Below the pieces are notes generated by a model, which had not been told where the DNA came from, made no database searches, and saw nothing but the letters and a program-made list of their open reading frames with translations. Below are positions 1-64,000 of a stretch of 64,000 nt of DNA, in pieces. A program made the position numbers and the translations under genes. The DNA is taken from positions 1 through 64,000 of the forward strand of contig NZ_NFLL01000014.1 of assembly GCF_002160895.1 (NCBI RefSeq), read 5' to 3'. How positions within the stretch are numbered: position 1 is the first letter of the stretch; each line of letters begins with the position of its first letter. Source of the DNA: Faecalibacterium sp. An122 (GTDB lineage Bacteria > Bacillota > Clostridia > Oscillospirales > Ruminococcaceae).

Positions 1-17
1 TTTCCGCTCCGCTGGGG

Positions 18-66
18 CCAGAGGGCCAGGGAGGGGGTTTCGACTCCCCCTCCCTAGGCCCTCTGG
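18..66. repeat. Long GC-rich inverted repeat
   Basis: CCAGAGGGCC (18-27) pairs with GGCCCTCTGG (57-66), and GGGAGGGGG (29-37) pairs with CCCCCTCCC (46-54), giving about 19 base pairs around a short TTTCGACT loop. A second hairpin, CCAGGGG/CCCCTGG, follows at 88-104. No T-run follows, so this is not a classical terminator. The function is unknown. Confidence 0.6.
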
Positions 67-289
67 ACTCCCTACCCACCCTAACGACCAGGGGAGACCC
101 CTGGACCCAGATAGGGAAGTCGCGGCGTTCAAAAGCCTAAAAAACACTGTCATGCCTGGCCCGTGGAAACTTACAGGGCCTCAAACGGCGGCACGGGTGT
201 TTTTCTTAACGGCTTTTGCCCGCCGCTCCGATTGCTGAGTGCGACCGCTCTGGCGGTCGCGGGGCCCGTGGGTAAGCCTATAACAACAG

Positions 290-320
290 AAAACCCCCGC
301 CTCTTTTTGAGAAGCGGGGG
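290..320 (-). terminator. Candidate terminator downstream of the DUF4364 gene
   Basis: CCCCCGC (294-300) pairs with GCGGGGG (314-320). Read on the minus strand the stem is followed by TTTTCTG, which fits an intrinsic terminator for the DUF4364 gene, although it lies about 210 bases past that stop codon. Confidence 0.4.
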
Positions 321-488
321 ACTTTGTTGTTGCTTTTTCAGACGTGCCGGACAAGAAAATCAGGTCATCCGAAACCTCGGACTCACCGGGCCGCAGGCCG
401 GGAGCCTCATAAAGCGGCTGAAAGTTTGCCGCCGGCAGGGCTTGGTGAAGTCCACAGCAGTCAGCGGTACCAGGTGAAAAGCTTTTTG

Positions 489-553
489 GTTCCTTTTTCT
501 CGAAAAAGGAACTCGAAAAAGGAACTTGCCTACTTTTTCTCCGAAAAAGTAGG
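489..553. repeat. Two near-identical A/T-centred palindromes
   Basis: Two palindromes built on CTTTTTCTC(C)GAAAAAG lie side by side: 489-512 with GTTCC/GGAAC arms and 529-553 with CCTAC/GTAGG arms, with a half copy (TCGAAAAAGGAAC) between them. The second overlaps the 3' end of the DUF4364 gene and supplies its last codons (TFSEKK) and stop. They look like members of a short palindromic repeat family and could also act in mRNA 3'-end formation. Confidence 0.6.
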
Positions 554-1102
554 TTCCTCTTCGGTCAGCTTGTTGATGAGGAGCTGGTAGATCTCGTTGC
601 CCTTGAGGATGAACTGTTTTTTCACCTGTTCGGCGGTGAGGCGGTCGGGCATCCCCAGGTCCAGGGAGAAAAGTTTTTCGTCCAGGCGGTTGATGGTGCA
701 GTGGACGGTGCAGCGGCCCATTTCGCCCTCGGTGATGGTGGCGCTGTACTCCGCCCGCTTGCGGGACCACAGCTGTGCCTTGAGTACGGCGGCCACCGCC
801 TTTTCCCGGACGCTGCGGGGCAGGTCGTAAGCCAGCTCCCCGGCCACCTTGCGCCCCTTGTCGGTGATGGTGAACAGCCCTTCGGCATCCACCTGCACCA
901 GACCCTGACGCCGGATGTCGTCCAGCCCCGAACCGATCTCGAAATAATTCACCAGCTGGGTGTCCATCAGGGCAGTTTCCAGCTGATGCTGGGACACCGC
1001 GCCGGTGTTCTGCACCAGATAACACAGCAGCAGCCGGATCTCGGTGCCGGTGGTCAGTCCGCCGGGCCGGACCCCGGCGGTAAAGGCGTCGCGTTCAGCC
1101 AT
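530..1102 (-). CDS. DUF4364 family protein
   Basis: A 190-residue protein of the DUF4364 family, which is common in Clostridia and has no settled function. The N-terminal region (about residues 17-90) reads as a winged-helix-like domain (GTEIRLLLCYLVQNTGAVSQ, then DIRRQGLVQV); the rest is mixed alpha/beta. The start has AAAGGA about 12 bases upstream. The last residues are encoded by a palindromic repeat (529-553), so the C-terminus may be a recent extension. It has its own promoter, which overlaps the end of the upstream S1-like gene. A DNA-binding role is an inference from the fold. Confidence 0.8.
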   Translation of the reverse strand: MAERDAFTAGVRPGGLTTGTEIRLLLCYLVQNTGAVSQHQLETALMDTQLVNYFEIGSGLDDIRRQGLVQVDAEGLFTITDKGRKVAGELAYDLPRSVREKAVAAVLKAQLWSRKRAEYSATITEGEMGRCTVHCTINRLDEKLFSLDLGMPDRLTAEQVKKQFILKGNEIYQLLINKLTEEEPTFSEKK

Positions 1103-1165
1103 GTTTCTTCACATCCTTTTATGATGAGGCGGGCATGGCCCGCCATAGAGCTTGCGTATGCTACC

Positions 1166-1194
1166 AGTATAAAAGGTTTCGGCCCGGATTTCAA
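1166..1194 (-). promoter_or_regulatory. Sigma-A promoter for the DUF4364 gene
   Basis: On the minus strand TTGAAA (1189-1194) lies 17 bases from TATACT (1166-1171). The -35 box overlaps the stop codon of the S1-like gene. A hairpin (GGCGGGC/GCCCGCC, near 1122-1139) sits in the leader. Confidence 0.65.
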
Positions 1195-2126
1195 GCCGGA
1201 TTCAGGGCCGGGCAGGCGAATTCGGTGACGATCTGCTTTTTGCTCTCGGGGGTGGAGTAGACCCAGTGGTCGATGTGGCCCTCAGTGACGAAATATTGCA
1301 GGTCAAAGCGGTGGTTCTGGCCCAGGGTGCGGTTGACGATCACCAGCTTGATCTTCATTTTTTCGGGCAGGATGCTCTTGATGTAGACGCTGACGGCCTG
1401 GCCCGGGCGCAGGTCGGGACAGCTCTCGGCCAGCCCGGCCAGATTGGGCGCGATCTCCACAAAGGTGCCGTACTCCTCGATGCTGCGGACAATCCCCACC
1501 ACCGTCTCCCCGGGGGAGAAGGCGGCGGCGTTTTCGGCCCAGGTCCCCAGCAGCTCCCGGATGGTCAGAACAAACCGGCCCTGGGCGTCCCGGCTGCGCA
1601 GGGCGCAGAGGATCTGCTGCCCCACGCTGACCCGGTCGGCGGGGGAGGAGATGCGGCTCACCGACATGCAGTCGATGGGCAGCAGGGCGCTGATGCCGCA
1701 GCCCACGTCGCAGAAGGCCCCAAAGGATTCGATGTGGGTCACCGCACAGGGCAGAATGTCCCCCGGGGCCAGGGTATCCAGATATTCCTCCCGGCACATC
1801 TGCTGGGCCCTCGCCCGGGACAGCCGGTAATAGGGCCGGCCCTGGGCGTCCTCCTCAAGCCCTTCGATCACAAAGCAGGTGGCCCGCCCCACCCGGGTGA
1901 GCACCGCAATGTCCCGCACCGCGCCGGTGCCGGCCCCCTCGGCGCATTCGGCGAAGGGCATGATCCCACGCACCCCGCCCAGCTCAAAGCGGAGCTGGCG
2001 CTGGGTGTCGAACGCCAGGGCGGTGCTCTGGAGGATTTCTCCCCCCGCCATGGCGGCCCGCAGCTCGGCGCTGCTCAGGCGGGACGCGTCACGATAGTTG
2101 CCTTCGGTTCTGAAGCTTTGCATCAT
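1191..2126 (-). CDS. S1 RNA-binding domain protein (ribosomal protein S1-like)
   Basis: A 311-residue protein with two readable S1/OB domains, about residues 121-191 (GDILPCAVTHIESFGAFCDV) and 206-266 (GETVVGIVRSIEEYGTFVEI), and a more degenerate one before them (about 30-105). The ESFGAF and EYGTFVEI strands are the S1 RNA-binding signature. Firmicute S1 homologues of this size bind RNA and may help mRNA recruitment to ribosomes or RNA turnover. It starts at a double ATG with AGAGGA upstream and is transcribed away from the DUF951/prfA genes. It lacks the usual four to six repeats of proteobacterial RpsA, so a full ribosomal S1 role is uncertain. Confidence 0.8.
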   Translation of the reverse strand: MMQSFRTEGNYRDASRLSSAELRAAMAGGEILQSTALAFDTQRQLRFELGGVRGIMPFAECAEGAGTGAVRDIAVLTRVGRATCFVIEGLEEDAQGRPYYRLSRARAQQMCREEYLDTLAPGDILPCAVTHIESFGAFCDVGCGISALLPIDCMSVSRISSPADRVSVGQQILCALRSRDAQGRFVLTIRELLGTWAENAAAFSPGETVVGIVRSIEEYGTFVEIAPNLAGLAESCPDLRPGQAVSVYIKSILPEKMKIKLVIVNRTLGQNHRFDLQYFVTEGHIDHWVYSTPESKKQIVTEFACPALNPA

Positions 2127-2215
2127 CTTTCATTCCTCTTTCTTCGGTTCAGTTGCATTGCGGCCAGACGGCCAGGCGGCCTGGTAACAGCATATGCGAA
2201 TTTTTTGTAGGGTAT

Positions 2216-2244
2216 TTGCTTTTTACATGCGTTTGGTTTATACT
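2216..2244 (+). promoter_or_regulatory. Sigma-A promoter for the DUF951/prfA operon
   Basis: TTGCTT (2216-2221) and TATACT (2239-2244) are separated by 17 bases. It would start an mRNA near 2251 covering DUF951, prfA, ywlC, coaE and the transglycosylase, which follow with short gaps or overlaps. Confidence 0.6.
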
Positions 2245-2304
2245 ATGGAATGCGGCCCCGCCGGCGTCGGCGGCCGCACAGCCAGCCAGGAAAGGAGCCT
2301 GCCC

Positions 2305-2502
2305 ATGGATATCGCCGTCGGAGACATCATTCAGACCCGCAAAAAGCATCCCTGCGGCGCCTCCAGCTTTGAGGTGCTGCGTGTGGGGATGGATTTTCGC
2401 ATCCGCTGCACAGGCTGCGGACGCGAGGTCATGCTGCCCCGGGTCAAGATCGAAAAGAACATCAAAAAGGTCATCAAGCCCACCCCGGAAGGGGAGCGCT
2501 AG
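2305..2502 (+). CDS. DUF951 family protein
   Basis: A 65-residue small protein beginning MDIAVGDIIQTRKKHPCG. It matches the DUF951 family, which has a beta-rich fold with a conserved basic face and a CTGCGR cysteine pair (residues 35 and 38). The family is widespread in Firmicutes and of unknown role; nucleic-acid binding has been suggested from the fold. The start is ATG at 2305 with AAAGGAG at 2291-2297; an open frame continues upstream but has no ribosome site. It is followed closely by prfA, which suggests a link to translation. Confidence 0.85.
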   Translation: MDIAVGDIIQTRKKHPCGASSFEVLRVGMDFRIRCTGCGREVMLPRVKIEKNIKKVIKPTPEGER

Positions 2503-2553
2503 CCGCTTTTGCATGGGAGCAAACGTTTCGATGCAGAAAGGAGCGAACCTTTT

Positions 2554-3630
2554 TTGAACCTGGAACAACAGATGGAGGCGGTGAGCCGGCGTTTTGCCGA
2601 GCTGTCCCACCGGCTGAACCAGCCTGAGACGACGGCGGACCCGGCCAAGTTCCGGCAGCTGATGCAGGAATACCACGAGGCCGAGCCGGTGGTGAACACC
2701 TGGCGGGCCTGGCAGACCGAGCTGGATCACCTGGCACAGGCAAAAGCCCTGCTCGCGGGCGAGGATGCCCAGGAGCCGGACTTCAAGCAAATGATACAGC
2801 AGGAAATCTGCGAAAAAACACAATCCGCGGCGAAACTGGAAAATTCTCTCAAACTTCTTCTTTTGCCCCGGGATGAATACGACGGCCGCAGCGTCATCGT
2901 GGAGGTGCGCAGCGGCGTCGGCGGGGAAGAGGCGGCCCTGTTTGCCCACAGCCTGGTGCGGATGTACAGCATGTACGCCCAGTCCCGGCATTGGCAGATG
3001 GAGCTGCTCAACCTCAGCGAGACCGAGCTGGGAGGCGTCCGGGAGGCAGTGTTCGCCGTCAACGGCCAGGGCGCCTACAGCCGCCTGAAATTTGAGAGCG
3101 GGGTCCATCGGGTGCAGCGGGTGCCCGACACCGAGACCCAGGGCCGGATTCACACCTCGACGGCCACGGTGGCGGTGCTGCCCCAGGCCGAGGAGGTGGA
3201 GGTGGAGCTGGACATGAAGGATCTGCGGATCGACACCTTCCGTTCATCGGGGGCGGGCGGCCAGCATATCAATAAGACATCCAGCGCCATCCGCATCACC
3301 CACCTGCCCACCGGCATGGTGGTGGAGTGCCAGAACGAGCGCAGCCAGTTCCAGAACAAGGACAAAGCCCTGGAAATCCTGCGCAGCCGGCTGCTGGCCC
3401 AGAAAAAGAGCGAACAGCAGAGCGCCATCAACGCCGGCCGCCAGGCCCAGGTGGGCACCGGCGACCGCAGCGAAAAGATCCGCACCTACAATTTCCCCCA
3501 GGACCGCTGCACCGACCATCGGATCGGCCTCACCGTCCACAACCTGGACAAGGTGATGGACGGCAACCTGGACGAGGTGCTGGACGCCCTGATTATGAAG
3601 GAACAGGCCGAAAAGCTGTCCCGGCTTTGA
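2554..3630 (+). CDS. prfA: Peptide chain release factor 1
   Basis: A 358-residue class I release factor that ends translation at UAA and UAG codons in the ribosomal A site. It carries the GGQ motif (SSGAGGQHINKTSSAIR), which acts at the peptidyl transferase centre, and the RF1-type P-x-T stop-codon reader as PDT within HRVQRVPDTETQGRIH. I place the start at TTG 2554, ten bases after AAAGGAG (2537-2543), because this gives the usual RF1 length; the longer frame from 2509 has no ribosome site. The neighbours DUF951, Sua5 and CoaE are core genes. Confidence 0.95.
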   Translation: MNLEQQMEAVSRRFAELSHRLNQPETTADPAKFRQLMQEYHEAEPVVNTWRAWQTELDHLAQAKALLAGEDAQEPDFKQMIQQEICEKTQSAAKLENSLKLLLLPRDEYDGRSVIVEVRSGVGGEEAALFAHSLVRMYSMYAQSRHWQMELLNLSETELGGVREAVFAVNGQGAYSRLKFESGVHRVQRVPDTETQGRIHTSTATVAVLPQAEEVEVELDMKDLRIDTFRSSGAGGQHINKTSSAIRITHLPTGMVVECQNERSQFQNKDKALEILRSRLLAQKKSEQQSAINAGRQAQVGTGDRSEKIRTYNFPQDRCTDHRIGLTVHNLDKVMDGNLDEVLDALIMKEQAEKLSRL

Positions 3631-3674
3631 GCGGCCCGGACGAGAATTGAAAACTGGAAAGCAGATGAATCACT

Positions 3675-4700
3675 ATGGAGATTGAAACCCTTCTCTGCCC
3701 GGCGGACGACGCGGGAATTGCCCGGGCGGCCGCCCTGCTGCGGCAGGGGGAGATTTTGGCCCTGCCCACCGAGACGGTGTACGGCATCGCCGCCGACGCC
3801 CGCAATGGCAAGGCGGTGGCCAAGATATTTGAGGCCAAGGGCCGACCCCAGGATAACCCCCTCATCGTCCACATTGACGATGTGAAGATGCTGCCGGGCC
3901 TGGTCAGCGAGTTCCCCGAGCGGGCCCAGCTGCTGGCGGCGGCCTTCTGGCCGGGTCCGCTGACCATCATCATGCCCCGGGGCCCCGAGGTGGCAGACGA
4001 GTGCTGCGCCGGGCTGGATACGGTGGGCATCCGGATGCCCAGCCACCCGGTGGTCCGCCGTGTCATCGAGGCCAGCGGCTGCGCCTTTGCGGCGCCGTCG
4101 GCCAATTTGTCGGGCAAACCCAGCCCCACCACCGCCCAGGACGTCTGGACCGATATGCAGGGCCGCCTGCCCCTGATTCTGGACGGCGGGGCCTGTGCCG
4201 TGGGGGTGGAGTCCACCGTGGTGTCGGTGGTGGGGGAGAAACCCACCCTCCTGCGCCCCGGCTACATCACCCTGGAGGACCTGGAACGGGCCCTGGGGGA
4301 GGAAGTGGTCCTGTCGGGGGCCATTCTGGAAAAGCTGGCCGAGGGCGAGGTGGCCCGCAGCCCCGGCATGAAGTACAAACATTACGCCCCCAAGGCGGAT
4401 ATCACCATCCTGAACGGCAGCTTTGACCAGTTCAAGGCCTATGTCCAGGCCCATGCCGACCAGGACCCCGCCTGCCTGTGCTTCACCGGCGAGGCGGCCC
4501 GGCTGCCTTTCCCCTGCGTGGAATACGGCCGGGAAGGGGACGGGGCGGACCAGTCCAAACACATTTTCCGGTGCCTGCGGGCCCTGGATGAACAGGGGGA
4601 CCGGGTGGTCTACGCCCGCTGCCCCCAGAAGGACGGCGTGTCCATGGCGGTGTACAACCGCCTGATCCGCGCCGCGGCGTTCCGGGTGATCGACCTATGA
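3675..4700 (+). CDS. ywlC: L-threonylcarbamoyladenylate synthase (Sua5/YwlC)
   Basis: A 341-residue Sua5-type enzyme that makes threonylcarbamoyl-AMP from threonine, bicarbonate and ATP, the first step of the t6A37 modification of ANN-decoding tRNAs. The YrdC-like domain fills about residues 8-190 (LPTETVYGIAADA, KGRPQDNPLIVHI, PSANLSGKPSPT, GVESTVVSV) and the Sua5 C-terminal domain about 215-335. The linker SPGMKYKHYAPKA is typical. Its stop overlaps the coaE start (ATGATGA), showing translational coupling. Confidence 0.93.
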   Translation: MEIETLLCPADDAGIARAAALLRQGEILALPTETVYGIAADARNGKAVAKIFEAKGRPQDNPLIVHIDDVKMLPGLVSEFPERAQLLAAAFWPGPLTIIMPRGPEVADECCAGLDTVGIRMPSHPVVRRVIEASGCAFAAPSANLSGKPSPTTAQDVWTDMQGRLPLILDGGACAVGVESTVVSVVGEKPTLLRPGYITLEDLERALGEEVVLSGAILEKLAEGEVARSPGMKYKHYAPKADITILNGSFDQFKAYVQAHADQDPACLCFTGEAARLPFPCVEYGREGDGADQSKHIFRCLRALDEQGDRVVYARCPQKDGVSMAVYNRLIRAAAFRVIDL

Positions 4701-5317
4701 TGACGGTAGCCATCACAGGCCGCAGCGGCTGCGGCAAATCCACCGTGACCGAATGTTTTGTGGCCCGGGGCATCCCCACTGTGGACGCCGACCAGCTGTC
4801 CCGCCAGATCCTGCAGCCCGGCTCGCCGGTGCTGGAGAAGCTGGCGGCACGGTTCGGGCCGGATATCCTGGAGGATGGGGTGCTCAACCGCCGCCTGCTG
4901 GCGGACCGGGCTTTCGCCACCCCCGAGGGCAAACAGGCCCTGGACGCCATCACCCATCCCGCCATTGTAGAGGGGATTCAGGCGGCGGGCCGGGCGGCCC
5001 GTCAGGCCGGCAGCCCCCTCTTTGTCATCGACGGGGCGGTGCTGGTGGGCAGCGCCCTGGATGGGGCGTGGGACCGCCTGGTGGTGGTGGCCGCCCCCTA
5101 TGAGACCAGCGTCCAGCGGATTGTCCTGCGGGACGGCATCCGGCCCGAAATGGCCCGGCGCCGCCTGGACGCCCAGCTGCCCGAGGCCCGGCTGCGGGCC
5201 CGGGCGGACGTGGTGCTGGAAAACGACGGCACCCGGGACCAGCTGCGCCAAAAGGCCGAGGCCCTGGTGGACCAGCTGCTGGCCCAGGCAAAGGGAGGTG
5301 CGGTTGAGAGGATTTGA
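4697..5317 (+). CDS. coaE: Dephospho-CoA kinase
   Basis: A 206-residue P-loop kinase that phosphorylates dephospho-CoA, the last step of coenzyme A synthesis. The Walker A motif GRSGCGKST is at residues 8-16, and DADQLSRQI, HPAIVEGI and the lid region RIVLRDGIRPEMARRRLDAQ are typical of CoaE. It overlaps ywlC by four bases and its stop lies just before the transglycosylase start. An alternative start is the next ATG at 4700. Confidence 0.93.
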   Translation: MMTVAITGRSGCGKSTVTECFVARGIPTVDADQLSRQILQPGSPVLEKLAARFGPDILEDGVLNRRLLADRAFATPEGKQALDAITHPAIVEGIQAAGRAARQAGSPLFVIDGAVLVGSALDGAWDRLVVVAAPYETSVQRIVLRDGIRPEMARRRLDAQLPEARLRARADVVLENDGTRDQLRQKAEALVDQLLAQAKGGAVERI

Positions 5318-5319
5318 AC

Positions 5320-5880
5320 GTGCGAAAGAGACTCATCGCCCTGATTCTGGCGGTGGTGGTGCTGGCCTGTATGCCGGCCCTGGTGCGCCAGGTGGAGCGG
5401 CAGCTCTACCCCTGCAAATTCCCCGATATCGTCCATACTTACGCGGCGGAATATGACCTGGACTCCCTGCTGATCTATACCTTTATCCGCACCGAGAGCG
5501 GCTTTGACCCCGAGGCGGTGTCCAATATGGGGGCCCGCGGCCTGATGCAGATGACCGAGGAAACCTTCGACTGGCTCAAGACCAAGCTGGCCCCCCAGGA
5601 GGACCTGACCTTTGACGACCTCTATGACCCCGACTGCGCGGTGCGGTTCGGGGCGTATTACCTGCGGCTGTGCCTGGACCGGTACGGCGGGGACGTGGCC
5701 ACCGCGGCCGCGGCCTATCACAGCGGGTGGGGGACGGTGGACAGCCTGCTCAACCGCGAGGACTATGCGGGGGACGGCCGGACCCTGCCCAGCTTCCCCT
5801 ACAGCAACATGAACCACTACGTGGAGAAGATTCTCCGCAGCTATGAACGCTATACGGAGCTGTACGGCTCCAGTATATAA
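5320..5880 (+). CDS. Lytic transglycosylase (SLT domain)
   Basis: A 186-residue soluble lytic transglycosylase-like protein that would cut peptidoglycan to 1,6-anhydromuropeptides. It has an N-terminal hydrophobic segment (residues about 4-23) that anchors or exports it, then an SLT domain with the catalytic glutamate in IRTESGF (E59), GARGLMQMT and the AAAAYHSGWGTVDS helix. The GTG start at 5320 is preferred over TTG 5314 because the GAGAGG ribosome site ends only one base before 5314. It ends the prfA-coaE gene run. Confidence 0.9.
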   Translation: MRKRLIALILAVVVLACMPALVRQVERQLYPCKFPDIVHTYAAEYDLDSLLIYTFIRTESGFDPEAVSNMGARGLMQMTEETFDWLKTKLAPQEDLTFDDLYDPDCAVRFGAYYLRLCLDRYGGDVATAAAAYHSGWGTVDSLLNREDYAGDGRTLPSFPYSNMNHYVEKILRSYERYTELYGSSI

Positions 5881-5947
5881 AAATGAAAAAGGGCGTCTGC
5901 GGGCCGCTCCCCGCTCCGCCCTTCGGATGGAAAACGAGGTATACACT

Positions 5948-7351
5948 ATGAAAGAACTGACCGAAATGCAGAAGAAGGCCAAAGAGCTTCTGTATGAGCC
6001 CGAGTACAAGTCGGACAAGGACGCCGCTGTGCGCCAGGCTGCCGCAGACTTTGCCGAGGGCTACAAGGATTTCATCACCCGCTGCAAGACCGAGCGGGAG
6101 GTAGCCGTCTACGCTGAGAAGGCCCTGCAGGACGCCGGCTATCAGCTGTTTGACGACCGCAAGAAGTACAACCCCGGCGACAAGGTCTATTGGATCCACC
6201 ACAAGAAGGTGGTTCTGTGCGCCACCATCGGCACCCGCTCCCTGGAGGACGGCTTCCGCCTGATGATCGCCCACATCGACAGCCCCCGCCTGGACATCCG
6301 TCCCAACCCCCTGTATGAGGCTGCCCACTTCAGCTACTTCAAGACCCACTACTACGGCGGCATCCGCAAGTATCAGTGGGCCACCATGCCCCTGGCCATC
6401 CATGGCGTGCTGACCCGCGCCGACGGCAGCTCGGTCACCGTCCAGGTGGGCGAGGACGTGGGGGATCCCGCTTTCTGCATCACCGACCTGCTGCCCCACC
6501 TGAGCGCCGAGCAGAACAAGCGTGAGCTGTCCGACGGCATCCGCGGCGAGGAGCTGAACATCCTGATTGGTTCCGACGCCGTGGCCGACGAGGACATCAA
6601 GGAGAAGGTCAAGCTCAGCACCATGATGCTGCTGAACGAGAAGTACGGCATCACCGAGAAGGACTTCACCCGCGCCGAGCTGGAGATCGTCCCCGCCACC
6701 CCCGCCCGCGACATCGGCTTTGACCGGTCCATGATCGGCGGCTACGGCCAGGATGACCGCGTGGACGCATACCCCGCCCTGATGGCCGAGATCGAGGTCA
6801 AGAACCCCGCCTACACCACCGTCTGCGTCCTGGCAGACAAGGAGGAGATCGGCAGCTACGGCATCACCGGCATGGGCAGCGCCTTCACCTATGACTGGCT
6901 GCGCCAGCTGTGCGCCTGCCAGGGCGCCGACTCCATCCGCGCCTTCCGCAGCAGCCTGTGCCTGTCGGCGGACGTCACCGCCGCCTATGACCCCACCTGG
7001 GCCAGCGCATTCGAGCCCCAGAACGGCACCTATGCAGGCCGCGGCGTGGCCTTCTTCAAGTACACCGGCAGCCGCGGCAAGAGCGCTGCCAACGACGCCA
7101 CCGCCGAGCAGATGGGCTACCTGACCCGTATGCTGGATGAGGCCGGCGTGGCATGGCAGGTGGGCGAGCTGGGCCGCATCGACCTGGGCGGCGGCGGCAC
7201 CGTGGCCACCGAGGTGGCCCGCTACGGCATCCCCGTGGTGGACATCGGCGTGCCGGTGCTGTCCATGCACTCTCCCTTCGAGGTGGTCAGCAAGACCGAC
7301 CTGTACATGGCTTACCGTGCGTTCAGCACCTTTGCAGCCGCGAAGGAGTAA
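5948..7351 (+). CDS. M18 family aminopeptidase
   Basis: A 467-residue cytoplasmic zinc aminopeptidase of family M18 (aspartyl aminopeptidase/aminopeptidase I group), which removes N-terminal residues from peptides. Metal-binding segments are visible: IAHIDSPRLD (H109, D111), GGYGQDDRVDAY, ADKEEIGSYG and LSMHSPFEVV near the end. The ATG at 5948 has a GAGG ribosome site in AACGAGG; the longer frame includes residues from the preceding gene's end. Codon use is strongly biased toward C-ending codons, unlike its neighbours, which suggests high expression. Confidence 0.93.
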   Translation: MKELTEMQKKAKELLYEPEYKSDKDAAVRQAAADFAEGYKDFITRCKTEREVAVYAEKALQDAGYQLFDDRKKYNPGDKVYWIHHKKVVLCATIGTRSLEDGFRLMIAHIDSPRLDIRPNPLYEAAHFSYFKTHYYGGIRKYQWATMPLAIHGVLTRADGSSVTVQVGEDVGDPAFCITDLLPHLSAEQNKRELSDGIRGEELNILIGSDAVADEDIKEKVKLSTMMLLNEKYGITEKDFTRAELEIVPATPARDIGFDRSMIGGYGQDDRVDAYPALMAEIEVKNPAYTTVCVLADKEEIGSYGITGMGSAFTYDWLRQLCACQGADSIRAFRSSLCLSADVTAAYDPTWASAFEPQNGTYAGRGVAFFKYTGSRGKSAANDATAEQMGYLTRMLDEAGVAWQVGELGRIDLGGGGTVATEVARYGIPVVDIGVPVLSMHSPFEVVSKTDLYMAYRAFSTFAAAKE

Positions 7352-7371
7352 ACCCAAAAGCGTAACCCCGT

Positions 7372-7406
7372 GGAGCGGCGCGGCGTCAGCCTGCGCCGCT
7401 CCTTTT
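7372..7406 (+). terminator. Intrinsic terminator after the M18 gene
   Basis: GGAGCGGCGC (7372-7381) pairs with GCGCCGCTCC (7393-7402), followed by TTTT. The permease gene starts 21 bases later, so some read-through may feed it. Confidence 0.8.
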
Positions 7407-7426
7407 GCGGGTTGGGGGAGGATCGT

Positions 7427-8560
7427 ATGACAAAACTCAAGCAGTTTCTCAAACAGGAGACGGTGCTGGCGGTGGCGGCGGCCCTGGCGGTGGTTTCGGC
7501 CTTTTTTGTCCGGCCGGACGCGGCCTATCTGGGGTATATTGACTGGCGCACCCTGGCGATTTTGTTTTCCCTGATGACGGTGATGGCGGGCCTGCGGCGG
7601 CAGGGCGTCTTTGACCGGATGGGCCGGGCCCTGCTGGCCTTGAGCGGCGGCACCATGCAGCTGGTGCTGGTGCTGGTGGGTCTGTGCTTTTTCGGCAGCA
7701 TGTTCATCACCAACGACGTGGCCCTGCTGACCTTTGTGCCCTTCACCTTTGCGGTGCTGGACAGCATGGGCGGCGAAATGCGCCGGAAGCTGGCCCTGCC
7801 GGTGGTGTGCATGCAGACGGTGGCGGCCAACCTGGGCAGTATGCTCACCCCCATCGGCAACCCCCAGAACCTCTACCTCTACGGCAAGAGCGGCATGGGG
7901 ATGGGGGCCTTTGTGGCCCTGATGCTGCCCTACAGCCTGGCATCCCTGGTGATGCTGGTGGCCTGGGCGGTGCTGGTGTGCCGGGGCCAGCGGTCGGGGT
8001 CGGGGCCCTTCCTGGAGTCCCGCCAGAACGCCCCCTCCAGCCGCAGAATCATCGGCATGTATGGCGTGCTGTTTGTGGTCTGCCTGCTGGCGGTGATGCG
8101 GGTGCTGCCCTATGGGGCAGCCCTGGCGGCGGTGTTTTTGGCGGCCCTGGCGGCCGACCGGGATACCCTGGGCGGGGTGGACTATTCGCTGCTGCTGACC
8201 TTTGTGGCCTTCTTCATCTTCATCGGCAACCTGGGCCGGATTCCCGCCTTTTCCAGCTGGCTGCAGGGGATCATCGCCGGGCGGGAGGTGCTGGTGTCGG
8301 TGCTGGCCTCCCAGGTCACCAGCAACGTCCCGGCGGCGCTGCTGCTGTCCGGCTTCACCCAGAACACCCAGGCCCTCATCATCGGCACCAACCTGGGCGG
8401 CCTGGGCACCCTGATTGCCTCCATGGCCAGCCTGATTTCCTACCGCCAGATTGCCCGGGAGGAGCCGGAGGGGAAGGGAAAGTACTTCGCCCTGTTCACC
8501 CTGTCCAATGTGGTGTTTTTGGCGGCCCTGCTGGGCCTGTGGGCAGTGCTGTCCCTGTGA
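7427..8560 (+). CDS. Anion permease of the ArsB/NhaD/CitM superfamily
   Basis: A 377-residue inner-membrane carrier with about ten hydrophobic segments. It resembles the citrate/ArsB/NhaD-like permeases (ion transporter superfamily): NLGSMLTPIGNPQNLYLY in the middle and SNVPAALLLSGFT near the end are the two characteristic repeat hairpins that bind substrate and cation. The substrate is not clear; dicarboxylate, citrate or another anion with Na+ are options. The ATG at 7427 follows a strong GGGGGAGG ribosome site. Confidence 0.82.
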   Translation: MTKLKQFLKQETVLAVAAALAVVSAFFVRPDAAYLGYIDWRTLAILFSLMTVMAGLRRQGVFDRMGRALLALSGGTMQLVLVLVGLCFFGSMFITNDVALLTFVPFTFAVLDSMGGEMRRKLALPVVCMQTVAANLGSMLTPIGNPQNLYLYGKSGMGMGAFVALMLPYSLASLVMLVAWAVLVCRGQRSGSGPFLESRQNAPSSRRIIGMYGVLFVVCLLAVMRVLPYGAALAAVFLAALAADRDTLGGVDYSLLLTFVAFFIFIGNLGRIPAFSSWLQGIIAGREVLVSVLASQVTSNVPAALLLSGFTQNTQALIIGTNLGGLGTLIASMASLISYRQIAREEPEGKGKYFALFTLSNVVFLAALLGLWAVLSL

Positions 8561-8728
8561 CGGCCGGCCCGGCCGGGGGACAGCGGTCTGACCGGGTTTT
8601 CCTGGGATGGCTACCCCGCCCGGACCCAAAATCCGCCCGGGCAGGGGAGTGAAAACCGCCCCCCGCCGGAAGTACGGGGCAGGTTTTCCCGGAAGGGAAC
8701 CCTCCTAAACACCGCAAACGATAAAAAG

Positions 8729-8771
8729 TCCGCCGTTTCGGCCCTGCGGGGCGCGGAAGCGGCGGATTTTT
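8729..8771. terminator. Bidirectional terminator between convergent genes
   Basis: TCCGCCGTTTC (8729-8739) pairs with GAAGCGGCGGA (8756-8766). T-runs lie on both sides (TTTTT at 8767 on plus, AAAAA at 8723-8727 giving T on minus), serving the permease gene and the deacetylase gene. The remaining bases 8561-8728 hold no gene I can support. Confidence 0.8.
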
Positions 8772-8827
8772 GTTTGGACGCCCGGACACAGGGACGCCCC
8801 CGGCGAGCCTGCCAACTGGGGGCCGGG

Positions 8828-9670
8828 TCAGGCCAGCTCGTCATACAGCTGGGAGATGGTGCAGAAGGTGTAGCCGTTGTCCTTGTACCAGCGGATGATG
8901 TCGGGCAGGGCCTCGGCGGTGGTGCCGGTGGTGGCGGAATCGTGCATCAGGACGATGCAGCGGTCCAGGCCCTCGCTGCCGTGGGTGACGTTGTAATACA
9001 CCTCAGAGGCAGAGAGCTTTTCGCCGGCGGCGTCCTCGGCGCAGACGTTCCAGTCCACCCAGCGCCAGCCCCGCTGTTCGGCCTGGGTCTTGAGCTCGGC
9101 CATAATGCCGCTGCCGCCGTATTTCCGGCTGACGGTGTTGGTGCTGCCCCCGGGGAACCGCAGACACCGGATGGCCGACGCGTCGGCATAGGGGGCCAGC
9201 CGCTCCCGCAGCAGGTCGATGTCGTTCCAGAAGGCGTCGGTGCTGCGGTAGATGTCGCTGTACTTGTGGGAGGCGGAGTGGAGGGCGATCTCATGGCCGG
9301 CCTGCTGGGCCTGCTGGATCAGGGGCAGGTGCTTTTCGTTGGATTCGTTGGCCACCACAAAGAAGGTGGCGGAGACGTTTTCAGCCGCCAGCGCCTGCAG
9401 GACGGCGGGGGTGGTCTTGCTGGGGCCGTCGTCGAAGGTGAGACAGACCCGGCGGGCGGCGGTGTCCTCGCCCGAGACGTTGGTGTCCTGCTGGGCGGCC
9501 ACCGCCTCCAGAAAGCGGGTGTCCGGAGCGGCGGTCAGGTCCTCGGCCCGGCACAGGGCCAGGGGACCCGCCGACAGGCCCCACCCCAGCCCGAACCCTG
9601 CCACGGCGCTGACGGCCGCCAGCAGGAGGGTGCGCACCGCGCCGTGCGCCCGGAAAAATGAAAACTGCAT
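8828..9670 (-). CDS. Polysaccharide deacetylase (NodB domain), membrane-anchored
   Basis: A 280-residue carbohydrate esterase family 4 protein, probably a peptidoglycan or cell-wall glycan deacetylase. It has an N-terminal membrane segment (about 13-37), then the NodB domain with motif 1 TFDDGPS (78-84, catalytic base and metal Asp), the metal histidines in HSASH (H131, H135), RFPGG, DWNVCAED and motif 5 LMHDS. All catalytic motifs are present, so the enzyme should be active and act outside the membrane. It is a single-gene unit ended by the terminator at 8729-8771. Confidence 0.92.
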   Translation of the reverse strand: MQFSFFRAHGAVRTLLLAAVSAVAGFGLGWGLSAGPLALCRAEDLTAAPDTRFLEAVAAQQDTNVSGEDTAARRVCLTFDDGPSKTTPAVLQALAAENVSATFFVVANESNEKHLPLIQQAQQAGHEIALHSASHKYSDIYRSTDAFWNDIDLLRERLAPYADASAIRCLRFPGGSTNTVSRKYGGSGIMAELKTQAEQRGWRWVDWNVCAEDAAGEKLSASEVYYNVTHGSEGLDRCIVLMHDSATTGTTAEALPDIIRWYKDNGYTFCTISQLYDELA

Positions 9671-9758
9671 AGAATGCCTCCTTGCGTGGGAAAGAATTCA
9701 GTAACAGCATATGAGGCGGAAAAATTTCTATGAAACCCCTGAAAAACAAATTGACGGC

Positions 9759-9787
9759 TTGACTTTGGAGTCCAACTGTGCTATTAT
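9759..9787 (+). promoter_or_regulatory. Promoter for the tRNA-Leu gene
   Basis: TTGACT (9759-9764) and TATTAT (9782-9787) have 17-base spacing; an overlapping TATAAT at 9785-9790 is also present. It lies about 45 bases before the tRNA. Confidence 0.6.
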
Positions 9788-9837
9788 AATCAAGCAGTTC
9801 GCACACGGCCCCGGCAAAGGGCGCCGCGGATAGATAT

Positions 9838-9920
9838 GCGAGGGTGGCGGAACTGGCAGACGCGCACGTTTGAGGTGCGTGTGGGTAACCTTGAGGGTTC
9901 AAATCCCTTCCCTCGCACCA
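9838..9920 (+). tRNA. tRNA-Leu (anticodon GAG)
   Basis: An 83-base tRNA with acceptor stem GCGAGGG/CCCTCGC, D-arm GGCGGAACTGGCAGACGC, and a five-pair anticodon stem CACGT/GCGTG around loop TTGAGGT, giving anticodon GAG for CUC/CUU leucine codons. It has a class II variable arm (TGGGTAACCTT region), T-arm GGTTCAAATCC and an encoded CCA end. Confidence 0.95.
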
Positions 9921-10043
9921 TGACGGGTGCTCTTATAGCAAAACGCTGTAAGGACACTCGTTTTATTGTAACAGGGCCTTTTCCCAAAAAAGGCTTTTCC
10001 ATATTTCCGGCGGCGCCCCATCCGCGCCGCCCCAACCGGATAG

Positions 10044-10117
10044 GTCTCTATAGCTCAGCTGGATAGAGCGTTCGCCTCCTAAGCGAAAGGCCGCGCGTTC
10101 GAATCGCGCTAGGGACA
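10044..10117 (+). tRNA. tRNA-Arg (anticodon CCU)
   Basis: A 74-base tRNA with acceptor stem GTCTCTA/TAGGGAC, D-arm GCTCAGCTGGATAGAGC, anticodon stem TTCGC/GCGAA around CTCCTAA giving anticodon CCU for AGG arginine codons, and T-arm GCGCGTTCGAATCGCGC. CCA is not encoded, unlike the nearby tRNA-Leu. Confidence 0.95.
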
Positions 10118-10127
10118 TAGCAGGAAC

Positions 10128-10175
10128 GCGGAAACCTTGACCGACCACGTTGCGTCAGGGTTCCCGCGCTTTTTT
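10128..10175 (+). terminator. Terminator after the tRNA genes
   Basis: A 14-bp stem (10128-10141 with 10154-10167, including G-U pairs) is followed by GCTTTTTT. Confidence 0.8.
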
Positions 10176-10226
10176 GTTTTCCGGGGCAGGGAGAGAGCCC
10201 GCGCCCGCCCGGTCACAAAGCTATAC

Positions 10227-10263
10227 AAAAAAGCGCGGCTTTTCCTCAGCGGAAAAGCCGCGC
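10227..10263 (-). terminator. Terminator of the YfcC-family gene
   Basis: GCGCGGCTTTTCC (10233-10245) pairs perfectly with GGAAAAGCCGCGC (10251-10263). On the minus strand it is followed by TTTTTT, right after the carrier stop codon at 10282. Confidence 0.9.
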
Positions 10264-10281
10264 CCGGGGTTCAGGGTTCGA

Positions 10282-11799
10282 TCAGGCGAAACCGATCATG
10301 ACGGCCACAATCACAAAGATGGTGGACAGCACGAAGAGCATGCCCTGCATTTTAATCTGGAACTTGGCCCACTTGCCCCATTCCAGACGGGCCACACCCA
10401 GGACGCCCAGCAGGCAGCCGGAGGTGGGGACGATGAGGTTGGTCAGGCCGTCGCCCAGCTGGTAGGCCAGAACGGCCACCTGGCGGGTGATGCCGGCCAG
10501 GTCGGCCAGAGGCGCCATGATGGGCATGGTGAGGGCGGCCTGGCCGGAGCCGGAGACCACCACGAAGTTGAACAGGCTCTGGAACACATACATGAGCCAG
10601 GCAGCCAGCACACCGGGCACGCCGCTGAGCAGGTTGCCCAGGGTGTACAGGATGGTGTTCATGACGCTGGGGGTGGTGGGATCGGTGCCGCCCAGCACAA
10701 TCACAATGCCCTGGGCCATGCCCACCACCAGCGCTGCGCCCACCAGGTCGGCGGCGCCGCTCTGGAAGGAGGAGGCGATGTCCGAGGCCCGCATGTCGTT
10801 CAGCTTGAAGATGCATCCGATGATGCCGGACACCAGGCCCATCACAAAGAACTGGGAGGCGATTTCAGGGATATAGTAGCCTTTCACCACCACGCCCCAG
10901 ACGGTCCAGACGATGGTCACCAGGATGGTCAGCAGCACCAGGCCCTGGCCCAGGGTGAAGGGGGCCGAAGCGGCGTCGCTCTGGGTCATCTGGTTGCGGT
11001 AGTAGGCGTCGCTCTCATAGGCAATGGAGGACTGGGGATTTTTCTTGATCTTGTGGGCGTATACCATGGTGAAGAGGACGCCGGCCAGGGTGAACACCAC
11101 CCACATCACAATCCGGAACCCGGCGCCGGACAGCACCGGCACCCCGGCGATGCCCTGGGCAATGGCCAGGCCGAAGGGGTTCATCCAGCTGGTGGCAAAA
11201 CCAATCTGGGTGGCCACATAGGTGACGCAGACGGCCACCACCGCGTCGTAGCCCATGGCGATGGTCAGGGGCACAATGACCATGGCAAAGGGAATGGCCT
11301 CTTCGCCCATGCCGAAGACCGCTCCGCCCAGAGAGAACAGGGTGAACAGCACCGGAATCAGGACGACTTCCCGGCCTTTGGTTTTGCGGATCATGGCGTG
11401 GATGCCGGCATCCACCGCGCCGGTCCGCATGACAATGCCGAAGGCGCCGCCGATGACCAGGATAAAGGCCACAATGCCCACGGCGCTGCCAGTCTTGTCG
11501 CCGGAGGTCAGGCCCTCAAACACATAGTTGAGCATGCCCTGGCCGCCGAAATCCTCGGTGCCGAACAGGGCCACGCCGTTGCGCACCCGGTTGCCGGCCT
11601 CGTCCAGCTGGTAGGCGAAGCTGTCCGCCGCAATGACGGTGCGGGTCTTTTCGGTGTCCCCCACCATGTAGCTGACCTCCTGCGTCTGGAAGCTGCCCAC
11701 CGGGATCAGGTAGGTCAGCACGGCGCAGAGCACCACCACCGCAAAGATGATCACATAGGTATGCGGCATCTGGATGGCTTTTTTCTTTTGATTTTCCAA
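10282..11799 (-). CDS. YfcC/DcuC-family membrane carrier
   Basis: A 505-residue polytopic carrier of the C4-dicarboxylate anaerobic carrier-like (YfcC/DcuC) family. About twelve hydrophobic segments are visible, with AFGIVMRTGAVDAGI, GMGEEAIPF and the late VSGSGQAALTMPIMAPLAD and TNLIVPTSGCLLGVLG motifs. YfcC members are annotated as basic amino acid or C4-dicarboxylate exchangers; the substrate cannot be settled here. I prefer a TTG start at 11799, about ten bases after AGGGAG, giving MENQKKKAIQMPHTYV; an ATG at 11769 is the alternative. It is divergent from an M20 dipeptidase gene, which suggests a link to peptide or amino acid use. Confidence 0.85.
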   Translation of the reverse strand: MENQKKKAIQMPHTYVIIFAVVVLCAVLTYLIPVGSFQTQEVSYMVGDTEKTRTVIAADSFAYQLDEAGNRVRNGVALFGTEDFGGQGMLNYVFEGLTSGDKTGSAVGIVAFILVIGGAFGIVMRTGAVDAGIHAMIRKTKGREVVLIPVLFTLFSLGGAVFGMGEEAIPFAMVIVPLTIAMGYDAVVAVCVTYVATQIGFATSWMNPFGLAIAQGIAGVPVLSGAGFRIVMWVVFTLAGVLFTMVYAHKIKKNPQSSIAYESDAYYRNQMTQSDAASAPFTLGQGLVLLTILVTIVWTVWGVVVKGYYIPEIASQFFVMGLVSGIIGCIFKLNDMRASDIASSFQSGAADLVGAALVVGMAQGIVIVLGGTDPTTPSVMNTILYTLGNLLSGVPGVLAAWLMYVFQSLFNFVVVSGSGQAALTMPIMAPLADLAGITRQVAVLAYQLGDGLTNLIVPTSGCLLGVLGVARLEWGKWAKFQIKMQGMLFVLSTIFVIVAVMIGFA

Positions 11800-11876
11800 A
11801 AAACATTCACTCCCTGAATGAAAATTCAGCGCCGCATGCCCTGTTTTTTTCGGTACACCGCGACACACACTTCCCT

Positions 11877-11905
11877 ATAGTAACGTAAAATGCAAAAGAA
11901 TGCAA
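11877..11905 (-). promoter_or_regulatory. Promoter for the YfcC-family gene
   Basis: On the minus strand TTGCAT (11900-11905) and TACTAT (11877-11882) have 17-base spacing. It lies back to back with the dipeptidase promoter. Confidence 0.6.
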
Positions 11906-11923
11906 TGTGAAATCGGAAAATAA

Positions 11924-11952
11924 TTGAAAATGCGGCCCGAACCCGCTATAAT
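11924..11952 (+). promoter_or_regulatory. Promoter for the M20 dipeptidase gene
   Basis: TTGAAA (11924-11929) and a perfect TATAAT (11947-11952) are separated by 17 bases. Only 18 bases separate its -35 box from that of the divergent promoter, so one regulator could affect both. Confidence 0.75.
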
Positions 11953-12001
11953 GACTCTGTATGTGCCGTATAAAACAAGTTTTTGCCACAGGAGTCACAG
12001 T

Positions 12002-13324
12002 ATGATGATGCGTAAATACCAGGACGAAATCGTCGCCGCCGTCAGCCGGCTGGTGGAGATTCCGTCGGTCTTTTCCGAGAGCAGCGAATATCCCTTCGGC
12101 CCCGCCGTGGATCACTGTCTGGACGCGGCCTTGTCCATGATGGCGGAGCTGGGGTTCCGCACCTTCAAGGCCCCCGACGGGATGTATGGCTACGCCGAAA
12201 TCGGGGAAGGGGAACTCTTTGGGGTGCTGTGCCACCTGGATGTGGTGCAGGCCCGGCAGGAGGACGGCTGGGATCACGACCCCTTCTGCCCCGTGGTCCA
12301 GGGGGACTGGCTGTGCGGCCGGGGCACCCAGGACGACAAGGGGCCCAGCGTGGCCGCCGTCTATGCCCTGAAATCCCTGCTGGATGAGGGCCGTACCCTG
12401 AACAAGCGGGTGCGGTTCATCTTCGGCATCGACGAGGAAACCATGTGGGATTCCATCCACGCCTACTGCGGCCGGGAGGAAAAGCCGGTCAGCGGCTTTG
12501 TGCCTGACTCCACCTTCCCCCTGACCTATGCGGAAAAGGGCCTGCTGCAGCTGCAGCTGAAGTCGGATGCGCCGTTCGCCCTGCCCTGCCAGGGCGGCGA
12601 CAGCATGAACGCCGTCTCCTCCCACGCCGAGTGCCCCCGGAATGCTGCTGTGGAGCAGGCGCTCGGGGAACTGGGCCTTCCGTTCCACTGCACCGAAACC
12701 CAGGTTTCGGCCGAGGGCATCACCGCCCACGCCAAAAACCCCTGGAAAGGGGTCAGCGCCAACCTGAATTTGCTGCGGGCCCTCCGCAGGGCCGGCTTCA
12801 CCCATGACGCCATCGCCTTTGCCTGCGATGTGCTGGATGGAAAGTTCCGGTTTGAGGGCTTCACCGATGGGGATTTGTCCGACTTCTCCGGGCCGGTCAC
12901 CGTCAATCTGGGCAAGTTTGCGCTGAATGAAAAGGGCGCGGTCCTGTCCCTGGACCTGCGGCTGCCGGTAACCCGGGAGAAAGAGGAAATTCTGGCGATT
13001 GTCCGGGAAAAGGCCGCATCCTATCACCTGACGGTGGAGGAATTTGACTGGCTGCGCCCCATTCATGTCCCCCTGGACAGCCCGCTGGTGTCCAAATTGC
13101 TCCAGGCTTACCGGGAAGTCACCGGGGACGCCGAGACCGAGCCCTATATCTCGGCCGGAGCCACCTTTGCCCGGGCCTTTGACAACTGCGTGGCCTTCGG
13201 CGCCAATATGCCCCACAGCCCCACCACCGAGCACCAGCCCAACGAGCGGGTGTCCATCGAAAAGCTGCTGGAGGCAGCCGAAGTGTACCGCCGCGCCTTC
13301 TCCTCTCTGGTGCTGGAGGGCTGA
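12002..13324 (+). CDS. M20 family dipeptidase (PepV/Sapep type)
   Basis: A 440-residue metal-dependent dipeptidase of family M20A. Visible metal ligands are LCHLDVV (H78, D80), GRGTQDDKGP (D111/D112), FGIDEETMW and, near the end, the GANMPHSPTTEHQPNERV histidine segment. The SMNAVSSHAE and ITAHAKNPWKGVSAN segments fit the lid domain of PepV/Sapep. It cleaves dipeptides in the cytoplasm. Three ATG codons in a row open the gene; the first, at 12002, lies seven bases after CAGGAG. Confidence 0.92.
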   Translation: MMMRKYQDEIVAAVSRLVEIPSVFSESSEYPFGPAVDHCLDAALSMMAELGFRTFKAPDGMYGYAEIGEGELFGVLCHLDVVQARQEDGWDHDPFCPVVQGDWLCGRGTQDDKGPSVAAVYALKSLLDEGRTLNKRVRFIFGIDEETMWDSIHAYCGREEKPVSGFVPDSTFPLTYAEKGLLQLQLKSDAPFALPCQGGDSMNAVSSHAECPRNAAVEQALGELGLPFHCTETQVSAEGITAHAKNPWKGVSANLNLLRALRRAGFTHDAIAFACDVLDGKFRFEGFTDGDLSDFSGPVTVNLGKFALNEKGAVLSLDLRLPVTREKEEILAIVREKAASYHLTVEEFDWLRPIHVPLDSPLVSKLLQAYREVTGDAETEPYISAGATFARAFDNCVAFGANMPHSPTTEHQPNERVSIEKLLEAAEVYRRAFSSLVLEG

Positions 13325-13440
13325 CCGGCTCGGAATCACCGCAAAAAGAAACCGATACGCCCGGTTGGAGGGCCTGCTCTGCGGAGCAGACCGCCTGACC
13401 GGCGCGGCCAGACTGATTGGACAGAGGAGGCAAAACCGCA

Positions 13441-14586
13441 ATGAAAATCTTGCTTGCATCGGATTCATTCAAAGGGTCCCTGACCTCACAGCGCATTGTC
13501 CAGCTGCTGGAGAAGGCGGTGGGGCAGGTCTTTCCCCAGGCGGTCACCGAGGGGATGCTGGTGGCCGACGGCGGAGAGGGGACCATGGAGGCCATGGTGG
13601 CCGAGCTGCAGGGAAGCGTCCGGACGGTGGAAGTCCGGGGCCCCATGGGAACGCCGGTGCAGGCATCCTATGGCCTGCTGCCCGGCGGGCGGGCCATCAT
13701 CGAGATGGCCCAGGCCTCGGGCCTGCCTCTGGTGCCCACGGAACAGCGCAACCCCATGCGGGCCACCAGCTATGGCACCGGCCAGCTGATCCGGGACGCC
13801 CTGGAACGGGGCATCCGGGATATCACCATCGCGGTGGGGGGCAGCGCCACCAACGATGGCGGCATGGGCGCCCTGGCGGCCCTGGGTGTGCGGTTTCTGG
13901 ATGAAAAGGGGGAGCCGCTGGAAGGCTGCGGGGCCGACCTGGCCCGGGTGCAGACCATCGACCTGAGCGGCCTGCATCCCGCCGCCGCCCAGACCGCCTT
14001 TACGGTGATGTGCGATGTGACCAATCCGCTGCTGGGCCCCAGCGGCGCCAGCCATACCTTTGGCCCTCAGAAGGGGGCCGACCCCGCCATGGTGGAGCAG
14101 CTGGAACGGGGAATGAGCCGCTACGCCGCCCTGGCGGAACAGGTGACCGGCGTCAGCGCCGCCTTTCAGCCCGGCGCCGGCGCCGCCGGCGGGCTGGGCT
14201 TTGCCCTGATGGCCTTTCTGGGCGCCCAGCGCAGGCCGGGCATTGAGACGGTGCTGGACCTGATCCACTTCGACCAAAAGCTGGAAGGCGCAGACCTGGT
14301 CATCACCGGCGAGGGCCGGATGGATTGGCAGTCCTCCTTCGGCAAGGTGCCCGCCGGCGTGGGCGAGCGCTGCAAGCGCGCCGGGGTGCCGGCGGTGGCG
14401 ATTGTGGGCGGCCTGCTGGCCGGCTACGAGGAAATCTACCGCCACGGCATCTGCAGCGTGGAAACCACCGTCAGCGGGGTGATGAGTCTGGAGGACGCCA
14501 TGGCCCACAGCGAGGACCTCTACCTGGACGCCGCCTGCCGGTTGCTTCGCTCGATCCGCTGCGGCATGAAGATGCGGGGACGGTAA
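13441..14586 (+). CDS. glxK: Glycerate kinase (GlxK/GarK family)
   Basis: A 381-residue glycerate kinase of the GlxK/GarK type, which phosphorylates D-glycerate with ATP, usually to 2-phosphoglycerate, and feeds it into lower glycolysis. Typical segments are LLASDSFKGSLTS at the start, VADGGEGTMEA, AVGGSATNDGGMG, GPSGASHTFGPQKGA, GAGAAGGLG and ITGEGRMDWQS. The ATG at 13441 follows GGAGG. It stands between the dipeptidase gene and a hairpin at 14607, with no sugar or glycine genes beside it to tell the source of glycerate. Confidence 0.93.
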   Translation: MKILLASDSFKGSLTSQRIVQLLEKAVGQVFPQAVTEGMLVADGGEGTMEAMVAELQGSVRTVEVRGPMGTPVQASYGLLPGGRAIIEMAQASGLPLVPTEQRNPMRATSYGTGQLIRDALERGIRDITIAVGGSATNDGGMGALAALGVRFLDEKGEPLEGCGADLARVQTIDLSGLHPAAAQTAFTVMCDVTNPLLGPSGASHTFGPQKGADPAMVEQLERGMSRYAALAEQVTGVSAAFQPGAGAAGGLGFALMAFLGAQRRPGIETVLDLIHFDQKLEGADLVITGEGRMDWQSSFGKVPAGVGERCKRAGVPAVAIVGGLLAGYEEIYRHGICSVETTVSGVMSLEDAMAHSEDLYLDAACRLLRSIRCGMKMRGR

Positions 14587-14927
14587 AAAGATTCAGACCA
14601 TGAAAAAAGACCTCCTGCGGCAGAATGAAACCTGCTGCGGGAGGTCTTGCTGTATTCAGAAGGTCCGGCAGATGCCGCCCGGGCCTTTGGAACGCTATGG
14701 AATATCCTGCGTATTCCGCCCCGGCGGCCTTCTGGCCCGATGACCGCCGGGATCGGGACGGCGTCTACAGTGGTTCGGCCCTGTGCACCGGGAGCCGCCG
14801 TTGGCCGCCGGTTTCCTGCCTTTTGCTGCAAAAAGGTTGCAAGGGTACTGCCGGGGTGCTTAAATAATAACAAAGGCCCCCGGGGAGGCGTGGCCGGAAA
14901 AGGTTTCAAAATCAGAAAGGAAGTATC
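14587..14927. other. Intergenic region between glycerate kinase and DUF4097 genes
   Basis: It holds a 17-bp hairpin (14607-14623 with 14632-14648) that can end transcription of the kinase gene, although no T-run follows on the plus strand, and a promoter for the next gene (14837-14865). No protein gene is supported between them. Confidence 0.6.
14837..14865 (+). promoter_or_regulatory. Promoter for the DUF4097 gene
   Basis: TTGCAA (14837-14842) and TTAAAT (14860-14865) have 17-base spacing, about 60 bases before the start codon. Confidence 0.5.
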
Positions 14928-15731
14928 GTGTCGATGAAAACAAAATGGGTATCGAAAGTGCTTTGCGGCCTGCTTTGCGCCGGCCTGCTGTGCGGTTTTG
15001 CTGCGCCCTCGGCAGAAGAAAACGCCGACCTTGTGCCCCGTCAGTTCCAGACGGCCCAGCAGATCGACCGGATCAGCGTGGAGGACGCGATCTCCAACGT
15101 CACCATCCGCACCGCCGACACCGACCACATCACGGTGGACTACGCCGACACCACCGAAAAGCCCCTCTACACCATTTCGGTGGAGGACGGCCTGCTGAGC
15201 ATCCAGACAACGACGGAGGAATTCGCAGGGAAGAACATGTCCCTGTTTAAGATTAGGATGGACGGCAAAACCGTTTCCGGACGGCCCGACCATGATCTGG
15301 TCATCACCCTGCCTCAAAAGCAGTACCAGGAACTTTCGGTGGCGTTGGCGGTGGGGACCCTTTCGGTGGAGGGGGTGAAGGCTTCCCAGCTGACGGCGGA
15401 ATCCGCGGTCAACACGGTGGAGCTCAGCGGCATCCAGGCGGATCAGCTGAACACCGCCAGCGCTGTCGGTCAGGTAACTGTGCGCGACTCCCAGATTGGG
15501 AACGCTGAGATCGACGGCGCCGTCGGCGGCGTGGTGGTCAAGAACGTCACCGCCTCCGGACAGGTGACGGTGAGCAATGCTGTGGGCAGCGTCTCCCTGG
15601 AAGATGTGACGGCCCATGAACTCATCGTCCAGTCTGCCCTGGGTTCTACTTCTTACAAGAATGTGAAGGCCTCCTATTTCAGCGAGGCGGGCATCTTCAA
15701 CTGGAGCAGCGGAACCGTTTCCCGGCCGTGA
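14928..15731 (+). CDS. Exported DUF4097-type beta-repeat protein
   Basis: A 267-residue protein with an N-terminal signal sequence (about residues 5-25, KVLCGLLCAGLLCGFAAPSA) and then a right-handed beta-helix-like repeat: DRISVEDAISNVTIRTAD, SVALAVGTLSVEGVKAS, ESAVNTVELSGIQAD, ASAVGQVTVRDSQIGN, SNAVGSVSLEDVTA. These about 20-residue repeats with alternating G-x-V strands match DUF4097 (putative adhesin). Its function is unknown; surface location is inferred from the signal peptide. GTG 14928 is chosen over ATG 14934 because AAAGGA ends about seven bases before it. Confidence 0.8.
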   Translation: MSMKTKWVSKVLCGLLCAGLLCGFAAPSAEENADLVPRQFQTAQQIDRISVEDAISNVTIRTADTDHITVDYADTTEKPLYTISVEDGLLSIQTTTEEFAGKNMSLFKIRMDGKTVSGRPDHDLVITLPQKQYQELSVALAVGTLSVEGVKASQLTAESAVNTVELSGIQADQLNTASAVGQVTVRDSQIGNAEIDGAVGGVVVKNVTASGQVTVSNAVGSVSLEDVTAHELIVQSALGSTSYKNVKASYFSEAGIFNWSSGTVSRP

Positions 15732-15754
15732 CCCGGGTTCTGTTTGACAAAAAC

Positions 15755-15799
15755 AAAAGCGCTGGTTTTCCTTTCCGGAAGCCGGCGCTTTTCTTTTAA
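15755..15799 (+). terminator. Terminator of the DUF4097 gene
   Basis: AAAAGCGCTGG (15755-15765) pairs with CCGGCGCTTTT (15782-15792), followed by CTTTTAA. The rest of 15800-16025 shows no gene or promoter I can support. Confidence 0.75.
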
Positions 15800-16025
15800 G
15801 GTAAGGATCGCGCAAAAGCCCCGCCCGCCGCGGCGTTTTGCACCCGGAAAACCGCCCCGAAGGCCGGTTCCCACCCGCTGTCCGGGCCCTCCCGGACCGG
15901 CCGGGACAGGGGAATTCAAAAAAATTGTCAAAAATTTATCGTGTGAAACCCCTGTGAATCCGCGAACGCTCGATGAAAGATGACGGCCCGGGGCCGGATC
16001 CAAAAAGAAATCGAAAAAAGGAGGG

Positions 16026-16054
16026 TTGCATCACCCGGGAACATGTGCTATAAT
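16026..16054 (+). promoter_or_regulatory. Strong promoter of the NifU-like/GGGtGRT operon
   Basis: TTGCAT (16026-16031), 17-base spacer and TATAAT (16049-16054), with an extended -10 TGC just before. The start point would be near 16061, leaving a 160-base leader. Confidence 0.8.
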
Positions 16055-16060
16055 CAGGTC

Positions 16061-16161
16061 GGGAATGAAGTTCTCACGTGGCGAATGCCTAAAGTGCTTT
16101 GCTTATTGTAAGCTGACGACTTCTGCAAGCTTAGGATGCCTGCGGAACCGTCAGCTTTTTT
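16061..16161 (+). ncRNA. Structured 5' leader with intrinsic terminator (riboswitch-like)
   Basis: The leader can fold into several mutually exclusive parts. GGGA (16061-16064) pairs with UCUC (16072-16075), with GAAGU in the loop able to pair with ACUUC (16119-16123). CCUAA and GCUU (16088-16099) can pair with AAGC and UUAGG (16128-16135). GCUUA/UAAGC forms a hairpin at 16101-16113. AGCUGACG (16111-16118) pairs with CGUCAGCU (16149-16156) followed by TTTTTT, an intrinsic terminator that competes with the earlier pairings. This is the layout of a transcription-attenuating riboswitch. I do not recognise the class with confidence; the first hairpin, long-range GAAGU/ACUUC pairing and UGACGACUUC segment loosely recall the fluoride (crcB) aptamer. 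Confidence 0.6.
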
Positions 16162-16220
16162 GCTCTGGGCCAAGGCGTTTTGCCGTCGGGAGGGCATCAT
16201 TGAAAAAAGGAGGTAATATT

Positions 16221-16913
16221 ATGATCTATTCCACCGAAGTAGAGCATATGTGCCCGGTTACGAAGGGTGCATATCACGGCCCCGCTCCCATCCCCGAAGA
16301 GGGTAAGTGGGTGCAGGCCAAGGAAATCAAGGACATTTCCGGTCTGACTCATGGTGTGGGCTGGTGTGCCCCCCAGCAGGGCGCCTGCAAGCTGACCCTG
16401 AACGTCAAGGACGGCGTCATCGAGGAGGCTCTGGTGGAGACCCTGGGCTGCTCCGGCATGACCCACTCTGCAGCAATGGCTTCCGAGATTCTGCCCGGCA
16501 AGACCATTCTGGAGGCCCTGAACACCGACCTGGTCTGCGACGCCATCAACGTGGCTATGCGCGAGCTGTTCCTGCAGATCGTCTACGGCCGCACCCAGAC
16601 CGCTTTCTCTGAGGGCGGCCTGCCCGTCGGCGCCAGCCTGGAGGACCTGGGCAAGGGCCTGCGCAGCCAGGTGGGCACCATGTTCGGCACCAAGCTGAAG
16701 GGTTCCCGTTACCTGGAGATGGCCGAGGGCTATGTGACCCGGCTGGCCCTGAACGAGAACAATGAGATCATCGGATACGAGTTCTTGAACCTGGGCAAGC
16801 TGACCGACGCACTGAAGAAGGGCGTGGACGCTGCTGAGGCAGTTGAGAAGGCCAAGGGCGTGTATGGACAGTTTGCAGACGCAGTCAAGTACATTGATCC
16901 CAGAGTGGAATAA
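16221..16913 (+). CDS. NifU-like iron-sulfur scaffold family protein
   Basis: A 230-residue protein of the IscU/NifU N-terminal-like group usually found next to GGGtGRT proteins and annotated as Fe-S cluster assembly scaffold. Cysteines that could bind a cluster or metal are C11 (EHMCPVT), C49 and C56 (GWCAPQQGACKLTL) and C77 (TLGCSGMTHSAAMA). It opens with AAAAAAGGAGG before ATG 16221 and is followed after 14 bases by the GGGtGRT gene. Strong promoter, strong ribosome site and biased codon use suggest high expression. The exact role of this subfamily is not established. Confidence 0.8.
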   Translation: MIYSTEVEHMCPVTKGAYHGPAPIPEEGKWVQAKEIKDISGLTHGVGWCAPQQGACKLTLNVKDGVIEEALVETLGCSGMTHSAAMASEILPGKTILEALNTDLVCDAINVAMRELFLQIVYGRTQTAFSEGGLPVGASLEDLGKGLRSQVGTMFGTKLKGSRYLEMAEGYVTRLALNENNEIIGYEFLNLGKLTDALKKGVDAAEAVEKAKGVYGQFADAVKYIDPRVE

Positions 16914-16927
16914 AGGGGCGGATGAAA

Positions 16928-17932
16928 ATGGCACTGTTTGAAAGTTATGAACGCCGCATCGACCACATCAACGCCGTTCTGCACGAGTACGGCATTGAGT
17001 CGGTGGAGCAGGCGAAGGAAATTTGCACCTCCAAGGGCTTCGATCCCTACAAGATCGTGAAGGAGATCCAGCCCATCGCATTCGAGAACGCCGGCTGGGC
17101 TTACACCGTCGGCGCCGCTATCGCCATCAAGAAGGGCTGCAAGACTGCTCCCGAGGCTGCCGAGGCCATCGGCATCGGCCTGCAGGCTTTCTGCATCCCC
17201 GGCTCTGTGGCCGATGACCGCAAGGTCGGCCTGGGCCACGGCAACCTGGCAGCCATGCTGCTGCGCGACGAGACCGAGTGCTTCGCCTTCCTGGCCGGCC
17301 ACGAGTCTTTCGCTGCTGCTGAGGGCGCCATCGGCATCGTGAAGAATGCCAACAAGTCCCGTACCAAGCCCCTGCGGGTTATCCTGAACGGTCTGGGCAA
17401 GGATGCTGCACAGATCATCTCCCGCATCAACGGCTTCACCTACGTGCAGACCCAGTTTGACTACGCCACCGGCAAGGTCAACATCGTCCGCGAGATTCCC
17501 TACTCCAAGGGCGAGCGCGCAGCTGTGCGCTGCTACGGCGCCGACGATGTCCGTGAGGGCGTCGCCATCATGCACCTGGAGAAGGTGGACGTGTCCATCA
17601 CCGGCAACTCCACCAACCCCACCCGCTTCCAGCATCCTGTCGCCGGCACTTACAAGAAGGAGTGCATCGAGCAGGGCAAGAAGTACTTCTCGGTGGCTTC
17701 GGGCGGCGGCACGGGCCGTACCCTGCACCCCGACAACATGGCAGCTGGCCCCGCTTCCTACGGCATGACCGATACCATGGGCCGTATGCACTCGGACGCT
17801 CAGTTCGCCGGCTCCAGCTCGGTTCCCGCCCACGTCGAGATGATGGGCTTCCTGGGCATGGGCAACAACCCGATGGTTGGCGCTACCGTCGCTGTGGCTG
17901 TCGCTGTTTCTGAGGCAACCAAGAACGACTGA
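16928..17932 (+). CDS. GGGtGRT family protein
   Basis: A 334-residue protein of the GGGtGRT family, named after the motif seen here at residues 259-265 (SGGGTGRTLHPDN). The family is conserved in anaerobic bacteria and archaea, nearly always beside a NifU-like gene, and has no established biochemical role. Other marked segments are GSVADDRKVGLGHGNLAAML, GHESFAAAEGAIGIVKNANK and NGLGKDAAQIISRINGF. ATG 16928 is favoured over 16922, which lies only three bases after AGGGG. A strong terminator follows, so the two genes form a bicistronic unit. Confidence 0.9.
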   Translation: MALFESYERRIDHINAVLHEYGIESVEQAKEICTSKGFDPYKIVKEIQPIAFENAGWAYTVGAAIAIKKGCKTAPEAAEAIGIGLQAFCIPGSVADDRKVGLGHGNLAAMLLRDETECFAFLAGHESFAAAEGAIGIVKNANKSRTKPLRVILNGLGKDAAQIISRINGFTYVQTQFDYATGKVNIVREIPYSKGERAAVRCYGADDVREGVAIMHLEKVDVSITGNSTNPTRFQHPVAGTYKKECIEQGKKYFSVASGGGTGRTLHPDNMAAGPASYGMTDTMGRMHSDAQFAGSSSVPAHVEMMGFLGMGNNPMVGATVAVAVAVSEATKND

Positions 17933-17987
17933 TCCCAGGCCTGAACCCTGCGGGGTACAAGTCCCCCCGGGCTAAGCTTAAAATAGA

Positions 17988-18030
17988 ACGTGCCGATGAT
18001 TTCCCTTTGGGGGTCATCGGCACGTTTTTT
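17988..18030 (+). terminator. Terminator of the NifU-like/GGGtGRT operon
   Basis: ACGTGCCGATGA (17988-17999) pairs with TCATCGGCACGT (18014-18025), followed by TTTTTT. Confidence 0.95.
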
Positions 18031-18054
18031 GTTTGCGGGGCCAGCCTCATCCGG

Positions 18055-18133
18055 GAACAGATGTTGAAAATGTACCAAAACAAATGGTTGTTCTCGATAT
18101 AACATTGACAACCAATCATAGACGTGATACCAT
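18055..18133 (+). promoter_or_regulatory. Promoter and candidate operators of the Y-family polymerase operon
   Basis: TTGACA (18105-18110) and TACCAT (18128-18133) have 17-base spacing. A perfect 7-bp inverted repeat, TGGTTGT (18085-18091) and ACAACCA (18108-18114), overlaps the -35 box. Further upstream GAAC-N4-GTTG (18055-18066) differs by one base from the Firmicute LexA core GAAC-N4-GTTC. SOS control would fit a Y-family polymerase, but the match is imperfect. Confidence 0.55.
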
Positions 18134-18185
18134 AGAGACAGAATCCATTTTTGTGGGCTGATACAGAGTTTGGAAGGTGATCTCG

Positions 18186-18497
18186 ATGGAATCCAGGCGC
18201 CCCTGCACCCCGGATGCGTCCGTCCGGCCCCGCACCCGGCGGGTCTATGTGAAGGTGACTTCGGAGTTCGACTCCACCGGCTATATGCAGCCGGTTTCCA
18301 TCACCTGGGCGGACGGCCGCACCTTTCCCATTGAACAGGTGCGGGATTTCCGCCCGGCAGGGATGGCGGGCAGCAGCCTGCCGGGGGACTGCTTCACCGT
18401 CCTGATCCAGGGCAAAGAGAAACTGCTGTTTTTCGAGCACATTGACCCGCGGTTCACCGGCCGGCTGGGCCGGTGGTTTGTGGAGAAAACGGTCTAA
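18186..18497 (+). CDS. Small hypothetical protein of the polymerase operon
   Basis: A 103-residue protein with no family I can name. It is rich in Arg and Pro at the N-terminus, then reads as a small beta-barrel-like domain (RRVYVKVTSEFDSTGYMQPVSITWADGRTFPIEQVRDF), with LLFFEHIDPRFTGRLGRWFVE at the end. Proteins of this size commonly precede UmuC/DinB-like genes in Clostridia. ATG 18186 lies eight bases after GGAAGG. The polymerase start follows after 18 bases, so co-expression is likely. Confidence 0.65.
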   Translation: MESRRPCTPDASVRPRTRRVYVKVTSEFDSTGYMQPVSITWADGRTFPIEQVRDFRPAGMAGSSLPGDCFTVLIQGKEKLLFFEHIDPRFTGRLGRWFVEKTV

Positions 18498-18515
18498 TCA
18501 AAGAGGGGAGTTTGG

Positions 18516-19994
18516 ATGCCGAAACAGCGCACATACCTTGCCATCGACCTGAAAAGCTATTACGCCTCGGCGGAGTGCGCCGCCCGGGGGCTGGACCCTC
18601 TCACCACCAACCTGGTGGTGGCGGACGCCAGCCGCACCGAAAAGACCATCTGCCTGGCGGTGTCGCCCTCCCTGAAAGCCCTGGGCATCCCCGGCCGGGC
18701 GCGGCTGTTCGAGGTGGTGCAGAAGGTCCGGGAGGCCAATGCCGCCCGGCTGCGGGCCGCCATCCGCAGCGGCGCCGCCCCGCGGAAAGAGGGGAGATAC
18801 TGCCTGTCCGAGCCCTCCTACGACGCCGGCGCCCTGGCCAAAGACCCGACCCTGGAAATTTCCTATCTGGTGGCCCCGCCCCGGATGGCCTATTATGAGA
18901 AGGTGTCCCGGCAGGTCTATGGCATCTACCTGAAATATGTGGCCCCCGAGGACATGGTGGTCTACTCCATTGATGAGGTGTTCATCGACGCCACCCCCTA
19001 TCTGGACCACTACAAGATGACCGCCCACGAGCTGGCCAAAACCATGATCCGGGAGGTGCTGTACACCACCGGCATCACCGCCACGGCGGGAATTGGAACC
19101 AACCTCTATTTGGCCAAGCTCGCCATGGATATCACCGCCAAACACGCCGCCCCCGACAAGGACGGGGTGCGGATTGCCCGGCTGGATGAAGAATCCTTCC
19201 GGTATCTGCTGTGGGACCATAAGCCCCTGACCGATTTCTGGCAGGTGGGCCCCGGCACGGTGCGCCGCCTGGAAAAACACGGCATCCACACCATGGGAGA
19301 GCTGGCCCGGGCCAGCATCCAGTGCGAGGAGGTGCTGTTTCAGGAGTTCGGGGTCAATGCGGAAATCCTCATCGACCACGCCTGGGGCCTGGAACCCTGC
19401 GGCATGAAGGAGATCAACGCCTACCGCCCTGAGTCCAACAGCCTGTGCGAAGGGCAGGTGCTGTCCTGCCCGTACCCCTGCGAAAAGGCCCGCATTGTGG
19501 TGCAGGAGATGGTGGACAGCATGGTCTACCAGTTGACCGACAAGGGTCTGGTCACCGACGGGCTCACCCTGGATATCGGCTACGACCGGGAAAATTGCGA
19601 TACCGGCCGCTATCGGGGGCCGGTGCAGGTGGACCGGTATGGACGCAGCCTGCCCAAGCCGGCCCACGGCAGCACCCGGCTGGACGCCCCCAGCAACCTG
19701 GGCAGCCAGCTCAGCGAGGCGGTCCTGAACCTGTTTGACCAGATCGTCAACCCCCGTTTGACGGTCCGGCGGCTGACCCTGACGGCCAATCGGGTGGTGA
19801 AGGATCAGGGGATTTTCCAGACCGACTTTTTCACCGATACCTCCAAGCTGGAAAAGGAAAAGAGCCTTCAGGAGACCATGCTGGGCCTGAAAAAGAAGTT
19901 CGGCAAAAACGCCATTTTGAAGGGCACCAACTACCTGGAAGGGGCCACCATGCGGGATCGGAACGGCCGGATTGGGGGCCACAAGGCAGAATGA
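18516..19994 (+). CDS. Y-family DNA polymerase (UmuC/DinB-like)
   Basis: A 492-residue translesion polymerase of the ImpB/MucB/SamB (Y) family, which copies damaged DNA at low fidelity. The first catalytic carboxylate is in YLAIDLKSYYASAECA (D11) and the second pair in VVYSIDEVFIDATPYL (D153, E154). ITATAGIGTNLYLAKLAMD marks the palm, and FWQVGPGTVRRLEKHGIHTMGELA is the helix-hairpin-helix thumb; the little finger follows. All catalytic residues are present. It lies between two small genes that usually accompany such polymerases in Clostridia. Confidence 0.93.
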   Translation: MPKQRTYLAIDLKSYYASAECAARGLDPLTTNLVVADASRTEKTICLAVSPSLKALGIPGRARLFEVVQKVREANAARLRAAIRSGAAPRKEGRYCLSEPSYDAGALAKDPTLEISYLVAPPRMAYYEKVSRQVYGIYLKYVAPEDMVVYSIDEVFIDATPYLDHYKMTAHELAKTMIREVLYTTGITATAGIGTNLYLAKLAMDITAKHAAPDKDGVRIARLDEESFRYLLWDHKPLTDFWQVGPGTVRRLEKHGIHTMGELARASIQCEEVLFQEFGVNAEILIDHAWGLEPCGMKEINAYRPESNSLCEGQVLSCPYPCEKARIVVQEMVDSMVYQLTDKGLVTDGLTLDIGYDRENCDTGRYRGPVQVDRYGRSLPKPAHGSTRLDAPSNLGSQLSEAVLNLFDQIVNPRLTVRRLTLTANRVVKDQGIFQTDFFTDTSKLEKEKSLQETMLGLKKKFGKNAILKGTNYLEGATMRDRNGRIGGHKAE

Positions 19995-20006
19995 GAGGGG
20001 AAGAAG

Positions 20007-20489
20007 ATGACCGACTGGAAGGACACCCCGGAGGGCCGGGCCGCGGCGCAGAAGTATGGGGATATTCTGCCCCTGTCCCGCCCCGAACCCTCCCGCAAAC
20101 ATCCCCGGATGCCGCTGGGCAGCCGGGCCAAGATCTTCAGCCCCTTTGCCGCCCTGCGGGGCTTTGACGAGGAGCTGTCGGAGGAGAGTGCCCGGACCCG
20201 CCGCGTGCCCAGGGCGGGCCTGTCGGAAGAGGAACAGGCTGCCCTGTCCGAAAAGCTGGCCCGGCTGACCCGGGGCGATGGGGTGACGGTGCGGTATTTC
20301 TGCCCCGACCGCATTCACCCGGAAAACCCGCCGGTGGGCAGCTATGAGACGGTCACCGGGTACGTCCAGGAGGTGGACCCGGCGGCGCAGCTGCTGCGCC
20401 TGGAACGGGACGCGCCCCATCAGGGGCCGGGCATCGGGAAAGGGCAGCGGCTGGACATTCCCCTGGAAGATGTGGAAGCAATCTGGTAA
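20007..20489 (+). CDS. YolD-like/polymerase-associated protein
   Basis: A 160-residue protein placed 12 bases after the polymerase gene. The segment KHPRMPLGSRAKIFSPFAALRGFDEEL is the signature of small proteins that follow UmuC-like genes in Clostridia and resemble the YolD group, thought to act as polymerase accessory proteins in the way UmuD does for UmuC. The C-terminal half (GSYETVTGYVQEVDPAAQLLRL...DIPLEDVEAIW) reads as a beta-barrel. The accessory role is inferred from position. Confidence 0.7.
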   Translation: MTDWKDTPEGRAAAQKYGDILPLSRPEPSRKHPRMPLGSRAKIFSPFAALRGFDEELSEESARTRRVPRAGLSEEEQAALSEKLARLTRGDGVTVRYFCPDRIHPENPPVGSYETVTGYVQEVDPAAQLLRLERDAPHQGPGIGKGQRLDIPLEDVEAIW

Positions 20490-20510
20490 ACGGAAAGGAT
20501 GGGGGACTGG

Positions 20511-21422
20511 ATGTATCGATACAATTTGTCCGATGGCCTGGCGCCCGCAGAGGAGCCGGCGGAAGGAACCGGCGGCACGGTGCTGCTTCTCACCTCAGAG
20601 GAGCTGTCCCGCAGGATGGACCAGGAGGACCGGGATCACCTGGTCTGCCATACGCCCCTGGCCCGGGATGCCCGCATCTGCAAGGCAGAGGTGCGGCGGG
20701 GGTACCGGAACGGCACCATTGTGACGCCCCGCCAGGCCAAAAACGGGGACCCCATTGCCTTTGGGTATCTGCTGTCCCGGGACCTGGTGGTGCTGTGCGA
20801 CGACAGCGGCACGGCCCACTCCATGGTGCAGCGCCTGCGGAAGGAGAACCCCCAGAAGGAAACCAGCGCCAACGGCTTTTTCTGCGGCTTTCTGGCCCTG
20901 CTGGTGGAGAAGGACCTGCGCCACCTGCAGTCTTTGGAAGACCGCCTCTCCCAGATGGAGGACGAAGTGTCGGCGGGCCGGCTGGAAAACTTCAACGCCG
21001 GCATGATGGTCCTGCGGAAGGAAATTTCCCGCTGGATCAAATATTACACCCAGATGGACGAGCTGGTCTGTGAATTGCAGGAAAACGGCGACTTGTCCGA
21101 CACCGAGGCGCAGATGTTCCACCGGGTGGAAAAGCGTCTGGGCCGCCTGCTGGAGGAGACCAAAGCCCTGCGGGAATATGGCCTGCAGCTGCGGGAGATG
21201 TTCCAGGCGGAGATGGACCTGCAGCAGAACCGGATCATGAAGATTCTCACCATCGTCACCACCATCTTCCTGCCCCTGTCCCTGGTGGCCGGGTGGTACG
21301 GCATGAACTTTACCGGCATGGTGGAGCTGACCTGGAAGTATGGCTATCCCGCCGTCATCGTGGCCAGCGCCCTGATTGTTCTGCTGTGCCTCTATCTCAT
21401 GAAAAAGAAAAAGTTCTGGTGA
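20511..21422 (+). CDS. CorA-like divalent cation transporter
   Basis: A 303-residue CorA-family (2-TM GxN) protein for Mg2+ or related cations. A soluble alpha/beta N-terminal domain and long helices (residues about 125-235) lead into two C-terminal membrane segments; the pore motif reads YGMNF between them, and the tail is basic (MKKKKFW), as in CorA. ATG 20511 is preferred to 20499, which sits directly on the AAAGGA site. It closely follows the polymerase genes, but a functional link is not evident. Confidence 0.88.
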   Translation: MYRYNLSDGLAPAEEPAEGTGGTVLLLTSEELSRRMDQEDRDHLVCHTPLARDARICKAEVRRGYRNGTIVTPRQAKNGDPIAFGYLLSRDLVVLCDDSGTAHSMVQRLRKENPQKETSANGFFCGFLALLVEKDLRHLQSLEDRLSQMEDEVSAGRLENFNAGMMVLRKEISRWIKYYTQMDELVCELQENGDLSDTEAQMFHRVEKRLGRLLEETKALREYGLQLREMFQAEMDLQQNRIMKILTIVTTIFLPLSLVAGWYGMNFTGMVELTWKYGYPAVIVASALIVLLCLYLMKKKKFW

Positions 21423-21445
21423 GGGCATCCCCTCCCACTGCATAA

Positions 21446-21489
21446 AAAATCCGTACCCCGGCGCCTTCTGCCATAGGTACGGATTTTTG
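21446..21489. terminator. Bidirectional terminator, corA-like/GH36
   Basis: AAATCCGTACC (21447-21457) pairs with GGTACGGATTT (21476-21486), with T-runs on both strands. It separates the converging CorA and alpha-galactosidase genes. Confidence 0.88.
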
Positions 21490-21505
21490 CGTTATGAGGG
21501 CGGTT

Positions 21506-23695
21506 TTAACCCGGTTCCCGGATGAGTTCCCAGACCGTGGCCGCGTCGTCCTGCTTGATCAGAGGGGCCGTCAGGCCCAGAGTGGCCAGCTCGTCCCCGC
21601 CGTACAGCTGGCCCGAGGCGGCGTCCCGGTAGAGGCCGTCTCTGTCCAGGAAGGACAGCCGCACCGGCGTGTGGGCAAAGAGGGGGTCGTACCGGGTCTG
21701 GAACACCTGCACCAGACACCGGCTGCCGTCCCGGGCCACAGCGGCCCAGCCGGTGTAGGGCCCCGGCAGGTCCAGGGTGAAAAACCGGCTGGACTGGACC
21801 CAGCGGCGCTCGGCTTTCCGCTGGGCGATCTGCCCGGCCAGATCTGCAAGCTCCTCCGGGGTGAGAAGGGTCAGATCCAGCTCATAGCCCAGATTGAACA
21901 GCCGGGCCGCCTGCCACCGGGTGTCCAGCGGAGTGACGCGGCCGGTCTGGTGGTTGGGGGTGATGCTGACATGGGCCCCCATGGCCACCGGCGGATACAG
22001 CAGGCTGTACCCCGCCTGAATGGCCAGACGGTCGTGGCCGTCGGTGTTGTCGCTGGTCCAGTTCTGGGCCACATAATAGAGCATCCCCGGGTCAAAGCGT
22101 GCGCCGCCGCTGGAACATCCCTCGATCAGCAGCCGGGGATAGGCGGTGGTGATCCGCTCCAGAAGCCGGTAAAGCCCCAGCACATAGCGATGGGCGGTTT
22201 CCCCCTGGCGGGCGCCGGGGGCCAGGGAACAAAAGTCGGTGAGGGGGCGGTTCATGTCCCACTTGATGTAGTCGATGCCGCTCTTTTGCAGATAGCCGTC
22301 CAGCACGTCAAAGAGATAGTCCACCACTTCAGGCCGGGACAGGTCCAGCAGGTATTCGTGGCGGCCCTGGGTCATGGAATAGCCGGGGGTCTGCAAAACC
22401 CAGTCGGGATGCTGGCGGAACAGATCGCTGTCGGCGGTGACCGCCTCCGGCTCAAACCACAGGCCGAACTTCATCCCTTTGCCGTGGACGATCCGGGCCG
22501 CCGCCGGAATGCCTCCGGGCAGCTTGCGCAGGTTGCACCGCCAGTCCCCCATGGAGTCCCGGCTGGAATTGCCCTTCCGGAACCACCCGTCGTCCAGCAC
22601 AAAGAGTTCCACCCCCAGCTGCCGGGCCAGCTCAGCCTGGCGCTCGATTTTGGACAGGGTCACGTCGTAATACATGGACTCCCAGGAGTTGAGGAGGATG
22701 GGTCGCTCCGCCTCTGCGAACCGGGGCGGCATCAGGTGATGGAGGTACAGCTGGTGGAAGTTCTGCCGCAGGCCGTTGAGGCCGCCGGTGGTGCAGTTGA
22801 GGATGGCCTCGGGAGAGGTGAACCGCTCCCCGGGCATCAGCTGCCATGCGAACCCCTCGGGGTGCAGGCCGATCTGGGCCCGCACCATCCCGAACTGGTC
22901 CAGCTCCGCCTGGGCCAGAAAGTTCCCGCTGTACACCAGATGAAACCCCACCGCCAGCCCCCGGTCGGCGGTGACGTCGGGGGAGAGCAGGGCGAAAAAG
23001 GGCTGATGCTGGGGGCTGCTGGACCCCCGGACGCTCTCGATGCGCTGGATCCCGTGGTGCAGCGGGAACCGCTGCCCGTTGGCCTCTTTGGCGTGGGTGC
23101 CGTAGAGGATCAGCATCTCCCAGGGCAGGGCCGGCAGTTCCAGCGACGCGCTCTGCAGGTTGTGCAGGGTCAGGGGCCGGGAGCCGGTGTTTTCCGCCAC
23201 CTGATGGCGGGCCACAATCCCCAGCCCGGCGAACAGGGTGTAATACAGCCGCACCGTCAGCCCGGCGGCGGGGTCGGAGAGGGTGATTTCCAGGGTGGCG
23301 CTTTCGCCGGGGGCCGCAAAGGCGGCGGGCAGCCCTTCCAGGGCCGGCTTTTCTTCCAGGGCCCGCCAGGATACAAAGTCCAGCTGGGTGTGACGGACTC
23401 CGTCCGCCTCGGCCTCCACGGCGGGAATCCGGAAGTCTCCCCGGCTGCGGGCGGGGTATTCAAAGGGAAAATCGTCAAAGGAGACGTTGGGCACCGAACA
23501 CTCCTCGTGGCAGGTGTTGTACCCCCGCTTGAAGTAGACCGGCTGGCCCCCGCCGTGCCAGCGGCGGAGGGCGGGGCCGAAGTACCGGTGGACCAGATAC
23601 CGGCCGTCCACCACCTGGATGATGTAGCTGATGACGCCGTTGGTGAGATGGACGGCGTGCAGGCTGTCGTCGAACAAAATCTCGGGTCTGCGCAT
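21506..23695 (-). CDS. Alpha-galactosidase, GH36
   Basis: A 729-residue intracellular alpha-galactosidase of family GH36 that releases galactose from raffinose-type sugars and melibiose. The N-terminal beta-supersandwich (to about 330) is followed by the TIM barrel (LLNSWESMYYDVT, VLDDGWFRKGNSS, GLWFEPE). The nucleophile is D480 in YIKWDMNRP and the acid/base D549 in TSDNTDGHD, the same spacing as in characterised bacterial GH36 enzymes. No signal peptide is seen. It is the last gene of a scrB-scrA-GH36 run, separated from scrA by 123 bases containing a GC hairpin. Confidence 0.95.
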   Translation of the reverse strand: MRRPEILFDDSLHAVHLTNGVISYIIQVVDGRYLVHRYFGPALRRWHGGGQPVYFKRGYNTCHEECSVPNVSFDDFPFEYPARSRGDFRIPAVEAEADGVRHTQLDFVSWRALEEKPALEGLPAAFAAPGESATLEITLSDPAAGLTVRLYYTLFAGLGIVARHQVAENTGSRPLTLHNLQSASLELPALPWEMLILYGTHAKEANGQRFPLHHGIQRIESVRGSSSPQHQPFFALLSPDVTADRGLAVGFHLVYSGNFLAQAELDQFGMVRAQIGLHPEGFAWQLMPGERFTSPEAILNCTTGGLNGLRQNFHQLYLHHLMPPRFAEAERPILLNSWESMYYDVTLSKIERQAELARQLGVELFVLDDGWFRKGNSSRDSMGDWRCNLRKLPGGIPAAARIVHGKGMKFGLWFEPEAVTADSDLFRQHPDWVLQTPGYSMTQGRHEYLLDLSRPEVVDYLFDVLDGYLQKSGIDYIKWDMNRPLTDFCSLAPGARQGETAHRYVLGLYRLLERITTAYPRLLIEGCSSGGARFDPGMLYYVAQNWTSDNTDGHDRLAIQAGYSLLYPPVAMGAHVSITPNHQTGRVTPLDTRWQAARLFNLGYELDLTLLTPEELADLAGQIAQRKAERRWVQSSRFFTLDLPGPYTGWAAVARDGSRCLVQVFQTRYDPLFAHTPVRLSFLDRDGLYRDAASGQLYGGDELATLGLTAPLIKQDDAATVWELIREPG

Positions 23696-23721
23696 ACAAA
23701 AAGCCTCCCAAAACGCGCAGA

Positions 23722-23780
23722 GGCGGCCGGCGCCGCGCCGTGAAGAAAGATTCGCCGGCCGGGCGCTGCCGCCTCTGCTC
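23722..23780 (-). other. Inverted repeat between scrA and the GH36 gene
   Basis: GCAGAGGCGGC (23722-23732) pairs with GCCGCCTCTGC (23770-23780). On the minus strand it lies after scrA and just before the GGGAGG ribosome site of the GH36 gene. It may tune relative expression by processing or partial termination; no long T-run follows. Confidence 0.5.
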
Positions 23781-23818
23781 AGAAGAAGTAGATCTATGTG
23801 AAGGAAGAATGGCGTGGA

Positions 23819-25222
23819 TCAGGACTGCTGTTCCATCTTGGTGCTGAAGCCGAACATCCAGGTCAGGCCAAAGGCCACCGCGAAGGAAATCAGGTTGATG
23901 ACGATGTACCAGGGCAGCTGTTCATTGAGGTAGAGCAGGGTGCCGGGGATGCCGGTGATGGACATACCGGTGGCCCGCAGGCCGATGAGGGAGGCCAGGA
24001 AGCCGCCCACGCCGCCGCCGATCATAGCCATCACATAGGGCTTGACAAATTTCAGGTTGACGCCGAAGACGGCGGGCTCGGTGATGCCCAGCAGGGCGCT
24101 GAGGCAGGAGGGATAGGCCACCTGTTTGGTCTTGACCGAAGCGGCCTTGATGGCCACGGCCAGGACGGCGCCGGCCTGGGCCACGTTGCCGCAGGTGCCG
24201 ATGGGGTTGAGGTAGTTCCAGCCGTCCTGGGCCAGCATGCTGATTTCCAGGAAGTTGAGGATGTGATGGATGCCGAAGATGCCCAGCAGCTGGCCGAAGC
24301 AGCCGTACAGGAATCCGCCGATGCCGAAGGGCAGGAAGATGATGTTTTCCACCACCACCAGAATCACCTGCTCCACCGCGTGGAGGACGGGGCCGATGGC
24401 GAACAGGGCGATGAGGATGCCGAACAGCAGGGTCAGGAAGGGAGTGACGATCAGGTCGATGGCGTCGGGGACGTGTTTGCGGAGCCACTGCTCAAACTTG
24501 GAGGTCAGGATGCCGGCGGCGAAGGCGGGCAGCACCGAGCCCTGATAGCCCGACACCGACAAAAAGCCGAAGAAGGTGAGGGGTTCCGCAGCGCCCGAGC
24601 CCACGTCGTAGGCGCTGGGCAGGCTGGGGCTCACCAGCATCAGGCCCAGGACGATGCCGATGACCGGGCTGCCGCCGAAGTTGCGGAAGGTGGACCAGCA
24701 GACCAGCGCCGGCAGGAAGGAGAAAGCGGTGTCGGTGAGAATCTGGGTGAAGGTGAGCAGCTGGGCGGGGACGTCGGCAGCGGTCAGGCCAAAGACGTTC
24801 AGGACCGCCTCCTGGGTCAGCAGGCCCCGCAGGCCCATGAACAGACCGGTGGCCACCAGCACCGGGATGATGGGGACGAACACGTCCGAGAACATCCGCA
24901 CCGCCCGCTGGAAGGCGTTGCCGTAGACCGGTTTCTGCTGGGGCTGGTCGGAGCCGGAGGCCACCGCGTCGGCGTGGCCCACCAGCTTGACCACTTCGTC
25001 GTAGATGCGGTTCACCAGGCCGGTGCCCAGGATGATCTGGTACTGGCCGGCGTTGAAAAACGAGCCCTTGACGTTGTCCAGGTCTTCCACGGCCTGGGTG
25101 TCGATCTTGTCTTTGTCGGTGACGATCAGCCGCAGCCGGGTGGCGCAGTGACGGACCGAGACGATGTTTTCCTTGCCGCCCACCTTTTCGATGATGGCAG
25201 CGGCCAGCTCTTTGTCGGACAT
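23819..25222 (-). CDS. scrA: PTS sucrose-type transporter, EIIBC
   Basis: A 467-residue phosphotransferase permease that takes up and phosphorylates sucrose or a related disaccharide to its 6-phosphate. The EIIB domain is N-terminal with the phospho-cysteine C26 in VSVRHCATRLRL; the EIIC domain follows with about ten membrane segments (VPIIPVLVATGLFMGLRGLL, GFLYGCFGQLLGIFGIHHILN, LLGITEPAVFGVNLKF). No EIIA domain is fused, so an external glucose-type EIIA is needed. ATG 25222 follows AGGAGG; scrB' ends 16 bases upstream. Sucrose specificity is inferred from the adjacent GH32 remnant. Confidence 0.9.
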   Translation of the reverse strand: MSDKELAAAIIEKVGGKENIVSVRHCATRLRLIVTDKDKIDTQAVEDLDNVKGSFFNAGQYQIILGTGLVNRIYDEVVKLVGHADAVASGSDQPQQKPVYGNAFQRAVRMFSDVFVPIIPVLVATGLFMGLRGLLTQEAVLNVFGLTAADVPAQLLTFTQILTDTAFSFLPALVCWSTFRNFGGSPVIGIVLGLMLVSPSLPSAYDVGSGAAEPLTFFGFLSVSGYQGSVLPAFAAGILTSKFEQWLRKHVPDAIDLIVTPFLTLLFGILIALFAIGPVLHAVEQVILVVVENIIFLPFGIGGFLYGCFGQLLGIFGIHHILNFLEISMLAQDGWNYLNPIGTCGNVAQAGAVLAVAIKAASVKTKQVAYPSCLSALLGITEPAVFGVNLKFVKPYVMAMIGGGVGGFLASLIGLRATGMSITGIPGTLLYLNEQLPWYIVINLISFAVAFGLTWMFGFSTKMEQQS

Positions 25223-25238
25223 GATGGTCCCTCCTTGT

Positions 25239-25982
25239 TCAGATGGTGCGAATCGGGCGCAGAGTGATGCCGCAGCCGTCCACGCCCCGGACGTCCAGGC
25301 CCAGCGTCTCGCTGGTGGGGTAGATGCGGGAGGAGAGCACCGTGCTTCCTCCGTTGATGAAAAGTTCCAGACTGGAGCTGTCGCTCCAGATTTCCAGGCG
25401 GTCGAGATGGTCCAGGGGGCAGGTCTTGCTCTCGGGCCGGCCGGTGAGCCAGCCGGTGCGGGTGAAGGTGAGGGTTCGGGCCGCGGGGTCAAATTCCAGG
25501 GCGGCCTCGCCCCCGTGGAAAGTCAGGCGGAACGGCTCATCCCCCGCCGTGGGGCGGATGTCCAGCCAGAAAGCCCGGTGGGATAGCTCACTGGGCCGGA
25601 TGGGCTCCCTCAATAGGCTGTAGAGCTCTTCTGGGGGCGTCTGCCAGAGCCGCCCCTCCCGCCAGTGGAGGACCCGGGGCATGGTCAGGCAGTGGACCGA
25701 GGGTTCCCCCGCCGCAAAGGCCTGTTCTTCGGCCTCCTCCATCCGGGACATCCAGGCGAACAGCAGCCGCCGCCCCTTGCCGTCCACAAAGGTCTGGGGG
25801 GAGTAAAAGTCAAAGCCGCCGTCGGTGAGGATGAGGCCCTGGTCCAGGTCGGCGTCGGCAGGGGAGAGGGTCCCGGTCTCCTCGTCAAAGGTCACCGGCT
25901 TGTAGGCCGAATAGCTGGACAGGCAGGTGTCGGTGTCGTTGTTGCGGGCCTGGGGACAGTAGAGCAGAACCGCCTGACCGTC
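25239..25982 (-). pseudogene. scrB: scrB', 5'-truncated GH32 sucrose-6-phosphate hydrolase
   Basis: Only the C-terminal about 247 residues of a GH32 enzyme remain. Homology begins at DGQAVLLYCPQ and continues through GGFDFYSPQTFVDGKGRRLLFAWM and the C-terminal beta-sandwich (LEIWSDSSSLELFINGG). The N-terminal blade with the nucleophile (NDPNG), the FRDPKVW motif and the acid/base (ECPD) are absent, so the product cannot be catalytic. Upstream the frame continues open but only as the antisense of an AraC gene fragment. The junction is at about 25974-25982. With the N-terminus went the operon's likely promoter, so scrA and the GH36 gene may also be silent. Confidence 0.9.
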
Positions 25983-26279
25983 AATTACTATGAGCCCATT
26001 CAAATCCGCCAGGTGGCCCGGCAGTTCGGGGTCCACCCCAACTACCTGACCCGGGTGTTCCGGGAGGCCTACGGCGTGGGGCCCAAGGAATATTTGACCG
26101 AGCGGAAACTGAAAAAGGCCGAGGCCATGCTGGCCTCCACCGATTACGCGGTGGCGGTGGTGGCAAGCTCTCTGGGGTTTGAGGATGCCTTTGCCTTTTC
26201 GCGGCTGTTCAAAAAGCGGGTGGGCTGCTCTCCCAGCGAGTTCCGCAGCCAGAAAAGCCCGCCCCGCCCGATCCCATAA
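25974..26279 (+). pseudogene. araC', 5'-truncated AraC-family regulator
   Basis: About 100 residues of an AraC-family C-terminal DNA-binding domain are left: both helix-turn-helix motifs are present (IQIRQVARQFGVHPNYLTRVFREAYG and VAVVASSLGFEDAFAFSRLFKKRVGCSPSEF), but the sensing N-terminal domain and start are missing. It abuts scrB' head to head at about 25980. A divergent regulator of the sucrose operon would fit the original layout. It is not a copy of the AraC gene at 34109; the helices differ. Confidence 0.88.
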
Positions 26280-26283
26280 AAAC

Positions 26284-26336
26284 AACCATGCGCCAAAGAC
26301 CCAACGGAAACGGTCTCTGGCGCATGGTTTTGTTGT
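26284..26336. terminator. Bidirectional terminator
   Basis: AACCATGCGCCA (26284-26295) pairs with TGGCGCATGGTT (26318-26329), with TTGTT after it on plus and AAAA before it (T on minus). It separates araC' from the flavoprotein gene. Confidence 0.8.
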
Positions 26337-26392
26337 ATAGGAGAAATCATCCCGGGCGGCGTATGGGCTCCGCCGCCGGAAGGGATCAGCGG

Positions 26393-28078
26393 TTAAAAGA
26401 GATAGTTGGTGACGATGGGCTCCCGCTTTTGGGTCACATCGTTGAAGTACTCATAGGCACAGATGCCCAAAAAGCCGCCCGACACGTTGTACACGTTGGT
26501 GAAGCCGTGGCCCTGCAGGGTCAGGACGGCGTTGTAGCTGCTCTGGCCAATCTGGCAGTGGACGTAGACCGGCCGGTCGGTGGGGATTTCGTCCAGACGG
26601 CTGCGCAGCTGGGCCAGAGGGATGTTGACCGAGGTCTTCAGATGGCCCTGATGGTACACCGCCGCGGGGCGGACATCCAGAATATAGGCGCCCGACTCCA
26701 CCAGATCCCGCACCTGGTCCACATGGACCTGACGGAACCGGTGGGCCAGCAGGTTGCCCGCCACCAGGCCCGCATAGTTGGCGGCGTCCTTGGGGGCAGA
26801 GAAGGGGGGCGCATAGCACAGTTCCAGATCCCGCAGGTCGTCCACCGTGCCGCCCAACTTGATGAGGGTGGCGGCCACGTCAATCCGCTTGACGGCGTCG
26901 CCCTTGGAGATGGCCTGGGCGCCCAGCACCCGGCCGGTGGGTACCTCAAAGATCAGCTTGTAGTGGAGCTGGGTGCTGCCCGGCATGATGCCCACCCGGT
27001 CCTTGGGCAGGACGTAGGCCACCTCATAGGGGATGCCCTCCTGCTCACACTGGGCGGCGGTGAGGCCGGTGCTGGCGGCATTCCACTCAAAGACCTGGAT
27101 GCAGCTGGACCCGATGAAACCGGTGTTCCGCACCGGCAGGCCGCAGATGTGGTCGGCGGCCTGGCGGGCCTGCTTCTGGGCGGGGCCGGCCAGCTGAACC
27201 ATGGCGGGCTTGCGGGTCAGGGGATTGAATACCTCCACCGCGTCGCCCACGGCGTAGATGCTGGGGTCGCTGGTGCGGTAATTGGGGTCCACCTTGATGG
27301 CGCCCCGGGGGTTCATTTCCAGTCCGGCGTCGGCGGCCAGTGCGGTGTCGGGACGTACGCCCACCGCCATCACCACCGCGTCGCTCTCAATGACGCGGCC
27401 CGAGTTCAGCTGGACGTTGGACTGCTGGAAGGCCACCACCGAGTCCCCCACCACCAGATCCACGCCGTGGTCGATCATGGCTTTCTGGAGAATCTGGACC
27501 ATGTCGTAGTCGTAGGGCTTCAAAATCTGGGGCATGGCCTCCACCAGGGCCACCTGGTAGCCGGCTTCCCGCAGGTTAACCGCCACCTCCACCCCGATGA
27601 AGCCGCCGCCGATCACCGACACCTTCCGGACGCCTTTGTCCTTCAGGAAGCCGTAGAACCGGCTCACGTCCTCCACCGTCTTGACGGTGAAGAGGTTGGC
27701 GTTTTCGATGCCCTGAATCCGGGGCACCACTGCGTTGGCGCCGGGGGAGAGGATGAGGGTGTCATAGGCCTCGTCGTACTCCCGGCCGGTGACCAGGTCT
27801 TTCACCCGGACTTTCTTTCCGGCGCGGTCGATGGACAGGACCTGACTGTTGGCCCGGGTCTCGATGTTGTAGGCCCCGTGGAGTGATTCGGGGGTGTTGA
27901 GGACCAGTTTTTCGGTCTGGTCCACCGTCTCGCTCAGCCGGTAGGGGAGACTGCAGTTGGAATAGGAGACGTGGGCGCCTTTTTCCAGCAGGAGGATTTC
28001 GGCCTGCTCGTCCAGCCGCCGCAGCCGGGCTGCTGCGCCGGCGCCGCCTGTGTTGCCGCCAACAAGAACATACTTCAT
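26393..28078 (-). CDS. FAD-dependent oxidoreductase with C-terminal rhodanese (CoA-disulfide reductase-like)
   Basis: A 561-residue flavoprotein of the pyridine nucleotide-disulfide reductase group. FAD binding: VLVGGNTGGAGAAARLRR; NAD(P)H binding: VSVIGGGFIGVEVAVNLREAG; second FAD motif: IYAVGDAVEV. A single redox cysteine, C42 in SYSNCSLPYRL, sits where CoA-disulfide reductases and NADH oxidases have theirs. The C-terminal rhodanese domain (about 450-550) has C508 in YVHCQIGQSS. CoADR-rhodanese fusions reduce CoA disulfide or persulfides and polysulfide with NAD(P)H; which one applies here is open. ATG 28078 is supported by an AAGGAG site. Confidence 0.88.
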   Translation of the reverse strand: MKYVLVGGNTGGAGAAARLRRLDEQAEILLLEKGAHVSYSNCSLPYRLSETVDQTEKLVLNTPESLHGAYNIETRANSQVLSIDRAGKKVRVKDLVTGREYDEAYDTLILSPGANAVVPRIQGIENANLFTVKTVEDVSRFYGFLKDKGVRKVSVIGGGFIGVEVAVNLREAGYQVALVEAMPQILKPYDYDMVQILQKAMIDHGVDLVVGDSVVAFQQSNVQLNSGRVIESDAVVMAVGVRPDTALAADAGLEMNPRGAIKVDPNYRTSDPSIYAVGDAVEVFNPLTRKPAMVQLAGPAQKQARQAADHICGLPVRNTGFIGSSCIQVFEWNAASTGLTAAQCEQEGIPYEVAYVLPKDRVGIMPGSTQLHYKLIFEVPTGRVLGAQAISKGDAVKRIDVAATLIKLGGTVDDLRDLELCYAPPFSAPKDAANYAGLVAGNLLAHRFRQVHVDQVRDLVESGAYILDVRPAAVYHQGHLKTSVNIPLAQLRSRLDEIPTDRPVYVHCQIGQSSYNAVLTLQGHGFTNVYNVSGGFLGICAYEYFNDVTQKREPIVTNYLF

Positions 28079-28195
28079 GGTTTTGCACTCCTTTTTGTCA
28101 CATCTGAGAAAGGGCAAAGGCTCTTTTTGAAACCAGTATAGAGCAAACCGCGGCAAAAATCTGTGTTTGTGTCACATTGCCCGCCCCAAACCGCA

Positions 28196-28250
28196 AAAGG
28201 ACGCCCCCGGGCGCAGCGAAAGGCTGTACCCGGGGCGCTTTGTGCCTGCC
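28196..28250 (-). terminator. Terminator of the cupin gene
   Basis: CGCCCCCGGG (28202-28211) pairs with CCCGGGGCG (28239-28247); on the minus strand the stem is followed by TCCTTTTGC. It lies about 70 bases past the cupin stop. Confidence 0.6.
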
Positions 28251-28318
28251 GGCGGGAAGCACCGCCCCGGCTGGGGCGATGGGGGATTACGCGGGCCGGC
28301 AGGGCTCAGATGGGAGGC

Positions 28319-28747
28319 TTAGTGCTCGGCATCCTCTTTGGTGGGCTGGACGGTGCCCCAGGGATGCTGCGGGGGTGCGTAGATGGACGACAGCTTCAGG
28401 CAGCCGCAGCCGGCGTTGAGGATGTTGTGCCAGGTGCCGCAGGGGACAAAGACGGCGTCGCCGGCGTTCAGGGTGCAGGTGACGGTCAGTTTGCACTGGC
28501 AGCTCCCCATCTGAACGGTGGCCTTGCCGCACTCCACCCGGATGCACTGGTCCACGTCGGGATGCATCTCGAGGCCGATGTCATCGCCCTCCGGAATGCT
28601 CATCAGGGTCATCTGGAGATGGTGGCCTGTCCAGAACGCGGTCCGGTAGTCCTCATTGGCCCGTGCAGCGCAGACGATGTTGGCGGCATAGGGATTGGGG
28701 CCGTGGTCGGTCTGGTTGCAGGTGCAGTCGCAGGAATGGTTGTTCAT
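28319..28747 (-). CDS. Cupin domain protein with Cys-rich N-terminus
   Basis: A 142-residue single-domain cupin (residues about 45-125), a small beta-barrel fold that often binds a metal. Candidate metal ligands lie in GLEMHPDVDQCIRVECG and PCGTWHNILNAG. The N-terminal HSCDCTCNQTDH is rich in Cys and His and could add a metal site. Related proteins are widespread in gut Clostridia with unknown role. ATG 28747 follows AAAGGAG. It lies downstream of rhaD but beyond that operon's terminator, so it is probably a separate unit. Confidence 0.8.
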   Translation of the reverse strand: MNNHSCDCTCNQTDHGPNPYAANIVCAARANEDYRTAFWTGHHLQMTLMSIPEGDDIGLEMHPDVDQCIRVECGKATVQMGSCQCKLTVTCTLNAGDAVFVPCGTWHNILNAGCGCLKLSSIYAPPQHPWGTVQPTKEDAEH

Positions 28748-28846
28748 GGGATGTTTCTCCTTTCGTTGTGAGTTATCCCATGGTATGCAGCCCGCCGCGG
28801 CGGTGCGCGGCCGGGCCGGGGAACCCCGGCCCCGGGTCCTGAACCC

Positions 28847-28890
28847 AAAAAGGCGCGCGGCCCGCCCCAAAAGGAGCAAAACCGCGCGCC
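28847..28890 (-). terminator. Terminator of the rhaB-isomerase-rhaD operon
   Basis: GGCGCGCGG (28852-28860) pairs with CCGCGCGCC (28882-28890); the minus strand continues into TTTTTGGG. Confidence 0.85.
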
Positions 28891-28923
28891 CAGGCCGCAA
28901 AGCAATGAAGTTTGGAGGGGAAA

Positions 28924-29751
28924 TCAGTCCAGGAACTTTTCGTTCAGGGTGACGCCGAAGTCCCGGGCGATGGCCCGCAGGTTGTCGTCGGTGATGGTCT
29001 GACGGATCAGGCCGCCGCCCATGGACAGGACCTTGACGTAGATTTCGGCGCTCTTTTCGATGGTGTGGGCCAGGCCGAAAGTGATGTCAAAGTCGGGGCC
29101 CGAGGTGAACAGGCCGTGCTGGGCCCAGATGGCCGCCTGATAGCTCTTCATCAGCTCGGAGGTGGCCATGGCGATGTCGGCCCCGCCGGGGACCATCCAG
29201 GGGCAGACGCCCACGCCCTCGGGGAAGACCACCGGGCACTCGGTGGCGCTCTGCCACAGAGCGCGGGAGAAATCCCGGTCGGTCAGGGGCAGGATGTAGG
29301 TCAGGGCGATGACGTTGGTGGCGTGGCAGTGGTAGATGACCCGGTTGGTGCCGCCGGTCACCGCCTTGCGGACGCTGTGGTTCATGAAGTGGCTGGGGAA
29401 CTCAGAGGTGGGGCGGGCGCCGCCCTCCAGGCCCCAGACAATCCGCCAGCTGTCGCCCTTGTCGTTGATCTCCACGATGCCGATGCTGTGGACGGGGTCC
29501 AGCTCCACATTGCGGAAGAACTTGCCCGAGCCGGTGGTGATGAAGTACTCGCCGGCCAGGTTGTCGGCCTGAACGCCCATGTTGACCCATTCGCCGGGCT
29601 GTGCGTTGAAGAAGGGACGGCACTGGGCCACTTCCTCCTCCTTCATGCGGTAGGTCAGGTTGCCGCCGTTGCGCTCGTGCCAGCCCTGGAGCCAGCCGTC
29701 GTTGCACATGCGGATATAGCCTTTTACGATCTCAACATCCAGAATACCCAT
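28924..29751 (-). CDS. rhaD: Rhamnulose-1-phosphate aldolase
   Basis: A 275-residue class II zinc aldolase that splits L-rhamnulose 1-phosphate into dihydroxyacetone phosphate and L-lactaldehyde. It follows E. coli RhaD along its length: GWHERNGGNLTYRM, EYFITTGSGKFFRNV, the zinc ligands in IYHCHATNVIALTY, FPEGVGVCPWMVPGG, WAQHGLFTSGPDFDITFGL and KVLSMGG. ATG 29751 is chosen by similarity to RhaD and by the AGAGAGG before it. It is the last gene of the operon. The lactaldehyde would be reduced by FucO encoded nearby. Confidence 0.94.
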   Translation of the reverse strand: MGILDVEIVKGYIRMCNDGWLQGWHERNGGNLTYRMKEEEVAQCRPFFNAQPGEWVNMGVQADNLAGEYFITTGSGKFFRNVELDPVHSIGIVEINDKGDSWRIVWGLEGGARPTSEFPSHFMNHSVRKAVTGGTNRVIYHCHATNVIALTYILPLTDRDFSRALWQSATECPVVFPEGVGVCPWMVPGGADIAMATSELMKSYQAAIWAQHGLFTSGPDFDITFGLAHTIEKSAEIYVKVLSMGGGLIRQTITDDNLRAIARDFGVTLNEKFLD

Positions 29752-29788
29752 GGTCAGATAACCTCTCTTTTTCTTCTTGGTTTGTGTG

Positions 29789-31207
29789 TCAGCGGGTGAT
29801 GATGTCCACCGGGACGTCAAAAATCTTGGCGACCTTCAGAATGGTGTCGATGTGGCGGCCCGAGGCGGCGGCCATGTGATGGGTGGGGCCGGCCTCGCTC
29901 CAGCGGTTGCAGAACTCCCGTGCGCCGCAGGTGAAACGGGTGCGCATGTTGGTGTCGCCGAAGGTGAAGATGGGCCCCTCCTCGTTGACGCCCTCGGCCA
30001 CCACGAACTTGAAGTGGCCGTCCTTGTCCTGGGTGATGCCCAGATAGGTCACGGGGCCCAGATGGGGATAGAACTGGGTCAGATAGCCGCCGCCGGTCTT
30101 GCCGTGGAAGACGGGAACGATCTTCATGGTGGGCTTTTTGGCCGAGATGTCGGCGTCGCCCGAGCCGGAATGGCCGATGATGCAGATATCCTGGTCAAAG
30201 TCGATGGAGTACATCTCGGACAGCTGGCCGCAGCCGGCGATGGTCTTGAGGATGGACATGGCCATGGACACCTTGATGTCGCCCTCCACGGCGCAGGCCA
30301 CGCCCTGCTTGATCAGCATCGAGAAGGCCGGGATCAGCATGCTGTCCAGCACCCCCGCCTTGCCCTGGGCGAAACCGTCGTAGTGGGAGGCGATGAAGGC
30401 GATTTTCTCCTCTTTGACCCACTCCTCAAAGGCCACCACATACCGGGCCATCTCCCAGACCTTTTCGATGGTGCCGCCGCCCTCGATGTCGAAGGTGTCC
30501 AGGATTTCCTGAGCCTTGGCCCGGATGGCGTTTTCGTCGGTGATGTGGTCGGCGATGGCCCACATCTTCTCCCAGTCGAACTGCTTGGTGTACAGGAACA
30601 TCCGGTTGTATAGGTTGGTCTCGTCGATGTACAGGTCCATCATGCCGGGATAGGGCCGGCCGATCTGGGCCAGGTTGGTGTCCCGGAAACGGCGGCGCAC
30701 CTGGGCGGCACGGCACCAGTCCTCGATCTCGGCCTGAACCTGGGGGTCGCCACCCTCCACCACGCCGGTGATGACGGCATGACGCTTGCCGGCCCGCTCC
30801 AGGTCGGCCACCATCTCGCCCACGGCGCCGCAGGCGTACAGCTGGCCCAGCCAGGTGGGGGTGTCGGTGTTGGCGTAGTCGGGGGCCTTCTTTTTCTGGA
30901 CGTTCACCAGCACCACCGGCACGTTCAGATCCCGCACCGCGGGCAGCATATTATAAGAGGTGGCGTAGGTCAGCATCTGGAGGATCACCAGGTCCACGTC
31001 GGCGGCACGGAACTTGTCGCCGGCGGCCATGGACTGTTCCTTGGTGGTGACGATGCCGCCGTCGATGATCTCCACCGTCTGGGGCAGGGTCTTTTTGAAA
31101 TCGGCGTACTGCTGCTCAAACTCGGGCACCAGAGAGGGGAACTGGGGCAGGTAAGCGCCCAGGGCGATGGCGAACACGCCGACGCGGGCTTTGGTTTCAA
31201 CTAACAT
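29789..31207 (-). CDS. L-fucose/L-arabinose isomerase family protein (deoxysugar isomerase)
   Basis: A 472-residue sugar isomerase of the FucI/AraA superfamily (COG2407-like), which converts an aldose to a ketose with a divalent metal. Recognisable segments are GAYLPQFPSLVPEFE, VVLVNVQ, SHYDGFAQGKAGVLDSMLIP, CAVEGDIKVSMAMSIL, MYSIDFDQDICIIGHSGSGD and the C-terminal SEAGPTHHMAAASG histidines. Lying between rhaB and rhaD, it should supply the isomerase step normally done by RhaA, which is an unrelated family and is absent here. Substrate could be L-rhamnose, L-fucose or both. Strong AAGGAGG ribosome site; 13 bases after rhaB. Confidence 0.85.
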   Translation of the reverse strand: MLVETKARVGVFAIALGAYLPQFPSLVPEFEQQYADFKKTLPQTVEIIDGGIVTTKEQSMAAGDKFRAADVDLVILQMLTYATSYNMLPAVRDLNVPVVLVNVQKKKAPDYANTDTPTWLGQLYACGAVGEMVADLERAGKRHAVITGVVEGGDPQVQAEIEDWCRAAQVRRRFRDTNLAQIGRPYPGMMDLYIDETNLYNRMFLYTKQFDWEKMWAIADHITDENAIRAKAQEILDTFDIEGGGTIEKVWEMARYVVAFEEWVKEEKIAFIASHYDGFAQGKAGVLDSMLIPAFSMLIKQGVACAVEGDIKVSMAMSILKTIAGCGQLSEMYSIDFDQDICIIGHSGSGDADISAKKPTMKIVPVFHGKTGGGYLTQFYPHLGPVTYLGITQDKDGHFKFVVAEGVNEEGPIFTFGDTNMRTRFTCGAREFCNRWSEAGPTHHMAAASGRHIDTILKVAKIFDVPVDIITR

Positions 31208-31220
31208 GGGGTCAACCTCC

Positions 31221-32528
31221 TTAGCGAATGTTCATCTGAATCTTCAGGTTGCCGATGGCGGTGGCCTCGATGGGCAGCGCCTCCACCTGCTTGCCGGTGT
31301 AATGGGCGGTGAGTTGGTTCAGGGTGGCGTTTTTGGCGCCGCCGCCGGCGATGTAGAGCTTGTCCCAGTGCCGGCCGGTGACCGCCTCCATCTCCCGGTA
31401 GGCCTCGCCGTAGCAATAAGCCAGGGAATGATAGGTGCTGTTGATGAGGTCGGCGTCGGTGGCGGGAGCCTCGCCGGTCTCGGCCAGGGCGGAGCAGATT
31501 TCGGCCCGCATGTCCTGCGGGGCCGAGAAACGGGGATCGTTCACATCGAAAATCCGGGTGTAGGAGCTGGTTTTGGCCAGCTCCACCATCTCGGCGAAGG
31601 AGATCCCCAGCTGCTTCTGGATGCACTGGATGATCCACAGGCCCATGATGTTTTTCAGATAGCGGATGTAGCCCACGCCGCCCTCGTTGGTGAAGTTGGC
31701 CTTGCAGCTGGCGGGGGTGGTGACGGGCTTGTCCAGCTTGACCCCCAGCAGGCTCCAGGTGCCGGAGGACAGGAAAGGCGCGTCCCCCTGGTCCATGGGG
31801 ATGCCCTCCACCGCGCTGGCGGTGTCGTGGGTGGCGCAGAGGACCACGGTGGTCTGTCCGCCCACCTCGGCGGCCACTTCATCGGTCAGCGGACCCAGGA
31901 CGGTGCCGGGAGCGGTCAGCCGGGGGAACAGGGCTTTGGGCAGGCCCAGCCGGTCCAGGATTTCGGGGTCATACTCCCGGGTCTGGGCGTTCACCAGACC
32001 GGTGGAGGTGGCGTTGGTGTACTCCCGGGCCTTGACGCCGCACAGCTTCCAGAGCAGGTACTCGGGGATCATCAGGAAATCCTCGGCCTGGGCCAGACGG
32101 CCGGCCTTTTGGTCCGCGTACAGCTGATAGATGGTGTTGAAGGGCTGGAACTGGATGCCGGTTTTGGCGTACAGCTCCGCAAAGGGGATGCGGGCGTGCA
32201 CTTCCTCCAGCACATCCTGGGTGCGGCTGTCCCGGTAGGCGTAGACCGGGTAAATGGGCCGGCCGTCCTTCAGCAGCACATAGTCCACCGCCCAGGTGTC
32301 GATGGATACGCTCTTGATCCGGGGATACTTGGTCAGGGCGGCCTTGAGGCCCTCCTTGACGTGGCGGAACAGCCCGTCGATGTCCCAGATCAGATGTCCG
32401 TCCACCCGCTGGACGCCGTTGGGGAACCGGTAGAGTTCCTCGGTGTGCAGGGTGCCGTCCTGCATCCATCCCGCAATGTGGCGGCCCGACGATGCGCCGA
32501 TGTCCACAGCCAGAAATACTTCCTGCAT
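31221..32528 (-). CDS. rhaB: Rhamnulokinase
   Basis: A 435-residue FGGY-family kinase that phosphorylates L-rhamnulose at C1. The N-terminal nucleotide-fold motif is AVDIGASSGRHIAG; SIDTWAVDYVLL, CATHDTASAV, FLSSGTWSLLGV, NFTNEGGVGYIRYLKNIMGLW and IAGGGAKNATLNQLTA are characteristic of RhaB. ATG 32528 is supported by AGGAG and by the family start. It is the first gene of the operon, preceded by a weak promoter and a regulator site (32598-32628). Action on L-fuculose cannot be excluded. Confidence 0.93.
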   Translation of the reverse strand: MQEVFLAVDIGASSGRHIAGWMQDGTLHTEELYRFPNGVQRVDGHLIWDIDGLFRHVKEGLKAALTKYPRIKSVSIDTWAVDYVLLKDGRPIYPVYAYRDSRTQDVLEEVHARIPFAELYAKTGIQFQPFNTIYQLYADQKAGRLAQAEDFLMIPEYLLWKLCGVKAREYTNATSTGLVNAQTREYDPEILDRLGLPKALFPRLTAPGTVLGPLTDEVAAEVGGQTTVVLCATHDTASAVEGIPMDQGDAPFLSSGTWSLLGVKLDKPVTTPASCKANFTNEGGVGYIRYLKNIMGLWIIQCIQKQLGISFAEMVELAKTSSYTRIFDVNDPRFSAPQDMRAEICSALAETGEAPATDADLINSTYHSLAYCYGEAYREMEAVTGRHWDKLYIAGGGAKNATLNQLTAHYTGKQVEALPIEATAIGNLKIQMNIR

Positions 32529-32559
32529 AACGCTCCTCCTTGCGTGTTGGTCTGGTAAC

Positions 32560-32588
32560 AGTATAGCGGCCCGGCGGGCCGGATGCCA
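32560..32588 (-). promoter_or_regulatory. rhaB operon promoter
   Basis: TATACT (minus; 32560-32565) has a poor -35 (TGGCAT, 32583-32588) at 17-base spacing. The weak -35 and the operator nine bases upstream suggest it needs an activator. Confidence 0.65.
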
Positions 32589-32597
32589 TCGGCAAAG

Positions 32598-32628
32598 GTG
32601 ACCGATTCTTTGTGAAAAGTACACTCTT
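32598..32628 (-). promoter_or_regulatory. AraC-type operator of rhaB
   Basis: A 31-base element with core CTTTGTGAAAAGT (plus strand) that matches the element at 34024-34054 in 27 of 31 positions. It begins exactly nine bases upstream of the rhaB -35 box, the usual place for an AraC-family activator that contacts RNA polymerase. Confidence 0.75.
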
Positions 32629-32650
32629 TGCCCCGGAGCGGGGACCAAAC

Positions 32651-32690
32651 AAAAAATCGGAATGCACCGCACAGGACGGCGCATTCCGAT
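32651..32690 (-). terminator. Terminator of fucO
   Basis: ATCGGAATGC (32656-32665) pairs with GCATTCCGAT (32681-32690); on the minus strand TTTTTT follows. It isolates fucO from the rhaB operon. Confidence 0.9.
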
Positions 32691-32755
32691 TCAGGTGATC
32701 CGGCCGGTTCAGGCAGGGGGCCGGAAAGCATATGGGGGATCAGAAACAGGGAAAA

Positions 32756-33904
32756 TTACAGCTGGCTGCGGTACAGCTCCACGATTTCCTTCACGCTGGT
32801 GTCGCGGGGGTTGCCGGGACGGCAGGCGTCGGCGAAGGCGGACTCGGCCAGGAACTGGATGTCCTCCTCCTTTAGGATGCCCTTGAGGTTGGCGGGGATG
32901 CCCACTTCGGCGGACAGCTGCTTGACGGCGGCGATGGTGGCGTCGGCGGCCTCCTCGGCGGTCATGGCGTCGATGCCGGCCACACCCATGGCCTTGCCGA
33001 CGGCGCGGTAGCGCTCACCGGCCACGCCCTTGTTGTACTCCAGGCCCACCGGCAGCAGGATGGCGCAGGCCACGCCGTGGGGGGTGTCGTACAGAGCGGA
33101 CAGGCCGTGCGCCATGCTGTGGACAATGCCCAGACCCACGTTGGAGAAGCCCATGCCGGCGATGTACTGGCCCAGAGCCATGCCCTCGCGGCCTTCGGGG
33201 GTGTTCTGGACGGCGCCCCGCAGGTTCTCGGAGATCAGGCGGATGGCCTCCAGATGGAACATATCCGAGATGGTGCAGTGGCCCTTGGTGATGTAGCCCT
33301 CGATGGCGTGGGTCAGAGCGTCCATGCCGGTGGCGGCGGTCAGGCCCTTGGGCATGGAAGCCATCATGTCGGGGTCAACCACAGCCACTTCGGGGATGTC
33401 GTTGGTGTCCACACAGACAAACTTGCGCTTCTTCTCCACGTCGGTGATGACGTAGTTGATGGTGACCTCAGCGGCGGTGCCGGCGGTGGTGGGAACGGCG
33501 ATGGTAAAGACAGCGTGCTTCTTGGTGGGAGCCACGCCCTCCAGAGAGCGGACGTCGGCAAACTCGGGGTTGTTGATGATGATGCCGATGGCCTTGGCGG
33601 TGTCCATGGAGGAGCCGCCGCCGATGGTGACGATGCAGTCCGCCTCAGCGGCCTTGAAGGCAGCCACGCCGTCCTGGACGTTCTGGATGGTGGGATTGGG
33701 CTTGATGTCGCTGTAGACCGAGTAGGCGAAGCCGGCGGCGTCCAGCAGGTCGGTGACCTTCTTGGTGACGCCGAACTTGATCAGGTCGGGGTCGGAGCAG
33801 ACGAAAGCCTTCTTGTAGCCGCGGGCGGTCAGCTCGGGAACGATGTTCTCGATGGCGCCGTGGCCGTGGTAGGAAATCGTGTTCAGAACAATGCGGTCAG
33901 CCAT
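32756..33904 (-). CDS. fucO: Lactaldehyde reductase (iron-dependent alcohol dehydrogenase)
   Basis: A 382-residue group III alcohol dehydrogenase, the length of E. coli FucO, which reduces L-lactaldehyde to 1,2-propanediol with NADH. NAD-binding GGGSSMDTAKAIG, AVPTTAGTAAEVT and the iron ligands in VVDPDM, GMDALTHAIEGY and VHSMAHGLSALYDTPHGVACA are all present. It completes anaerobic breakdown of rhamnose or fucose. ATG 33904 follows AGGAGG. Its promoter carries the same operator as rhaB, so it belongs to the same regulon though it has its own terminator. Confidence 0.94.
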   Translation of the reverse strand: MADRIVLNTISYHGHGAIENIVPELTARGYKKAFVCSDPDLIKFGVTKKVTDLLDAAGFAYSVYSDIKPNPTIQNVQDGVAAFKAAEADCIVTIGGGSSMDTAKAIGIIINNPEFADVRSLEGVAPTKKHAVFTIAVPTTAGTAAEVTINYVITDVEKKRKFVCVDTNDIPEVAVVDPDMMASMPKGLTAATGMDALTHAIEGYITKGHCTISDMFHLEAIRLISENLRGAVQNTPEGREGMALGQYIAGMGFSNVGLGIVHSMAHGLSALYDTPHGVACAILLPVGLEYNKGVAGERYRAVGKAMGVAGIDAMTAEEAADATIAAVKQLSAEVGIPANLKGILKEEDIQFLAESAFADACRPGNPRDTSVKEIVELYRSQL

Positions 33905-33985
33905 AATAAAATCCTCCTGAATTGCGGTGCGCCAGAAATGGCGCCCTGTTTGGATTGACTGAAAGGTAACAAACCTGGTAGCTTC

Positions 33986-34014
33986 AGTATAAAAGGTTTG
34001 GCCCAAAATTTCAA
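33986..34014 (-). promoter_or_regulatory. fucO promoter
   Basis: TTGAAA (34009-34014) and TATACT (33986-33991) on the minus strand with 17-base spacing. The operator begins nine bases upstream of the -35 box. Confidence 0.75.
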
Positions 34015-34023
34015 TGGCCAAAA

Positions 34024-34054
34024 GTGACAGAAACTTTGTGAAAAGTCCACTCTT
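34024..34054. promoter_or_regulatory. AraC-type operator in the fucO/araC intergenic region
   Basis: The partner of the rhaB element, with the same orientation and the same nine-base distance to the fucO -35 box. Its other edge touches the -35 region of the divergent regulator promoter, which would let the regulator control its own gene. Confidence 0.75.
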
Positions 34055-34082
34055 GTGCACAATGGGGGAAATACAGTATACT
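34053..34082 (+). promoter_or_regulatory. Promoter of the AraC regulator gene
   Basis: TTGTGC (34053-34058) and TATACT (34077-34082) with 18-base spacing, overlapping the end of the operator by two bases. Confidence 0.55.
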
Positions 34083-34108
34083 GAAAGGGAAAGGGAGGGA
34101 TGGCACAG

Positions 34109-34978
34109 ATGCTGACCTACAATATGGACGTCACCCCCGAGAGCGTGTGGAAGCGCACCACCCCCAGCGAGGCGGAGCTGGCCCAGCCCTACTACTGCAC
34201 CGAGGCGGGACTGTTTTATGCGCAGCAGCGGTTTTCCACCGCCCGCACCGACAAGGAGAGCTATATTTTGTTTTATACCCTGCGTGGGGCGGGCCTGGTG
34301 GAGCAGAATGGCAGCGATGTGCTGCTGGGTCCGGGGCAGGCGCTGCTTTTGAACTGCCGCACCCCCCAGAGCTATTGTACCGCCCCCAAACAGAGCTGCT
34401 GGCACCACTATTGGGTTCACCTGGACGGGGCGGGGGTGGCGGCCATGGAGGCGCTGCTCCACCCGGAAAAGAAACTGGTGCCGGTCCAGCTGGCCGGCAC
34501 CCGGATGCAGGAACTGTTCGAGACGGTTCTGGCGGAGATCGAGCGGGGGACGGTGGACAGCATGGTCCAGCGGGGACTGGTGCTGCATGAGATGCTGGCC
34601 CTGTGCGCCCAGAATCTTTTGTCCCAGGGCGAGGCCACCAGCGCCCGCCAGGTGATCCTCCAGGCGGCCGAGACTTTGCGGCAGAATTACCAGCAGGAGC
34701 TGAGCCTGGCCGGTCTGATGGCCGACGCCCATATGAGCAAGAGCTATTTTCTGCGGCTGTTCCGGCGGTATATGGGCACCACGCCCTACAATTACCTGGT
34801 GAATTTCCGGATCACCCAGGCCAAGGAACTGCTGGTCCTGACCGACCACACCGTCAGCGAAATCGCCCGAGAGGTGGGGTTTGGGGACGCCAGCAATTTC
34901 TCCACCCGGTTTTCCCGGGCCACCGGCCAGAGCCCCCTGCAATACCGCAAAAACGCCCTGAAAAGCGCCGAAAAATAA
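34109..34978 (+). CDS. AraC-family regulator of deoxysugar use (RhaS-like)
   Basis: A 289-residue regulator with an N-terminal cupin-type sugar-sensing domain (about 20-110; SYILFYTLRGAGLVEQNG, LLGPGQALLLNC) and a C-terminal AraC domain with two helix-turn-helix motifs (LAGLMADAHMSKSYFLRLFRR and VSEIAREVGFGDASNFSTRFSR). It is divergent from fucO, and matching operators lie before fucO and rhaB, so it is very likely the activator of both. ATG 34109 lies ten bases after GGAGG; ATG 34100 is directly on that site and less likely. Confidence 0.9.
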   Translation: MLTYNMDVTPESVWKRTTPSEAELAQPYYCTEAGLFYAQQRFSTARTDKESYILFYTLRGAGLVEQNGSDVLLGPGQALLLNCRTPQSYCTAPKQSCWHHYWVHLDGAGVAAMEALLHPEKKLVPVQLAGTRMQELFETVLAEIERGTVDSMVQRGLVLHEMLALCAQNLLSQGEATSARQVILQAAETLRQNYQQELSLAGLMADAHMSKSYFLRLFRRYMGTTPYNYLVNFRITQAKELLVLTDHTVSEIAREVGFGDASNFSTRFSRATGQSPLQYRKNALKSAEK

Positions 34979-35008
34979 GCGGGAAAGCGCGCTTTGACGC
35001 TTTCCCGC
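34979..35008. terminator. Terminator hairpin between converging genes
   Basis: GCGGGAAAGCG (34979-34989) pairs with CGCTTTCCCGC (34998-35008). The minus strand continues into TTATTTT; no T-run on plus. Confidence 0.6.
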
Positions 35009-35015
35009 CCTGGAA

Positions 35016-35789
35016 TCAGGTGGTTTCCCGCCAGGGATCGCCCTCAATCTGGACAAACTGCTTTTCGATCTGGAAAGCCTCGTCCAGCGGGCGGTAGAGC
35101 ATCAGCTCGCAGACCAGCAGAATGAACCACAGCCCCACAAAGGGCACCAGGGCCAGGGTCCAGGGGGCAAACAGGACGTACAGCAGAAGGTACCCCACCT
35201 GCAAAAGGGCGGCCCCCAGTACCCGCCAGAAGTATTTGAGGGTGAACAGGACGGCGTTGTACAGCCGGTCCTTGTTGCTCTGCTGGAACAGCACCAGCTG
35301 GGGCCAGTACAGCAGATTCAGGGCGGCGAAGAACACCGCGCTGAACAGACAGGCCAGCAGGGTGCCCCAGCTGGGGAAGGCGGGGGCCGACCACAGCATG
35401 TACATCATAAAGACGTACATTCCCGTCAAAAGACCCACCAGCGCGCCGGGCAGGAGACTTGCCCGGCCGTTTTGTTTCCAGCTGCGGCGGTAGTGGTCCC
35501 ACCAGGAGCCGGGCGCGTCCCGCAGGCCCCGGAAAAGGCTGTCGTACAGCGCCGCCAGAAAGGGCCCGAAGATGGCCCCGCCCGCCAGGCTGGCAGGGAT
35601 CAGCACCAGGACGCTGGAACTGAGGACCGAAAAGGTCACCCCCAGCACCAGAGGCAGAGCGCCCAGGGTGGTCAGCAGGTTGACCTTGACCCAACGCCCG
35701 GCGTAAAAGGACAAAAGCTGCTTGTACCGCTGCAAGCCTTCCATCCGGCGGCTCTCATCGTAGCTGTCATCGGCGAAAAACATACCCAT
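35016..35789 (-). CDS. DUF624-like membrane protein
   Basis: A 257-residue membrane protein with about five to six hydrophobic segments. The layout (an N-terminal LLTTLGALPLVLG segment, ASLAGGAIFGPFLAALYDSLFRGLRD, WDHYRRSWKQNGRASLLPG) resembles DUF624/YesL-type proteins, which often lie in carbohydrate loci without a known role. ATG 35789 follows GAGGAGG. It is the last of four same-strand genes led by LacI and is 13 bases after the previous gene. Confidence 0.65.
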   Translation of the reverse strand: MGMFFADDSYDESRRMEGLQRYKQLLSFYAGRWVKVNLLTTLGALPLVLGVTFSVLSSSVLVLIPASLAGGAIFGPFLAALYDSLFRGLRDAPGSWWDHYRRSWKQNGRASLLPGALVGLLTGMYVFMMYMLWSAPAFPSWGTLLACLFSAVFFAALNLLYWPQLVLFQQSNKDRLYNAVLFTLKYFWRVLGAALLQVGYLLLYVLFAPWTLALVPFVGLWFILLVCELMLYRPLDEAFQIEKQFVQIEGDPWRETT

Positions 35790-35802
35790 GGTCTGTACCT
35801 CC

Positions 35803-36429
35803 TCAGGTCAGGTCTGCGCTGTAGTGGACCCCGTCCAGGACGTCGGACAGGATTTGTTCCACGTCCCCGCCGAAGTCCTTTTGACAGGTCAGCTCGGCCA
35901 CAAACACAAAGTTCTCGTACACCGCAAAGGCGGAACACCCGCGGTCGTAGGGGTTGGCGTCCGAAATGCAGGTGTAGTTCAGGACGGTGTAGTCCTGGCC
36001 GTTGTGGAGGGCGGTTCCCTCCGACTGTATCGCGTAGGTCTGCCGCTCCCGGTCCAGAAAATCCTCACAGGCGGCCCGGGCGGCGGCTTCATCCTGGCAG
36101 CCGTACAGCAAAACGTACAGCTGGGCGGGGTACAGGTCCACCAGGTCGCCGTCCTCGTTGGTGTAGGGGACCGGCTCGCCCACCGTCCAGGTGGCGTAAT
36201 AGGTGTCCTCCCCGGCCAGAACCGAGTTGTTGGCCTGAAGGGTCAGGTTGTGCCCCGGCGGGGCGATGCCCATCGTCTTGCCCAGCATCTCCCAGCTCTG
36301 GTCCCAGGCGGCGCCGTCGGCCGCGGCGCTGGGATACCGGGAAAAGTCCACCACATTCCCCAGCACAATCAGGGCCAGAATCAACAGAAATGGCAAAGCC
36401 AGATACAGCAGCTGTTTGCGGTCTTTCAT
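35803..36429 (-). CDS. Membrane-anchored protein of unknown function
   Basis: A 208-residue protein with one N-terminal membrane segment (about 6-24, LLYLALPFLLILALIVLG) and an exported domain of about 180 residues with several cysteines (GCQDE, AACEDF, YTCISD, RGCSAF, LTCQKDF) that could form disulfides. I do not recognise a family. It overlaps the preceding gene by four bases (ATGA), so the two are translationally coupled. Confidence 0.6.
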   Translation of the reverse strand: MKDRKQLLYLALPFLLILALIVLGNVVDFSRYPSAAADGAAWDQSWEMLGKTMGIAPPGHNLTLQANNSVLAGEDTYYATWTVGEPVPYTNEDGDLVDLYPAQLYVLLYGCQDEAAARAACEDFLDRERQTYAIQSEGTALHNGQDYTVLNYTCISDANPYDRGCSAFAVYENFVFVAELTCQKDFGGDVEQILSDVLDGVHYSADLT

Positions 36430-37151
36430 GACAGGTCGGCTCCTTTCGTCAGCGCGTCCCAGAGGGCGCCGCAGGCGTCCATGTGTTCACAGGTGCGGTC
36501 TTCCCAGAAGCCCCGGCGGGCCAGATACAGAGACCCCGCCAGGTCCTGGCTGCTGCCGCGGATTTCCTGGCCCAGAATGGTCTGGGTGTAGGTTCCCAGA
36601 TCCTGCCCGGCCAGGGCGGGGCAGGCGTCCCAGCGGACACAGCAGGGGGCCTCTCCGCCCTCCGCCAGGGTTCCGTCGGCGCCGGCCAGCAGGGCATAGT
36701 CTGCTTGAAACGTTTCATAATCTTCCAAAAGAAAAAAGTAGCTGTCGCAGTCCTCCAGATCCCCCATGAGGGTGATCTGATTGGCGTAGGAATACTCGGC
36801 GTTCTCGTCCATGGCGTCCGAGATCAGGTATTGATGGAGCTGCACCGCCACCCGGCCGTCCCCGTTGGCGTCGCTGCCCAGGGCGGCAAAGGCCTCCTCG
36901 ATGGCCGCCGCCGTGGCGTCGGGCAGGGCGTTTTCTCCCACATAGGCGATCTGGTAGTCGGGCCGGACCTGCCCCAGCCCCAGGGCGCTGTGGGCAATGT
37001 CCAGCACCGCCAGACCGACCACCGCCCCGGCGATCACCATTCCCTTGTGATAGTGCCACCAGTTCCGCCATTTCTGGCGGGGCGTGGGGTCCGGGGGCAG
37101 GGGATCGGGCTTCACATCCCGCAATTTCCAGTTCAGGTATTGGCTTGCCAT
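36426..37151 (-). CDS. Membrane-anchored protein of unknown function
   Basis: A 241-residue protein: a Pro-rich cytoplasmic N-terminus (KPDPLPPDPTPRQKWRNWWHYH), one membrane segment (about 37-54) and an exported domain. SDANGDGRVAVQL looks like a dockerin or EF-hand-type calcium loop. I do not recognise a family. It lies 25 bases after lacI and overlaps the next gene. Confidence 0.6.
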   Translation of the reverse strand: MASQYLNWKLRDVKPDPLPPDPTPRQKWRNWWHYHKGMVIAGAVVGLAVLDIAHSALGLGQVRPDYQIAYVGENALPDATAAAIEEAFAALGSDANGDGRVAVQLHQYLISDAMDENAEYSYANQITLMGDLEDCDSYFFLLEDYETFQADYALLAGADGTLAEGGEAPCCVRWDACPALAGQDLGTYTQTILGQEIRGSSQDLAGSLYLARRGFWEDRTCEHMDACGALWDALTKGADLS

Positions 37152-37176
37152 ACAGGGCGTGTCCTCCTTTCCTGTG

Positions 37177-38175
37177 TCAGAGACAGTCGCGGGTGGTGCC
37201 GCCCGGCTGATACTGCACCGGCAGACAGATCAGCGCCGGCAGGCTGGAACGGTCGGTGCTCAGCAGCAGATCCACCGCAGTCTGGGCCATCTGGGGGATG
37301 GGCTGGACGATGGTGGAACAGTAATAGTCGTCGCTGTCAAACCGCTGGATGCCGTCGAAGCCGATCATCTGGACATCCTGGGGCACCCGCAGGCCCAGAA
37401 GTTCCAGCCGCTTCTGGATCTCGTAACAGAGGCGGTCGGTGTTGCAGAAGATGCCGTCGTAATCAAAGGCCCCGTCGTGGGTGTGGGAGGCCAGAAAGGC
37501 CTCGAAGGGGGCGAACCCGGCCTCGTTGGGCAGGTACAGGGATTCAAACTCCACCTGCCGTTCCCGGCAGACCGCCTCAAAGCCCATCCGGCGCTTGTCG
37601 GCCTCGCCGGCCACATTGGACCCCTGCCGGAGGAACAGGAGCTTTTGGCAGCCCAGCTCCAGCAGCTTCTGGGCGGCCAGCTGGCCCCCGCCGAAGTTGT
37701 CCGAGGCCACGCAGGGGATCTCGGCCCGGAAATGCCGGTCGATGCTGACAAAAGGCAGCTGGGGGTCTACTTCCAGGTTGGGATTGTAGGTCAGGGCGAT
37801 GATGCCGTCCACCTTGTTCTGGCGCACCAGGTCGATGCACTGCTGCTCGGCGGTGCTGTCGTAATTGGTAATAGTCACAATGGTGCGGTAGCCCCGCTTC
37901 ATCAGGGTGCCGATGATGGCGTCGGACAGGCTGGCGAAAAAGGGATGCCGCAGGTTGGGCCAGATCAGGGCCACCGTGTTGGTCTTGTTGGTCTTGAGGC
38001 CCCGGGCGTAGCTGTTGACCTGGTAGCCCAGCTTGCGGGCGGCTTCCTCCACCCGGAGGCGGTATTCCTCGCCCACCGGAATGTGGTTGAACACCTTGGA
38101 CACGGTGCCCAGCGCCACACCGGCTTCGGCGGCGACGTCTTTCATGGTGGGGGCGGTGGTTGTCTTTTTAGCCAT
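37177..38175 (-). CDS. LacI-family repressor
   Basis: A 332-residue LacI/GalR regulator. The helix-turn-helix and hinge are TMKDVAAEAGVALGTVSKVFN and RKLGYQVNSYARGL; a periplasmic-binding-like sugar domain follows (VALIWPNLRHPFFASL, IIALTYNP, VSIDRH, IFCNTDRLCYEIQK, MIGFDGIQ). ATG 38175 (MAKKTTT) lies six bases after GGAAGG; the longer GTG start would overlap that site. Operators of LacI type lie near its own start and in the divergent ABC operon promoter, so it probably represses both. Confidence 0.92.
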   Translation of the reverse strand: MAKKTTTAPTMKDVAAEAGVALGTVSKVFNHIPVGEEYRLRVEEAARKLGYQVNSYARGLKTNKTNTVALIWPNLRHPFFASLSDAIIGTLMKRGYRTIVTITNYDSTAEQQCIDLVRQNKVDGIIALTYNPNLEVDPQLPFVSIDRHFRAEIPCVASDNFGGGQLAAQKLLELGCQKLLFLRQGSNVAGEADKRRMGFEAVCRERQVEFESLYLPNEAGFAPFEAFLASHTHDGAFDYDGIFCNTDRLCYEIQKRLELLGLRVPQDVQMIGFDGIQRFDSDDYYCSTIVQPIPQMAQTAVDLLLSTDRSSLPALICLPVQYQPGGTTRDCL

Positions 38176-38213
38176 AGAATCCTTCCTCACAGGCCGCGGA
38201 CAGGGTATTTAAG

Positions 38214-38225
38214 TGGAACGTTTCA
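38214..38225. promoter_or_regulatory. LacI-type operator near lacI
   Basis: TGGAACGTTTCA, an imperfect CG-centred palindrome, lies 39 bases upstream of the lacI start codon and downstream of its promoter (minus strand TATAAT at 38294-38299, -35 TTTACT at 38317-38322). It matches the two operators in the divergent operon. Confidence 0.65.
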
Positions 38226-38404
38226 TGAACTTTCTGAAAAGAAAGGGGCTTTCCAGCCCGGCCCGCGGCGATTTTCCAATGTTTGTTGGCTTCATTATAG
38301 CAACTTTCCCCCGGAAAGTAAAGTGAATTTCATGAAACAGGCCGTGAAACGCCTCTTTTTGTGATGGCTGACAATCCGGATGTCCTCCTTTTGTGCAATT
38401 TGGA

Positions 38405-38418
38405 AAAAAGCGCTTTCC
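38405..38418 (+). promoter_or_regulatory. Possible cre (CcpA) site
   Basis: AAAAAGCGCTTTCC resembles the palindromic cre site TGAAAGCGCTTTCA except at the ends. It lies just upstream of the ABC operon -35 box, where carbon catabolite control would be expected. Confidence 0.4.
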
Positions 38419-38431
38419 ACAAAAAATATCC

Positions 38432-38460
38432 TTGACAACAGAAAAAATCTGGATTATCAT
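38432..38460 (+). promoter_or_regulatory. Promoter of the fructoside ABC operon
   Basis: TTGACA (38432-38437) and TATCAT (38455-38460) with 17-base spacing. Operators follow at +10 and further downstream. Confidence 0.8.
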
Positions 38461-38476
38461 AAAGGCGAACCAAACG

Positions 38477-38488
38477 TGTAACGTTTCA
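38477..38488 (+). promoter_or_regulatory. LacI-type operator O1
   Basis: TGTAACGTTTCA, just past the start point of the ABC operon; a bound repressor would block transcription. It is the reverse complement of O2. Confidence 0.75.
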
Positions 38489-38535
38489 CGGCGAAGCGCA
38501 GCCCGGCCTGTCGGGCTTTGTTTTACAGAAAACCA

Positions 38536-38547
38536 TGAAACGTTACA
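38536..38547 (+). promoter_or_regulatory. LacI-type operator O2
   Basis: TGAAACGTTACA, the exact reverse complement of O1, 59 bases downstream. Two operators in the leader suggest cooperative or looped repression. The remaining leader to 38651 holds no gene. Confidence 0.75.
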
Positions 38548-38651
38548 CAGAACTGGGAGGGCCGGAAGTATCCCGCTGGCAGGAAAGGAGGAGTGCCTGC
38601 TGAACGTTGTCCGTATCTCTGTGATTCTTTGAAAGGAAGTGAGGGAACATC

Positions 38652-39602
38652 ATGCGTTCCAAAGTACAAGCGAGCACAGCGGCGGTCCAGCTCCCGCAGG
38701 GGCACCGCAGAAAGACGCTGGGCCGGCGCATTGCGGAGAACTGGCAGCTGTACGCGCTGCTGCTGATCCCGGTGGTGCTGACTTTTGTGTACAAGTACAT
38801 CCCCATGTACGGCATCCAGATCGCGTTCCGGGACTACCGGGCTTCCCGCGGCATTTGGGGGAGCGAATGGGTGGGCCTGGAGTGGTTCGAGCGGTTCTTC
38901 ACCGCCCCCACCTGCGCCCGAATGATCAAGAACACCTTCCTGCTGGCCCTGTACAGCCTGCTGTGGAGCTTCCCGATCCCCATTGTGCTGTCTCTGTGCA
39001 TCAATCAGCTGCGGTTCAAGCGGTATAAGCGGATTGTCCAGACCGTCCTGTATGCGCCGCACTTCATCTCCATCATGGTGGTCTGCGGCATGATCCGGAT
39101 TTTCCTCAGCCCGTCGGGCGGCCTCATCAACCTGCTGCTGGGCACCAGCATCGACTTTCTGACCGAGTCCTCGGCCTTCCGCACCATTTATATTGCGTCG
39201 GGCATCTGGCAGGATGCCGGCTGGGGCTGCATCATCTATCTGGCCACCCTGTCCAACGTGGACACCACCCTGTATGAGGCGGCCAAGGTGGACGGCGCGT
39301 CGGTGTTCCAGCGGATTGTCCACATTGACGTGCCGGCCCTGATGCCTATGGTGATCCTGAACCTCATCATGAGCGCCGGCAACCTGATGAACATCGGCTT
39401 TGAAAAGGTCTGGCTGCTCCAGACCGACCTGAACAAGGCCACCTCGGACGTCATCGCCGTTTACGTCTACCAGCAGGGCATCGAAAACGCCAACTACAGC
39501 TACTCCACGGCGGTTGGCCTGTTCAATACGGCCATCAACCTGATTTTGCTGATCATCGTCAACAAGATCGCGTCCAAGGCCTCGGATGTGGACTTTGTGT
39601 AA
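38652..39602 (+). CDS. Carbohydrate ABC transporter permease (LplB type)
   Basis: A 316-residue CUT1 permease with six membrane segments. The cytoplasmic EAA loop reads YEAAKVDGASVFQRIVHIDVPAL. FEKVWLLQTDLNKATSDVIAVYVYQQGI is typical of the LplB subgroup. It pairs with the permease encoded 12 bases downstream to form the membrane channel for an oligosaccharide. No ATPase gene is in the operon, so a shared MsmX-type ATPase elsewhere is expected. Confidence 0.92.
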   Translation: MRSKVQASTAAVQLPQGHRRKTLGRRIAENWQLYALLLIPVVLTFVYKYIPMYGIQIAFRDYRASRGIWGSEWVGLEWFERFFTAPTCARMIKNTFLLALYSLLWSFPIPIVLSLCINQLRFKRYKRIVQTVLYAPHFISIMVVCGMIRIFLSPSGGLINLLLGTSIDFLTESSAFRTIYIASGIWQDAGWGCIIYLATLSNVDTTLYEAAKVDGASVFQRIVHIDVPALMPMVILNLIMSAGNLMNIGFEKVWLLQTDLNKATSDVIAVYVYQQGIENANYSYSTAVGLFNTAINLILLIIVNKIASKASDVDFV

Positions 39603-39614
39603 GGAGGCGGCACC

Positions 39615-40511
39615 ATGGAATCCAGAAAACCTCACAGTATGTCCGACAAAGCCAGCGACGTGGTGCTGGTGGTCATCACCGCAGCGGTCATGTTCATTGT
39701 GGCCTATCCGCTGTATTACGTCCTGGTGGCCTCCTTCTCCAACCCCTACGACGTCTACGCCGGCAAGACCTTCCTGTTCCCCAGTGAATTCAGCTTCAAG
39801 GGCTATGCGGCGGTGTTTGCCGACGACAACATCTTCACCGGCTACATCAACTCCATCAAATACACCGTCATCGGCACCATCTTCTCGGTGGTGATGCTGT
39901 ACATCACCGCCTATCCGCTGTCCCAGCGGAACCTGCCCGGCCGCAAGTGGCTCAGCCTGTTTTTCATCTTCACCATGTACTTTGGCGGCGGCCTGGTGCC
40001 CACCTACCTGGTGGTCAAGGAGACCGGCCTCATCAACAGCATGTGGGCCCTGTTCCTGCCCGGCGGCGTGGGTGTGGGCAACATGATTATCGTCCGCAAC
40101 TACTTCCAGAACAGCATCCCTCACGACCTGATCGAGGCCTCCGAGATCGACGGCTGCTCCAAGATGCGCACCTTCCTGAGCATCATCATCCCCCTGTCCA
40201 AGCCCATCATGGCGGTCATGGTGGTGTTCAGCATGGTGGCCTACTGGAACGACTGGTTCACCGCCCTGATCTACCTGACCGGCACCGATAAGGCGCCTCT
40301 GCCCCTGGTGCTGCGCAACGTCCTGATCAAGAGCTCGGCCAGCGCCAGCCAGGCCAGCACCATTTCGGGCGGCTACGCCGAGCTGAACCAGCTGACCGAA
40401 ATGATCAAGTTCTCGTCCATCGTGGTGGCGGCGGCCCCCATGCTGATCGTCTATCCCTTCGTCCAGAAATACTTTGAAAAGGGCTTCATGGCCGGCGCCG
40501 TCAAGGGCTGA
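39615..40511 (+). CDS. Carbohydrate ABC transporter permease (YtcP type)
   Basis: A 298-residue CUT1 permease of the YtcP subgroup, partner of the LplB-type protein. Six membrane segments; EAA loop IEASEIDGCSKMRTFLSIIIPLSKP; C-terminal KYFEKGFMAGAVKG is typical for the group. Start ATG 39615 follows AGGAGG. Confidence 0.92.
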   Translation: MESRKPHSMSDKASDVVLVVITAAVMFIVAYPLYYVLVASFSNPYDVYAGKTFLFPSEFSFKGYAAVFADDNIFTGYINSIKYTVIGTIFSVVMLYITAYPLSQRNLPGRKWLSLFFIFTMYFGGGLVPTYLVVKETGLINSMWALFLPGGVGVGNMIIVRNYFQNSIPHDLIEASEIDGCSKMRTFLSIIIPLSKPIMAVMVVFSMVAYWNDWFTALIYLTGTDKAPLPLVLRNVLIKSSASASQASTISGGYAELNQLTEMIKFSSIVVAAAPMLIVYPFVQKYFEKGFMAGAVKG

Positions 40512-40556
40512 GCCGCCCTGTGCCACACAACCAGAAGAAGAAAAGGAGAAACTGCT

Positions 40557-42221
40557 ATGAGAAGAAGAACCTTCATCCAGGGCGCTGCCTTTGCAGCCGC
40601 CGTCGCCGCTGCTTCCGCCCTGACCGGCTGCGGGTCCAAGAGCAATGCCCCGGTGGCCAATGAAAACGGCGTGGTGGAGAGCACCGAACAGACCCAGTTC
40701 ACCATCATCGGCGGCCAGTCGGCCCTGTCGCCCGGCTACGCCGACAACCAGGTCCTGAATGCCATGCAGGAGAACGCCGGCATTTCCATCGAGTGGAACA
40801 CCATGAGCGACTCCCTGGCCGAACAGGTCAACATCCGCATCGCCGGCGGCGACCTGCCGGACGCCTTCATGGGTGTGGGCTTCTCCAACTACGACCTGAC
40901 CAACTACGGCGCCGACGGCACCTTCATCAACCTGGACCCCTACATCACCCCCGACATCATGCCCAACCTGTCCGCCATCCTGGAGCAGAACCCCAACATC
41001 CGCTCGGCCATCACCATGAGCGACGGCTGCATCTACGGCCTGCCCGCCGCCGAGCAGATGGGCACCGCCGGCATCGGCAAGGAGGAAGACTACTCCATCT
41101 ACACCATCCCCCAGTTCTCCATGATCAACAAGGCATGGCTGGACGACCTGGGCCTGGCGGTTCCCACCACCCTGGAGGAGCTGCACACCGCCCTGAAGGC
41201 CTTCAAGGACAACGACATGAGCCATAAGTTCTATGGCAACGACGCCGGTACCACCATTCCCATGTCCACCGGCTTTGACCAGTGGTGCTGGGGCCAGAAT
41301 ATCTTCTACGCCGGCTTCGGCTTCACCAACTGGCCCAACGACGTCTGCAACGACCTGGTTCTCCAGGGGGACGGCACCATTCAGTTCATGTGCGTCAACG
41401 ACAAGTACCGCGAGGCGGTGACCTACTTCCACGACTGGTACGCCGAGGGCCTGATGGATGTGGAGATGTTCTCCCAGTCGGATACCCAGCTGATGTCCAA
41501 GTGCCAGCAGGGCTGGGTGGGCGTGTCCACCTGGTGGTACATTGACGAGCTGATGGGCGACTACGCCAAGGACTATGTGTTCCTGCCGGTTCTGGCCGGC
41601 CCCGACGGCACCAAGAACGTCACCGTCCGCACCGGCGGCGGCACCAATTCGGGCCAGCTGTCCATCACCTCGGTGTGCCAGAGCCCCATCAACCTGCTGA
41701 AATTCTTCGACCAGTGGTACACCGGCGAGAACGTCATGCAGCTGCAGTACGGCCCCATTGGCGTCTACTTCACCCAGCAGGACGAGAACGGCGTCTGGAA
41801 CTCCATCACCGACGCCGAGGCCCAGGCCCAGTTTGGCAAGAGCGCCGGCGAGCTGAAGGGCGAGTATGAGGTGGCCGGTCCCAAACTGATCCTCTCCCAG
41901 TACTATGAGGAGAACTTCCACATGGAGGACCGGGCCGTGGAGCGCCTGACCGACCTGTACGACTACTGGCTGCCCCAGGTCACCGATACCAGCGTCTACC
42001 CGGTGGACTGCGTGTTCACCATCGACGAGCTGGACACCATCGACCGCTACAAGTCCGACTTTGAGAGCATGGTCTCGGAGCAGGAGGGCCTGTGGATTCG
42101 GGATGGCGGCCCCACCGATGAGGAGTGGGAGGCCTATAAGCAGATGCTGAGCGACACCTGCGGCATGGACAAGCTGCTGGAAGTCTACAAGAACGCCTAC
42201 GCCCGCTACACCGAGGCGTAA
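40557..42221 (+). CDS. Oligosaccharide-binding lipoprotein (LplA type SBP)
   Basis: A 554-residue extracellular binding protein of the large LplA-like kind. The signal peptide is MRRRTFIQGAAFAAAVAAASALTGC with lipobox cysteine C25; the arginine-rich start is Tat-like. After lipid anchoring it would capture the sugar for the two permeases. The lobe sequences AEQVNIRIAGGDLPDAFMGVG and EEDYSIYTIPQF...NKAWLDDLGLAVPTTLEELHTALKAFKDN are typical. Fructosides are the likely ligands because GH32 and fructokinase follow. Confidence 0.9.
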   Translation: MRRRTFIQGAAFAAAVAAASALTGCGSKSNAPVANENGVVESTEQTQFTIIGGQSALSPGYADNQVLNAMQENAGISIEWNTMSDSLAEQVNIRIAGGDLPDAFMGVGFSNYDLTNYGADGTFINLDPYITPDIMPNLSAILEQNPNIRSAITMSDGCIYGLPAAEQMGTAGIGKEEDYSIYTIPQFSMINKAWLDDLGLAVPTTLEELHTALKAFKDNDMSHKFYGNDAGTTIPMSTGFDQWCWGQNIFYAGFGFTNWPNDVCNDLVLQGDGTIQFMCVNDKYREAVTYFHDWYAEGLMDVEMFSQSDTQLMSKCQQGWVGVSTWWYIDELMGDYAKDYVFLPVLAGPDGTKNVTVRTGGGTNSGQLSITSVCQSPINLLKFFDQWYTGENVMQLQYGPIGVYFTQQDENGVWNSITDAEAQAQFGKSAGELKGEYEVAGPKLILSQYYEENFHMEDRAVERLTDLYDYWLPQVTDTSVYPVDCVFTIDELDTIDRYKSDFESMVSEQEGLWIRDGGPTDEEWEAYKQMLSDTCGMDKLLEVYKNAYARYTEA

Positions 42222-42329
42222 ACCAAGCCAATTTCCTGCATTTCTCCTTCCAGGGCAGTCCCGTCCCGCAGCGCAGCGGGGCGGGACTGGGAAGGGGGCA
42301 GAATATTTCATCATCCGGGAGGAAGCTCC

Positions 42330-43838
42330 ATGATCAGTGAGAAGTTACAGCGCGCACGCGATTTTGAAGCCCGGTACGGGGCCTATATCCCCGACGGGGA
42401 ACGCCCGGCCTTTCATGTGACGGGGACGGTGGGCTGGATCAATGACCCCAACGGTTTTTCCTGCTATCAAGGGGAGTACCACCTGTTTTATCAGTACCAC
42501 CCCTACAGCAACAACTGGGGCCCGATGCACTGGGGCCATGTAAAGACCAGGGATTTCATCCGCTGGGAGCGGCTGCCCGCCGCCATGGCCCCCGACACCG
42601 ACGCCGACCGGGACGGCTGTTTTTCGGGCAGCGCCATCGAGCTGGCCGACGGGCGGCAGATGCTGGTGTATACCGGCGTGTATGAGACCCGGCGGGCCGA
42701 CGGACAGGTGGAGTCGTTCCAGCAGCAGTGCGTGGCCTTCGGGGACGGGGTCAACTACGAGAAATACCCCGGCAACCCGGTTCTGGACGGCAGCGACCTG
42801 CCGGCCGGAGGCAGCGTGCTGGACTTCCGGGACCCCAAGGTCTGGCAGGACCCGGATGGTACATTCTATATGGTGGCGGGCAACCGCACCCCCGACGGCA
42901 GCGGCGCCATCCGGCTGTTTGAGAGCCCCGACGGCACCCATTGGAGCTACGCCTGCACCCTGGATTCCAGCCGCAACGAGTATGGCCGGATGTGGGAGTG
43001 CCCCGACTTCTTCCCCCTGGACGGCCAGCAGGTGATGCTGGTAAGCCCCCAGGAGATGACCGCCGCCGGCCTGGAATTCCATGCGGGATTCGGGTCCATC
43101 GCCCTGATGGGCCGCTATGACCCCGCCGCCCGCCGCTTTGCGCGGCAGCGGATCCAGTCCATCGACTACGGCACCGACTTCTATGCGCCCCAGACCCTCC
43201 AGAGCTACGACGGACGCCGGATTATGATTGCCTGGATGCAGAACTGGGCCACCACCAACTGTCAGCCCCAGGGGACCCGCTGGTTCGGCCAGATGACCCT
43301 GCCCCGGGAGCTGTCCCTGCGGGAGGGCCGCCTGATCCAGAACCCGGTGCGGGAGCTGGAAAACTACCGCGGCCACAAGGTCAGCTATCAGGACCTGCTG
43401 GTGACGGGGGAGACCAACCTGAGCGGGGTGTCGGGCCGCCTGATGGACCTGACGGTGACGGTCCGCCCGGTGGACGACCGGCCCTCCTATCAGGCCTTCA
43501 AGATCCACCTGGCCAAGGACGGCCAGCGGGAGACCCTGATCCGGTATAAGGTGGCCAACAGCACCCTGCGTCTGGACCGCACCCACAGCGGCTTCCCCTA
43601 TGACATTGTGAACGTGCGGGATTTCCCGGTGCGCCCCCGGGACGGGGCGGTCAAGATCCGGGTGGTCATGGACCGGTACAGCCTGGAAGTCTTTGTCAAC
43701 GACGGCGAACAGGCGGCCAGCATGGTGATTTATACCCCGCTGTCGGCCCAGTCGGTCAGCTTTGAGGTGGTGGAAGGGGCCGCCTACATCGATGTGGAAC
43801 ACTACAGCCTGAACTTCGGGCAGGAGGACGCAGAATGA
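42330..43838 (+). CDS. GH32 beta-fructosidase
   Basis: A 502-residue GH32 enzyme that releases fructose from sucrose, kestose, inulin-type or levan oligosaccharides. The nucleophile is D39 in GWINDPNGF, the transition-state stabiliser D168 in FRDPKVW, and the acid/base E223 in MWECPDFF. A five-blade propeller is followed by the C-terminal beta-sandwich. No signal peptide, so it acts on imported sugar. It overlaps the fructokinase gene by four bases. This complete copy contrasts with the truncated scrB'. Confidence 0.94.
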   Translation: MISEKLQRARDFEARYGAYIPDGERPAFHVTGTVGWINDPNGFSCYQGEYHLFYQYHPYSNNWGPMHWGHVKTRDFIRWERLPAAMAPDTDADRDGCFSGSAIELADGRQMLVYTGVYETRRADGQVESFQQQCVAFGDGVNYEKYPGNPVLDGSDLPAGGSVLDFRDPKVWQDPDGTFYMVAGNRTPDGSGAIRLFESPDGTHWSYACTLDSSRNEYGRMWECPDFFPLDGQQVMLVSPQEMTAAGLEFHAGFGSIALMGRYDPAARRFARQRIQSIDYGTDFYAPQTLQSYDGRRIMIAWMQNWATTNCQPQGTRWFGQMTLPRELSLREGRLIQNPVRELENYRGHKVSYQDLLVTGETNLSGVSGRLMDLTVTVRPVDDRPSYQAFKIHLAKDGQRETLIRYKVANSTLRLDRTHSGFPYDIVNVRDFPVRPRDGAVKIRVVMDRYSLEVFVNDGEQAASMVIYTPLSAQSVSFEVVEGAAYIDVEHYSLNFGQEDAE

Positions 43839-44806
43839 ACCGGAAAGGATTTGACGTGGTGGCCCTGGGGGAACTGCTGATGGATTTCACCCAGAACGGC
43901 CTCAGTGAACAGGGCAACAGCCTCTTTGAGGCCAACCCCGGCGGCGCGCCCTGCAACGTGCTGGCCATGCTGCGGAAGCTGGACAAGCGCTGCGCCTTCA
44001 TGGGCAAGGTGGGCCGGGACGGCTTTGGCCGCCAGCTGGCCCAGGTGGTGCAGGAGGCGGGCATCGACACCCGGGCCCTCCGGTTTGACCCCGAAATTCC
44101 CACCACCCTGGCCATTGTCCAGACCCTGCCGGGAGGCGACCGGGATTTCAGCTTTTACCGCAAGCCGGGCGCCGACGCCAACCTGGCGGCGTCGGATCTG
44201 GACGAGGAACTGCTGCGGGACTGCCGGATCTTCCACTTCGGCACCCTGTCCCTCACCGGGGAACCCTGCCGCACCGCCACCCAAAAGGCGGTGGCCCTGG
44301 CCAAAGAGGCCGGCGCGCTGATCTCCTTTGACCCCAACCTGCGGGAACCCCTCTGGCCCAGCCTGGAGGAGGCCCGGGCCCAGATCGCCTGGGGCCTGAG
44401 CCAGTGCGATATCCTCAAAATCGCGGACAATGAGCTGCTGTTCATGACCGGCCGGGAGGACTTCGCCGAGGGCGCGGCCATGCTGCAGCGCCAGTACCCC
44501 AACATCCGCCTGCTGAACGTGACGGCGGGGGCCGCCGGCAGCTATGCCTTCTATGGCAGCCGGCATACCTTCCAGCCCGGGTGTACTTTGGGCGGGGTCA
44601 TCGAGACCACCGGCGCAGGGGATACCTTCTGCGCCAGCGTCCTGAACTTTGTGCTGGAACACGGCCTGGAGGGCCTCACCGCCGACGACCTGGACCAGAT
44701 GCTCCGGTTTGCCAATGCGGCGGCCTACCTGGTCACCACCAAAAAGGGCGCCATCCGCTCCATGCCCGACCGGGCCGCGGTGGAACAGACCATGGCCCGG
44801 GCCTGA
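43835..44806 (+). CDS. Fructokinase (PfkB family)
   Basis: A 323-residue PfkB/ribokinase-family sugar kinase. Signatures: VALGELLMDFTQ, NPGGAPCNVLAMLRKLDKRCAFMGKVGRDGFG, and the catalytic GVIETTGAGDTFCASVLNFVL with the base Asp in GAGDTF. Coupled to GH32, it should phosphorylate the released fructose to fructose 6-phosphate. Last gene of the LacI-controlled operon. Confidence 0.92.
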   Translation: MNRKGFDVVALGELLMDFTQNGLSEQGNSLFEANPGGAPCNVLAMLRKLDKRCAFMGKVGRDGFGRQLAQVVQEAGIDTRALRFDPEIPTTLAIVQTLPGGDRDFSFYRKPGADANLAASDLDEELLRDCRIFHFGTLSLTGEPCRTATQKAVALAKEAGALISFDPNLREPLWPSLEEARAQIAWGLSQCDILKIADNELLFMTGREDFAEGAAMLQRQYPNIRLLNVTAGAAGSYAFYGSRHTFQPGCTLGGVIETTGAGDTFCASVLNFVLEHGLEGLTADDLDQMLRFANAAAYLVTTKKGAIRSMPDRAAVEQTMARA

Positions 44807-44845
44807 CCGCCCATCAAAATGGACATTCATCCTTCCATTCAACAC

Positions 44846-44898
44846 GAGACGCCCGCCGGCATCCCTTTGGGGACCCGGCGGGCGTCTCTGTGTGTTTT
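44846..44898 (+). terminator. Terminator of the fructoside operon
   Basis: GAGACGCCCGCCGG (44846-44859) pairs with CCGGCGGGCGTCTC (44875-44888), followed by TGTGTGTTTTC. Confidence 0.8.
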
Positions 44899-44932
44899 CA
44901 AGAAGGAGTGAGCTTGGGAGAGGGGAGGGGGA

Positions 44933-46531
44933 TCAGGCGCCGATGGCGTTGCCGGTGTAGAGCTGGTAGTAGCGGCCCTTCTTGGCGATCAGTTCGTCGT
45001 GGCTGCCCCGCTCGATGATCCGGCCCTGTTCCAGCACCATGATGCAGTCGGAGTTTTTCACGGTGGAGAGCCGGTGGGCGATGACGAAGGTGGTGCGGCC
45101 GGTCATCAGGGCGTCCATGCCCTGCTGGACCAGTGCCTCGGTGCGGGTGTCGATGGAACTGGTGGCCTCGTCCAGGATCAGCACCGGCGGGTCGGCCACC
45201 GCCGTCTGGGCAATGGCCAGCAGCTGCCGCTGGCCCTGGGACAGGTTGGCGCCGTCGCCGGTCAGCATGGTGTTGTAGCCATCCGGCAGGCGGCGGATGA
45301 AATCGTCGGCGTTGGCCAGACGGGCCGCGGCCAGACATTCCTCGTCGGTGGCGTCCAGACGGCCATAGCGGATGTTGTCCATGACGGTGCCGGTGAACAG
45401 GTGGGTGTCCTGCAGCACAATGCCCAGAGAGCGCCGCAGATCGCCCTTTTTGATCTTGTTGATGTTGATGCCGTCGTAGCGGATTTTGCCGTCGGCGATG
45501 TCATAAAACCGGTTGATCAGGTTGGTGATGGTGGTTTTGCCTGCGCCGGTGGAGCCCACAAAGGCGATCTTCTGGCCCGGGGTGGCGAACAGGTTGATGT
45601 TGTGCAGGACGATCTTTTCGGGGTCGTAGCCGAAGTCCACGTTGTCAAAGGTGATATCGCCCTCCAGTTTGGTGTAGGTGAGGGTGCCGTCGTGGTGGGG
45701 GTGCTTCCAGGCCCAGATGTTGGTCCGCTCGGCGCACTCCTCCAGGGTTCCGTCCGGTTTCTCCCGGGCGTTCACCAGGGTGACGTAGCCCTCGTCGGTC
45801 TCAGGCTCCTCGTCCAGCAGGGCGAACACGCGCTCGGCGCCGGCCACAGCCATCACCACGCTGTTGGTCTGCATGGACACCTGGCTCACCGGCTGGGTGC
45901 CGTTTTTGTTCAGGGTCAGGAAGGACACCAGCCCGCCCAGGGTCAGGCCGCCGTAGCCGTTCAGGGCCAGCAGGGCGCCCACCACCGCACAGAGCACATA
46001 GCTGATGTTGCCCAGGTTGGCGTTGAGGGGCATGGCGATGCCGGCGTAGGTGTTGGCCTTGTCGGCGCTGTCCCGCAGCTGGTCGTTGAGGGCGCGGAAA
46101 TCGTCGATGCTCTGGCCCTCGTGGCAGAACACCTTGACCACCTTCTGGCCGTCCATCATCTCCTCGATGTAGCCGTTGACGGCACCCAGGTCGCTCTGCT
46201 GCTTGGTGAAATAGCGGGAGGACTTGCCCGCCAGACGGCTGCTGACCATCACCATGACGCAGATCATGGCCACCGTGATGGCGGTCAGGGGCAGGTCCAG
46301 CAGAATCATGCTGACCAGGCTGGTGACGATGGTGACCAGCGAGTTGAGCAGCTGGGGAATGCTCTGGCTGATGAGCTGGCGCAGGGTGTCCACGTCGTTG
46401 GTGTACACCGACATGATGTCGCCGTGGGCGTGGGTGTCAAAGTAGCGGATGGGGAGGGATTCCATGTGCTGGAACAGTTCGATGCGCAGGTTGTGCATGG
46501 TGCCCTGGCTGACGTTGACCATGATGCGGTT
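44933..46531 (-). pseudogene. 5'-truncated ABC exporter (half-transporter)
   Basis: About 532 residues of a type I ABC exporter remain, beginning at NRIMVNVSQGTMHNLRIELFQHMESLPIRYFD. The ATPase domain is complete: Walker A VGSTGAGKTTI, Q-loop VLQDTHLF, signature NLSQGQRQLLA, Walker B PVLILDEATSSID, H-loop IAHRLS. The first about 100 residues (first membrane helices) are missing; the frame upstream is only the antisense of a LysR gene. Such exporters usually come as adjacent pairs, and no partner gene is present. Restart at internal ATG codons (for example 46522) would give a protein lacking its first transmembrane helices. Joined head to head with lysR' at about 46530. Confidence 0.88.
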
Positions 46532-47276
46532 GTTCCACCGCAGCACCCATTCGGTCCGCCTGACCGATGAGGGGATGCTGTTTTTGCCCGACGCGCGGCA
46601 GATCGCGGCGGTGTCCGACCGGGCCCGCAAGCGGTTTGTCCACCGTTCCTCCGAGACCTTTGAGACGCTGACGGTGGGGTGCATGCACATGCAGTCCATG
46701 TCCCTGCTGACCGGGCCCCTGGCCGCCATGCAGAAGGACCACCCCGCCTTTCACCCCCAGTTTCATGTGGTGCCCTTCCGGCATATTTACCGCCTGCTGG
46801 AGGAGGGCAGCCTGGACCTGGTGGCGGAGTTCCAAAACGGTGCGGCCTCGTCCTTTTTGTATAAGGAGCTGACCCGCTCGCCCATGGTGTGCATCTGCGC
46901 CGAGGGCCACCCCCTGGCAAAACAGGCGGTGGTGTCGCCGGAGGACCTGCGCAAGGTGCGGCTGGTGGTGTCCGACCCCTCCCAGGTGCCGCCCGATGTC
47001 CACCATCAGCAGGAAGCGCTGCTGGGGGACCGGATGCCCGCCGAACTGTATTTTTGCGATACAGTGGAGGCCGTGGCGGTGCTGACCGCCGCAGGCTATG
47101 GGGTGTCGGTTTTGCCGTCGGTGCTGGTGCCCGCCCTGCCCGGCCTGCGCCAGATCCCCCTGGAAGGGGGCCAGCCGGTTTCCTTTGGCTTTTATTACAA
47201 GAGCTGGAAGGACCGCCCCCTCCTGAAAGCCTTCATCACCTGCGCCCAGCAGACCCTGAACCCCAAAAAGCCCTGA
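46527..47276 (+). pseudogene. lysR', 5'-truncated LysR-family regulator
   Basis: About 249 residues of a LysR-type regulator. Homology starts at RLFHRSTHSVRLTDEGMLFLPDA, which is about residue 45 in full LysR proteins; the helix-turn-helix is missing. The effector-binding domain is complete (LTVGCMHMQSMSLLTGPLAAMQKDHPAF, DLVAEFQNG, LVVSDPSQVP, AVAVLTAAGYGVSVLPSVLV). Without the HTH it cannot bind DNA. It meets the truncated ABC exporter head to head; a divergent regulator of an exporter pair is a common arrangement. Confidence 0.88.
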
Positions 47277-47282
47277 ACGCAC

Positions 47283-47328
47283 AAAAAAGCCGCCGCGCTC
47301 CCGGAGAGGGAACGGGCGGCTTGCTGTT
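47283..47328. terminator. Terminator between lysR' and the SDR gene
   Basis: AAGCCGCC (47287-47294) pairs with GGCGGCTT (47315-47322). A-run before it serves as T-run on the minus strand; GCTGTTTT follows on plus. Confidence 0.65.
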
Positions 47329-47336
47329 TTAGGGGA

Positions 47337-48107
47337 TCAAAGGCGGCGCAGACCCTCCCAGAGGGTCATGAGGGCGCCGGAAGGCAGACATTTGGCGGCG
47401 GCCCGGTGGACGGTGCAGACCGGCCCCGGGGTGGAGACCGCCCGGCCGTGCCGGCTGTCCAGAAGGGCCCGCACAGCCACCCGCCGGGCGGTGGAGGCCA
47501 GCGGGAAATGCCGCACCGCCTGGCTTTCGCCCTGACGGGCCACCGGGATGAATTCGGTGTCCCGAATCCAGTAGGGACATACCGCCGTCACCGTGATGCG
47601 GCGGGAACGCAGCTCCCGCCCCAGCGCCAGACTGTAATGGTAAAGGAAGGCCTTGGTGGCGGCGTATACGTTCAGGTAGGGGAAGGGCTGGAAGGCCGAG
47701 GTGGAGCAGATTTCCAGAATCCGCCCGCCCGGCCCCATGTAGGGCAGGCAGATCTGGGTGACCTCCACGGCGGCCTGACAGTTCAGCTGGATCATGGCGG
47801 CGCTGTCCCGGCGGGTGACGGCCTGCCAGTCGCCCATCCGGCCAAAGCCGGCGGCGTTCACCAGGACCGCCACCTCGGGGGCGGCGGCTGCCAGCCCGGC
47901 TTCCAGGGCATCCGCTGCGCCGGGGGCGGTCAGGTCCAGAGGCAGCACCCGCAGGGGGACAGGGCAGAGGGGGCGCAGGGCTTCCAGACGGTCCCGCCGG
48001 CGGGCGATGACCCAGATTTCGTCCAGATGCTTTTCGGTGCGGGCCAGCTGGAGGGTGAGCTCCCGCCCCAGCCCGCTGGATGCGCCGGTGACCACGGCAA
48101 TCTTCAT
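47337..48107 (-). CDS. Short-chain dehydrogenase/reductase
   Basis: A 256-residue classical SDR. The NAD(P)-binding motif is VTGASSGLGRELT (residues about 7-19), the NNAG-equivalent is VNAAG, and the catalytic Ser-Tyr-Lys is ICSTSAF...NVYAATKAF (YxxxK). Substrate unknown; the longer C-terminus (about residues 190-256) resembles fatty-acyl or steroid-type SDRs of gut Clostridia. ATG 48107 follows GAGGAGCG. Monocistronic and divergent from the cat gene. Confidence 0.85.
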   Translation of the reverse strand: MKIAVVTGASSGLGRELTLQLARTEKHLDEIWVIARRRDRLEALRPLCPVPLRVLPLDLTAPGAADALEAGLAAAAPEVAVLVNAAGFGRMGDWQAVTRRDSAAMIQLNCQAAVEVTQICLPYMGPGGRILEICSTSAFQPFPYLNVYAATKAFLYHYSLALGRELRSRRITVTAVCPYWIRDTEFIPVARQGESQAVRHFPLASTARRVAVRALLDSRHGRAVSTPGPVCTVHRAAAKCLPSGALMTLWEGLRRL

Positions 48108-48224
48108 AGACAAACGCTCCTCTCTCAAGCACAAACGGGGGAAATGCGGCCGGTCTTTTGGCCCCATGATACCGCCCCGGCGGGGCCGTGTCAAGGCGGC
48201 CGCTCAAAATGGACGTTTGCTTCC

Positions 48225-48253
48225 TTTCACTCCCCATTTCTTTATGCTATACT
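48225..48253 (+). promoter_or_regulatory. Promoter of the cat gene
   Basis: TTTCAC (48225-48230) and an extended -10 TGC-TATACT (48248-48253) with 17-base spacing. Confidence 0.65.
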
Positions 48254-48325
48254 GAATGAAATGCGGCCGGCCCGGCTGGACAGGCGGGCCCGGAAACGGA
48301 ATCTGTTCTGTGAGGAGCTGTCAAA

Positions 48326-48958
48326 ATGGAATTTGTAAAGATCGACCCCGAAACCTGGCCCCGGAGAGAGTACTTTGAACACTATTTTTCGGCTGTTCCC
48401 TGTACCTACAGCATCACGGTCAAGCTGGATATCACCCCCATTCGCGTCCGAAAACAGAAGCTGTACCCCGCCATGCTGTATTACCTGACCACCGTGGTCA
48501 ACCGTCACCCCGAGTTCCGCACCGCCCTGGATGAGGCGGGGCAGCCGGGGGTGTTCAGCCGGATGAACCCCTCCTATACCGTGTTCCACCCCGACACCGA
48601 GACCTTCTCGGAGCTGTGGACCGAGTACGCGGAGGACTACAACGCCTTTCTCGCCGCCTATGAAAAAGACCATCTGGAATACGGCAGCCGCCAGGGGATG
48701 GAGGGGAAGCCCTGCCCGCCCAAAAATATCTTCACGGTGTCCATGCTGCCCTGGACCAGCTTTGAGGGCTTCAACCTGAATTTGCAGCGGGGGTATACCT
48801 ACCTGCTGCCCATCTTCACCATGGGCCGGTATACCGAGGAAGGGGGCCGCGTGACCATGCCCCTGGCGGTGCAGGTTCATCATGCGGTGTGCGATGGGTT
48901 CCACGTCAGCCGGTTTGTCCGGGAGCTGCAGGAGCTGATCGACAACGGAGGATTTTGA
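48326..48958 (+). CDS. cat: Type A chloramphenicol O-acetyltransferase family protein
   Basis: A 210-residue protein of the classical CAT family, which acetylates chloramphenicol with acetyl-CoA. The catalytic signature is complete: VQVHHAVCDGFHVSRFV with H185/H186 and the DG pair. FSAVPCTYSITVKLDIT at the N-terminus and LPIFTMGRY are also typical. Length is near the usual 213-220. The gene has GC content and codon use like its neighbours and no mobile-element genes beside it, so it looks like a resident chromosomal homologue; whether it gives resistance or acts on another substrate is not known. Confidence 0.88.
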   Translation: MEFVKIDPETWPRREYFEHYFSAVPCTYSITVKLDITPIRVRKQKLYPAMLYYLTTVVNRHPEFRTALDEAGQPGVFSRMNPSYTVFHPDTETFSELWTEYAEDYNAFLAAYEKDHLEYGSRQGMEGKPCPPKNIFTVSMLPWTSFEGFNLNLQRGYTYLLPIFTMGRYTEEGGRVTMPLAVQVHHAVCDGFHVSRFVRELQELIDNGGF

Positions 48959-49013
48959 CCCCGGACAGCAAAATCTGCCACCCAAAAGCGAAAAACAGCC
49001 GATGAAACAGAGC

Positions 49014-49042
49014 TTGCAGGCCGCGGTTTCCGGCAGTATAAT
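49014..49042 (+). promoter_or_regulatory. Promoter of the two-component gene pair
   Basis: TTGCAG (49014-49019) and TATAAT (49037-49042) with 17-base spacing. A terminator hairpin lies in the resulting leader. Confidence 0.65.
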
Positions 49043-49070
49043 AAAGTTGTACTTATAAGGAAGTGAAAAA

Positions 49071-49098
49071 GCGCGGCAGCCCTCTGCCGCGCTTTTTT
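49071..49098 (+). terminator. Terminator or attenuator before the response regulator gene
   Basis: GCGCGGCAG (49071-49079) pairs with CTGCCGCGC (49084-49092), followed by TTTTTT. It ends cat read-through, but it also lies between the promoter at 49014-49042 and the gene at 49137. Confidence 0.85.
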
Positions 49099-49136
49099 GG
49101 GATGCGGCGTTGTAAAGACGGGAAGGTGGAGTTTCC

Positions 49137-50723
49137 ATGTATCGTTTGATCATTGCGGACGACGAAGAAAATATCCGTAACGGCATAGCCAACAGCCTCC
49201 CCTGGCGGGACTGGGGCTATGAAGTCTGCGCCCTGTGCGCCAGCGGCCAGGAGGTGCTGGCCAAGATGGAGACCTGCAGGCCGGATGTGGTGCTGTCCGA
49301 TATCCGGATGCCGGGAATGGACGGGGTGGAGCTGATGCAGCGGCTCAGCCGGGACTACCCCGAGGTGAAAATCGTCATTCTGAGCGGATACAGCGACTTC
49401 AAGTATCTGAATATGTCCATCAAAAACCATGTGGCCGAGTACCTGCTCAAGCCCACCGACATCGACGACTTTGAGGAATCCTTCCGCCGGCTGAAGGCCG
49501 CCATGGACCATGAGCGGCTGCGCAACGCCCAGATCACCGAGAGCGTTCTGCGCCACTTTCACCTGTGGCTCACCGCCATGCTCAACGGGGTGGCCTCTCC
49601 CGAGGAGACCGACCGCTTCCTCTCGATGCTGACCGAGGCGGGCATCGACCTGGACAACCTGCAGGTGGCGGCCTTTGTGCTGGACGGCCACGGCGGAGAC
49701 GAGCGCTCGGACCAGATGGCCCTCTGGCGGAAGGTGTGGGAGGTGGTGTCGGCCCAGCCCGCCGGCCCCCTCCACCGGCTGGCCTTCCAGCTGGCGGGGG
49801 AGGACGTGGTGGTCCTCTACAGCAGCGGCGACGAGATGGACCCGGCCGACGTGCTGGCGGATATCCAGGCCCTGCAGCGGGCGGTCAGCAGCAGGCTGCG
49901 GGCCACCCTGTCGGCGGGCATCAGCGATTTGTGCACCGAGCCGGGGATGCTGCCCCGGGCCTATGAGCAGGCCAACTGCAGCGCCAAACAGAGCGCCTTT
50001 GCCGGGCGGGAAGCCATCTACTTTTTCTCCCGGATGCGGCTGGACCAGCCGGCGGATATGCCCTATTTTGACACCGACCAGGTGGAGAAAGCCCTCCTGG
50101 CCCAGAACTATGAGGACCTGCGGGACGAAATCGACCGGGTCCTGCTGCCCCTGGCCTCCCGCCGGTTGGAATACCGCTATGTGGACCAGCTGTGCCTGTC
50201 TTTGCTGTTCCATGTGTCCTTGTGGGGCCTGCGGTACGGCGTCCAGATGGAGGAGGTGCTGCGGACCCTGGGGGCCCACTACACCGATATCTACCTCAGC
50301 GAGACCCTGAACGCCAAGCGGGACTTTGTGCTGGCCTGCCTGTTCGGCTGCCAGCAGGCCCTGTCCCAGCGGCGCGGCCACGGCCATATCGTCAACAGCG
50401 TGGCCATGCGGGTGCGGGAGTATGTGGACGCCGAATACTGTTCCAACGCCCTGTCCCTGGAGAGCGTGGCCGCCTATGTCCACAAGACCCCGGCCTATAT
50501 TTCCCGGGTGTTCAAAAATGAGCTGGGCTGCAACTTCAGTGACTACCTGACCGAAAAGCGGATGCGGCTGGCCGCCGAACTGCTGGCCGAGCCGGACGTC
50601 AAGGTCTATCAGATTGCCGCCCAGTGCGGCTATGCCGACACCTCCAACTTCATCCGGGTGTTCAAACGGTTTTACGGCGTGCGGCCGGCGGAGTACCGTG
50701 CGGTACAGGGAGGGGCGAAATGA
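49137..50723 (+). CDS. YesN-type response regulator (REC plus AraC HTH)
   Basis: A 528-residue response regulator. The receiver domain (1-120) has the acidic pair in IIADDEE, phosphoacceptor D55 in VVLSDIRMPGMDG, and the KPTD lysine segment. A middle region of about 300 residues is followed by an AraC domain (about 425-525; LSLESVAAYVHKTPAYISRVFKNEL and VYQIAAQCGYADTSNFIRVFKRFYG). It overlaps the sensor kinase gene by four bases and would activate the glycan operon downstream. Confidence 0.93.
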   Translation: MYRLIIADDEENIRNGIANSLPWRDWGYEVCALCASGQEVLAKMETCRPDVVLSDIRMPGMDGVELMQRLSRDYPEVKIVILSGYSDFKYLNMSIKNHVAEYLLKPTDIDDFEESFRRLKAAMDHERLRNAQITESVLRHFHLWLTAMLNGVASPEETDRFLSMLTEAGIDLDNLQVAAFVLDGHGGDERSDQMALWRKVWEVVSAQPAGPLHRLAFQLAGEDVVVLYSSGDEMDPADVLADIQALQRAVSSRLRATLSAGISDLCTEPGMLPRAYEQANCSAKQSAFAGREAIYFFSRMRLDQPADMPYFDTDQVEKALLAQNYEDLRDEIDRVLLPLASRRLEYRYVDQLCLSLLFHVSLWGLRYGVQMEEVLRTLGAHYTDIYLSETLNAKRDFVLACLFGCQQALSQRRGHGHIVNSVAMRVREYVDAEYCSNALSLESVAAYVHKTPAYISRVFKNELGCNFSDYLTEKRMRLAAELLAEPDVKVYQIAAQCGYADTSNFIRVFKRFYGVRPAEYRAVQGGAK

Positions 50724-52525
50724 AGGCCGGGGGCTCCACCCTGCGGCGCCGGATGCTGATGGCGCTGGTGACCTGCTTTGTGCCCATGCTGGTCATCATC
50801 TCGTTGCTGTTCGCCCGGACCATCCGGGTCCAGCAGGACGCCGACGCCGAGGCTCTGCGCTTTGCCGCCCAGGATATCAGCACCACCCTGGACCACTTTG
50901 CCGATGGCATCTACAGCGTGTCGGATGCCTTTTCCACCGACGAGCGGCTGCTGGAAATCCTGGACCGGGACTACAGCGCCGACCCCATCGCCAAACAATA
51001 CGCCATCATTCACACCAACAACGCCCTGTTTGAGAGCTACTCCCGCCTGGTTCAGCAGGAGCGGATCGGCGCCATCTACCTGGTGGGCCGCCGGGACGTG
51101 CTGGATTTCCAGGACCCCAACCAGGTCACCACCCTGCTCATCAAGAAACTGGAGGAGCTGGACGTCAACAACCCCGAAAAGCTGGGCAAGTTCTATTTTT
51201 ACCCCCTGCAGGAAAACTTTCTGCGGACCGAGACGTACGGCGACCCCCGGCAGGATCTGGCGGTGATCGGCAGCCGCCGGGTCTACTCGGCCCTCAAGAG
51301 CGGCTACCCCTATGTCCATATCTTCGCCGTCAAGGAACAGTCCCTGTACGAGCTGTATGAACTCCAGGCCAAGCGGCTGGGGGCGGAGGTGTATGTCCTC
51401 ACCGGGGACGGCGAGCTGATTTCCTCCAGCAACGAGGAAGCGGTGGCGGCCTGCCAGGCCCCGGCGGAAGTGGTGGAGGCGGCCGCCGGCCTGCAGGAGG
51501 ACTCCGCCACCGTCCGGGTGGGGGGCGTGCTGTACAATGTGGCCACCGCCGTAGGGGAGTCCACCGGCTGGCGGGTTCTGCTGCTGGTGCCGGTGGAACA
51601 GATCACCGCCGTCACCTATTCGCTGTACGTCCAGATCATTGGGGTGCTGCTGGGCTGCCTGCTGGTGTTTGCCGTTTTAATTGTCTACCTCTACCGCCGG
51701 TTCATGATGCCGCTGGCCCAGCTGGAACAGGCCATGCGCCGGGTGGACGCCGGGGACCTGTACGCCCACGTCAAGCCCCACGGCCCGGCGGAAGTGGTCC
51801 AGATGATGGAGGGCTACAACGCCATGCTGGACAGCCTGCGTCTGGGCATCGAGCAGAAGATGCGGATGCAGCGCCGCCGCCAGGACCTGGAAATGCAGGT
51901 GCTGATGAGCCAGATCAACCCCCACTTCCTCTATAATACCCTGGAGTCCATCGTCTGGAAGGCAGGGGAGGCGGGCCGGCCCGATATCGGCAAACTGGCC
52001 TCCAGCCTGGGCAAACTGTACCGGCTGAGTATTTCGGGCGGCCTGTTTGTCCCCCTGCGGCAGGAGCTGGAACACGTCCAGATGTATATGAACATCCAGC
52101 GCAGCCGCTACGGCAACAAGGTGGACTATGAAGTGCGGATGCACGGCTGTGACCCCGAGCACGTGGAGGTGCTGAAGCTGATTCTCCAGCCCATTGTGGA
52201 GAACAGCCTCCTGTACGGCATGGAGGGGCTGGATCATACCCTGCGCATCCGGGTGGCCGCCTGGCACCGGGGGGACAACCTGGTCCTGACGGTGACCGAC
52301 AACGGCGTGGGCATGGATGCCGCCGCCCTGGAGGCCCTGCGCCAGCAGATTCTCCATGGCCGCAAGCCCCAGGCCGGGGCCAACCACCGCAGCACCGGCA
52401 TCGGCCTGCACAATATCAGCGCCCGTCTGCGTCTGTACGCAGGTTCTTCCAGCTGCCTGCGGGTCCAGAGCAAGCCGGGCCTGGGCACCCGTGTGGAGCT
52501 GATTCTGCCCTGGCGCGGGTTCTGA
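50720..52525 (+). CDS. YesM-type sensor histidine kinase
   Basis: A 601-residue membrane kinase with two membrane segments (about 12-30 and 296-318), an extracellular sensing domain between them, a HAMP linker (RRFMMPLAQLEQAMRRVDAGDL), the phosphoacceptor histidine H402 in QINPHFLYNTLESIVWKAG (His kinase family of YesM) and an ATPase domain with LQPIVENSLLYGM and TVTDNGVGMD. It is expected to sense a sugar or a loaded binding protein outside the cell and phosphorylate the coupled response regulator. Confidence 0.93.
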   Translation: MKAGGSTLRRRMLMALVTCFVPMLVIISLLFARTIRVQQDADAEALRFAAQDISTTLDHFADGIYSVSDAFSTDERLLEILDRDYSADPIAKQYAIIHTNNALFESYSRLVQQERIGAIYLVGRRDVLDFQDPNQVTTLLIKKLEELDVNNPEKLGKFYFYPLQENFLRTETYGDPRQDLAVIGSRRVYSALKSGYPYVHIFAVKEQSLYELYELQAKRLGAEVYVLTGDGELISSSNEEAVAACQAPAEVVEAAAGLQEDSATVRVGGVLYNVATAVGESTGWRVLLLVPVEQITAVTYSLYVQIIGVLLGCLLVFAVLIVYLYRRFMMPLAQLEQAMRRVDAGDLYAHVKPHGPAEVVQMMEGYNAMLDSLRLGIEQKMRMQRRRQDLEMQVLMSQINPHFLYNTLESIVWKAGEAGRPDIGKLASSLGKLYRLSISGGLFVPLRQELEHVQMYMNIQRSRYGNKVDYEVRMHGCDPEHVEVLKLILQPIVENSLLYGMEGLDHTLRIRVAAWHRGDNLVLTVTDNGVGMDAAALEALRQQILHGRKPQAGANHRSTGIGLHNISARLRLYAGSSSCLRVQSKPGLGTRVELILPWRGF

Positions 52526-52533
52526 CCCGACAC

Positions 52534-52575
52534 AAGCCGTCCCATCTGCCTCCCGGTGGCTGGGACGGCTTTTTG
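52534..52575 (+). terminator. Terminator of the two-component gene pair
   Basis: AAGCCGTCCCA (52534-52544) pairs with TGGGACGGCTT (52561-52571), followed by TTTT. Confidence 0.9.
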
Positions 52576-52606
52576 CGCCTTTTCAGGCAGGGCAGGGGAC
52601 GCATCT

Positions 52607-52705
52607 GCAGAAATTGACATGGATCGGCTGTTCTTGTACTAAGTCAAAAAATGCAGACGGACTTCAATTTCTGCTTATTTTAAGAAATGGGTTTCGACTT
52701 ATAAT
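52607..52705 (+). promoter_or_regulatory. Glycan operon promoter with inverted repeat
   Basis: GCAGAAATTGA (52607-52617) and its exact reverse complement TCAATTTCTGC (52664-52674) flank 46 bases. The second arm ends just before a promoter with perfect TATAAT (52700-52705) but no good -35 (ATTTTA at 52677-52682). This fits a promoter that depends on the YesN-type regulator. Confidence 0.65.
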
Positions 52706-52781
52706 AGAGCCATAAGCAAGCGGGGCGAACAGCCCGCTTTAAGAGAAAGCACACGAATCCAACATCTCAAGGAGGAACATC

Positions 52782-54215
52782 ATGTCAAGAAAGTTTATTT
52801 CCCGCCGCTCGTTCCTGAAGTGCGCCGGCCTGGGCGCCGCCGCCATGACCGCCGGCCTGCTGGCCGGCTGCGGCTCCTCGGACAGCACCGCTTCCAGCGC
52901 CTCGGTTTCCGGCTCCTCGACGGCTCCCGCTGATCCCACCAAGCCCTATGCCGGCGTCACCCTGTACTACGCCGCATCGGACACCGAGGCCACCGGCCCT
53001 GAGATGAAGATGATCGTGGAGATGGTCAAGGAGAAGACCGGCATCGACATCCAGTTCAGCATCATCCCCAAGGCCGACACCGGCGAGGTGGACAAGCGCC
53101 TGGTCAGCCTGCAGGCCGGCGACGAGCTGGACATCATCTACGGCACCACCGCACAGCTGAAGGTGTTCTATGACGCCGGCGTCCTGTCCTCTCTGGACGA
53201 GGTGGCCAGCGCCGAGGGCTACGACATCAAGGGCGTGTTCGGCGACAGCGCTCCCGTCTACGACGACGGCCTGGTCTACGGCCTGCCCGCCTTCACCGAC
53301 GTGTGGTGCACCTACATCAACACCAAGGTCTTTGAGAACGCCGGCGTGGAGATCCCCTCCGCCGAGGGCTGGACCTGGGAGAAGTACATCGAGACCGCCC
53401 AGAAGCTGACCAACCTGGACGAGGAGATCTACGGCTCTCTGATGCTGGACTACGACTGCTACAACTACATGTACGCCCTGCAGAACGGCGCCGAGCACTA
53501 CAAGGCCGACGGCACCGCCAACTACGACGACGTCCGCTTCCGCGACAGCGTCGAGTTCTTCTACAGCCTGGGCAACGAGCTGAAGATCCAGCCCGACATC
53601 ACCACCTATAAGGCCGGCGTCTACCCCTGGAACGCCTTTGCTTCCACCGGCGTGGCCAACGCCTCCGGCAGCTACGACAAGGCTCAGTTTGGTATGTTCG
53701 TCTGCGGCAGCTGGGCCGCCTCCCTGCTGACCGACAGCGAGAAGTACCCCCGCGACTGGAAGTGCGCCATCCTGCCCATGCCCTACCCCGAGGGACAGGA
53801 ACCCTCCACCCTCACCGTGCCCGGCTGCTACGCTGTGCCCAGCACCAGCAAGAACAAGGAGGCCGCTTTTGAGGCCATCCGCTGCATCGCCGAGAACCAG
53901 TACACCCTGGGCCAGGGCCGCGTTCCCGCCCGTGTCGACCTGACCGACGAGGAGATCACCAGCTACATCGAGAACGACCTGGCTCCCAACTACGCCAACG
54001 ACGGCATCACCGCCGACCAGTTCAAGGCAGCCTGGTTCGCCAGCGACCGCAAGGTGCTGTCCGAGAAGATCGTGGGCACCGCCGACACCACCATCAGCCA
54101 GATCTGGGTGTCGGAGGCTCCGCTGTACGGCATGGGCCAGCAGGACCTGGATACCACCATGAAGAACATCCAGGACCGCTCCAACGAGGCCATCAAAGAG
54201 GCTGAGCTGTACTGA
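52782..54215 (+). CDS. Sugar-binding lipoprotein of a CUT1 ABC transporter
   Basis: A 477-residue family 1 extracellular binding protein. The signal MSRKFISRRSFLKCAGLGAA has a textbook twin-arginine motif (SRRSFLK) and then a lipobox with C30 (LLAGC). It should bind an oligosaccharide and deliver it to the two permeases downstream. Codons are strongly C-biased, as in other highly expressed genes here. First gene of the YesMN-controlled operon. Confidence 0.92.
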   Translation: MSRKFISRRSFLKCAGLGAAAMTAGLLAGCGSSDSTASSASVSGSSTAPADPTKPYAGVTLYYAASDTEATGPEMKMIVEMVKEKTGIDIQFSIIPKADTGEVDKRLVSLQAGDELDIIYGTTAQLKVFYDAGVLSSLDEVASAEGYDIKGVFGDSAPVYDDGLVYGLPAFTDVWCTYINTKVFENAGVEIPSAEGWTWEKYIETAQKLTNLDEEIYGSLMLDYDCYNYMYALQNGAEHYKADGTANYDDVRFRDSVEFFYSLGNELKIQPDITTYKAGVYPWNAFASTGVANASGSYDKAQFGMFVCGSWAASLLTDSEKYPRDWKCAILPMPYPEGQEPSTLTVPGCYAVPSTSKNKEAAFEAIRCIAENQYTLGQGRVPARVDLTDEEITSYIENDLAPNYANDGITADQFKAAWFASDRKVLSEKIVGTADTTISQIWVSEAPLYGMGQQDLDTTMKNIQDRSNEAIKEAELY

Positions 54216-54290
54216 GTCTTTCCCTGAACGTCATTTTCACGCCGCCGCCCCTGCAAGCGGCGGCATTTTTTGAGAAAAGGAGGAACCATC

Positions 54291-55205
54291 ATGCCCCTTT
54301 CCACTAAAGTCAAGGCGAAGAAAAGCGCAGCCTCCAAGAGCGAAGCGCTCCAGGGCTACCTGTTTGTGACGCCGTATCTGATCGCATTCACCATCTTCAC
54401 CGGCATCCCCTTTGTTTCGGCCTTTGTGCTGTCCATGCTGGACGTCAAGTTCATCACCAAGCTGGACAACGTCCACTTTGTGGGCCTGAAGAACTTTGTC
54501 CGCTTCTTCTCCAGCAAGGAAGCCATGGCGGCCCTGGGCCGGTCGGGTCTGTACACCCTGATCTATGTGCCGGTTATCATGATCCTGAGCTTTATCCTGG
54601 CCTACCTGCTGAACAAGGGCGTGTTCTGGGCCAAGGGCATCCGCTCCATGTTCTTCCTGCCCTACGTCTCCAACATGGTGGCCGTCGCCGTCGTGTTCCA
54701 ACTGATTCTGGGACCCCGCGGCCCCTTCTACCTGCTGCAGAAGTTCTTTGGGGTGGAGGACCCCATCATCCCGCTGCTGAACCAGAAATGGGCCCTGCCG
54801 GCGGTGGTGCTCATCGCCGTGTGGAAGGGCATCGGCCTGAACTTCCTGACCTATCTGGGCGCGCTGCAGAACGTGGATAAATCCCAGATCGAGGCCGCCG
54901 AGATCGACGGCGCCAACAAGTGGCAGCAGATCCGCAACGTGGTGATCCCGTCGGTGGCGCCCACCACCTTCTTCCTGACCATCAGCTCCATCATCACCAG
55001 CCTGCAGAACTTTACCGTCATCCAGTCCCTGACCGACGGCGGCCCCGGCCAGGCAACCACCGTCATGAGCCTGAACATCGTCAACACCGCTTTCGTGAAG
55101 TATGAGACCAGCTACGCCGCCGCCCAGGCCCTGGTGATGTTCGCCATCGTCATGGTCATCACCCTGATCCAGTGGCGCGGCCAGAAGAAGTGGGCTGACC
55201 AGTAA
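54291..55205 (+). CDS. Carbohydrate ABC transporter permease (UgpA/MsmF type)
   Basis: A 304-residue CUT1 permease with six membrane segments; EAA loop IEAAEIDGANKWQQIRNVVIPSVAP; QSLTDGGPGQATTVMSLNIVNTAFVKYETSYAAA is typical of the UgpA/MalF-like partner. ATG 54291 follows GGAGG; the frame extending upstream starts within that site. Confidence 0.92.
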   Translation: MPLSTKVKAKKSAASKSEALQGYLFVTPYLIAFTIFTGIPFVSAFVLSMLDVKFITKLDNVHFVGLKNFVRFFSSKEAMAALGRSGLYTLIYVPVIMILSFILAYLLNKGVFWAKGIRSMFFLPYVSNMVAVAVVFQLILGPRGPFYLLQKFFGVEDPIIPLLNQKWALPAVVLIAVWKGIGLNFLTYLGALQNVDKSQIEAAEIDGANKWQQIRNVVIPSVAPTTFFLTISSIITSLQNFTVIQSLTDGGPGQATTVMSLNIVNTAFVKYETSYAAAQALVMFAIVMVITLIQWRGQKKWADQ

Positions 55206-55219
55206 GGAGGTATCCCGCC

Positions 55220-56056
55220 ATGCGTGCAAAGAAAGAGCATATCCTCAAGATCGTCATCACCGTCATCATGGTGCTGCTGGGTATCTGCTGCATCTATCCC
55301 TTCGTCTTCATGCTGTCGTCGTCCTTCAAACCCAGCGGCGACGTCCTGTCCACCCCGCTGCAGATCATCCCCAAGAACTTCACCCTGATGAACTTCAAGA
55401 CCCTGTTCAAGAACGAGTTCTACGATTTCTTCCGCTGGTTCGGCAACACCGTTGTCATGACCGGCCTGACCCTGATCCTCAAGTTTTTCATCATCACCAT
55501 CACGGCCTACGGCTTCGCCAAAATCAAGTTCCCCGGCCGTGACGCCATCTTCCTGGTGCTGCTGGCCGGTCTGATGATCCCCAGCGACATCATGATCATG
55601 CCCCGGTACATCATCTTCAAGGAACTGCACATCCTGAACACCATGTGGTCCCTGATCCTGCCCGCGGCGGTGGACGTCTACTTTGTGTTCCTGCTGCGCC
55701 AGGCCTTTGTGGCGGTGCCCGAGGCCCTGAGCGAGGCCGCCCGCATCGACGGATGCAACCACTTCACCATCTATCGCCGGATCATCCTGCCCCTGTGCAT
55801 GCCTCAGGTGGCCACCATGCTGCTGTTCAGCTTTGTCTGGAGCTGGAACGACTACATGAGCCCCTACCTGTACATTTCCGACATCAACAAGCAGATGATC
55901 TCGGTCGGTATCAAACTGCTGGCCTCCGGCCTGGCCCAGGACTACGGCGCCCAGATGGCCGGCGCCACCCTGGTTCTGGTGCCCGTCATCATTGCCTTCT
56001 TCCTGTGCCAGAAGTACTTCGTCGAGGGCATCACCGCCGGCGCCGTCAAGGGTTAA
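55220..56056 (+). CDS. Carbohydrate ABC transporter permease (UgpE/MsmG type)
   Basis: A 278-residue CUT1 permease, partner of the upstream permease. Six membrane segments, EAA loop LSEAARIDGCNHFTIYRRIILPLCMPQ, and the usual C-terminal QKYFVEGITAGAVKG. No ATPase gene follows, so a shared ATPase is needed here too. Confidence 0.92.
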   Translation: MRAKKEHILKIVITVIMVLLGICCIYPFVFMLSSSFKPSGDVLSTPLQIIPKNFTLMNFKTLFKNEFYDFFRWFGNTVVMTGLTLILKFFIITITAYGFAKIKFPGRDAIFLVLLAGLMIPSDIMIMPRYIIFKELHILNTMWSLILPAAVDVYFVFLLRQAFVAVPEALSEAARIDGCNHFTIYRRIILPLCMPQVATMLLFSFVWSWNDYMSPYLYISDINKQMISVGIKLLASGLAQDYGAQMAGATLVLVPVIIAFFLCQKYFVEGITAGAVKG

Positions 56057-56074
56057 GTCGAGGAGTCGAGAAAA

Positions 56075-57034
56075 ATGAAAGACCGCGCGCTTTTGCCTGA
56101 GGCCGGGCAGTTTTACAAGGCCAATCTTCACTGTCATACCGTCCTGTCGGACGGACGCTGGACCAAAGAGCAGGTGAAGGCAGAGTATCAGAAGCGGGGC
56201 TATTCGGTGGTTGCGTTCACCGACCACCGCCATTATGGCTGGCATCCCGAGCTGATGGATGAGACCTTCATCCCGCTGGCGGCCTATGAGGCCGACCTGA
56301 ATGAGCCGTTCCCGCCGTCGGGAGACTTTCAGCGGGTGCGGACCTATCACCTGAACTTCTACGATACCCACCCCGAAACCCGCACCGGCTTTGAGGCCCA
56401 GCAGCCGCCCCAGCGCTATGGCGACCTGGCGGCCCTGAACGAGTTCCTGGCCGGGAAGGAAGCGGAAGGCTTCCTGTGCTGCTACAACCACCCCTACTGG
56501 TCGCTGCAGAACTGGCAGGACTATAAGGATCTGGACCACGTGTTCGCCATGGAGATCTACAACCACGGCTGCGAGCTGGACGGCCTGTACGGCTATGCGC
56601 CCCAGGCCTACGATGAGATGCTGCGGACCGGCCGGCGGCTGTTCTGCCTGTCCACCGACGACAACCACAACGTCTATGAGCCGGGGGACCCCCGGTGCGA
56701 CGCCTTCGGCGGGTTCACCATGCTCAAGCTGCCCCGCCTGGGCTATGCCGAGGTGATCGAGGCCCTGCGGCAGGGGAACTTCTACGCCTCCACCGGCCCG
56801 GAAATCCATCACCTGGTGATCCGGAACGGCGCGCTGGAAGTGTCCTGCAGCCCGGTGGAGAAGATTTATGTGGTGACCAGCGGCCGCCGCTGCCTGATGG
56901 AACTGGCGGCCCCGGGCCAGACCCTGACCGGGGCGGCATTCCCCCTGCGGGGCGATGAGGAGTACATCCGGGTGGAATGCCGGGATGCCTCGGGCCGCCG
57001 CGCCTATTCCAACGCCTATTGGCTGGACGACTGA
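56075..57034 (+). CDS. PHP domain protein
   Basis: A 319-residue PHP-fold protein, a metal-dependent phosphoesterase fold. Metal ligands are visible in KANLHCHTVLSDG (H19, H21), VVAFTDHRHYG, YNHPYW, MEIYNHGCE and LSTDDNHNVYEP. The C-terminal about 60 residues form an extra beta-rich region. PHP proteins hydrolyse phosphate esters; some related ones sit in polysaccharide loci with unknown role. No signal peptide. It lies 18 bases after the permease gene, inside the operon. Confidence 0.85.
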   Translation: MKDRALLPEAGQFYKANLHCHTVLSDGRWTKEQVKAEYQKRGYSVVAFTDHRHYGWHPELMDETFIPLAAYEADLNEPFPPSGDFQRVRTYHLNFYDTHPETRTGFEAQQPPQRYGDLAALNEFLAGKEAEGFLCCYNHPYWSLQNWQDYKDLDHVFAMEIYNHGCELDGLYGYAPQAYDEMLRTGRRLFCLSTDDNHNVYEPGDPRCDAFGGFTMLKLPRLGYAEVIEALRQGNFYASTGPEIHHLVIRNGALEVSCSPVEKIYVVTSGRRCLMELAAPGQTLTGAAFPLRGDEEYIRVECRDASGRRAYSNAYWLDD

Positions 57035-57049
57035 GAGGAGCTTTTGAGG

Positions 57050-58192
57050 ATGGACCGGATGGATCTCTTTGCATCGGCCCTGCGGTCCGCCGCAGAGCAG
57101 GTGAAGTGCAACATCACCCAGTTTGGGGAGGATTTCCCGCTGCCCTGCACCGAAAACGGGGTGTACCCCGTGGGCATCAATACCGACTGGACCCCCGGCC
57201 TGTTCACCGGCCAGTGCTGGCTGGCCTATGAGGCCACCGGGGACGACCGCTTCCGGGCGGCGGCCCTGCGCCAGGTGGACAGCTTTGCCCGGCGGCTGGC
57301 AGTGGGGGAGAACCTGGATCACCATGACCTGGGCTTCCTCTACACCCCCTCCTGCGTGGCCGCCTGGCAGCTGACCGGCAGCGAAACCGGCCGCCAGGCC
57401 GCCCTGGAGGCAGCCCAGCGGCTGACCAAACGGTTCCAGCCGGTGGGCCAGTTCATCCAGGCCTGGGGCCGCTGCGGCGACCCGGCGGAATACCGCCTCA
57501 TCATCGACTGCCTGATGAATATGCCCCTGCTGTGGTGGGCGGGCCGCGAGACGGGAGATGACCGCTATACCGGGATGGCCCGGACCCATACTGCCACCGC
57601 CGCCCGGACCCTGTTCCGCCCCGATGGCTCCACCAGCCACACCTGCTATATGGACCCCGAGACCGGCGCGCCGGTGCGGGCCATGACCGCCCAGGGCTAT
57701 AAGGCCGACAGCGCCTGGGCCCGGGGCCAGGCCTGGGGCATCCTGGGCATGGCGCTGGCCTACCGCTTCACCGGCGAGGCAGAGTATCTGGACCGGTTCC
57801 GGGCCTGCGCCCGGTTCTTCCTCCAGCGCCTGCCGGAGGACGGCGTACCCTATTGGGATCTGGTCTTTACCCAGGGGGAGGAGCCCCGGGATTCCTCGGC
57901 GGCCGCCATTGCGGCCTGCGGCATCTATAAGGCCCTGCCCCATCTGACCCCGGAGGAACAGGCAGAACTGGGGGAGGCGGCAGACCGCCTGCTGCTGGCT
58001 TTGGCCCGGCACTGTGCCGCCGGCGCATCCCGCCCGGGCGGCGGCGTGCTGCTCCACGGCGTCTACTGCAAGTCCAGCCCCTACAATACCGTCAAGGATT
58101 ACGGCATTGACGAGGCCAACCTCTGGGGCGACTACTTCTACATGGAGGCCCTGACCCGGCGGACCCGCGGCTGGCAGCCGTATTGGGCATGA
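57050..58192 (+). CDS. GH88 unsaturated glucuronyl hydrolase
   Basis: A 380-residue GH88 enzyme with an (alpha/alpha)6 barrel that removes the unsaturated uronic acid left at the non-reducing end by polysaccharide lyases. Signature segments: GQCWLAYEATGDDRF, ENLDHHDLGFLYTPS (candidate catalytic Asp residues), DSAWARGQAWGILGMALAYR, PRDSSAAAIAACGIY and EANLWGDYFYMEALTR. No signal peptide, so it acts in the cytoplasm. ATG 57050 lies nine bases after GAGAGGAG. It overlaps the MFS gene by four bases. Confidence 0.9.
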   Translation: MDRMDLFASALRSAAEQVKCNITQFGEDFPLPCTENGVYPVGINTDWTPGLFTGQCWLAYEATGDDRFRAAALRQVDSFARRLAVGENLDHHDLGFLYTPSCVAAWQLTGSETGRQAALEAAQRLTKRFQPVGQFIQAWGRCGDPAEYRLIIDCLMNMPLLWWAGRETGDDRYTGMARTHTATAARTLFRPDGSTSHTCYMDPETGAPVRAMTAQGYKADSAWARGQAWGILGMALAYRFTGEAEYLDRFRACARFFLQRLPEDGVPYWDLVFTQGEEPRDSSAAAIAACGIYKALPHLTPEEQAELGEAADRLLLALARHCAAGASRPGGGVLLHGVYCKSSPYNTVKDYGIDEANLWGDYFYMEALTRRTRGWQPYWA

Positions 58193-59466
58193 GGAAGGGG
58201 ACCTTTGCCCGCCTGGAAACCAGACAGCAGGGCCGGCGTCTGTTCCTGCTCAGCTGGACGGCCTATGCGGCTGCTTATGTGGGCCGGTACAACTATTCCG
58301 CCGTCATGGCGGCCATCACTGCCGAGGGAGTTCTCAGCCTCCCGGCGGCGGGGGCTGTGTCCACCGGATATTTTGTCTGCTACGCCGTGGGGCAGGTGCT
58401 CTGCGGTCTGCTGAGCCAGAGGGTTTCGCCCTTTGGGATGATTCCGGCGGGACTGCTGCTTTCGGCGGGATGCAATATGGGAATGGGCATGGCTCCGGCT
58501 GGGGCCATGCCCATCTTGTGGGCGGCCAACGGTTTGTTTCAGGCCATGGTCTGGCCGCCCATCGTCCGGCTGTTCGCTGAATGTATGCCCCTGGTGCAGC
58601 AAGACCAGGCCTGCGTCTCCATCAACTCCACCACCCCGGCGGGAACCCTGGCGGCCTATGCCCTCAGCGCGGCGGCCATGGCCCTGGCTGGATGGCGGAT
58701 GGCGTTCTGGGGATGCGGCGCGGTGATGCTGGCGGCTGCGGTGCTGTGGATGCTGGGCACGCCCTCTCTGCGCCGGGCGGTTCAGTCCGGTCCGGCCGCA
58801 GCCCCCGTCCCGGCGGCGGAAAAAGAGCCCTCGGGGGTTCGGCTGCTGCCTGTCCTTGCGGGGGCCGGACTGATGGGCCTGATTCTGCCCGCCATGCTCC
58901 ACGGCGGCCTCAAGGACGGGGTCACCAGCTGGGTCCCCAGCATGATCCAGAGCAATTTCGGGGTGGGCCCCGCCTTTGCGGCGGCCGTTTCGATGGCATT
59001 GCCTCTGGTGAACCTCACCGGAGCCTATGGCGCCGGCTGGCTGGACCGCTGCGTCTTCCGCAACGAGGTGAAAACCTCGGCGGCTCTGTTCGCCGGGGCG
59101 CTGGTCTGCCTGCTGGCTCTGCCGGCGGCGGTAAAATACAGCCTGCCTCTGTCGGTGGCGCTGCTGGCGGCCACCACCGCCCTGATGCTGGGCATCAATA
59201 CTATGTTTATCAACGTCATGCCGGTGCGGGCGGGCCGCCGCGCAGGGGCCGCATTCCTGTCCGGCAGTCTCAATGCCATCACCTACCTGGGGGCGGCCAT
59301 TGCCACATGGGGGATCGGCGCAGCGGCCCAGGGTTTTGGCTGGGGCGCCGTGCTGGCCCTGTGGGCGGTGATGGCGGGGACGGCCCTGGCCGTCTGCCTG
59401 CTGCTTGCCCGCCGCTGGGGCCGGTTTGCCCTGGCCTGTGAGACCGAAAGGGGAGAACGCGTATGA
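58189..59466 (+). CDS. MFS transporter
   Basis: A 425-residue major facilitator protein with about twelve membrane segments. The first segment YAAYVGRYNYSAVMAAI recalls the OPA/GlpT-UhpT and hexuronate-type branch, where an R/N pair in helix I binds an anionic substrate. A uronic acid or uronate product is a reasonable cargo given the flanking GH88 and lyase genes. Coupled by four-base overlaps to both neighbours. Confidence 0.85.
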   Translation: MRKGTFARLETRQQGRRLFLLSWTAYAAAYVGRYNYSAVMAAITAEGVLSLPAAGAVSTGYFVCYAVGQVLCGLLSQRVSPFGMIPAGLLLSAGCNMGMGMAPAGAMPILWAANGLFQAMVWPPIVRLFAECMPLVQQDQACVSINSTTPAGTLAAYALSAAAMALAGWRMAFWGCGAVMLAAAVLWMLGTPSLRRAVQSGPAAAPVPAAEKEPSGVRLLPVLAGAGLMGLILPAMLHGGLKDGVTSWVPSMIQSNFGVGPAFAAAVSMALPLVNLTGAYGAGWLDRCVFRNEVKTSAALFAGALVCLLALPAAVKYSLPLSVALLAATTALMLGINTMFINVMPVRAGRRAGAAFLSGSLNAITYLGAAIATWGIGAAAQGFGWGAVLALWAVMAGTALAVCLLLARRWGRFALACETERGERV

Positions 59467-61391
59467 TCCTATGGGCTGAAAACGAGACCGCCGCCACGGC
59501 GCGGGCGGTGCGGAACCTTTGCCCCGGCGCCGCCGCGGCAGCCATTGCCCGGGCGGATGAAATCTGCCGGCGGGAGTTTCTGTTTCAGGATCACTGGGAG
59601 ATGGAACCCACCTGCCAGCCGGTCCGCTTTCCCGATGGGATGGTGTGGGACGCCGTCCCCGCAGGGGACCCCGAGTGGACCTATGCCCTCAACCGCCACA
59701 CCATCTTTGTGAATCTGGGCAAGGCCTGGCTGTATACCGGCCGGCCCCTTTACCGGGATACCTTTGTGTTTTTGCTAGAGGACTGGCTGCGGCAGGTGCC
59801 CCACACCCCCGCCAGCGAGTCCACCACCTGGCGTGCCCTGGAGGCGGGCCTGCGGCCGGAGAACTGGCTGCGCGCCTTCTGCCTGTTCCGGGGAGCTGTT
59901 CCCGAGAGCCTGCGGGCTCAGGCCGACGAGAGCCTGGCCCGCCACGGGGCGTATCTGGCATCGGCCCATGGACCGTTTCAGAAACTGAGCAACTGGGGGG
60001 CCATCCAGGCCCACGGCCTGTTCCTGATCGGCCTGTGGCTGGGCCGCAAGGACTGGCAGCAGCTGGCTCTGGATCGTCTGGCGGAAAATCTCCGCCGCGC
60101 CGTCCTGCCCGACGGCGTCCAGTGGGAACAGAGCCCCATGTATCACTGTGAGGTGCTCCATACCGTTCTGGACACCCTGCTGCTGGCAAAACAGAACGAT
60201 ATCCCCACGCCGCCCATCCTGGAAGAAAAGGCCCGGGCCATGTGCCGGGCTCTGGCGGTGTGGGCCGCTCCCGATCGCACCATCCTGCCCCAGGGGGACA
60301 GCGACGTCATCGACGCCGGGGACCTGCTGGCGGCGGGCGCCCTGCTGTGGGAGGACCCCCTGCTGGCAGCGGCGGCCCGGGGCCCCTTGTGTGAGGAAAC
60401 CCTGTGGGACTTCGGCCCCGACGCCGCCGCGCGGCTGGCCGCCCGGCCGGCCGCCTGGCCCGAATGCCCCTCCCAGAAGCTGGAAGCCAGCGGCAACTAT
60501 ATGCTGCGCAGCGGCTGGCAGCCGGAGGATACCTTCATCCATCTGCGGGCCGGACGCCTGGGCGGCGGCCACGGCCATGGAGATTTGCTGCATCTGGACG
60601 TGTGGCATGGGGGCGAGGCGGTGCTGGTGGACCCCGGCCGCCTGACCTATGTGGATGGCCCCCGGTGCCAGGCGCTGAAGAGCCCCGCCGCCCACAATAC
60701 CCTCCGGCTGGATGAAACCGACTTCACCCAGTACCGCGCCACCTGGGAGTGGGAGAACATCGCCCAGCCCCTGCCGGCCCGGGCCCATTTTGACCCGGCG
60801 GCGGATTACCTGTTCGCAGGGCATGGGGGATACCTGTCCCGGGGAGCTTTGGTGGAACGGCGTCTGGTCTTTCTCAAGCCGGACCTTCTGGTGGGGGCGG
60901 ATCTCATCCGCAGCGCAGGCGGCCACCAGGCGGAAGCTTACTTCCACTTCGGACAGGGAACCCTGACCCTCAATCCGCGCAGTGTTTTCTGGAAGGGCAG
61001 CCGCACCTGTGCCCAGCTCCACTGGCTCAGCGGCCAGACGGGCTGTGCCTTTGAATCCCCCCGCGCCCCGGTGTACAACACCCTCTGCACCGGGCCGTCC
61101 CTCCGGCTGACGGCCTCCACCAGCGGCACAACGGCGCTGGTGTGGGTGCTGAGCCTGGGCGGCCCCTGCGACGCCCGGCTTGTGCCGGTGACCGACGGGG
61201 CAGGGAAGCCCATTGCCTCCCGCCTGGCCCAGGGAGTCCGGGTGGACAAAGACGGTCAGAGCCGGACGGTACTGTTCAGCTGGCAGGCAGGCCCCCACGA
61301 GGCGGGACTGCTGTGCGCCGACGGCTGCACAGGCTATGGAACGGTTCTCGCCTTTACCCCCCAGTGCCCCGAAGGGCTGTATCTGGACTGA
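59463..61391 (+). CDS. Heparinase II/III-family polysaccharide lyase
   Basis: A 642-residue protein with the two-part layout of heparinase II/III-like lyases: an alpha/alpha toroid (about 40-330; WRALEAGLRPENWLRAF, QKLSNWGAIQAHGLFLIGLWLG, VQWEQSPMYHCEVLHT) and a beta-sandwich domain (about 345-640; GRLGGGHGHGDLLHLDVWHGGEAVLVDPGR, AAHNTLRLDE). Tyr and His in SPMYHCEV and the HGHGD histidines are candidate catalytic residues. No signal peptide, so it should cut imported oligouronides, feeding GH88. Substrate (glycosaminoglycan, alginate-like or other uronide) is open. Confidence 0.88.
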   Translation: MILWAENETAATARAVRNLCPGAAAAAIARADEICRREFLFQDHWEMEPTCQPVRFPDGMVWDAVPAGDPEWTYALNRHTIFVNLGKAWLYTGRPLYRDTFVFLLEDWLRQVPHTPASESTTWRALEAGLRPENWLRAFCLFRGAVPESLRAQADESLARHGAYLASAHGPFQKLSNWGAIQAHGLFLIGLWLGRKDWQQLALDRLAENLRRAVLPDGVQWEQSPMYHCEVLHTVLDTLLLAKQNDIPTPPILEEKARAMCRALAVWAAPDRTILPQGDSDVIDAGDLLAAGALLWEDPLLAAAARGPLCEETLWDFGPDAAARLAARPAAWPECPSQKLEASGNYMLRSGWQPEDTFIHLRAGRLGGGHGHGDLLHLDVWHGGEAVLVDPGRLTYVDGPRCQALKSPAAHNTLRLDETDFTQYRATWEWENIAQPLPARAHFDPAADYLFAGHGGYLSRGALVERRLVFLKPDLLVGADLIRSAGGHQAEAYFHFGQGTLTLNPRSVFWKGSRTCAQLHWLSGQTGCAFESPRAPVYNTLCTGPSLRLTASTSGTTALVWVLSLGGPCDARLVPVTDGAGKPIASRLAQGVRVDKDGQSRTVLFSWQAGPHEAGLLCADGCTGYGTVLAFTPQCPEGLYLD

Positions 61392-61419
61392 CTTGAACGA
61401 CAACGGAAAGGATTATGTT

Positions 61420-63600
61420 ATGATGGACGAAAAACGCACCGGCCGGGTCACCATACCCACCGATCTGGACGCCGTACCCGAGACCCTGACCCTGATGCAG
61501 CGCTGGGGTGCCGACGCCATCCGGGACTGTGACGGCACCGAGTTCCCCGAGGCCCTGCGCAATACCGGGGCCAAGGTGTACGCCACCTACTACACCACCC
61601 GCAAGGACAACGCATGGGCCAAGGCCAACCCCGACGAGATCCAGCAGTGCTATATCATGACCCCCTTCTTCACCGCCGACGGTGAGGGCGCGCTGCAGAT
61701 TCCCCTGATGAAGGGGATCAGCCGGGAGCTGCTGCAGGTCAACGACCGGGACGACATCGCCCGCTGGTGGGAAGTCATGGACCGCACCACCGGCCAGCCC
61801 CTGCCCGCCGGCGCATGGAGCTATGACGCGGACAAGGAAGCGGTGGTGATTTCCGCCCCCGCCGCCTATCATGAGTATACCGTCAGCTTCCTGGCCTACC
61901 TGATCTGGGACCCCGTCCATATGTACAATTCGGTCATCAACGGCTGGACCGATGTGGAGCACCAGATCCCCTTTGACGTCCGCCAGCCCAAGACCCATCA
62001 GTATACCCTGGAGCGCCTGCGCCGCTTCCTAGAGAGCCATCCCTATGTGGACGTGGTGCGGTTCACCACCTTCTTCCACCTGTTCACCCTGGTGTTCGAT
62101 GAGCTGCGCCGGGAAAAATACGTGGACTGGTACGGCTATTCCGCTTCGGTCAGCCCCTATATCCTGGAACAGTTTGAGAAGGAAGTGGGCTACAAATTCC
62201 GCCCCGAGTACATCATCGACCAGGGCTATTACAACAACCAGTACCGCGTCCCCAGCAAAGAGTTCAAGGACTTCCAGGCCTTCCAGCAGCGGGAGGTCAA
62301 CCGTCTGGTGCGGGAGATGACCGACATCGTCCACGAATACGGCAAGGAAGCCATGATGTTCCTGGGAGACCACTGGATCGGCACCGAACCCTTCGGCCCG
62401 GTCTTTGCCCAGTCGGGCGTGGACGCCATCGTGGGCAGCGTGGGCAATGGCTCCACCCTGCGGCTGATTTCGGATATTCCCGGCGTCAAGTACACCGAGG
62501 GCCGGTTCCTGCCTTATTTCTTCCCCGATACCTTCCATGAGGGGGGCGACCCCATCCGGGAGGCCAAGGAGAACTGGGTCACCGCCCGCCGCGCCATCCT
62601 GCGCAAGCCCATCGACCGCGTCCACCAGCTGACCGAGCTGTGCACCCGCTACGGGGAACTGTTCTGTGTCTGGATGGACGGAGCCTGCGGCGAGGGCCCC
62701 AACGGCAAACGGCAGGTCTACGACTGGCCCCGGTACTATGAGACGGTGCGCCGGCTCCAGCCGGGCGCAGTGCTCAGCGTGTGCGGGCCGGATGTCCGAT
62801 GGTGCGGCAACGAGGCGGGACACTGCCGCCCCAGCGAATGGAGCGTGGTGCCCGCCCAGCTGATGGATGCCGCCTATACCGCCGGCCGCTCCCAGCAGGC
62901 CGACGACGGTACTTTCTCCCGCCGGGTGAACCGGCAGGACGAGGACCTGGGCAGCCGGGACGTCATTGCCGCGGCCGGGGAACTGGCCTGGTACCCCGCC
63001 GAGGTGGATACCTCCGTCCGGCCGGGCTGGTTCTACCATCCCGAGGAGGACAGCCAGGTGCGCACCCCCGAGGAACTGCTGGACATCTACCTGGATGCGG
63101 TGGGGGGCAATGCGGCTTTGCTGCTGAATGTGCCGCCCGCCCCCAATGGGCGGATCGCCCCTCCCGACTGCGCCGCCCTGGCTGGGCTGGGCCGGAAGAT
63201 TCAGAACCTGTTTGCGCTGGACCGCACCGGTCTGGGAGAGCTCAGCGCCCCGGGCAGTGCCGAAGGCAACCCGCTCGCCTGCGCCGCCGATGGCCGCAGC
63301 GATACCTGGTGGCAGAGTGCCCCCGGCGAAGGGCAGCCCACCCTGACCCTCACCTTTGCCCAGCCCCAGGAGATCTCCTGCGTGGTGCTGGGGGAGTACC
63401 TGCCCGCCGGCCAGCACATCGAGGCCGGTGAAATCCGGGCCGACGGCCGGACGGTGGCCGGCTTCACGGTGGTGGGCCACAAGCGGATCTGCCGCTTTGC
63501 GCCCGTCCGGGCGAAACAGGTGACCGTCTGTATCACAGCATCCCGGGCCGAACCCGCCCTGCGCCTGCTGGTGGTGTATCGGGAACAACAAGCCGAATAA
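61420..63600 (+). CDS. In-frame GH112-GH29 chimera (both enzymes truncated)
   Basis: A 726-residue protein made of two partial enzymes. Residues 1-400 are the N-terminal barrel of a GH112 galactosyl-N-acetylhexosamine phosphorylase (TGRVTIPTDLDAVPETL, WYGYSASVSPYILEQFE, catalytic acid near D317 in FLGDHWIGTEPFG, VTARRAILRKPIDR). From about 401 on it is the C-terminal part of a GH29 alpha-L-fucosidase (LTELCTRYGELFCVWMDGACGEGPNG, DVRWCGNEAGHCRPSEWSVVP, DLGSRDVI, WYPAEVDTSVRPGWFYHPEED) plus a C-terminal discoidin-like beta-sandwich. GH112 loses its last about 320 residues and GH29 its first barrel strands; neither should be fully active. The junction lies near 62612-62625. ATG 61420 follows AAAGGA. 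Confidence 0.85.
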   Translation: MMDEKRTGRVTIPTDLDAVPETLTLMQRWGADAIRDCDGTEFPEALRNTGAKVYATYYTTRKDNAWAKANPDEIQQCYIMTPFFTADGEGALQIPLMKGISRELLQVNDRDDIARWWEVMDRTTGQPLPAGAWSYDADKEAVVISAPAAYHEYTVSFLAYLIWDPVHMYNSVINGWTDVEHQIPFDVRQPKTHQYTLERLRRFLESHPYVDVVRFTTFFHLFTLVFDELRREKYVDWYGYSASVSPYILEQFEKEVGYKFRPEYIIDQGYYNNQYRVPSKEFKDFQAFQQREVNRLVREMTDIVHEYGKEAMMFLGDHWIGTEPFGPVFAQSGVDAIVGSVGNGSTLRLISDIPGVKYTEGRFLPYFFPDTFHEGGDPIREAKENWVTARRAILRKPIDRVHQLTELCTRYGELFCVWMDGACGEGPNGKRQVYDWPRYYETVRRLQPGAVLSVCGPDVRWCGNEAGHCRPSEWSVVPAQLMDAAYTAGRSQQADDGTFSRRVNRQDEDLGSRDVIAAAGELAWYPAEVDTSVRPGWFYHPEEDSQVRTPEELLDIYLDAVGGNAALLLNVPPAPNGRIAPPDCAALAGLGRKIQNLFALDRTGLGELSAPGSAEGNPLACAADGRSDTWWQSAPGEGQPTLTLTFAQPQEISCVVLGEYLPAGQHIEAGEIRADGRTVAGFTVVGHKRICRFAPVRAKQVTVCITASRAEPALRLLVVYREQQAE

Positions 63601-63611
63601 ACCCAAAACCA

Positions 63612-63646
63612 ACGCCGGGGAACAATTTGTTCCCCGGCGTATTTGT
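63612..63646 (+). terminator. Terminator of the glycan operon
   Basis: ACGCCGGGGAACAA (63612-63625) pairs perfectly with TTGTTCCCCGGCGT (63627-63640), followed by ATTTG. Confidence 0.8.
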
Positions 63647-63787
63647 ATGCCGAAAACTCCCGCAGGGCGGACGGTTCAGAGACGGCAGAGCGTGAAAATA
63701 TGCGCTGTTCGGTTTAAAAGTTCGTTTTTGCGCCCCGTCCGCTCCTCAGGGTCTGCGGCGTATATCCGCCCTTTGCCTCAAAACAAC

Positions 63788-63831
63788 AGAAAGCGGCCCG
63801 GAACAGCGTTGGCTGAACCGGGCCGCTTTCT
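63788..63831 (-). terminator. Terminator of the gene at the right edge
   Basis: AGAAAGCGGCCCGG (63788-63801) pairs perfectly with CCGGGCCGCTTTCT (63818-63831). It lies downstream of the minus-strand gene ending at 63907; T-richness on that strand is modest. Confidence 0.6.
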
Positions 63832-63906
63832 GCTTGGACTTTGAAGGAATAAGAAATAGGAATGAGAATGGGTATAGGAATGCAGGGACTGCCAGGCGGG
63901 GCAGGG

Positions 63907-64000
63907 TCAGGATTTGGCCTGGCGTTCTTTTTTGACGATGCGGAAGGTGTAGCTGCTCAGCAGGAAGCCCAGCACTGCAAAGACCGCCATCATGAAAAAG
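63907..64000 (-). CDS. C-terminus of a membrane protein (partial)
   Basis: Only the last 30 or so codons are in the window. On the minus strand they read a hydrophobic helix (FFMMAVFAVLGFLLSSYTF) and a basic tail (RIVKKERQAKS, then TGA). A final membrane helix with a basic tail is common in sugar:cation symporters and other carriers, but the family cannot be told from this piece. The gene continues beyond base 64000. Confidence 0.55.
   Translation of the reverse strand, partial: FFMMAVFAVLGFLLSSYTFRIVKKERQAKS

Follow-up and report, generated by a model that had tools for sequence, protein, structure and literature searches.

The window, namely the whole 64,000-nucleotide stretch of Faecalibacterium sp. 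An122 DNA that was analysed, is part of a 70,390-base contig (C6) of the 3.26-Mb draft genome (hereafter G000; 80 contigs, 99.91% complete), and carries a forward-strand operon whose last gene is a fusion of sequences from two glycoside hydrolase families, GH112 and GH29. The operon encodes, in order, a solute-binding protein, two permeases, a CehA/McbA-like metallohydrolase, a GH88/105-like protein and an MFS transporter (52782–59466), then a heparinase II/III-like protein (59463–61391; 642 aa, and 645 aa in the congeneric genome G011), in whose gene no stop or frameshift was detected, and finally the fused frame (61420–63600). This frame begins with the ATG at 61420, with an alternative ATG at 61423, and ends with the stop codon at 63598–63600, giving a product of 726 aa, and it is open already upstream of the ATG. 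A ribosome-binding-like AAAGGA lies immediately 5′ of ATG 61420, and a terminator-like hairpin with a 13-bp stem (63612–63640, forward strand) is placed directly 3′ of the stop codon. In the surrounding operon, the GH88/105-like gene (57044–58192) is absent from the DNA alignments of three other genomes carrying this locus (G007, G025 and G004), which continue from the preceding gene into the following one, and by these alignments it was either gained in the window lineage or lost in those three. A second, distant heparinase-like gene, approximately 35% identical, is located elsewhere in G000 (C45:120002–121612).

The initial annotation described an open frame running unbroken from GH112 into GH29 sequence with the switch at residue 400, counted from ATG 61420, and both points were confirmed by the open frame itself and by the profile and structure matches. 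On the Pfam level, PF09508 (the GH112 barrel; E 5.5e-193, profile positions 1–393 of 434) is directly followed by PF01120 (GH29; E 1.2e-10, profile positions 193–338 of 345). Among solved structures, the front of the fusion resembles the lacto-N-biose phosphorylase 3wfz (E 2e-135) and the back resembles the alpha-1,3/4-fucosidase 3ues from its residue 153 on (E 1.9e-96), the two matches meeting at residue 404 of the structure-search query; by these values, the resemblance of both halves is too strong to be attributed to chance. The GH112 part spans 61420–62619 (approximately 400 residues), and the GH29 part spans 62620–63597 (approximately 320 residues, corresponding to the G011 fucosidase from about residue 155 onwards). 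They join at an Arg codon (62617–62619) and a Val codon (62620–62622), in the DNA CGC|GTC with the break at 62619/62620, and this R|V join matches the switch described at residue 400.

What the product retains and what it lacks can be read against the characterized enzymes of the two families, on which excerpts of PMC8106489 and PMC8395109 give background. The first 397 residues of the fusion align throughout with the Bifidobacterium longum galacto-N-biose/lacto-N-biose phosphorylase (2zus/3wfz) and keep all invariant sites; however, unlike that enzyme, the GH112 part ends 41 profile positions short of the complete barrel and has neither the central (PF17385) nor the C-terminal (PF17386) domain, so that the complete three-domain architecture of the family is missing. 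Its score against the NCBIfam equivalog TIGR02336 is 556.7 bits, slightly below the cut-off of 560.3, whereas the one further GH112 of G000, an intact 721-aa protein encoded on another contig (C34), scores 968.2 and possesses PF09508, PF17385 and PF17386. The catalytic acid of the GH112 part, the Asp with its codon at 62368, which we take to be the counterpart of D313 of the B. longum enzyme, is retained together with the invariant barrel residues.

For the GH29 part, the last approximately 320 residues align with the B. infantis alpha-1,3/4-fucosidase AfcB (3ues/3mo4), including the beta-sandwich and both catalytic residues, Asp and Glu, but everything before about residue 153 of AfcB, namely barrel strands 1–3, is absent. 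According to excerpts of PMC8106489, D172 is the nucleophile and E217 the acid/base of AfcB, and in the alignment both are retained in the fusion (codons at 62677 and 62836, respectively). The model of the intact G011 GH29 places the cut inside helix 148–164, between strands 3 and 4, which leaves strands 4–8 and the C-terminal beta-sandwich in place of a complete (beta/alpha)8 barrel, and 36 conserved GH29 sites fall in the lost segment. Hence the losses proposed in the initial annotation, the C-terminal domains on the GH112 side and the N-terminal barrel strands on the GH29 side, were both borne out, with the end of the GH112 barrel missing as well. Both catalytic pairs are encoded in the fusion, yet neither active site is complete, and the product is likely inactive or unstable. 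The fold model of the fusion reached a mean pLDDT of 60.9 and a pTM of 0.40, with each half covered by just 6 to 8 other alignment rows; residues ~340–580 are mostly below pLDDT 60, whereas in the beta-sandwich, from about residue 590 on, values above 75 prevail. The model of the intact G011 GH29 reached 89.7 and 0.90, although the two do not make a fair pair and the poor fusion model carries little weight, given the thin alignment behind it.

The relative G011 shows the likely ancestral arrangement. At the same operon position as the fusion, one contig of this genome carries the MFS transporter gene, the heparinase-like gene, a GH112 gene (724 aa) and a GH29 gene (475 aa), the last two both intact, overlapping by 19 bases and lying in different reading frames. 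The DNA alignment of the window with G011 proceeds at 78% identity up to G011 position 3643 and resumes at 5071 with 79%, while the window advances by only 6 bases; approximately 1.42 kb are therefore missing between 62619 and 62620 relative to G011. The ends of this segment fall inside both genes with the frame preserved, and it corresponds to about 325 GH112 codons and 154 GH29 codons. G007 has this GH112 too, truncated where its contig stops, and a different contig of G007 begins with the end of a GH112 gene followed by an intact GH29; this is consistent with an intact tandem ancestor, though less complete than the evidence of G011. Thus, the intact tandem pair that the initial annotation had suggested looking for in close relatives is present in G011, and its first proposal, an in-frame deletion joining tandem genes, is supported.

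The genome sets and contig loci covered here contained no such fusion besides that of the window's own genome. Within the genus, 24 of 31 genomes (G000 included) had a match, and within the family 89 of 396, in many of which just two first-look candidates were scored; in these two overlapping genome sets, only G000 spans both halves. Among the best 80 of at least 593 confirmed loci in a scan of GTDB contigs, a collection that may omit the window's own genome, none matches beyond query residue 469. The joined DNA had no match when viral contigs were scanned, and literature searches found no paper on such a GH112-GH29 fusion. Relatives sharing the full-length fused protein, which would have marked a stable family, were thus looked for in the genus, family and GTDB-contig searches and none was seen, and the idea of a stable fused family was rejected on this ground.

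Both halves have remained conserved. Against 113 further GH112 sequences, the GH112 half shows no change at any of 67 invariant sites; against 18 further GH29 sequences, the same holds for all 47 invariant sites of the GH29 half. Branch dN/dS values, all of which rest on the NG86 method, were 0.138, 0.100 and 0.139 for the GH112 half on the G000, G011 and G007 branches, 0.230, 0.220 and 0.472 for the GH29 half, and 0.300, 0.209 and 0.342 for the heparinase-like gene used as a control; by NG86 and in comparison with G011 and G007, no clear rise was found on the G000 branch. By these estimates the G000 branch as a whole was under constraint, which could mean either that the deletion occurred late on this branch or that the hybrid is still constrained, a late deletion being the simpler option. 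As the invariant sites are unchanged and dN/dS shows no clear rise, the deletion looks recent.

In the tree, the GH112 half groups with the copies of G004, G007, G011 and G025 (support 0.995), apart from the genus-wide GH112 copy, and this group is adjoined by the copy of Gemmiger formicilis ATCC 27749 (L044; support 0.977, with four outside sequences only), which suggests that the locus was acquired by horizontal transfer from a related genus. Two of the four other genomes with this locus, G004 and G025, show lesions in it. In G004 (L037 on C47 and L038 on C28), several deletions, two of them frameshifting, affect the heparinase-like, GH112 and GH29 genes between unbroken flanks: the heparinase-like gene has a frameshifting deletion and is joined to GH112 at about residue 127, GH112 is shortened and GH29 is broken. 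The end of this shortened GH112 is 98% identical over 227 bases to the other GH112 copy (L037 3′ end, L038 start and L007), and the GH112 copies share 127 identical bases at contig ends; because of these near-identical ends, the lesions in this region of G004 may involve gene conversion or a chimeric assembly. In G025 (L036 on C13), a frameshift lies near the end of the heparinase-like gene (~6452–6640), and the frame continues into GH112. Both genomes resemble metagenome bins, and assembly errors may account for part of their lesions.

Based on these findings, we propose that the fused frame very probably goes back to an in-frame deletion that occurred recently in a decaying operon, leaving a product that is probably inactive and costing the strain this fucosidase. 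A single illegitimate deletion of approximately 1.42 kb, that is, one not driven by homology, would have taken the back of GH112 together with the front of the overlapping GH29 downstream. Since GH112 and GH29 lie in different frames in G011, preservation of the reading frame would have been a chance outcome of about 1 in 3. As anatomy and synteny show, the operon now ends in a single hybrid frame equipped with a start signal and a terminator, and the product, having lost the parts described above, would most likely be misfolded or inactive for both reactions; with GH29 strands 1–3, conserved residues of the fucose pocket are missing too. Chimeric frames created by deletion between neighbouring genes are a known outcome of genome decay, and the present case shares with them the intact tandem pair in a relative, the one deletion and the kept frame; nothing essential differs except the two families involved.

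The alternative that the strain possesses both genes intact and that the assembly joined them wrongly is improbable, though it deserves consideration, as the draft assembly is split into 80 contigs, the contigs of the related bins G007, G004 and G025 end inside GH112, and the fusion occurs in no other genome searched. However, the join lies within the 70-kb contig and the frame is kept across it. In G011 and G007, homology in the join region is limited to scattered bases, and near the G011 breakpoints (60 bases to either side) no shared word exceeds 11 bases, the longest being out of register, so that no repeat of a size to mislead an assembly is present at the join in G011; recombination via a repeat at the join was rejected for want of a long shared word as well. 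The assembly also yielded no second location for the lost segment: its GH29 front turned up on none of the other contigs, and for its GH112 back the sole match is the intact second copy. Taken together, the lack of a long shared word at the join and of the GH29 front anywhere in the assembly lead us to favour a real deletion over an assembly error.

It is very unlikely, in agreement with the lower rank given to this idea in the initial annotation, that the fusion functions as a hybrid enzyme or a binding protein under selection for fucosylated glycans of the lacto-N-biose type. The retained GH112 catalytic Asp and GH29 nucleophile and acid/base, the lack of decay in either half and the confidently predicted C-terminal beta-sandwich speak for it; continued selection on the hybrid would likewise be compatible with the unchanged invariant sites and the normal dN/dS, and its frame, start and terminator are all intact. 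Nevertheless, both barrels are incomplete, the barrel parts are poorly predicted, the equivalog score falls short of its cut-off, and the protein is confined to one genome among those searched. A folded and working hybrid would demonstrate that a single step suffices to connect two unrelated catalytic barrels mid-barrel. The most specific form of this idea, a selected new phosphorylase-fucosidase hybrid barrel in which GH29 elements complete the GH112 barrel, the protein binding or cleaving fucosylated type-1 or core-1 glycans, is likewise very unlikely.

Under the favoured deletion, the consequences for the strain would be unequal for the two activities. Judging from gene content, phosphorolysis of lacto-N-biose/galacto-N-biose would be kept through the intact GH112 on the other contig, whereas a search of the whole assembly found no other GH29 in G000, so that the only GH29 found in the genome would have been lost with the deletion; the locus as a whole appears to be decaying in this clade. 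An automatic annotation pipeline could enter the fused frame under the phosphorylases, the fucosidases or both, and caution is required here, as the working complement of the strain is probably a single GH112 and no GH29. The fused frame of G000 would thus represent a clear case, dated by constraint, of the loss of tandem glycan genes in Faecalibacterium.
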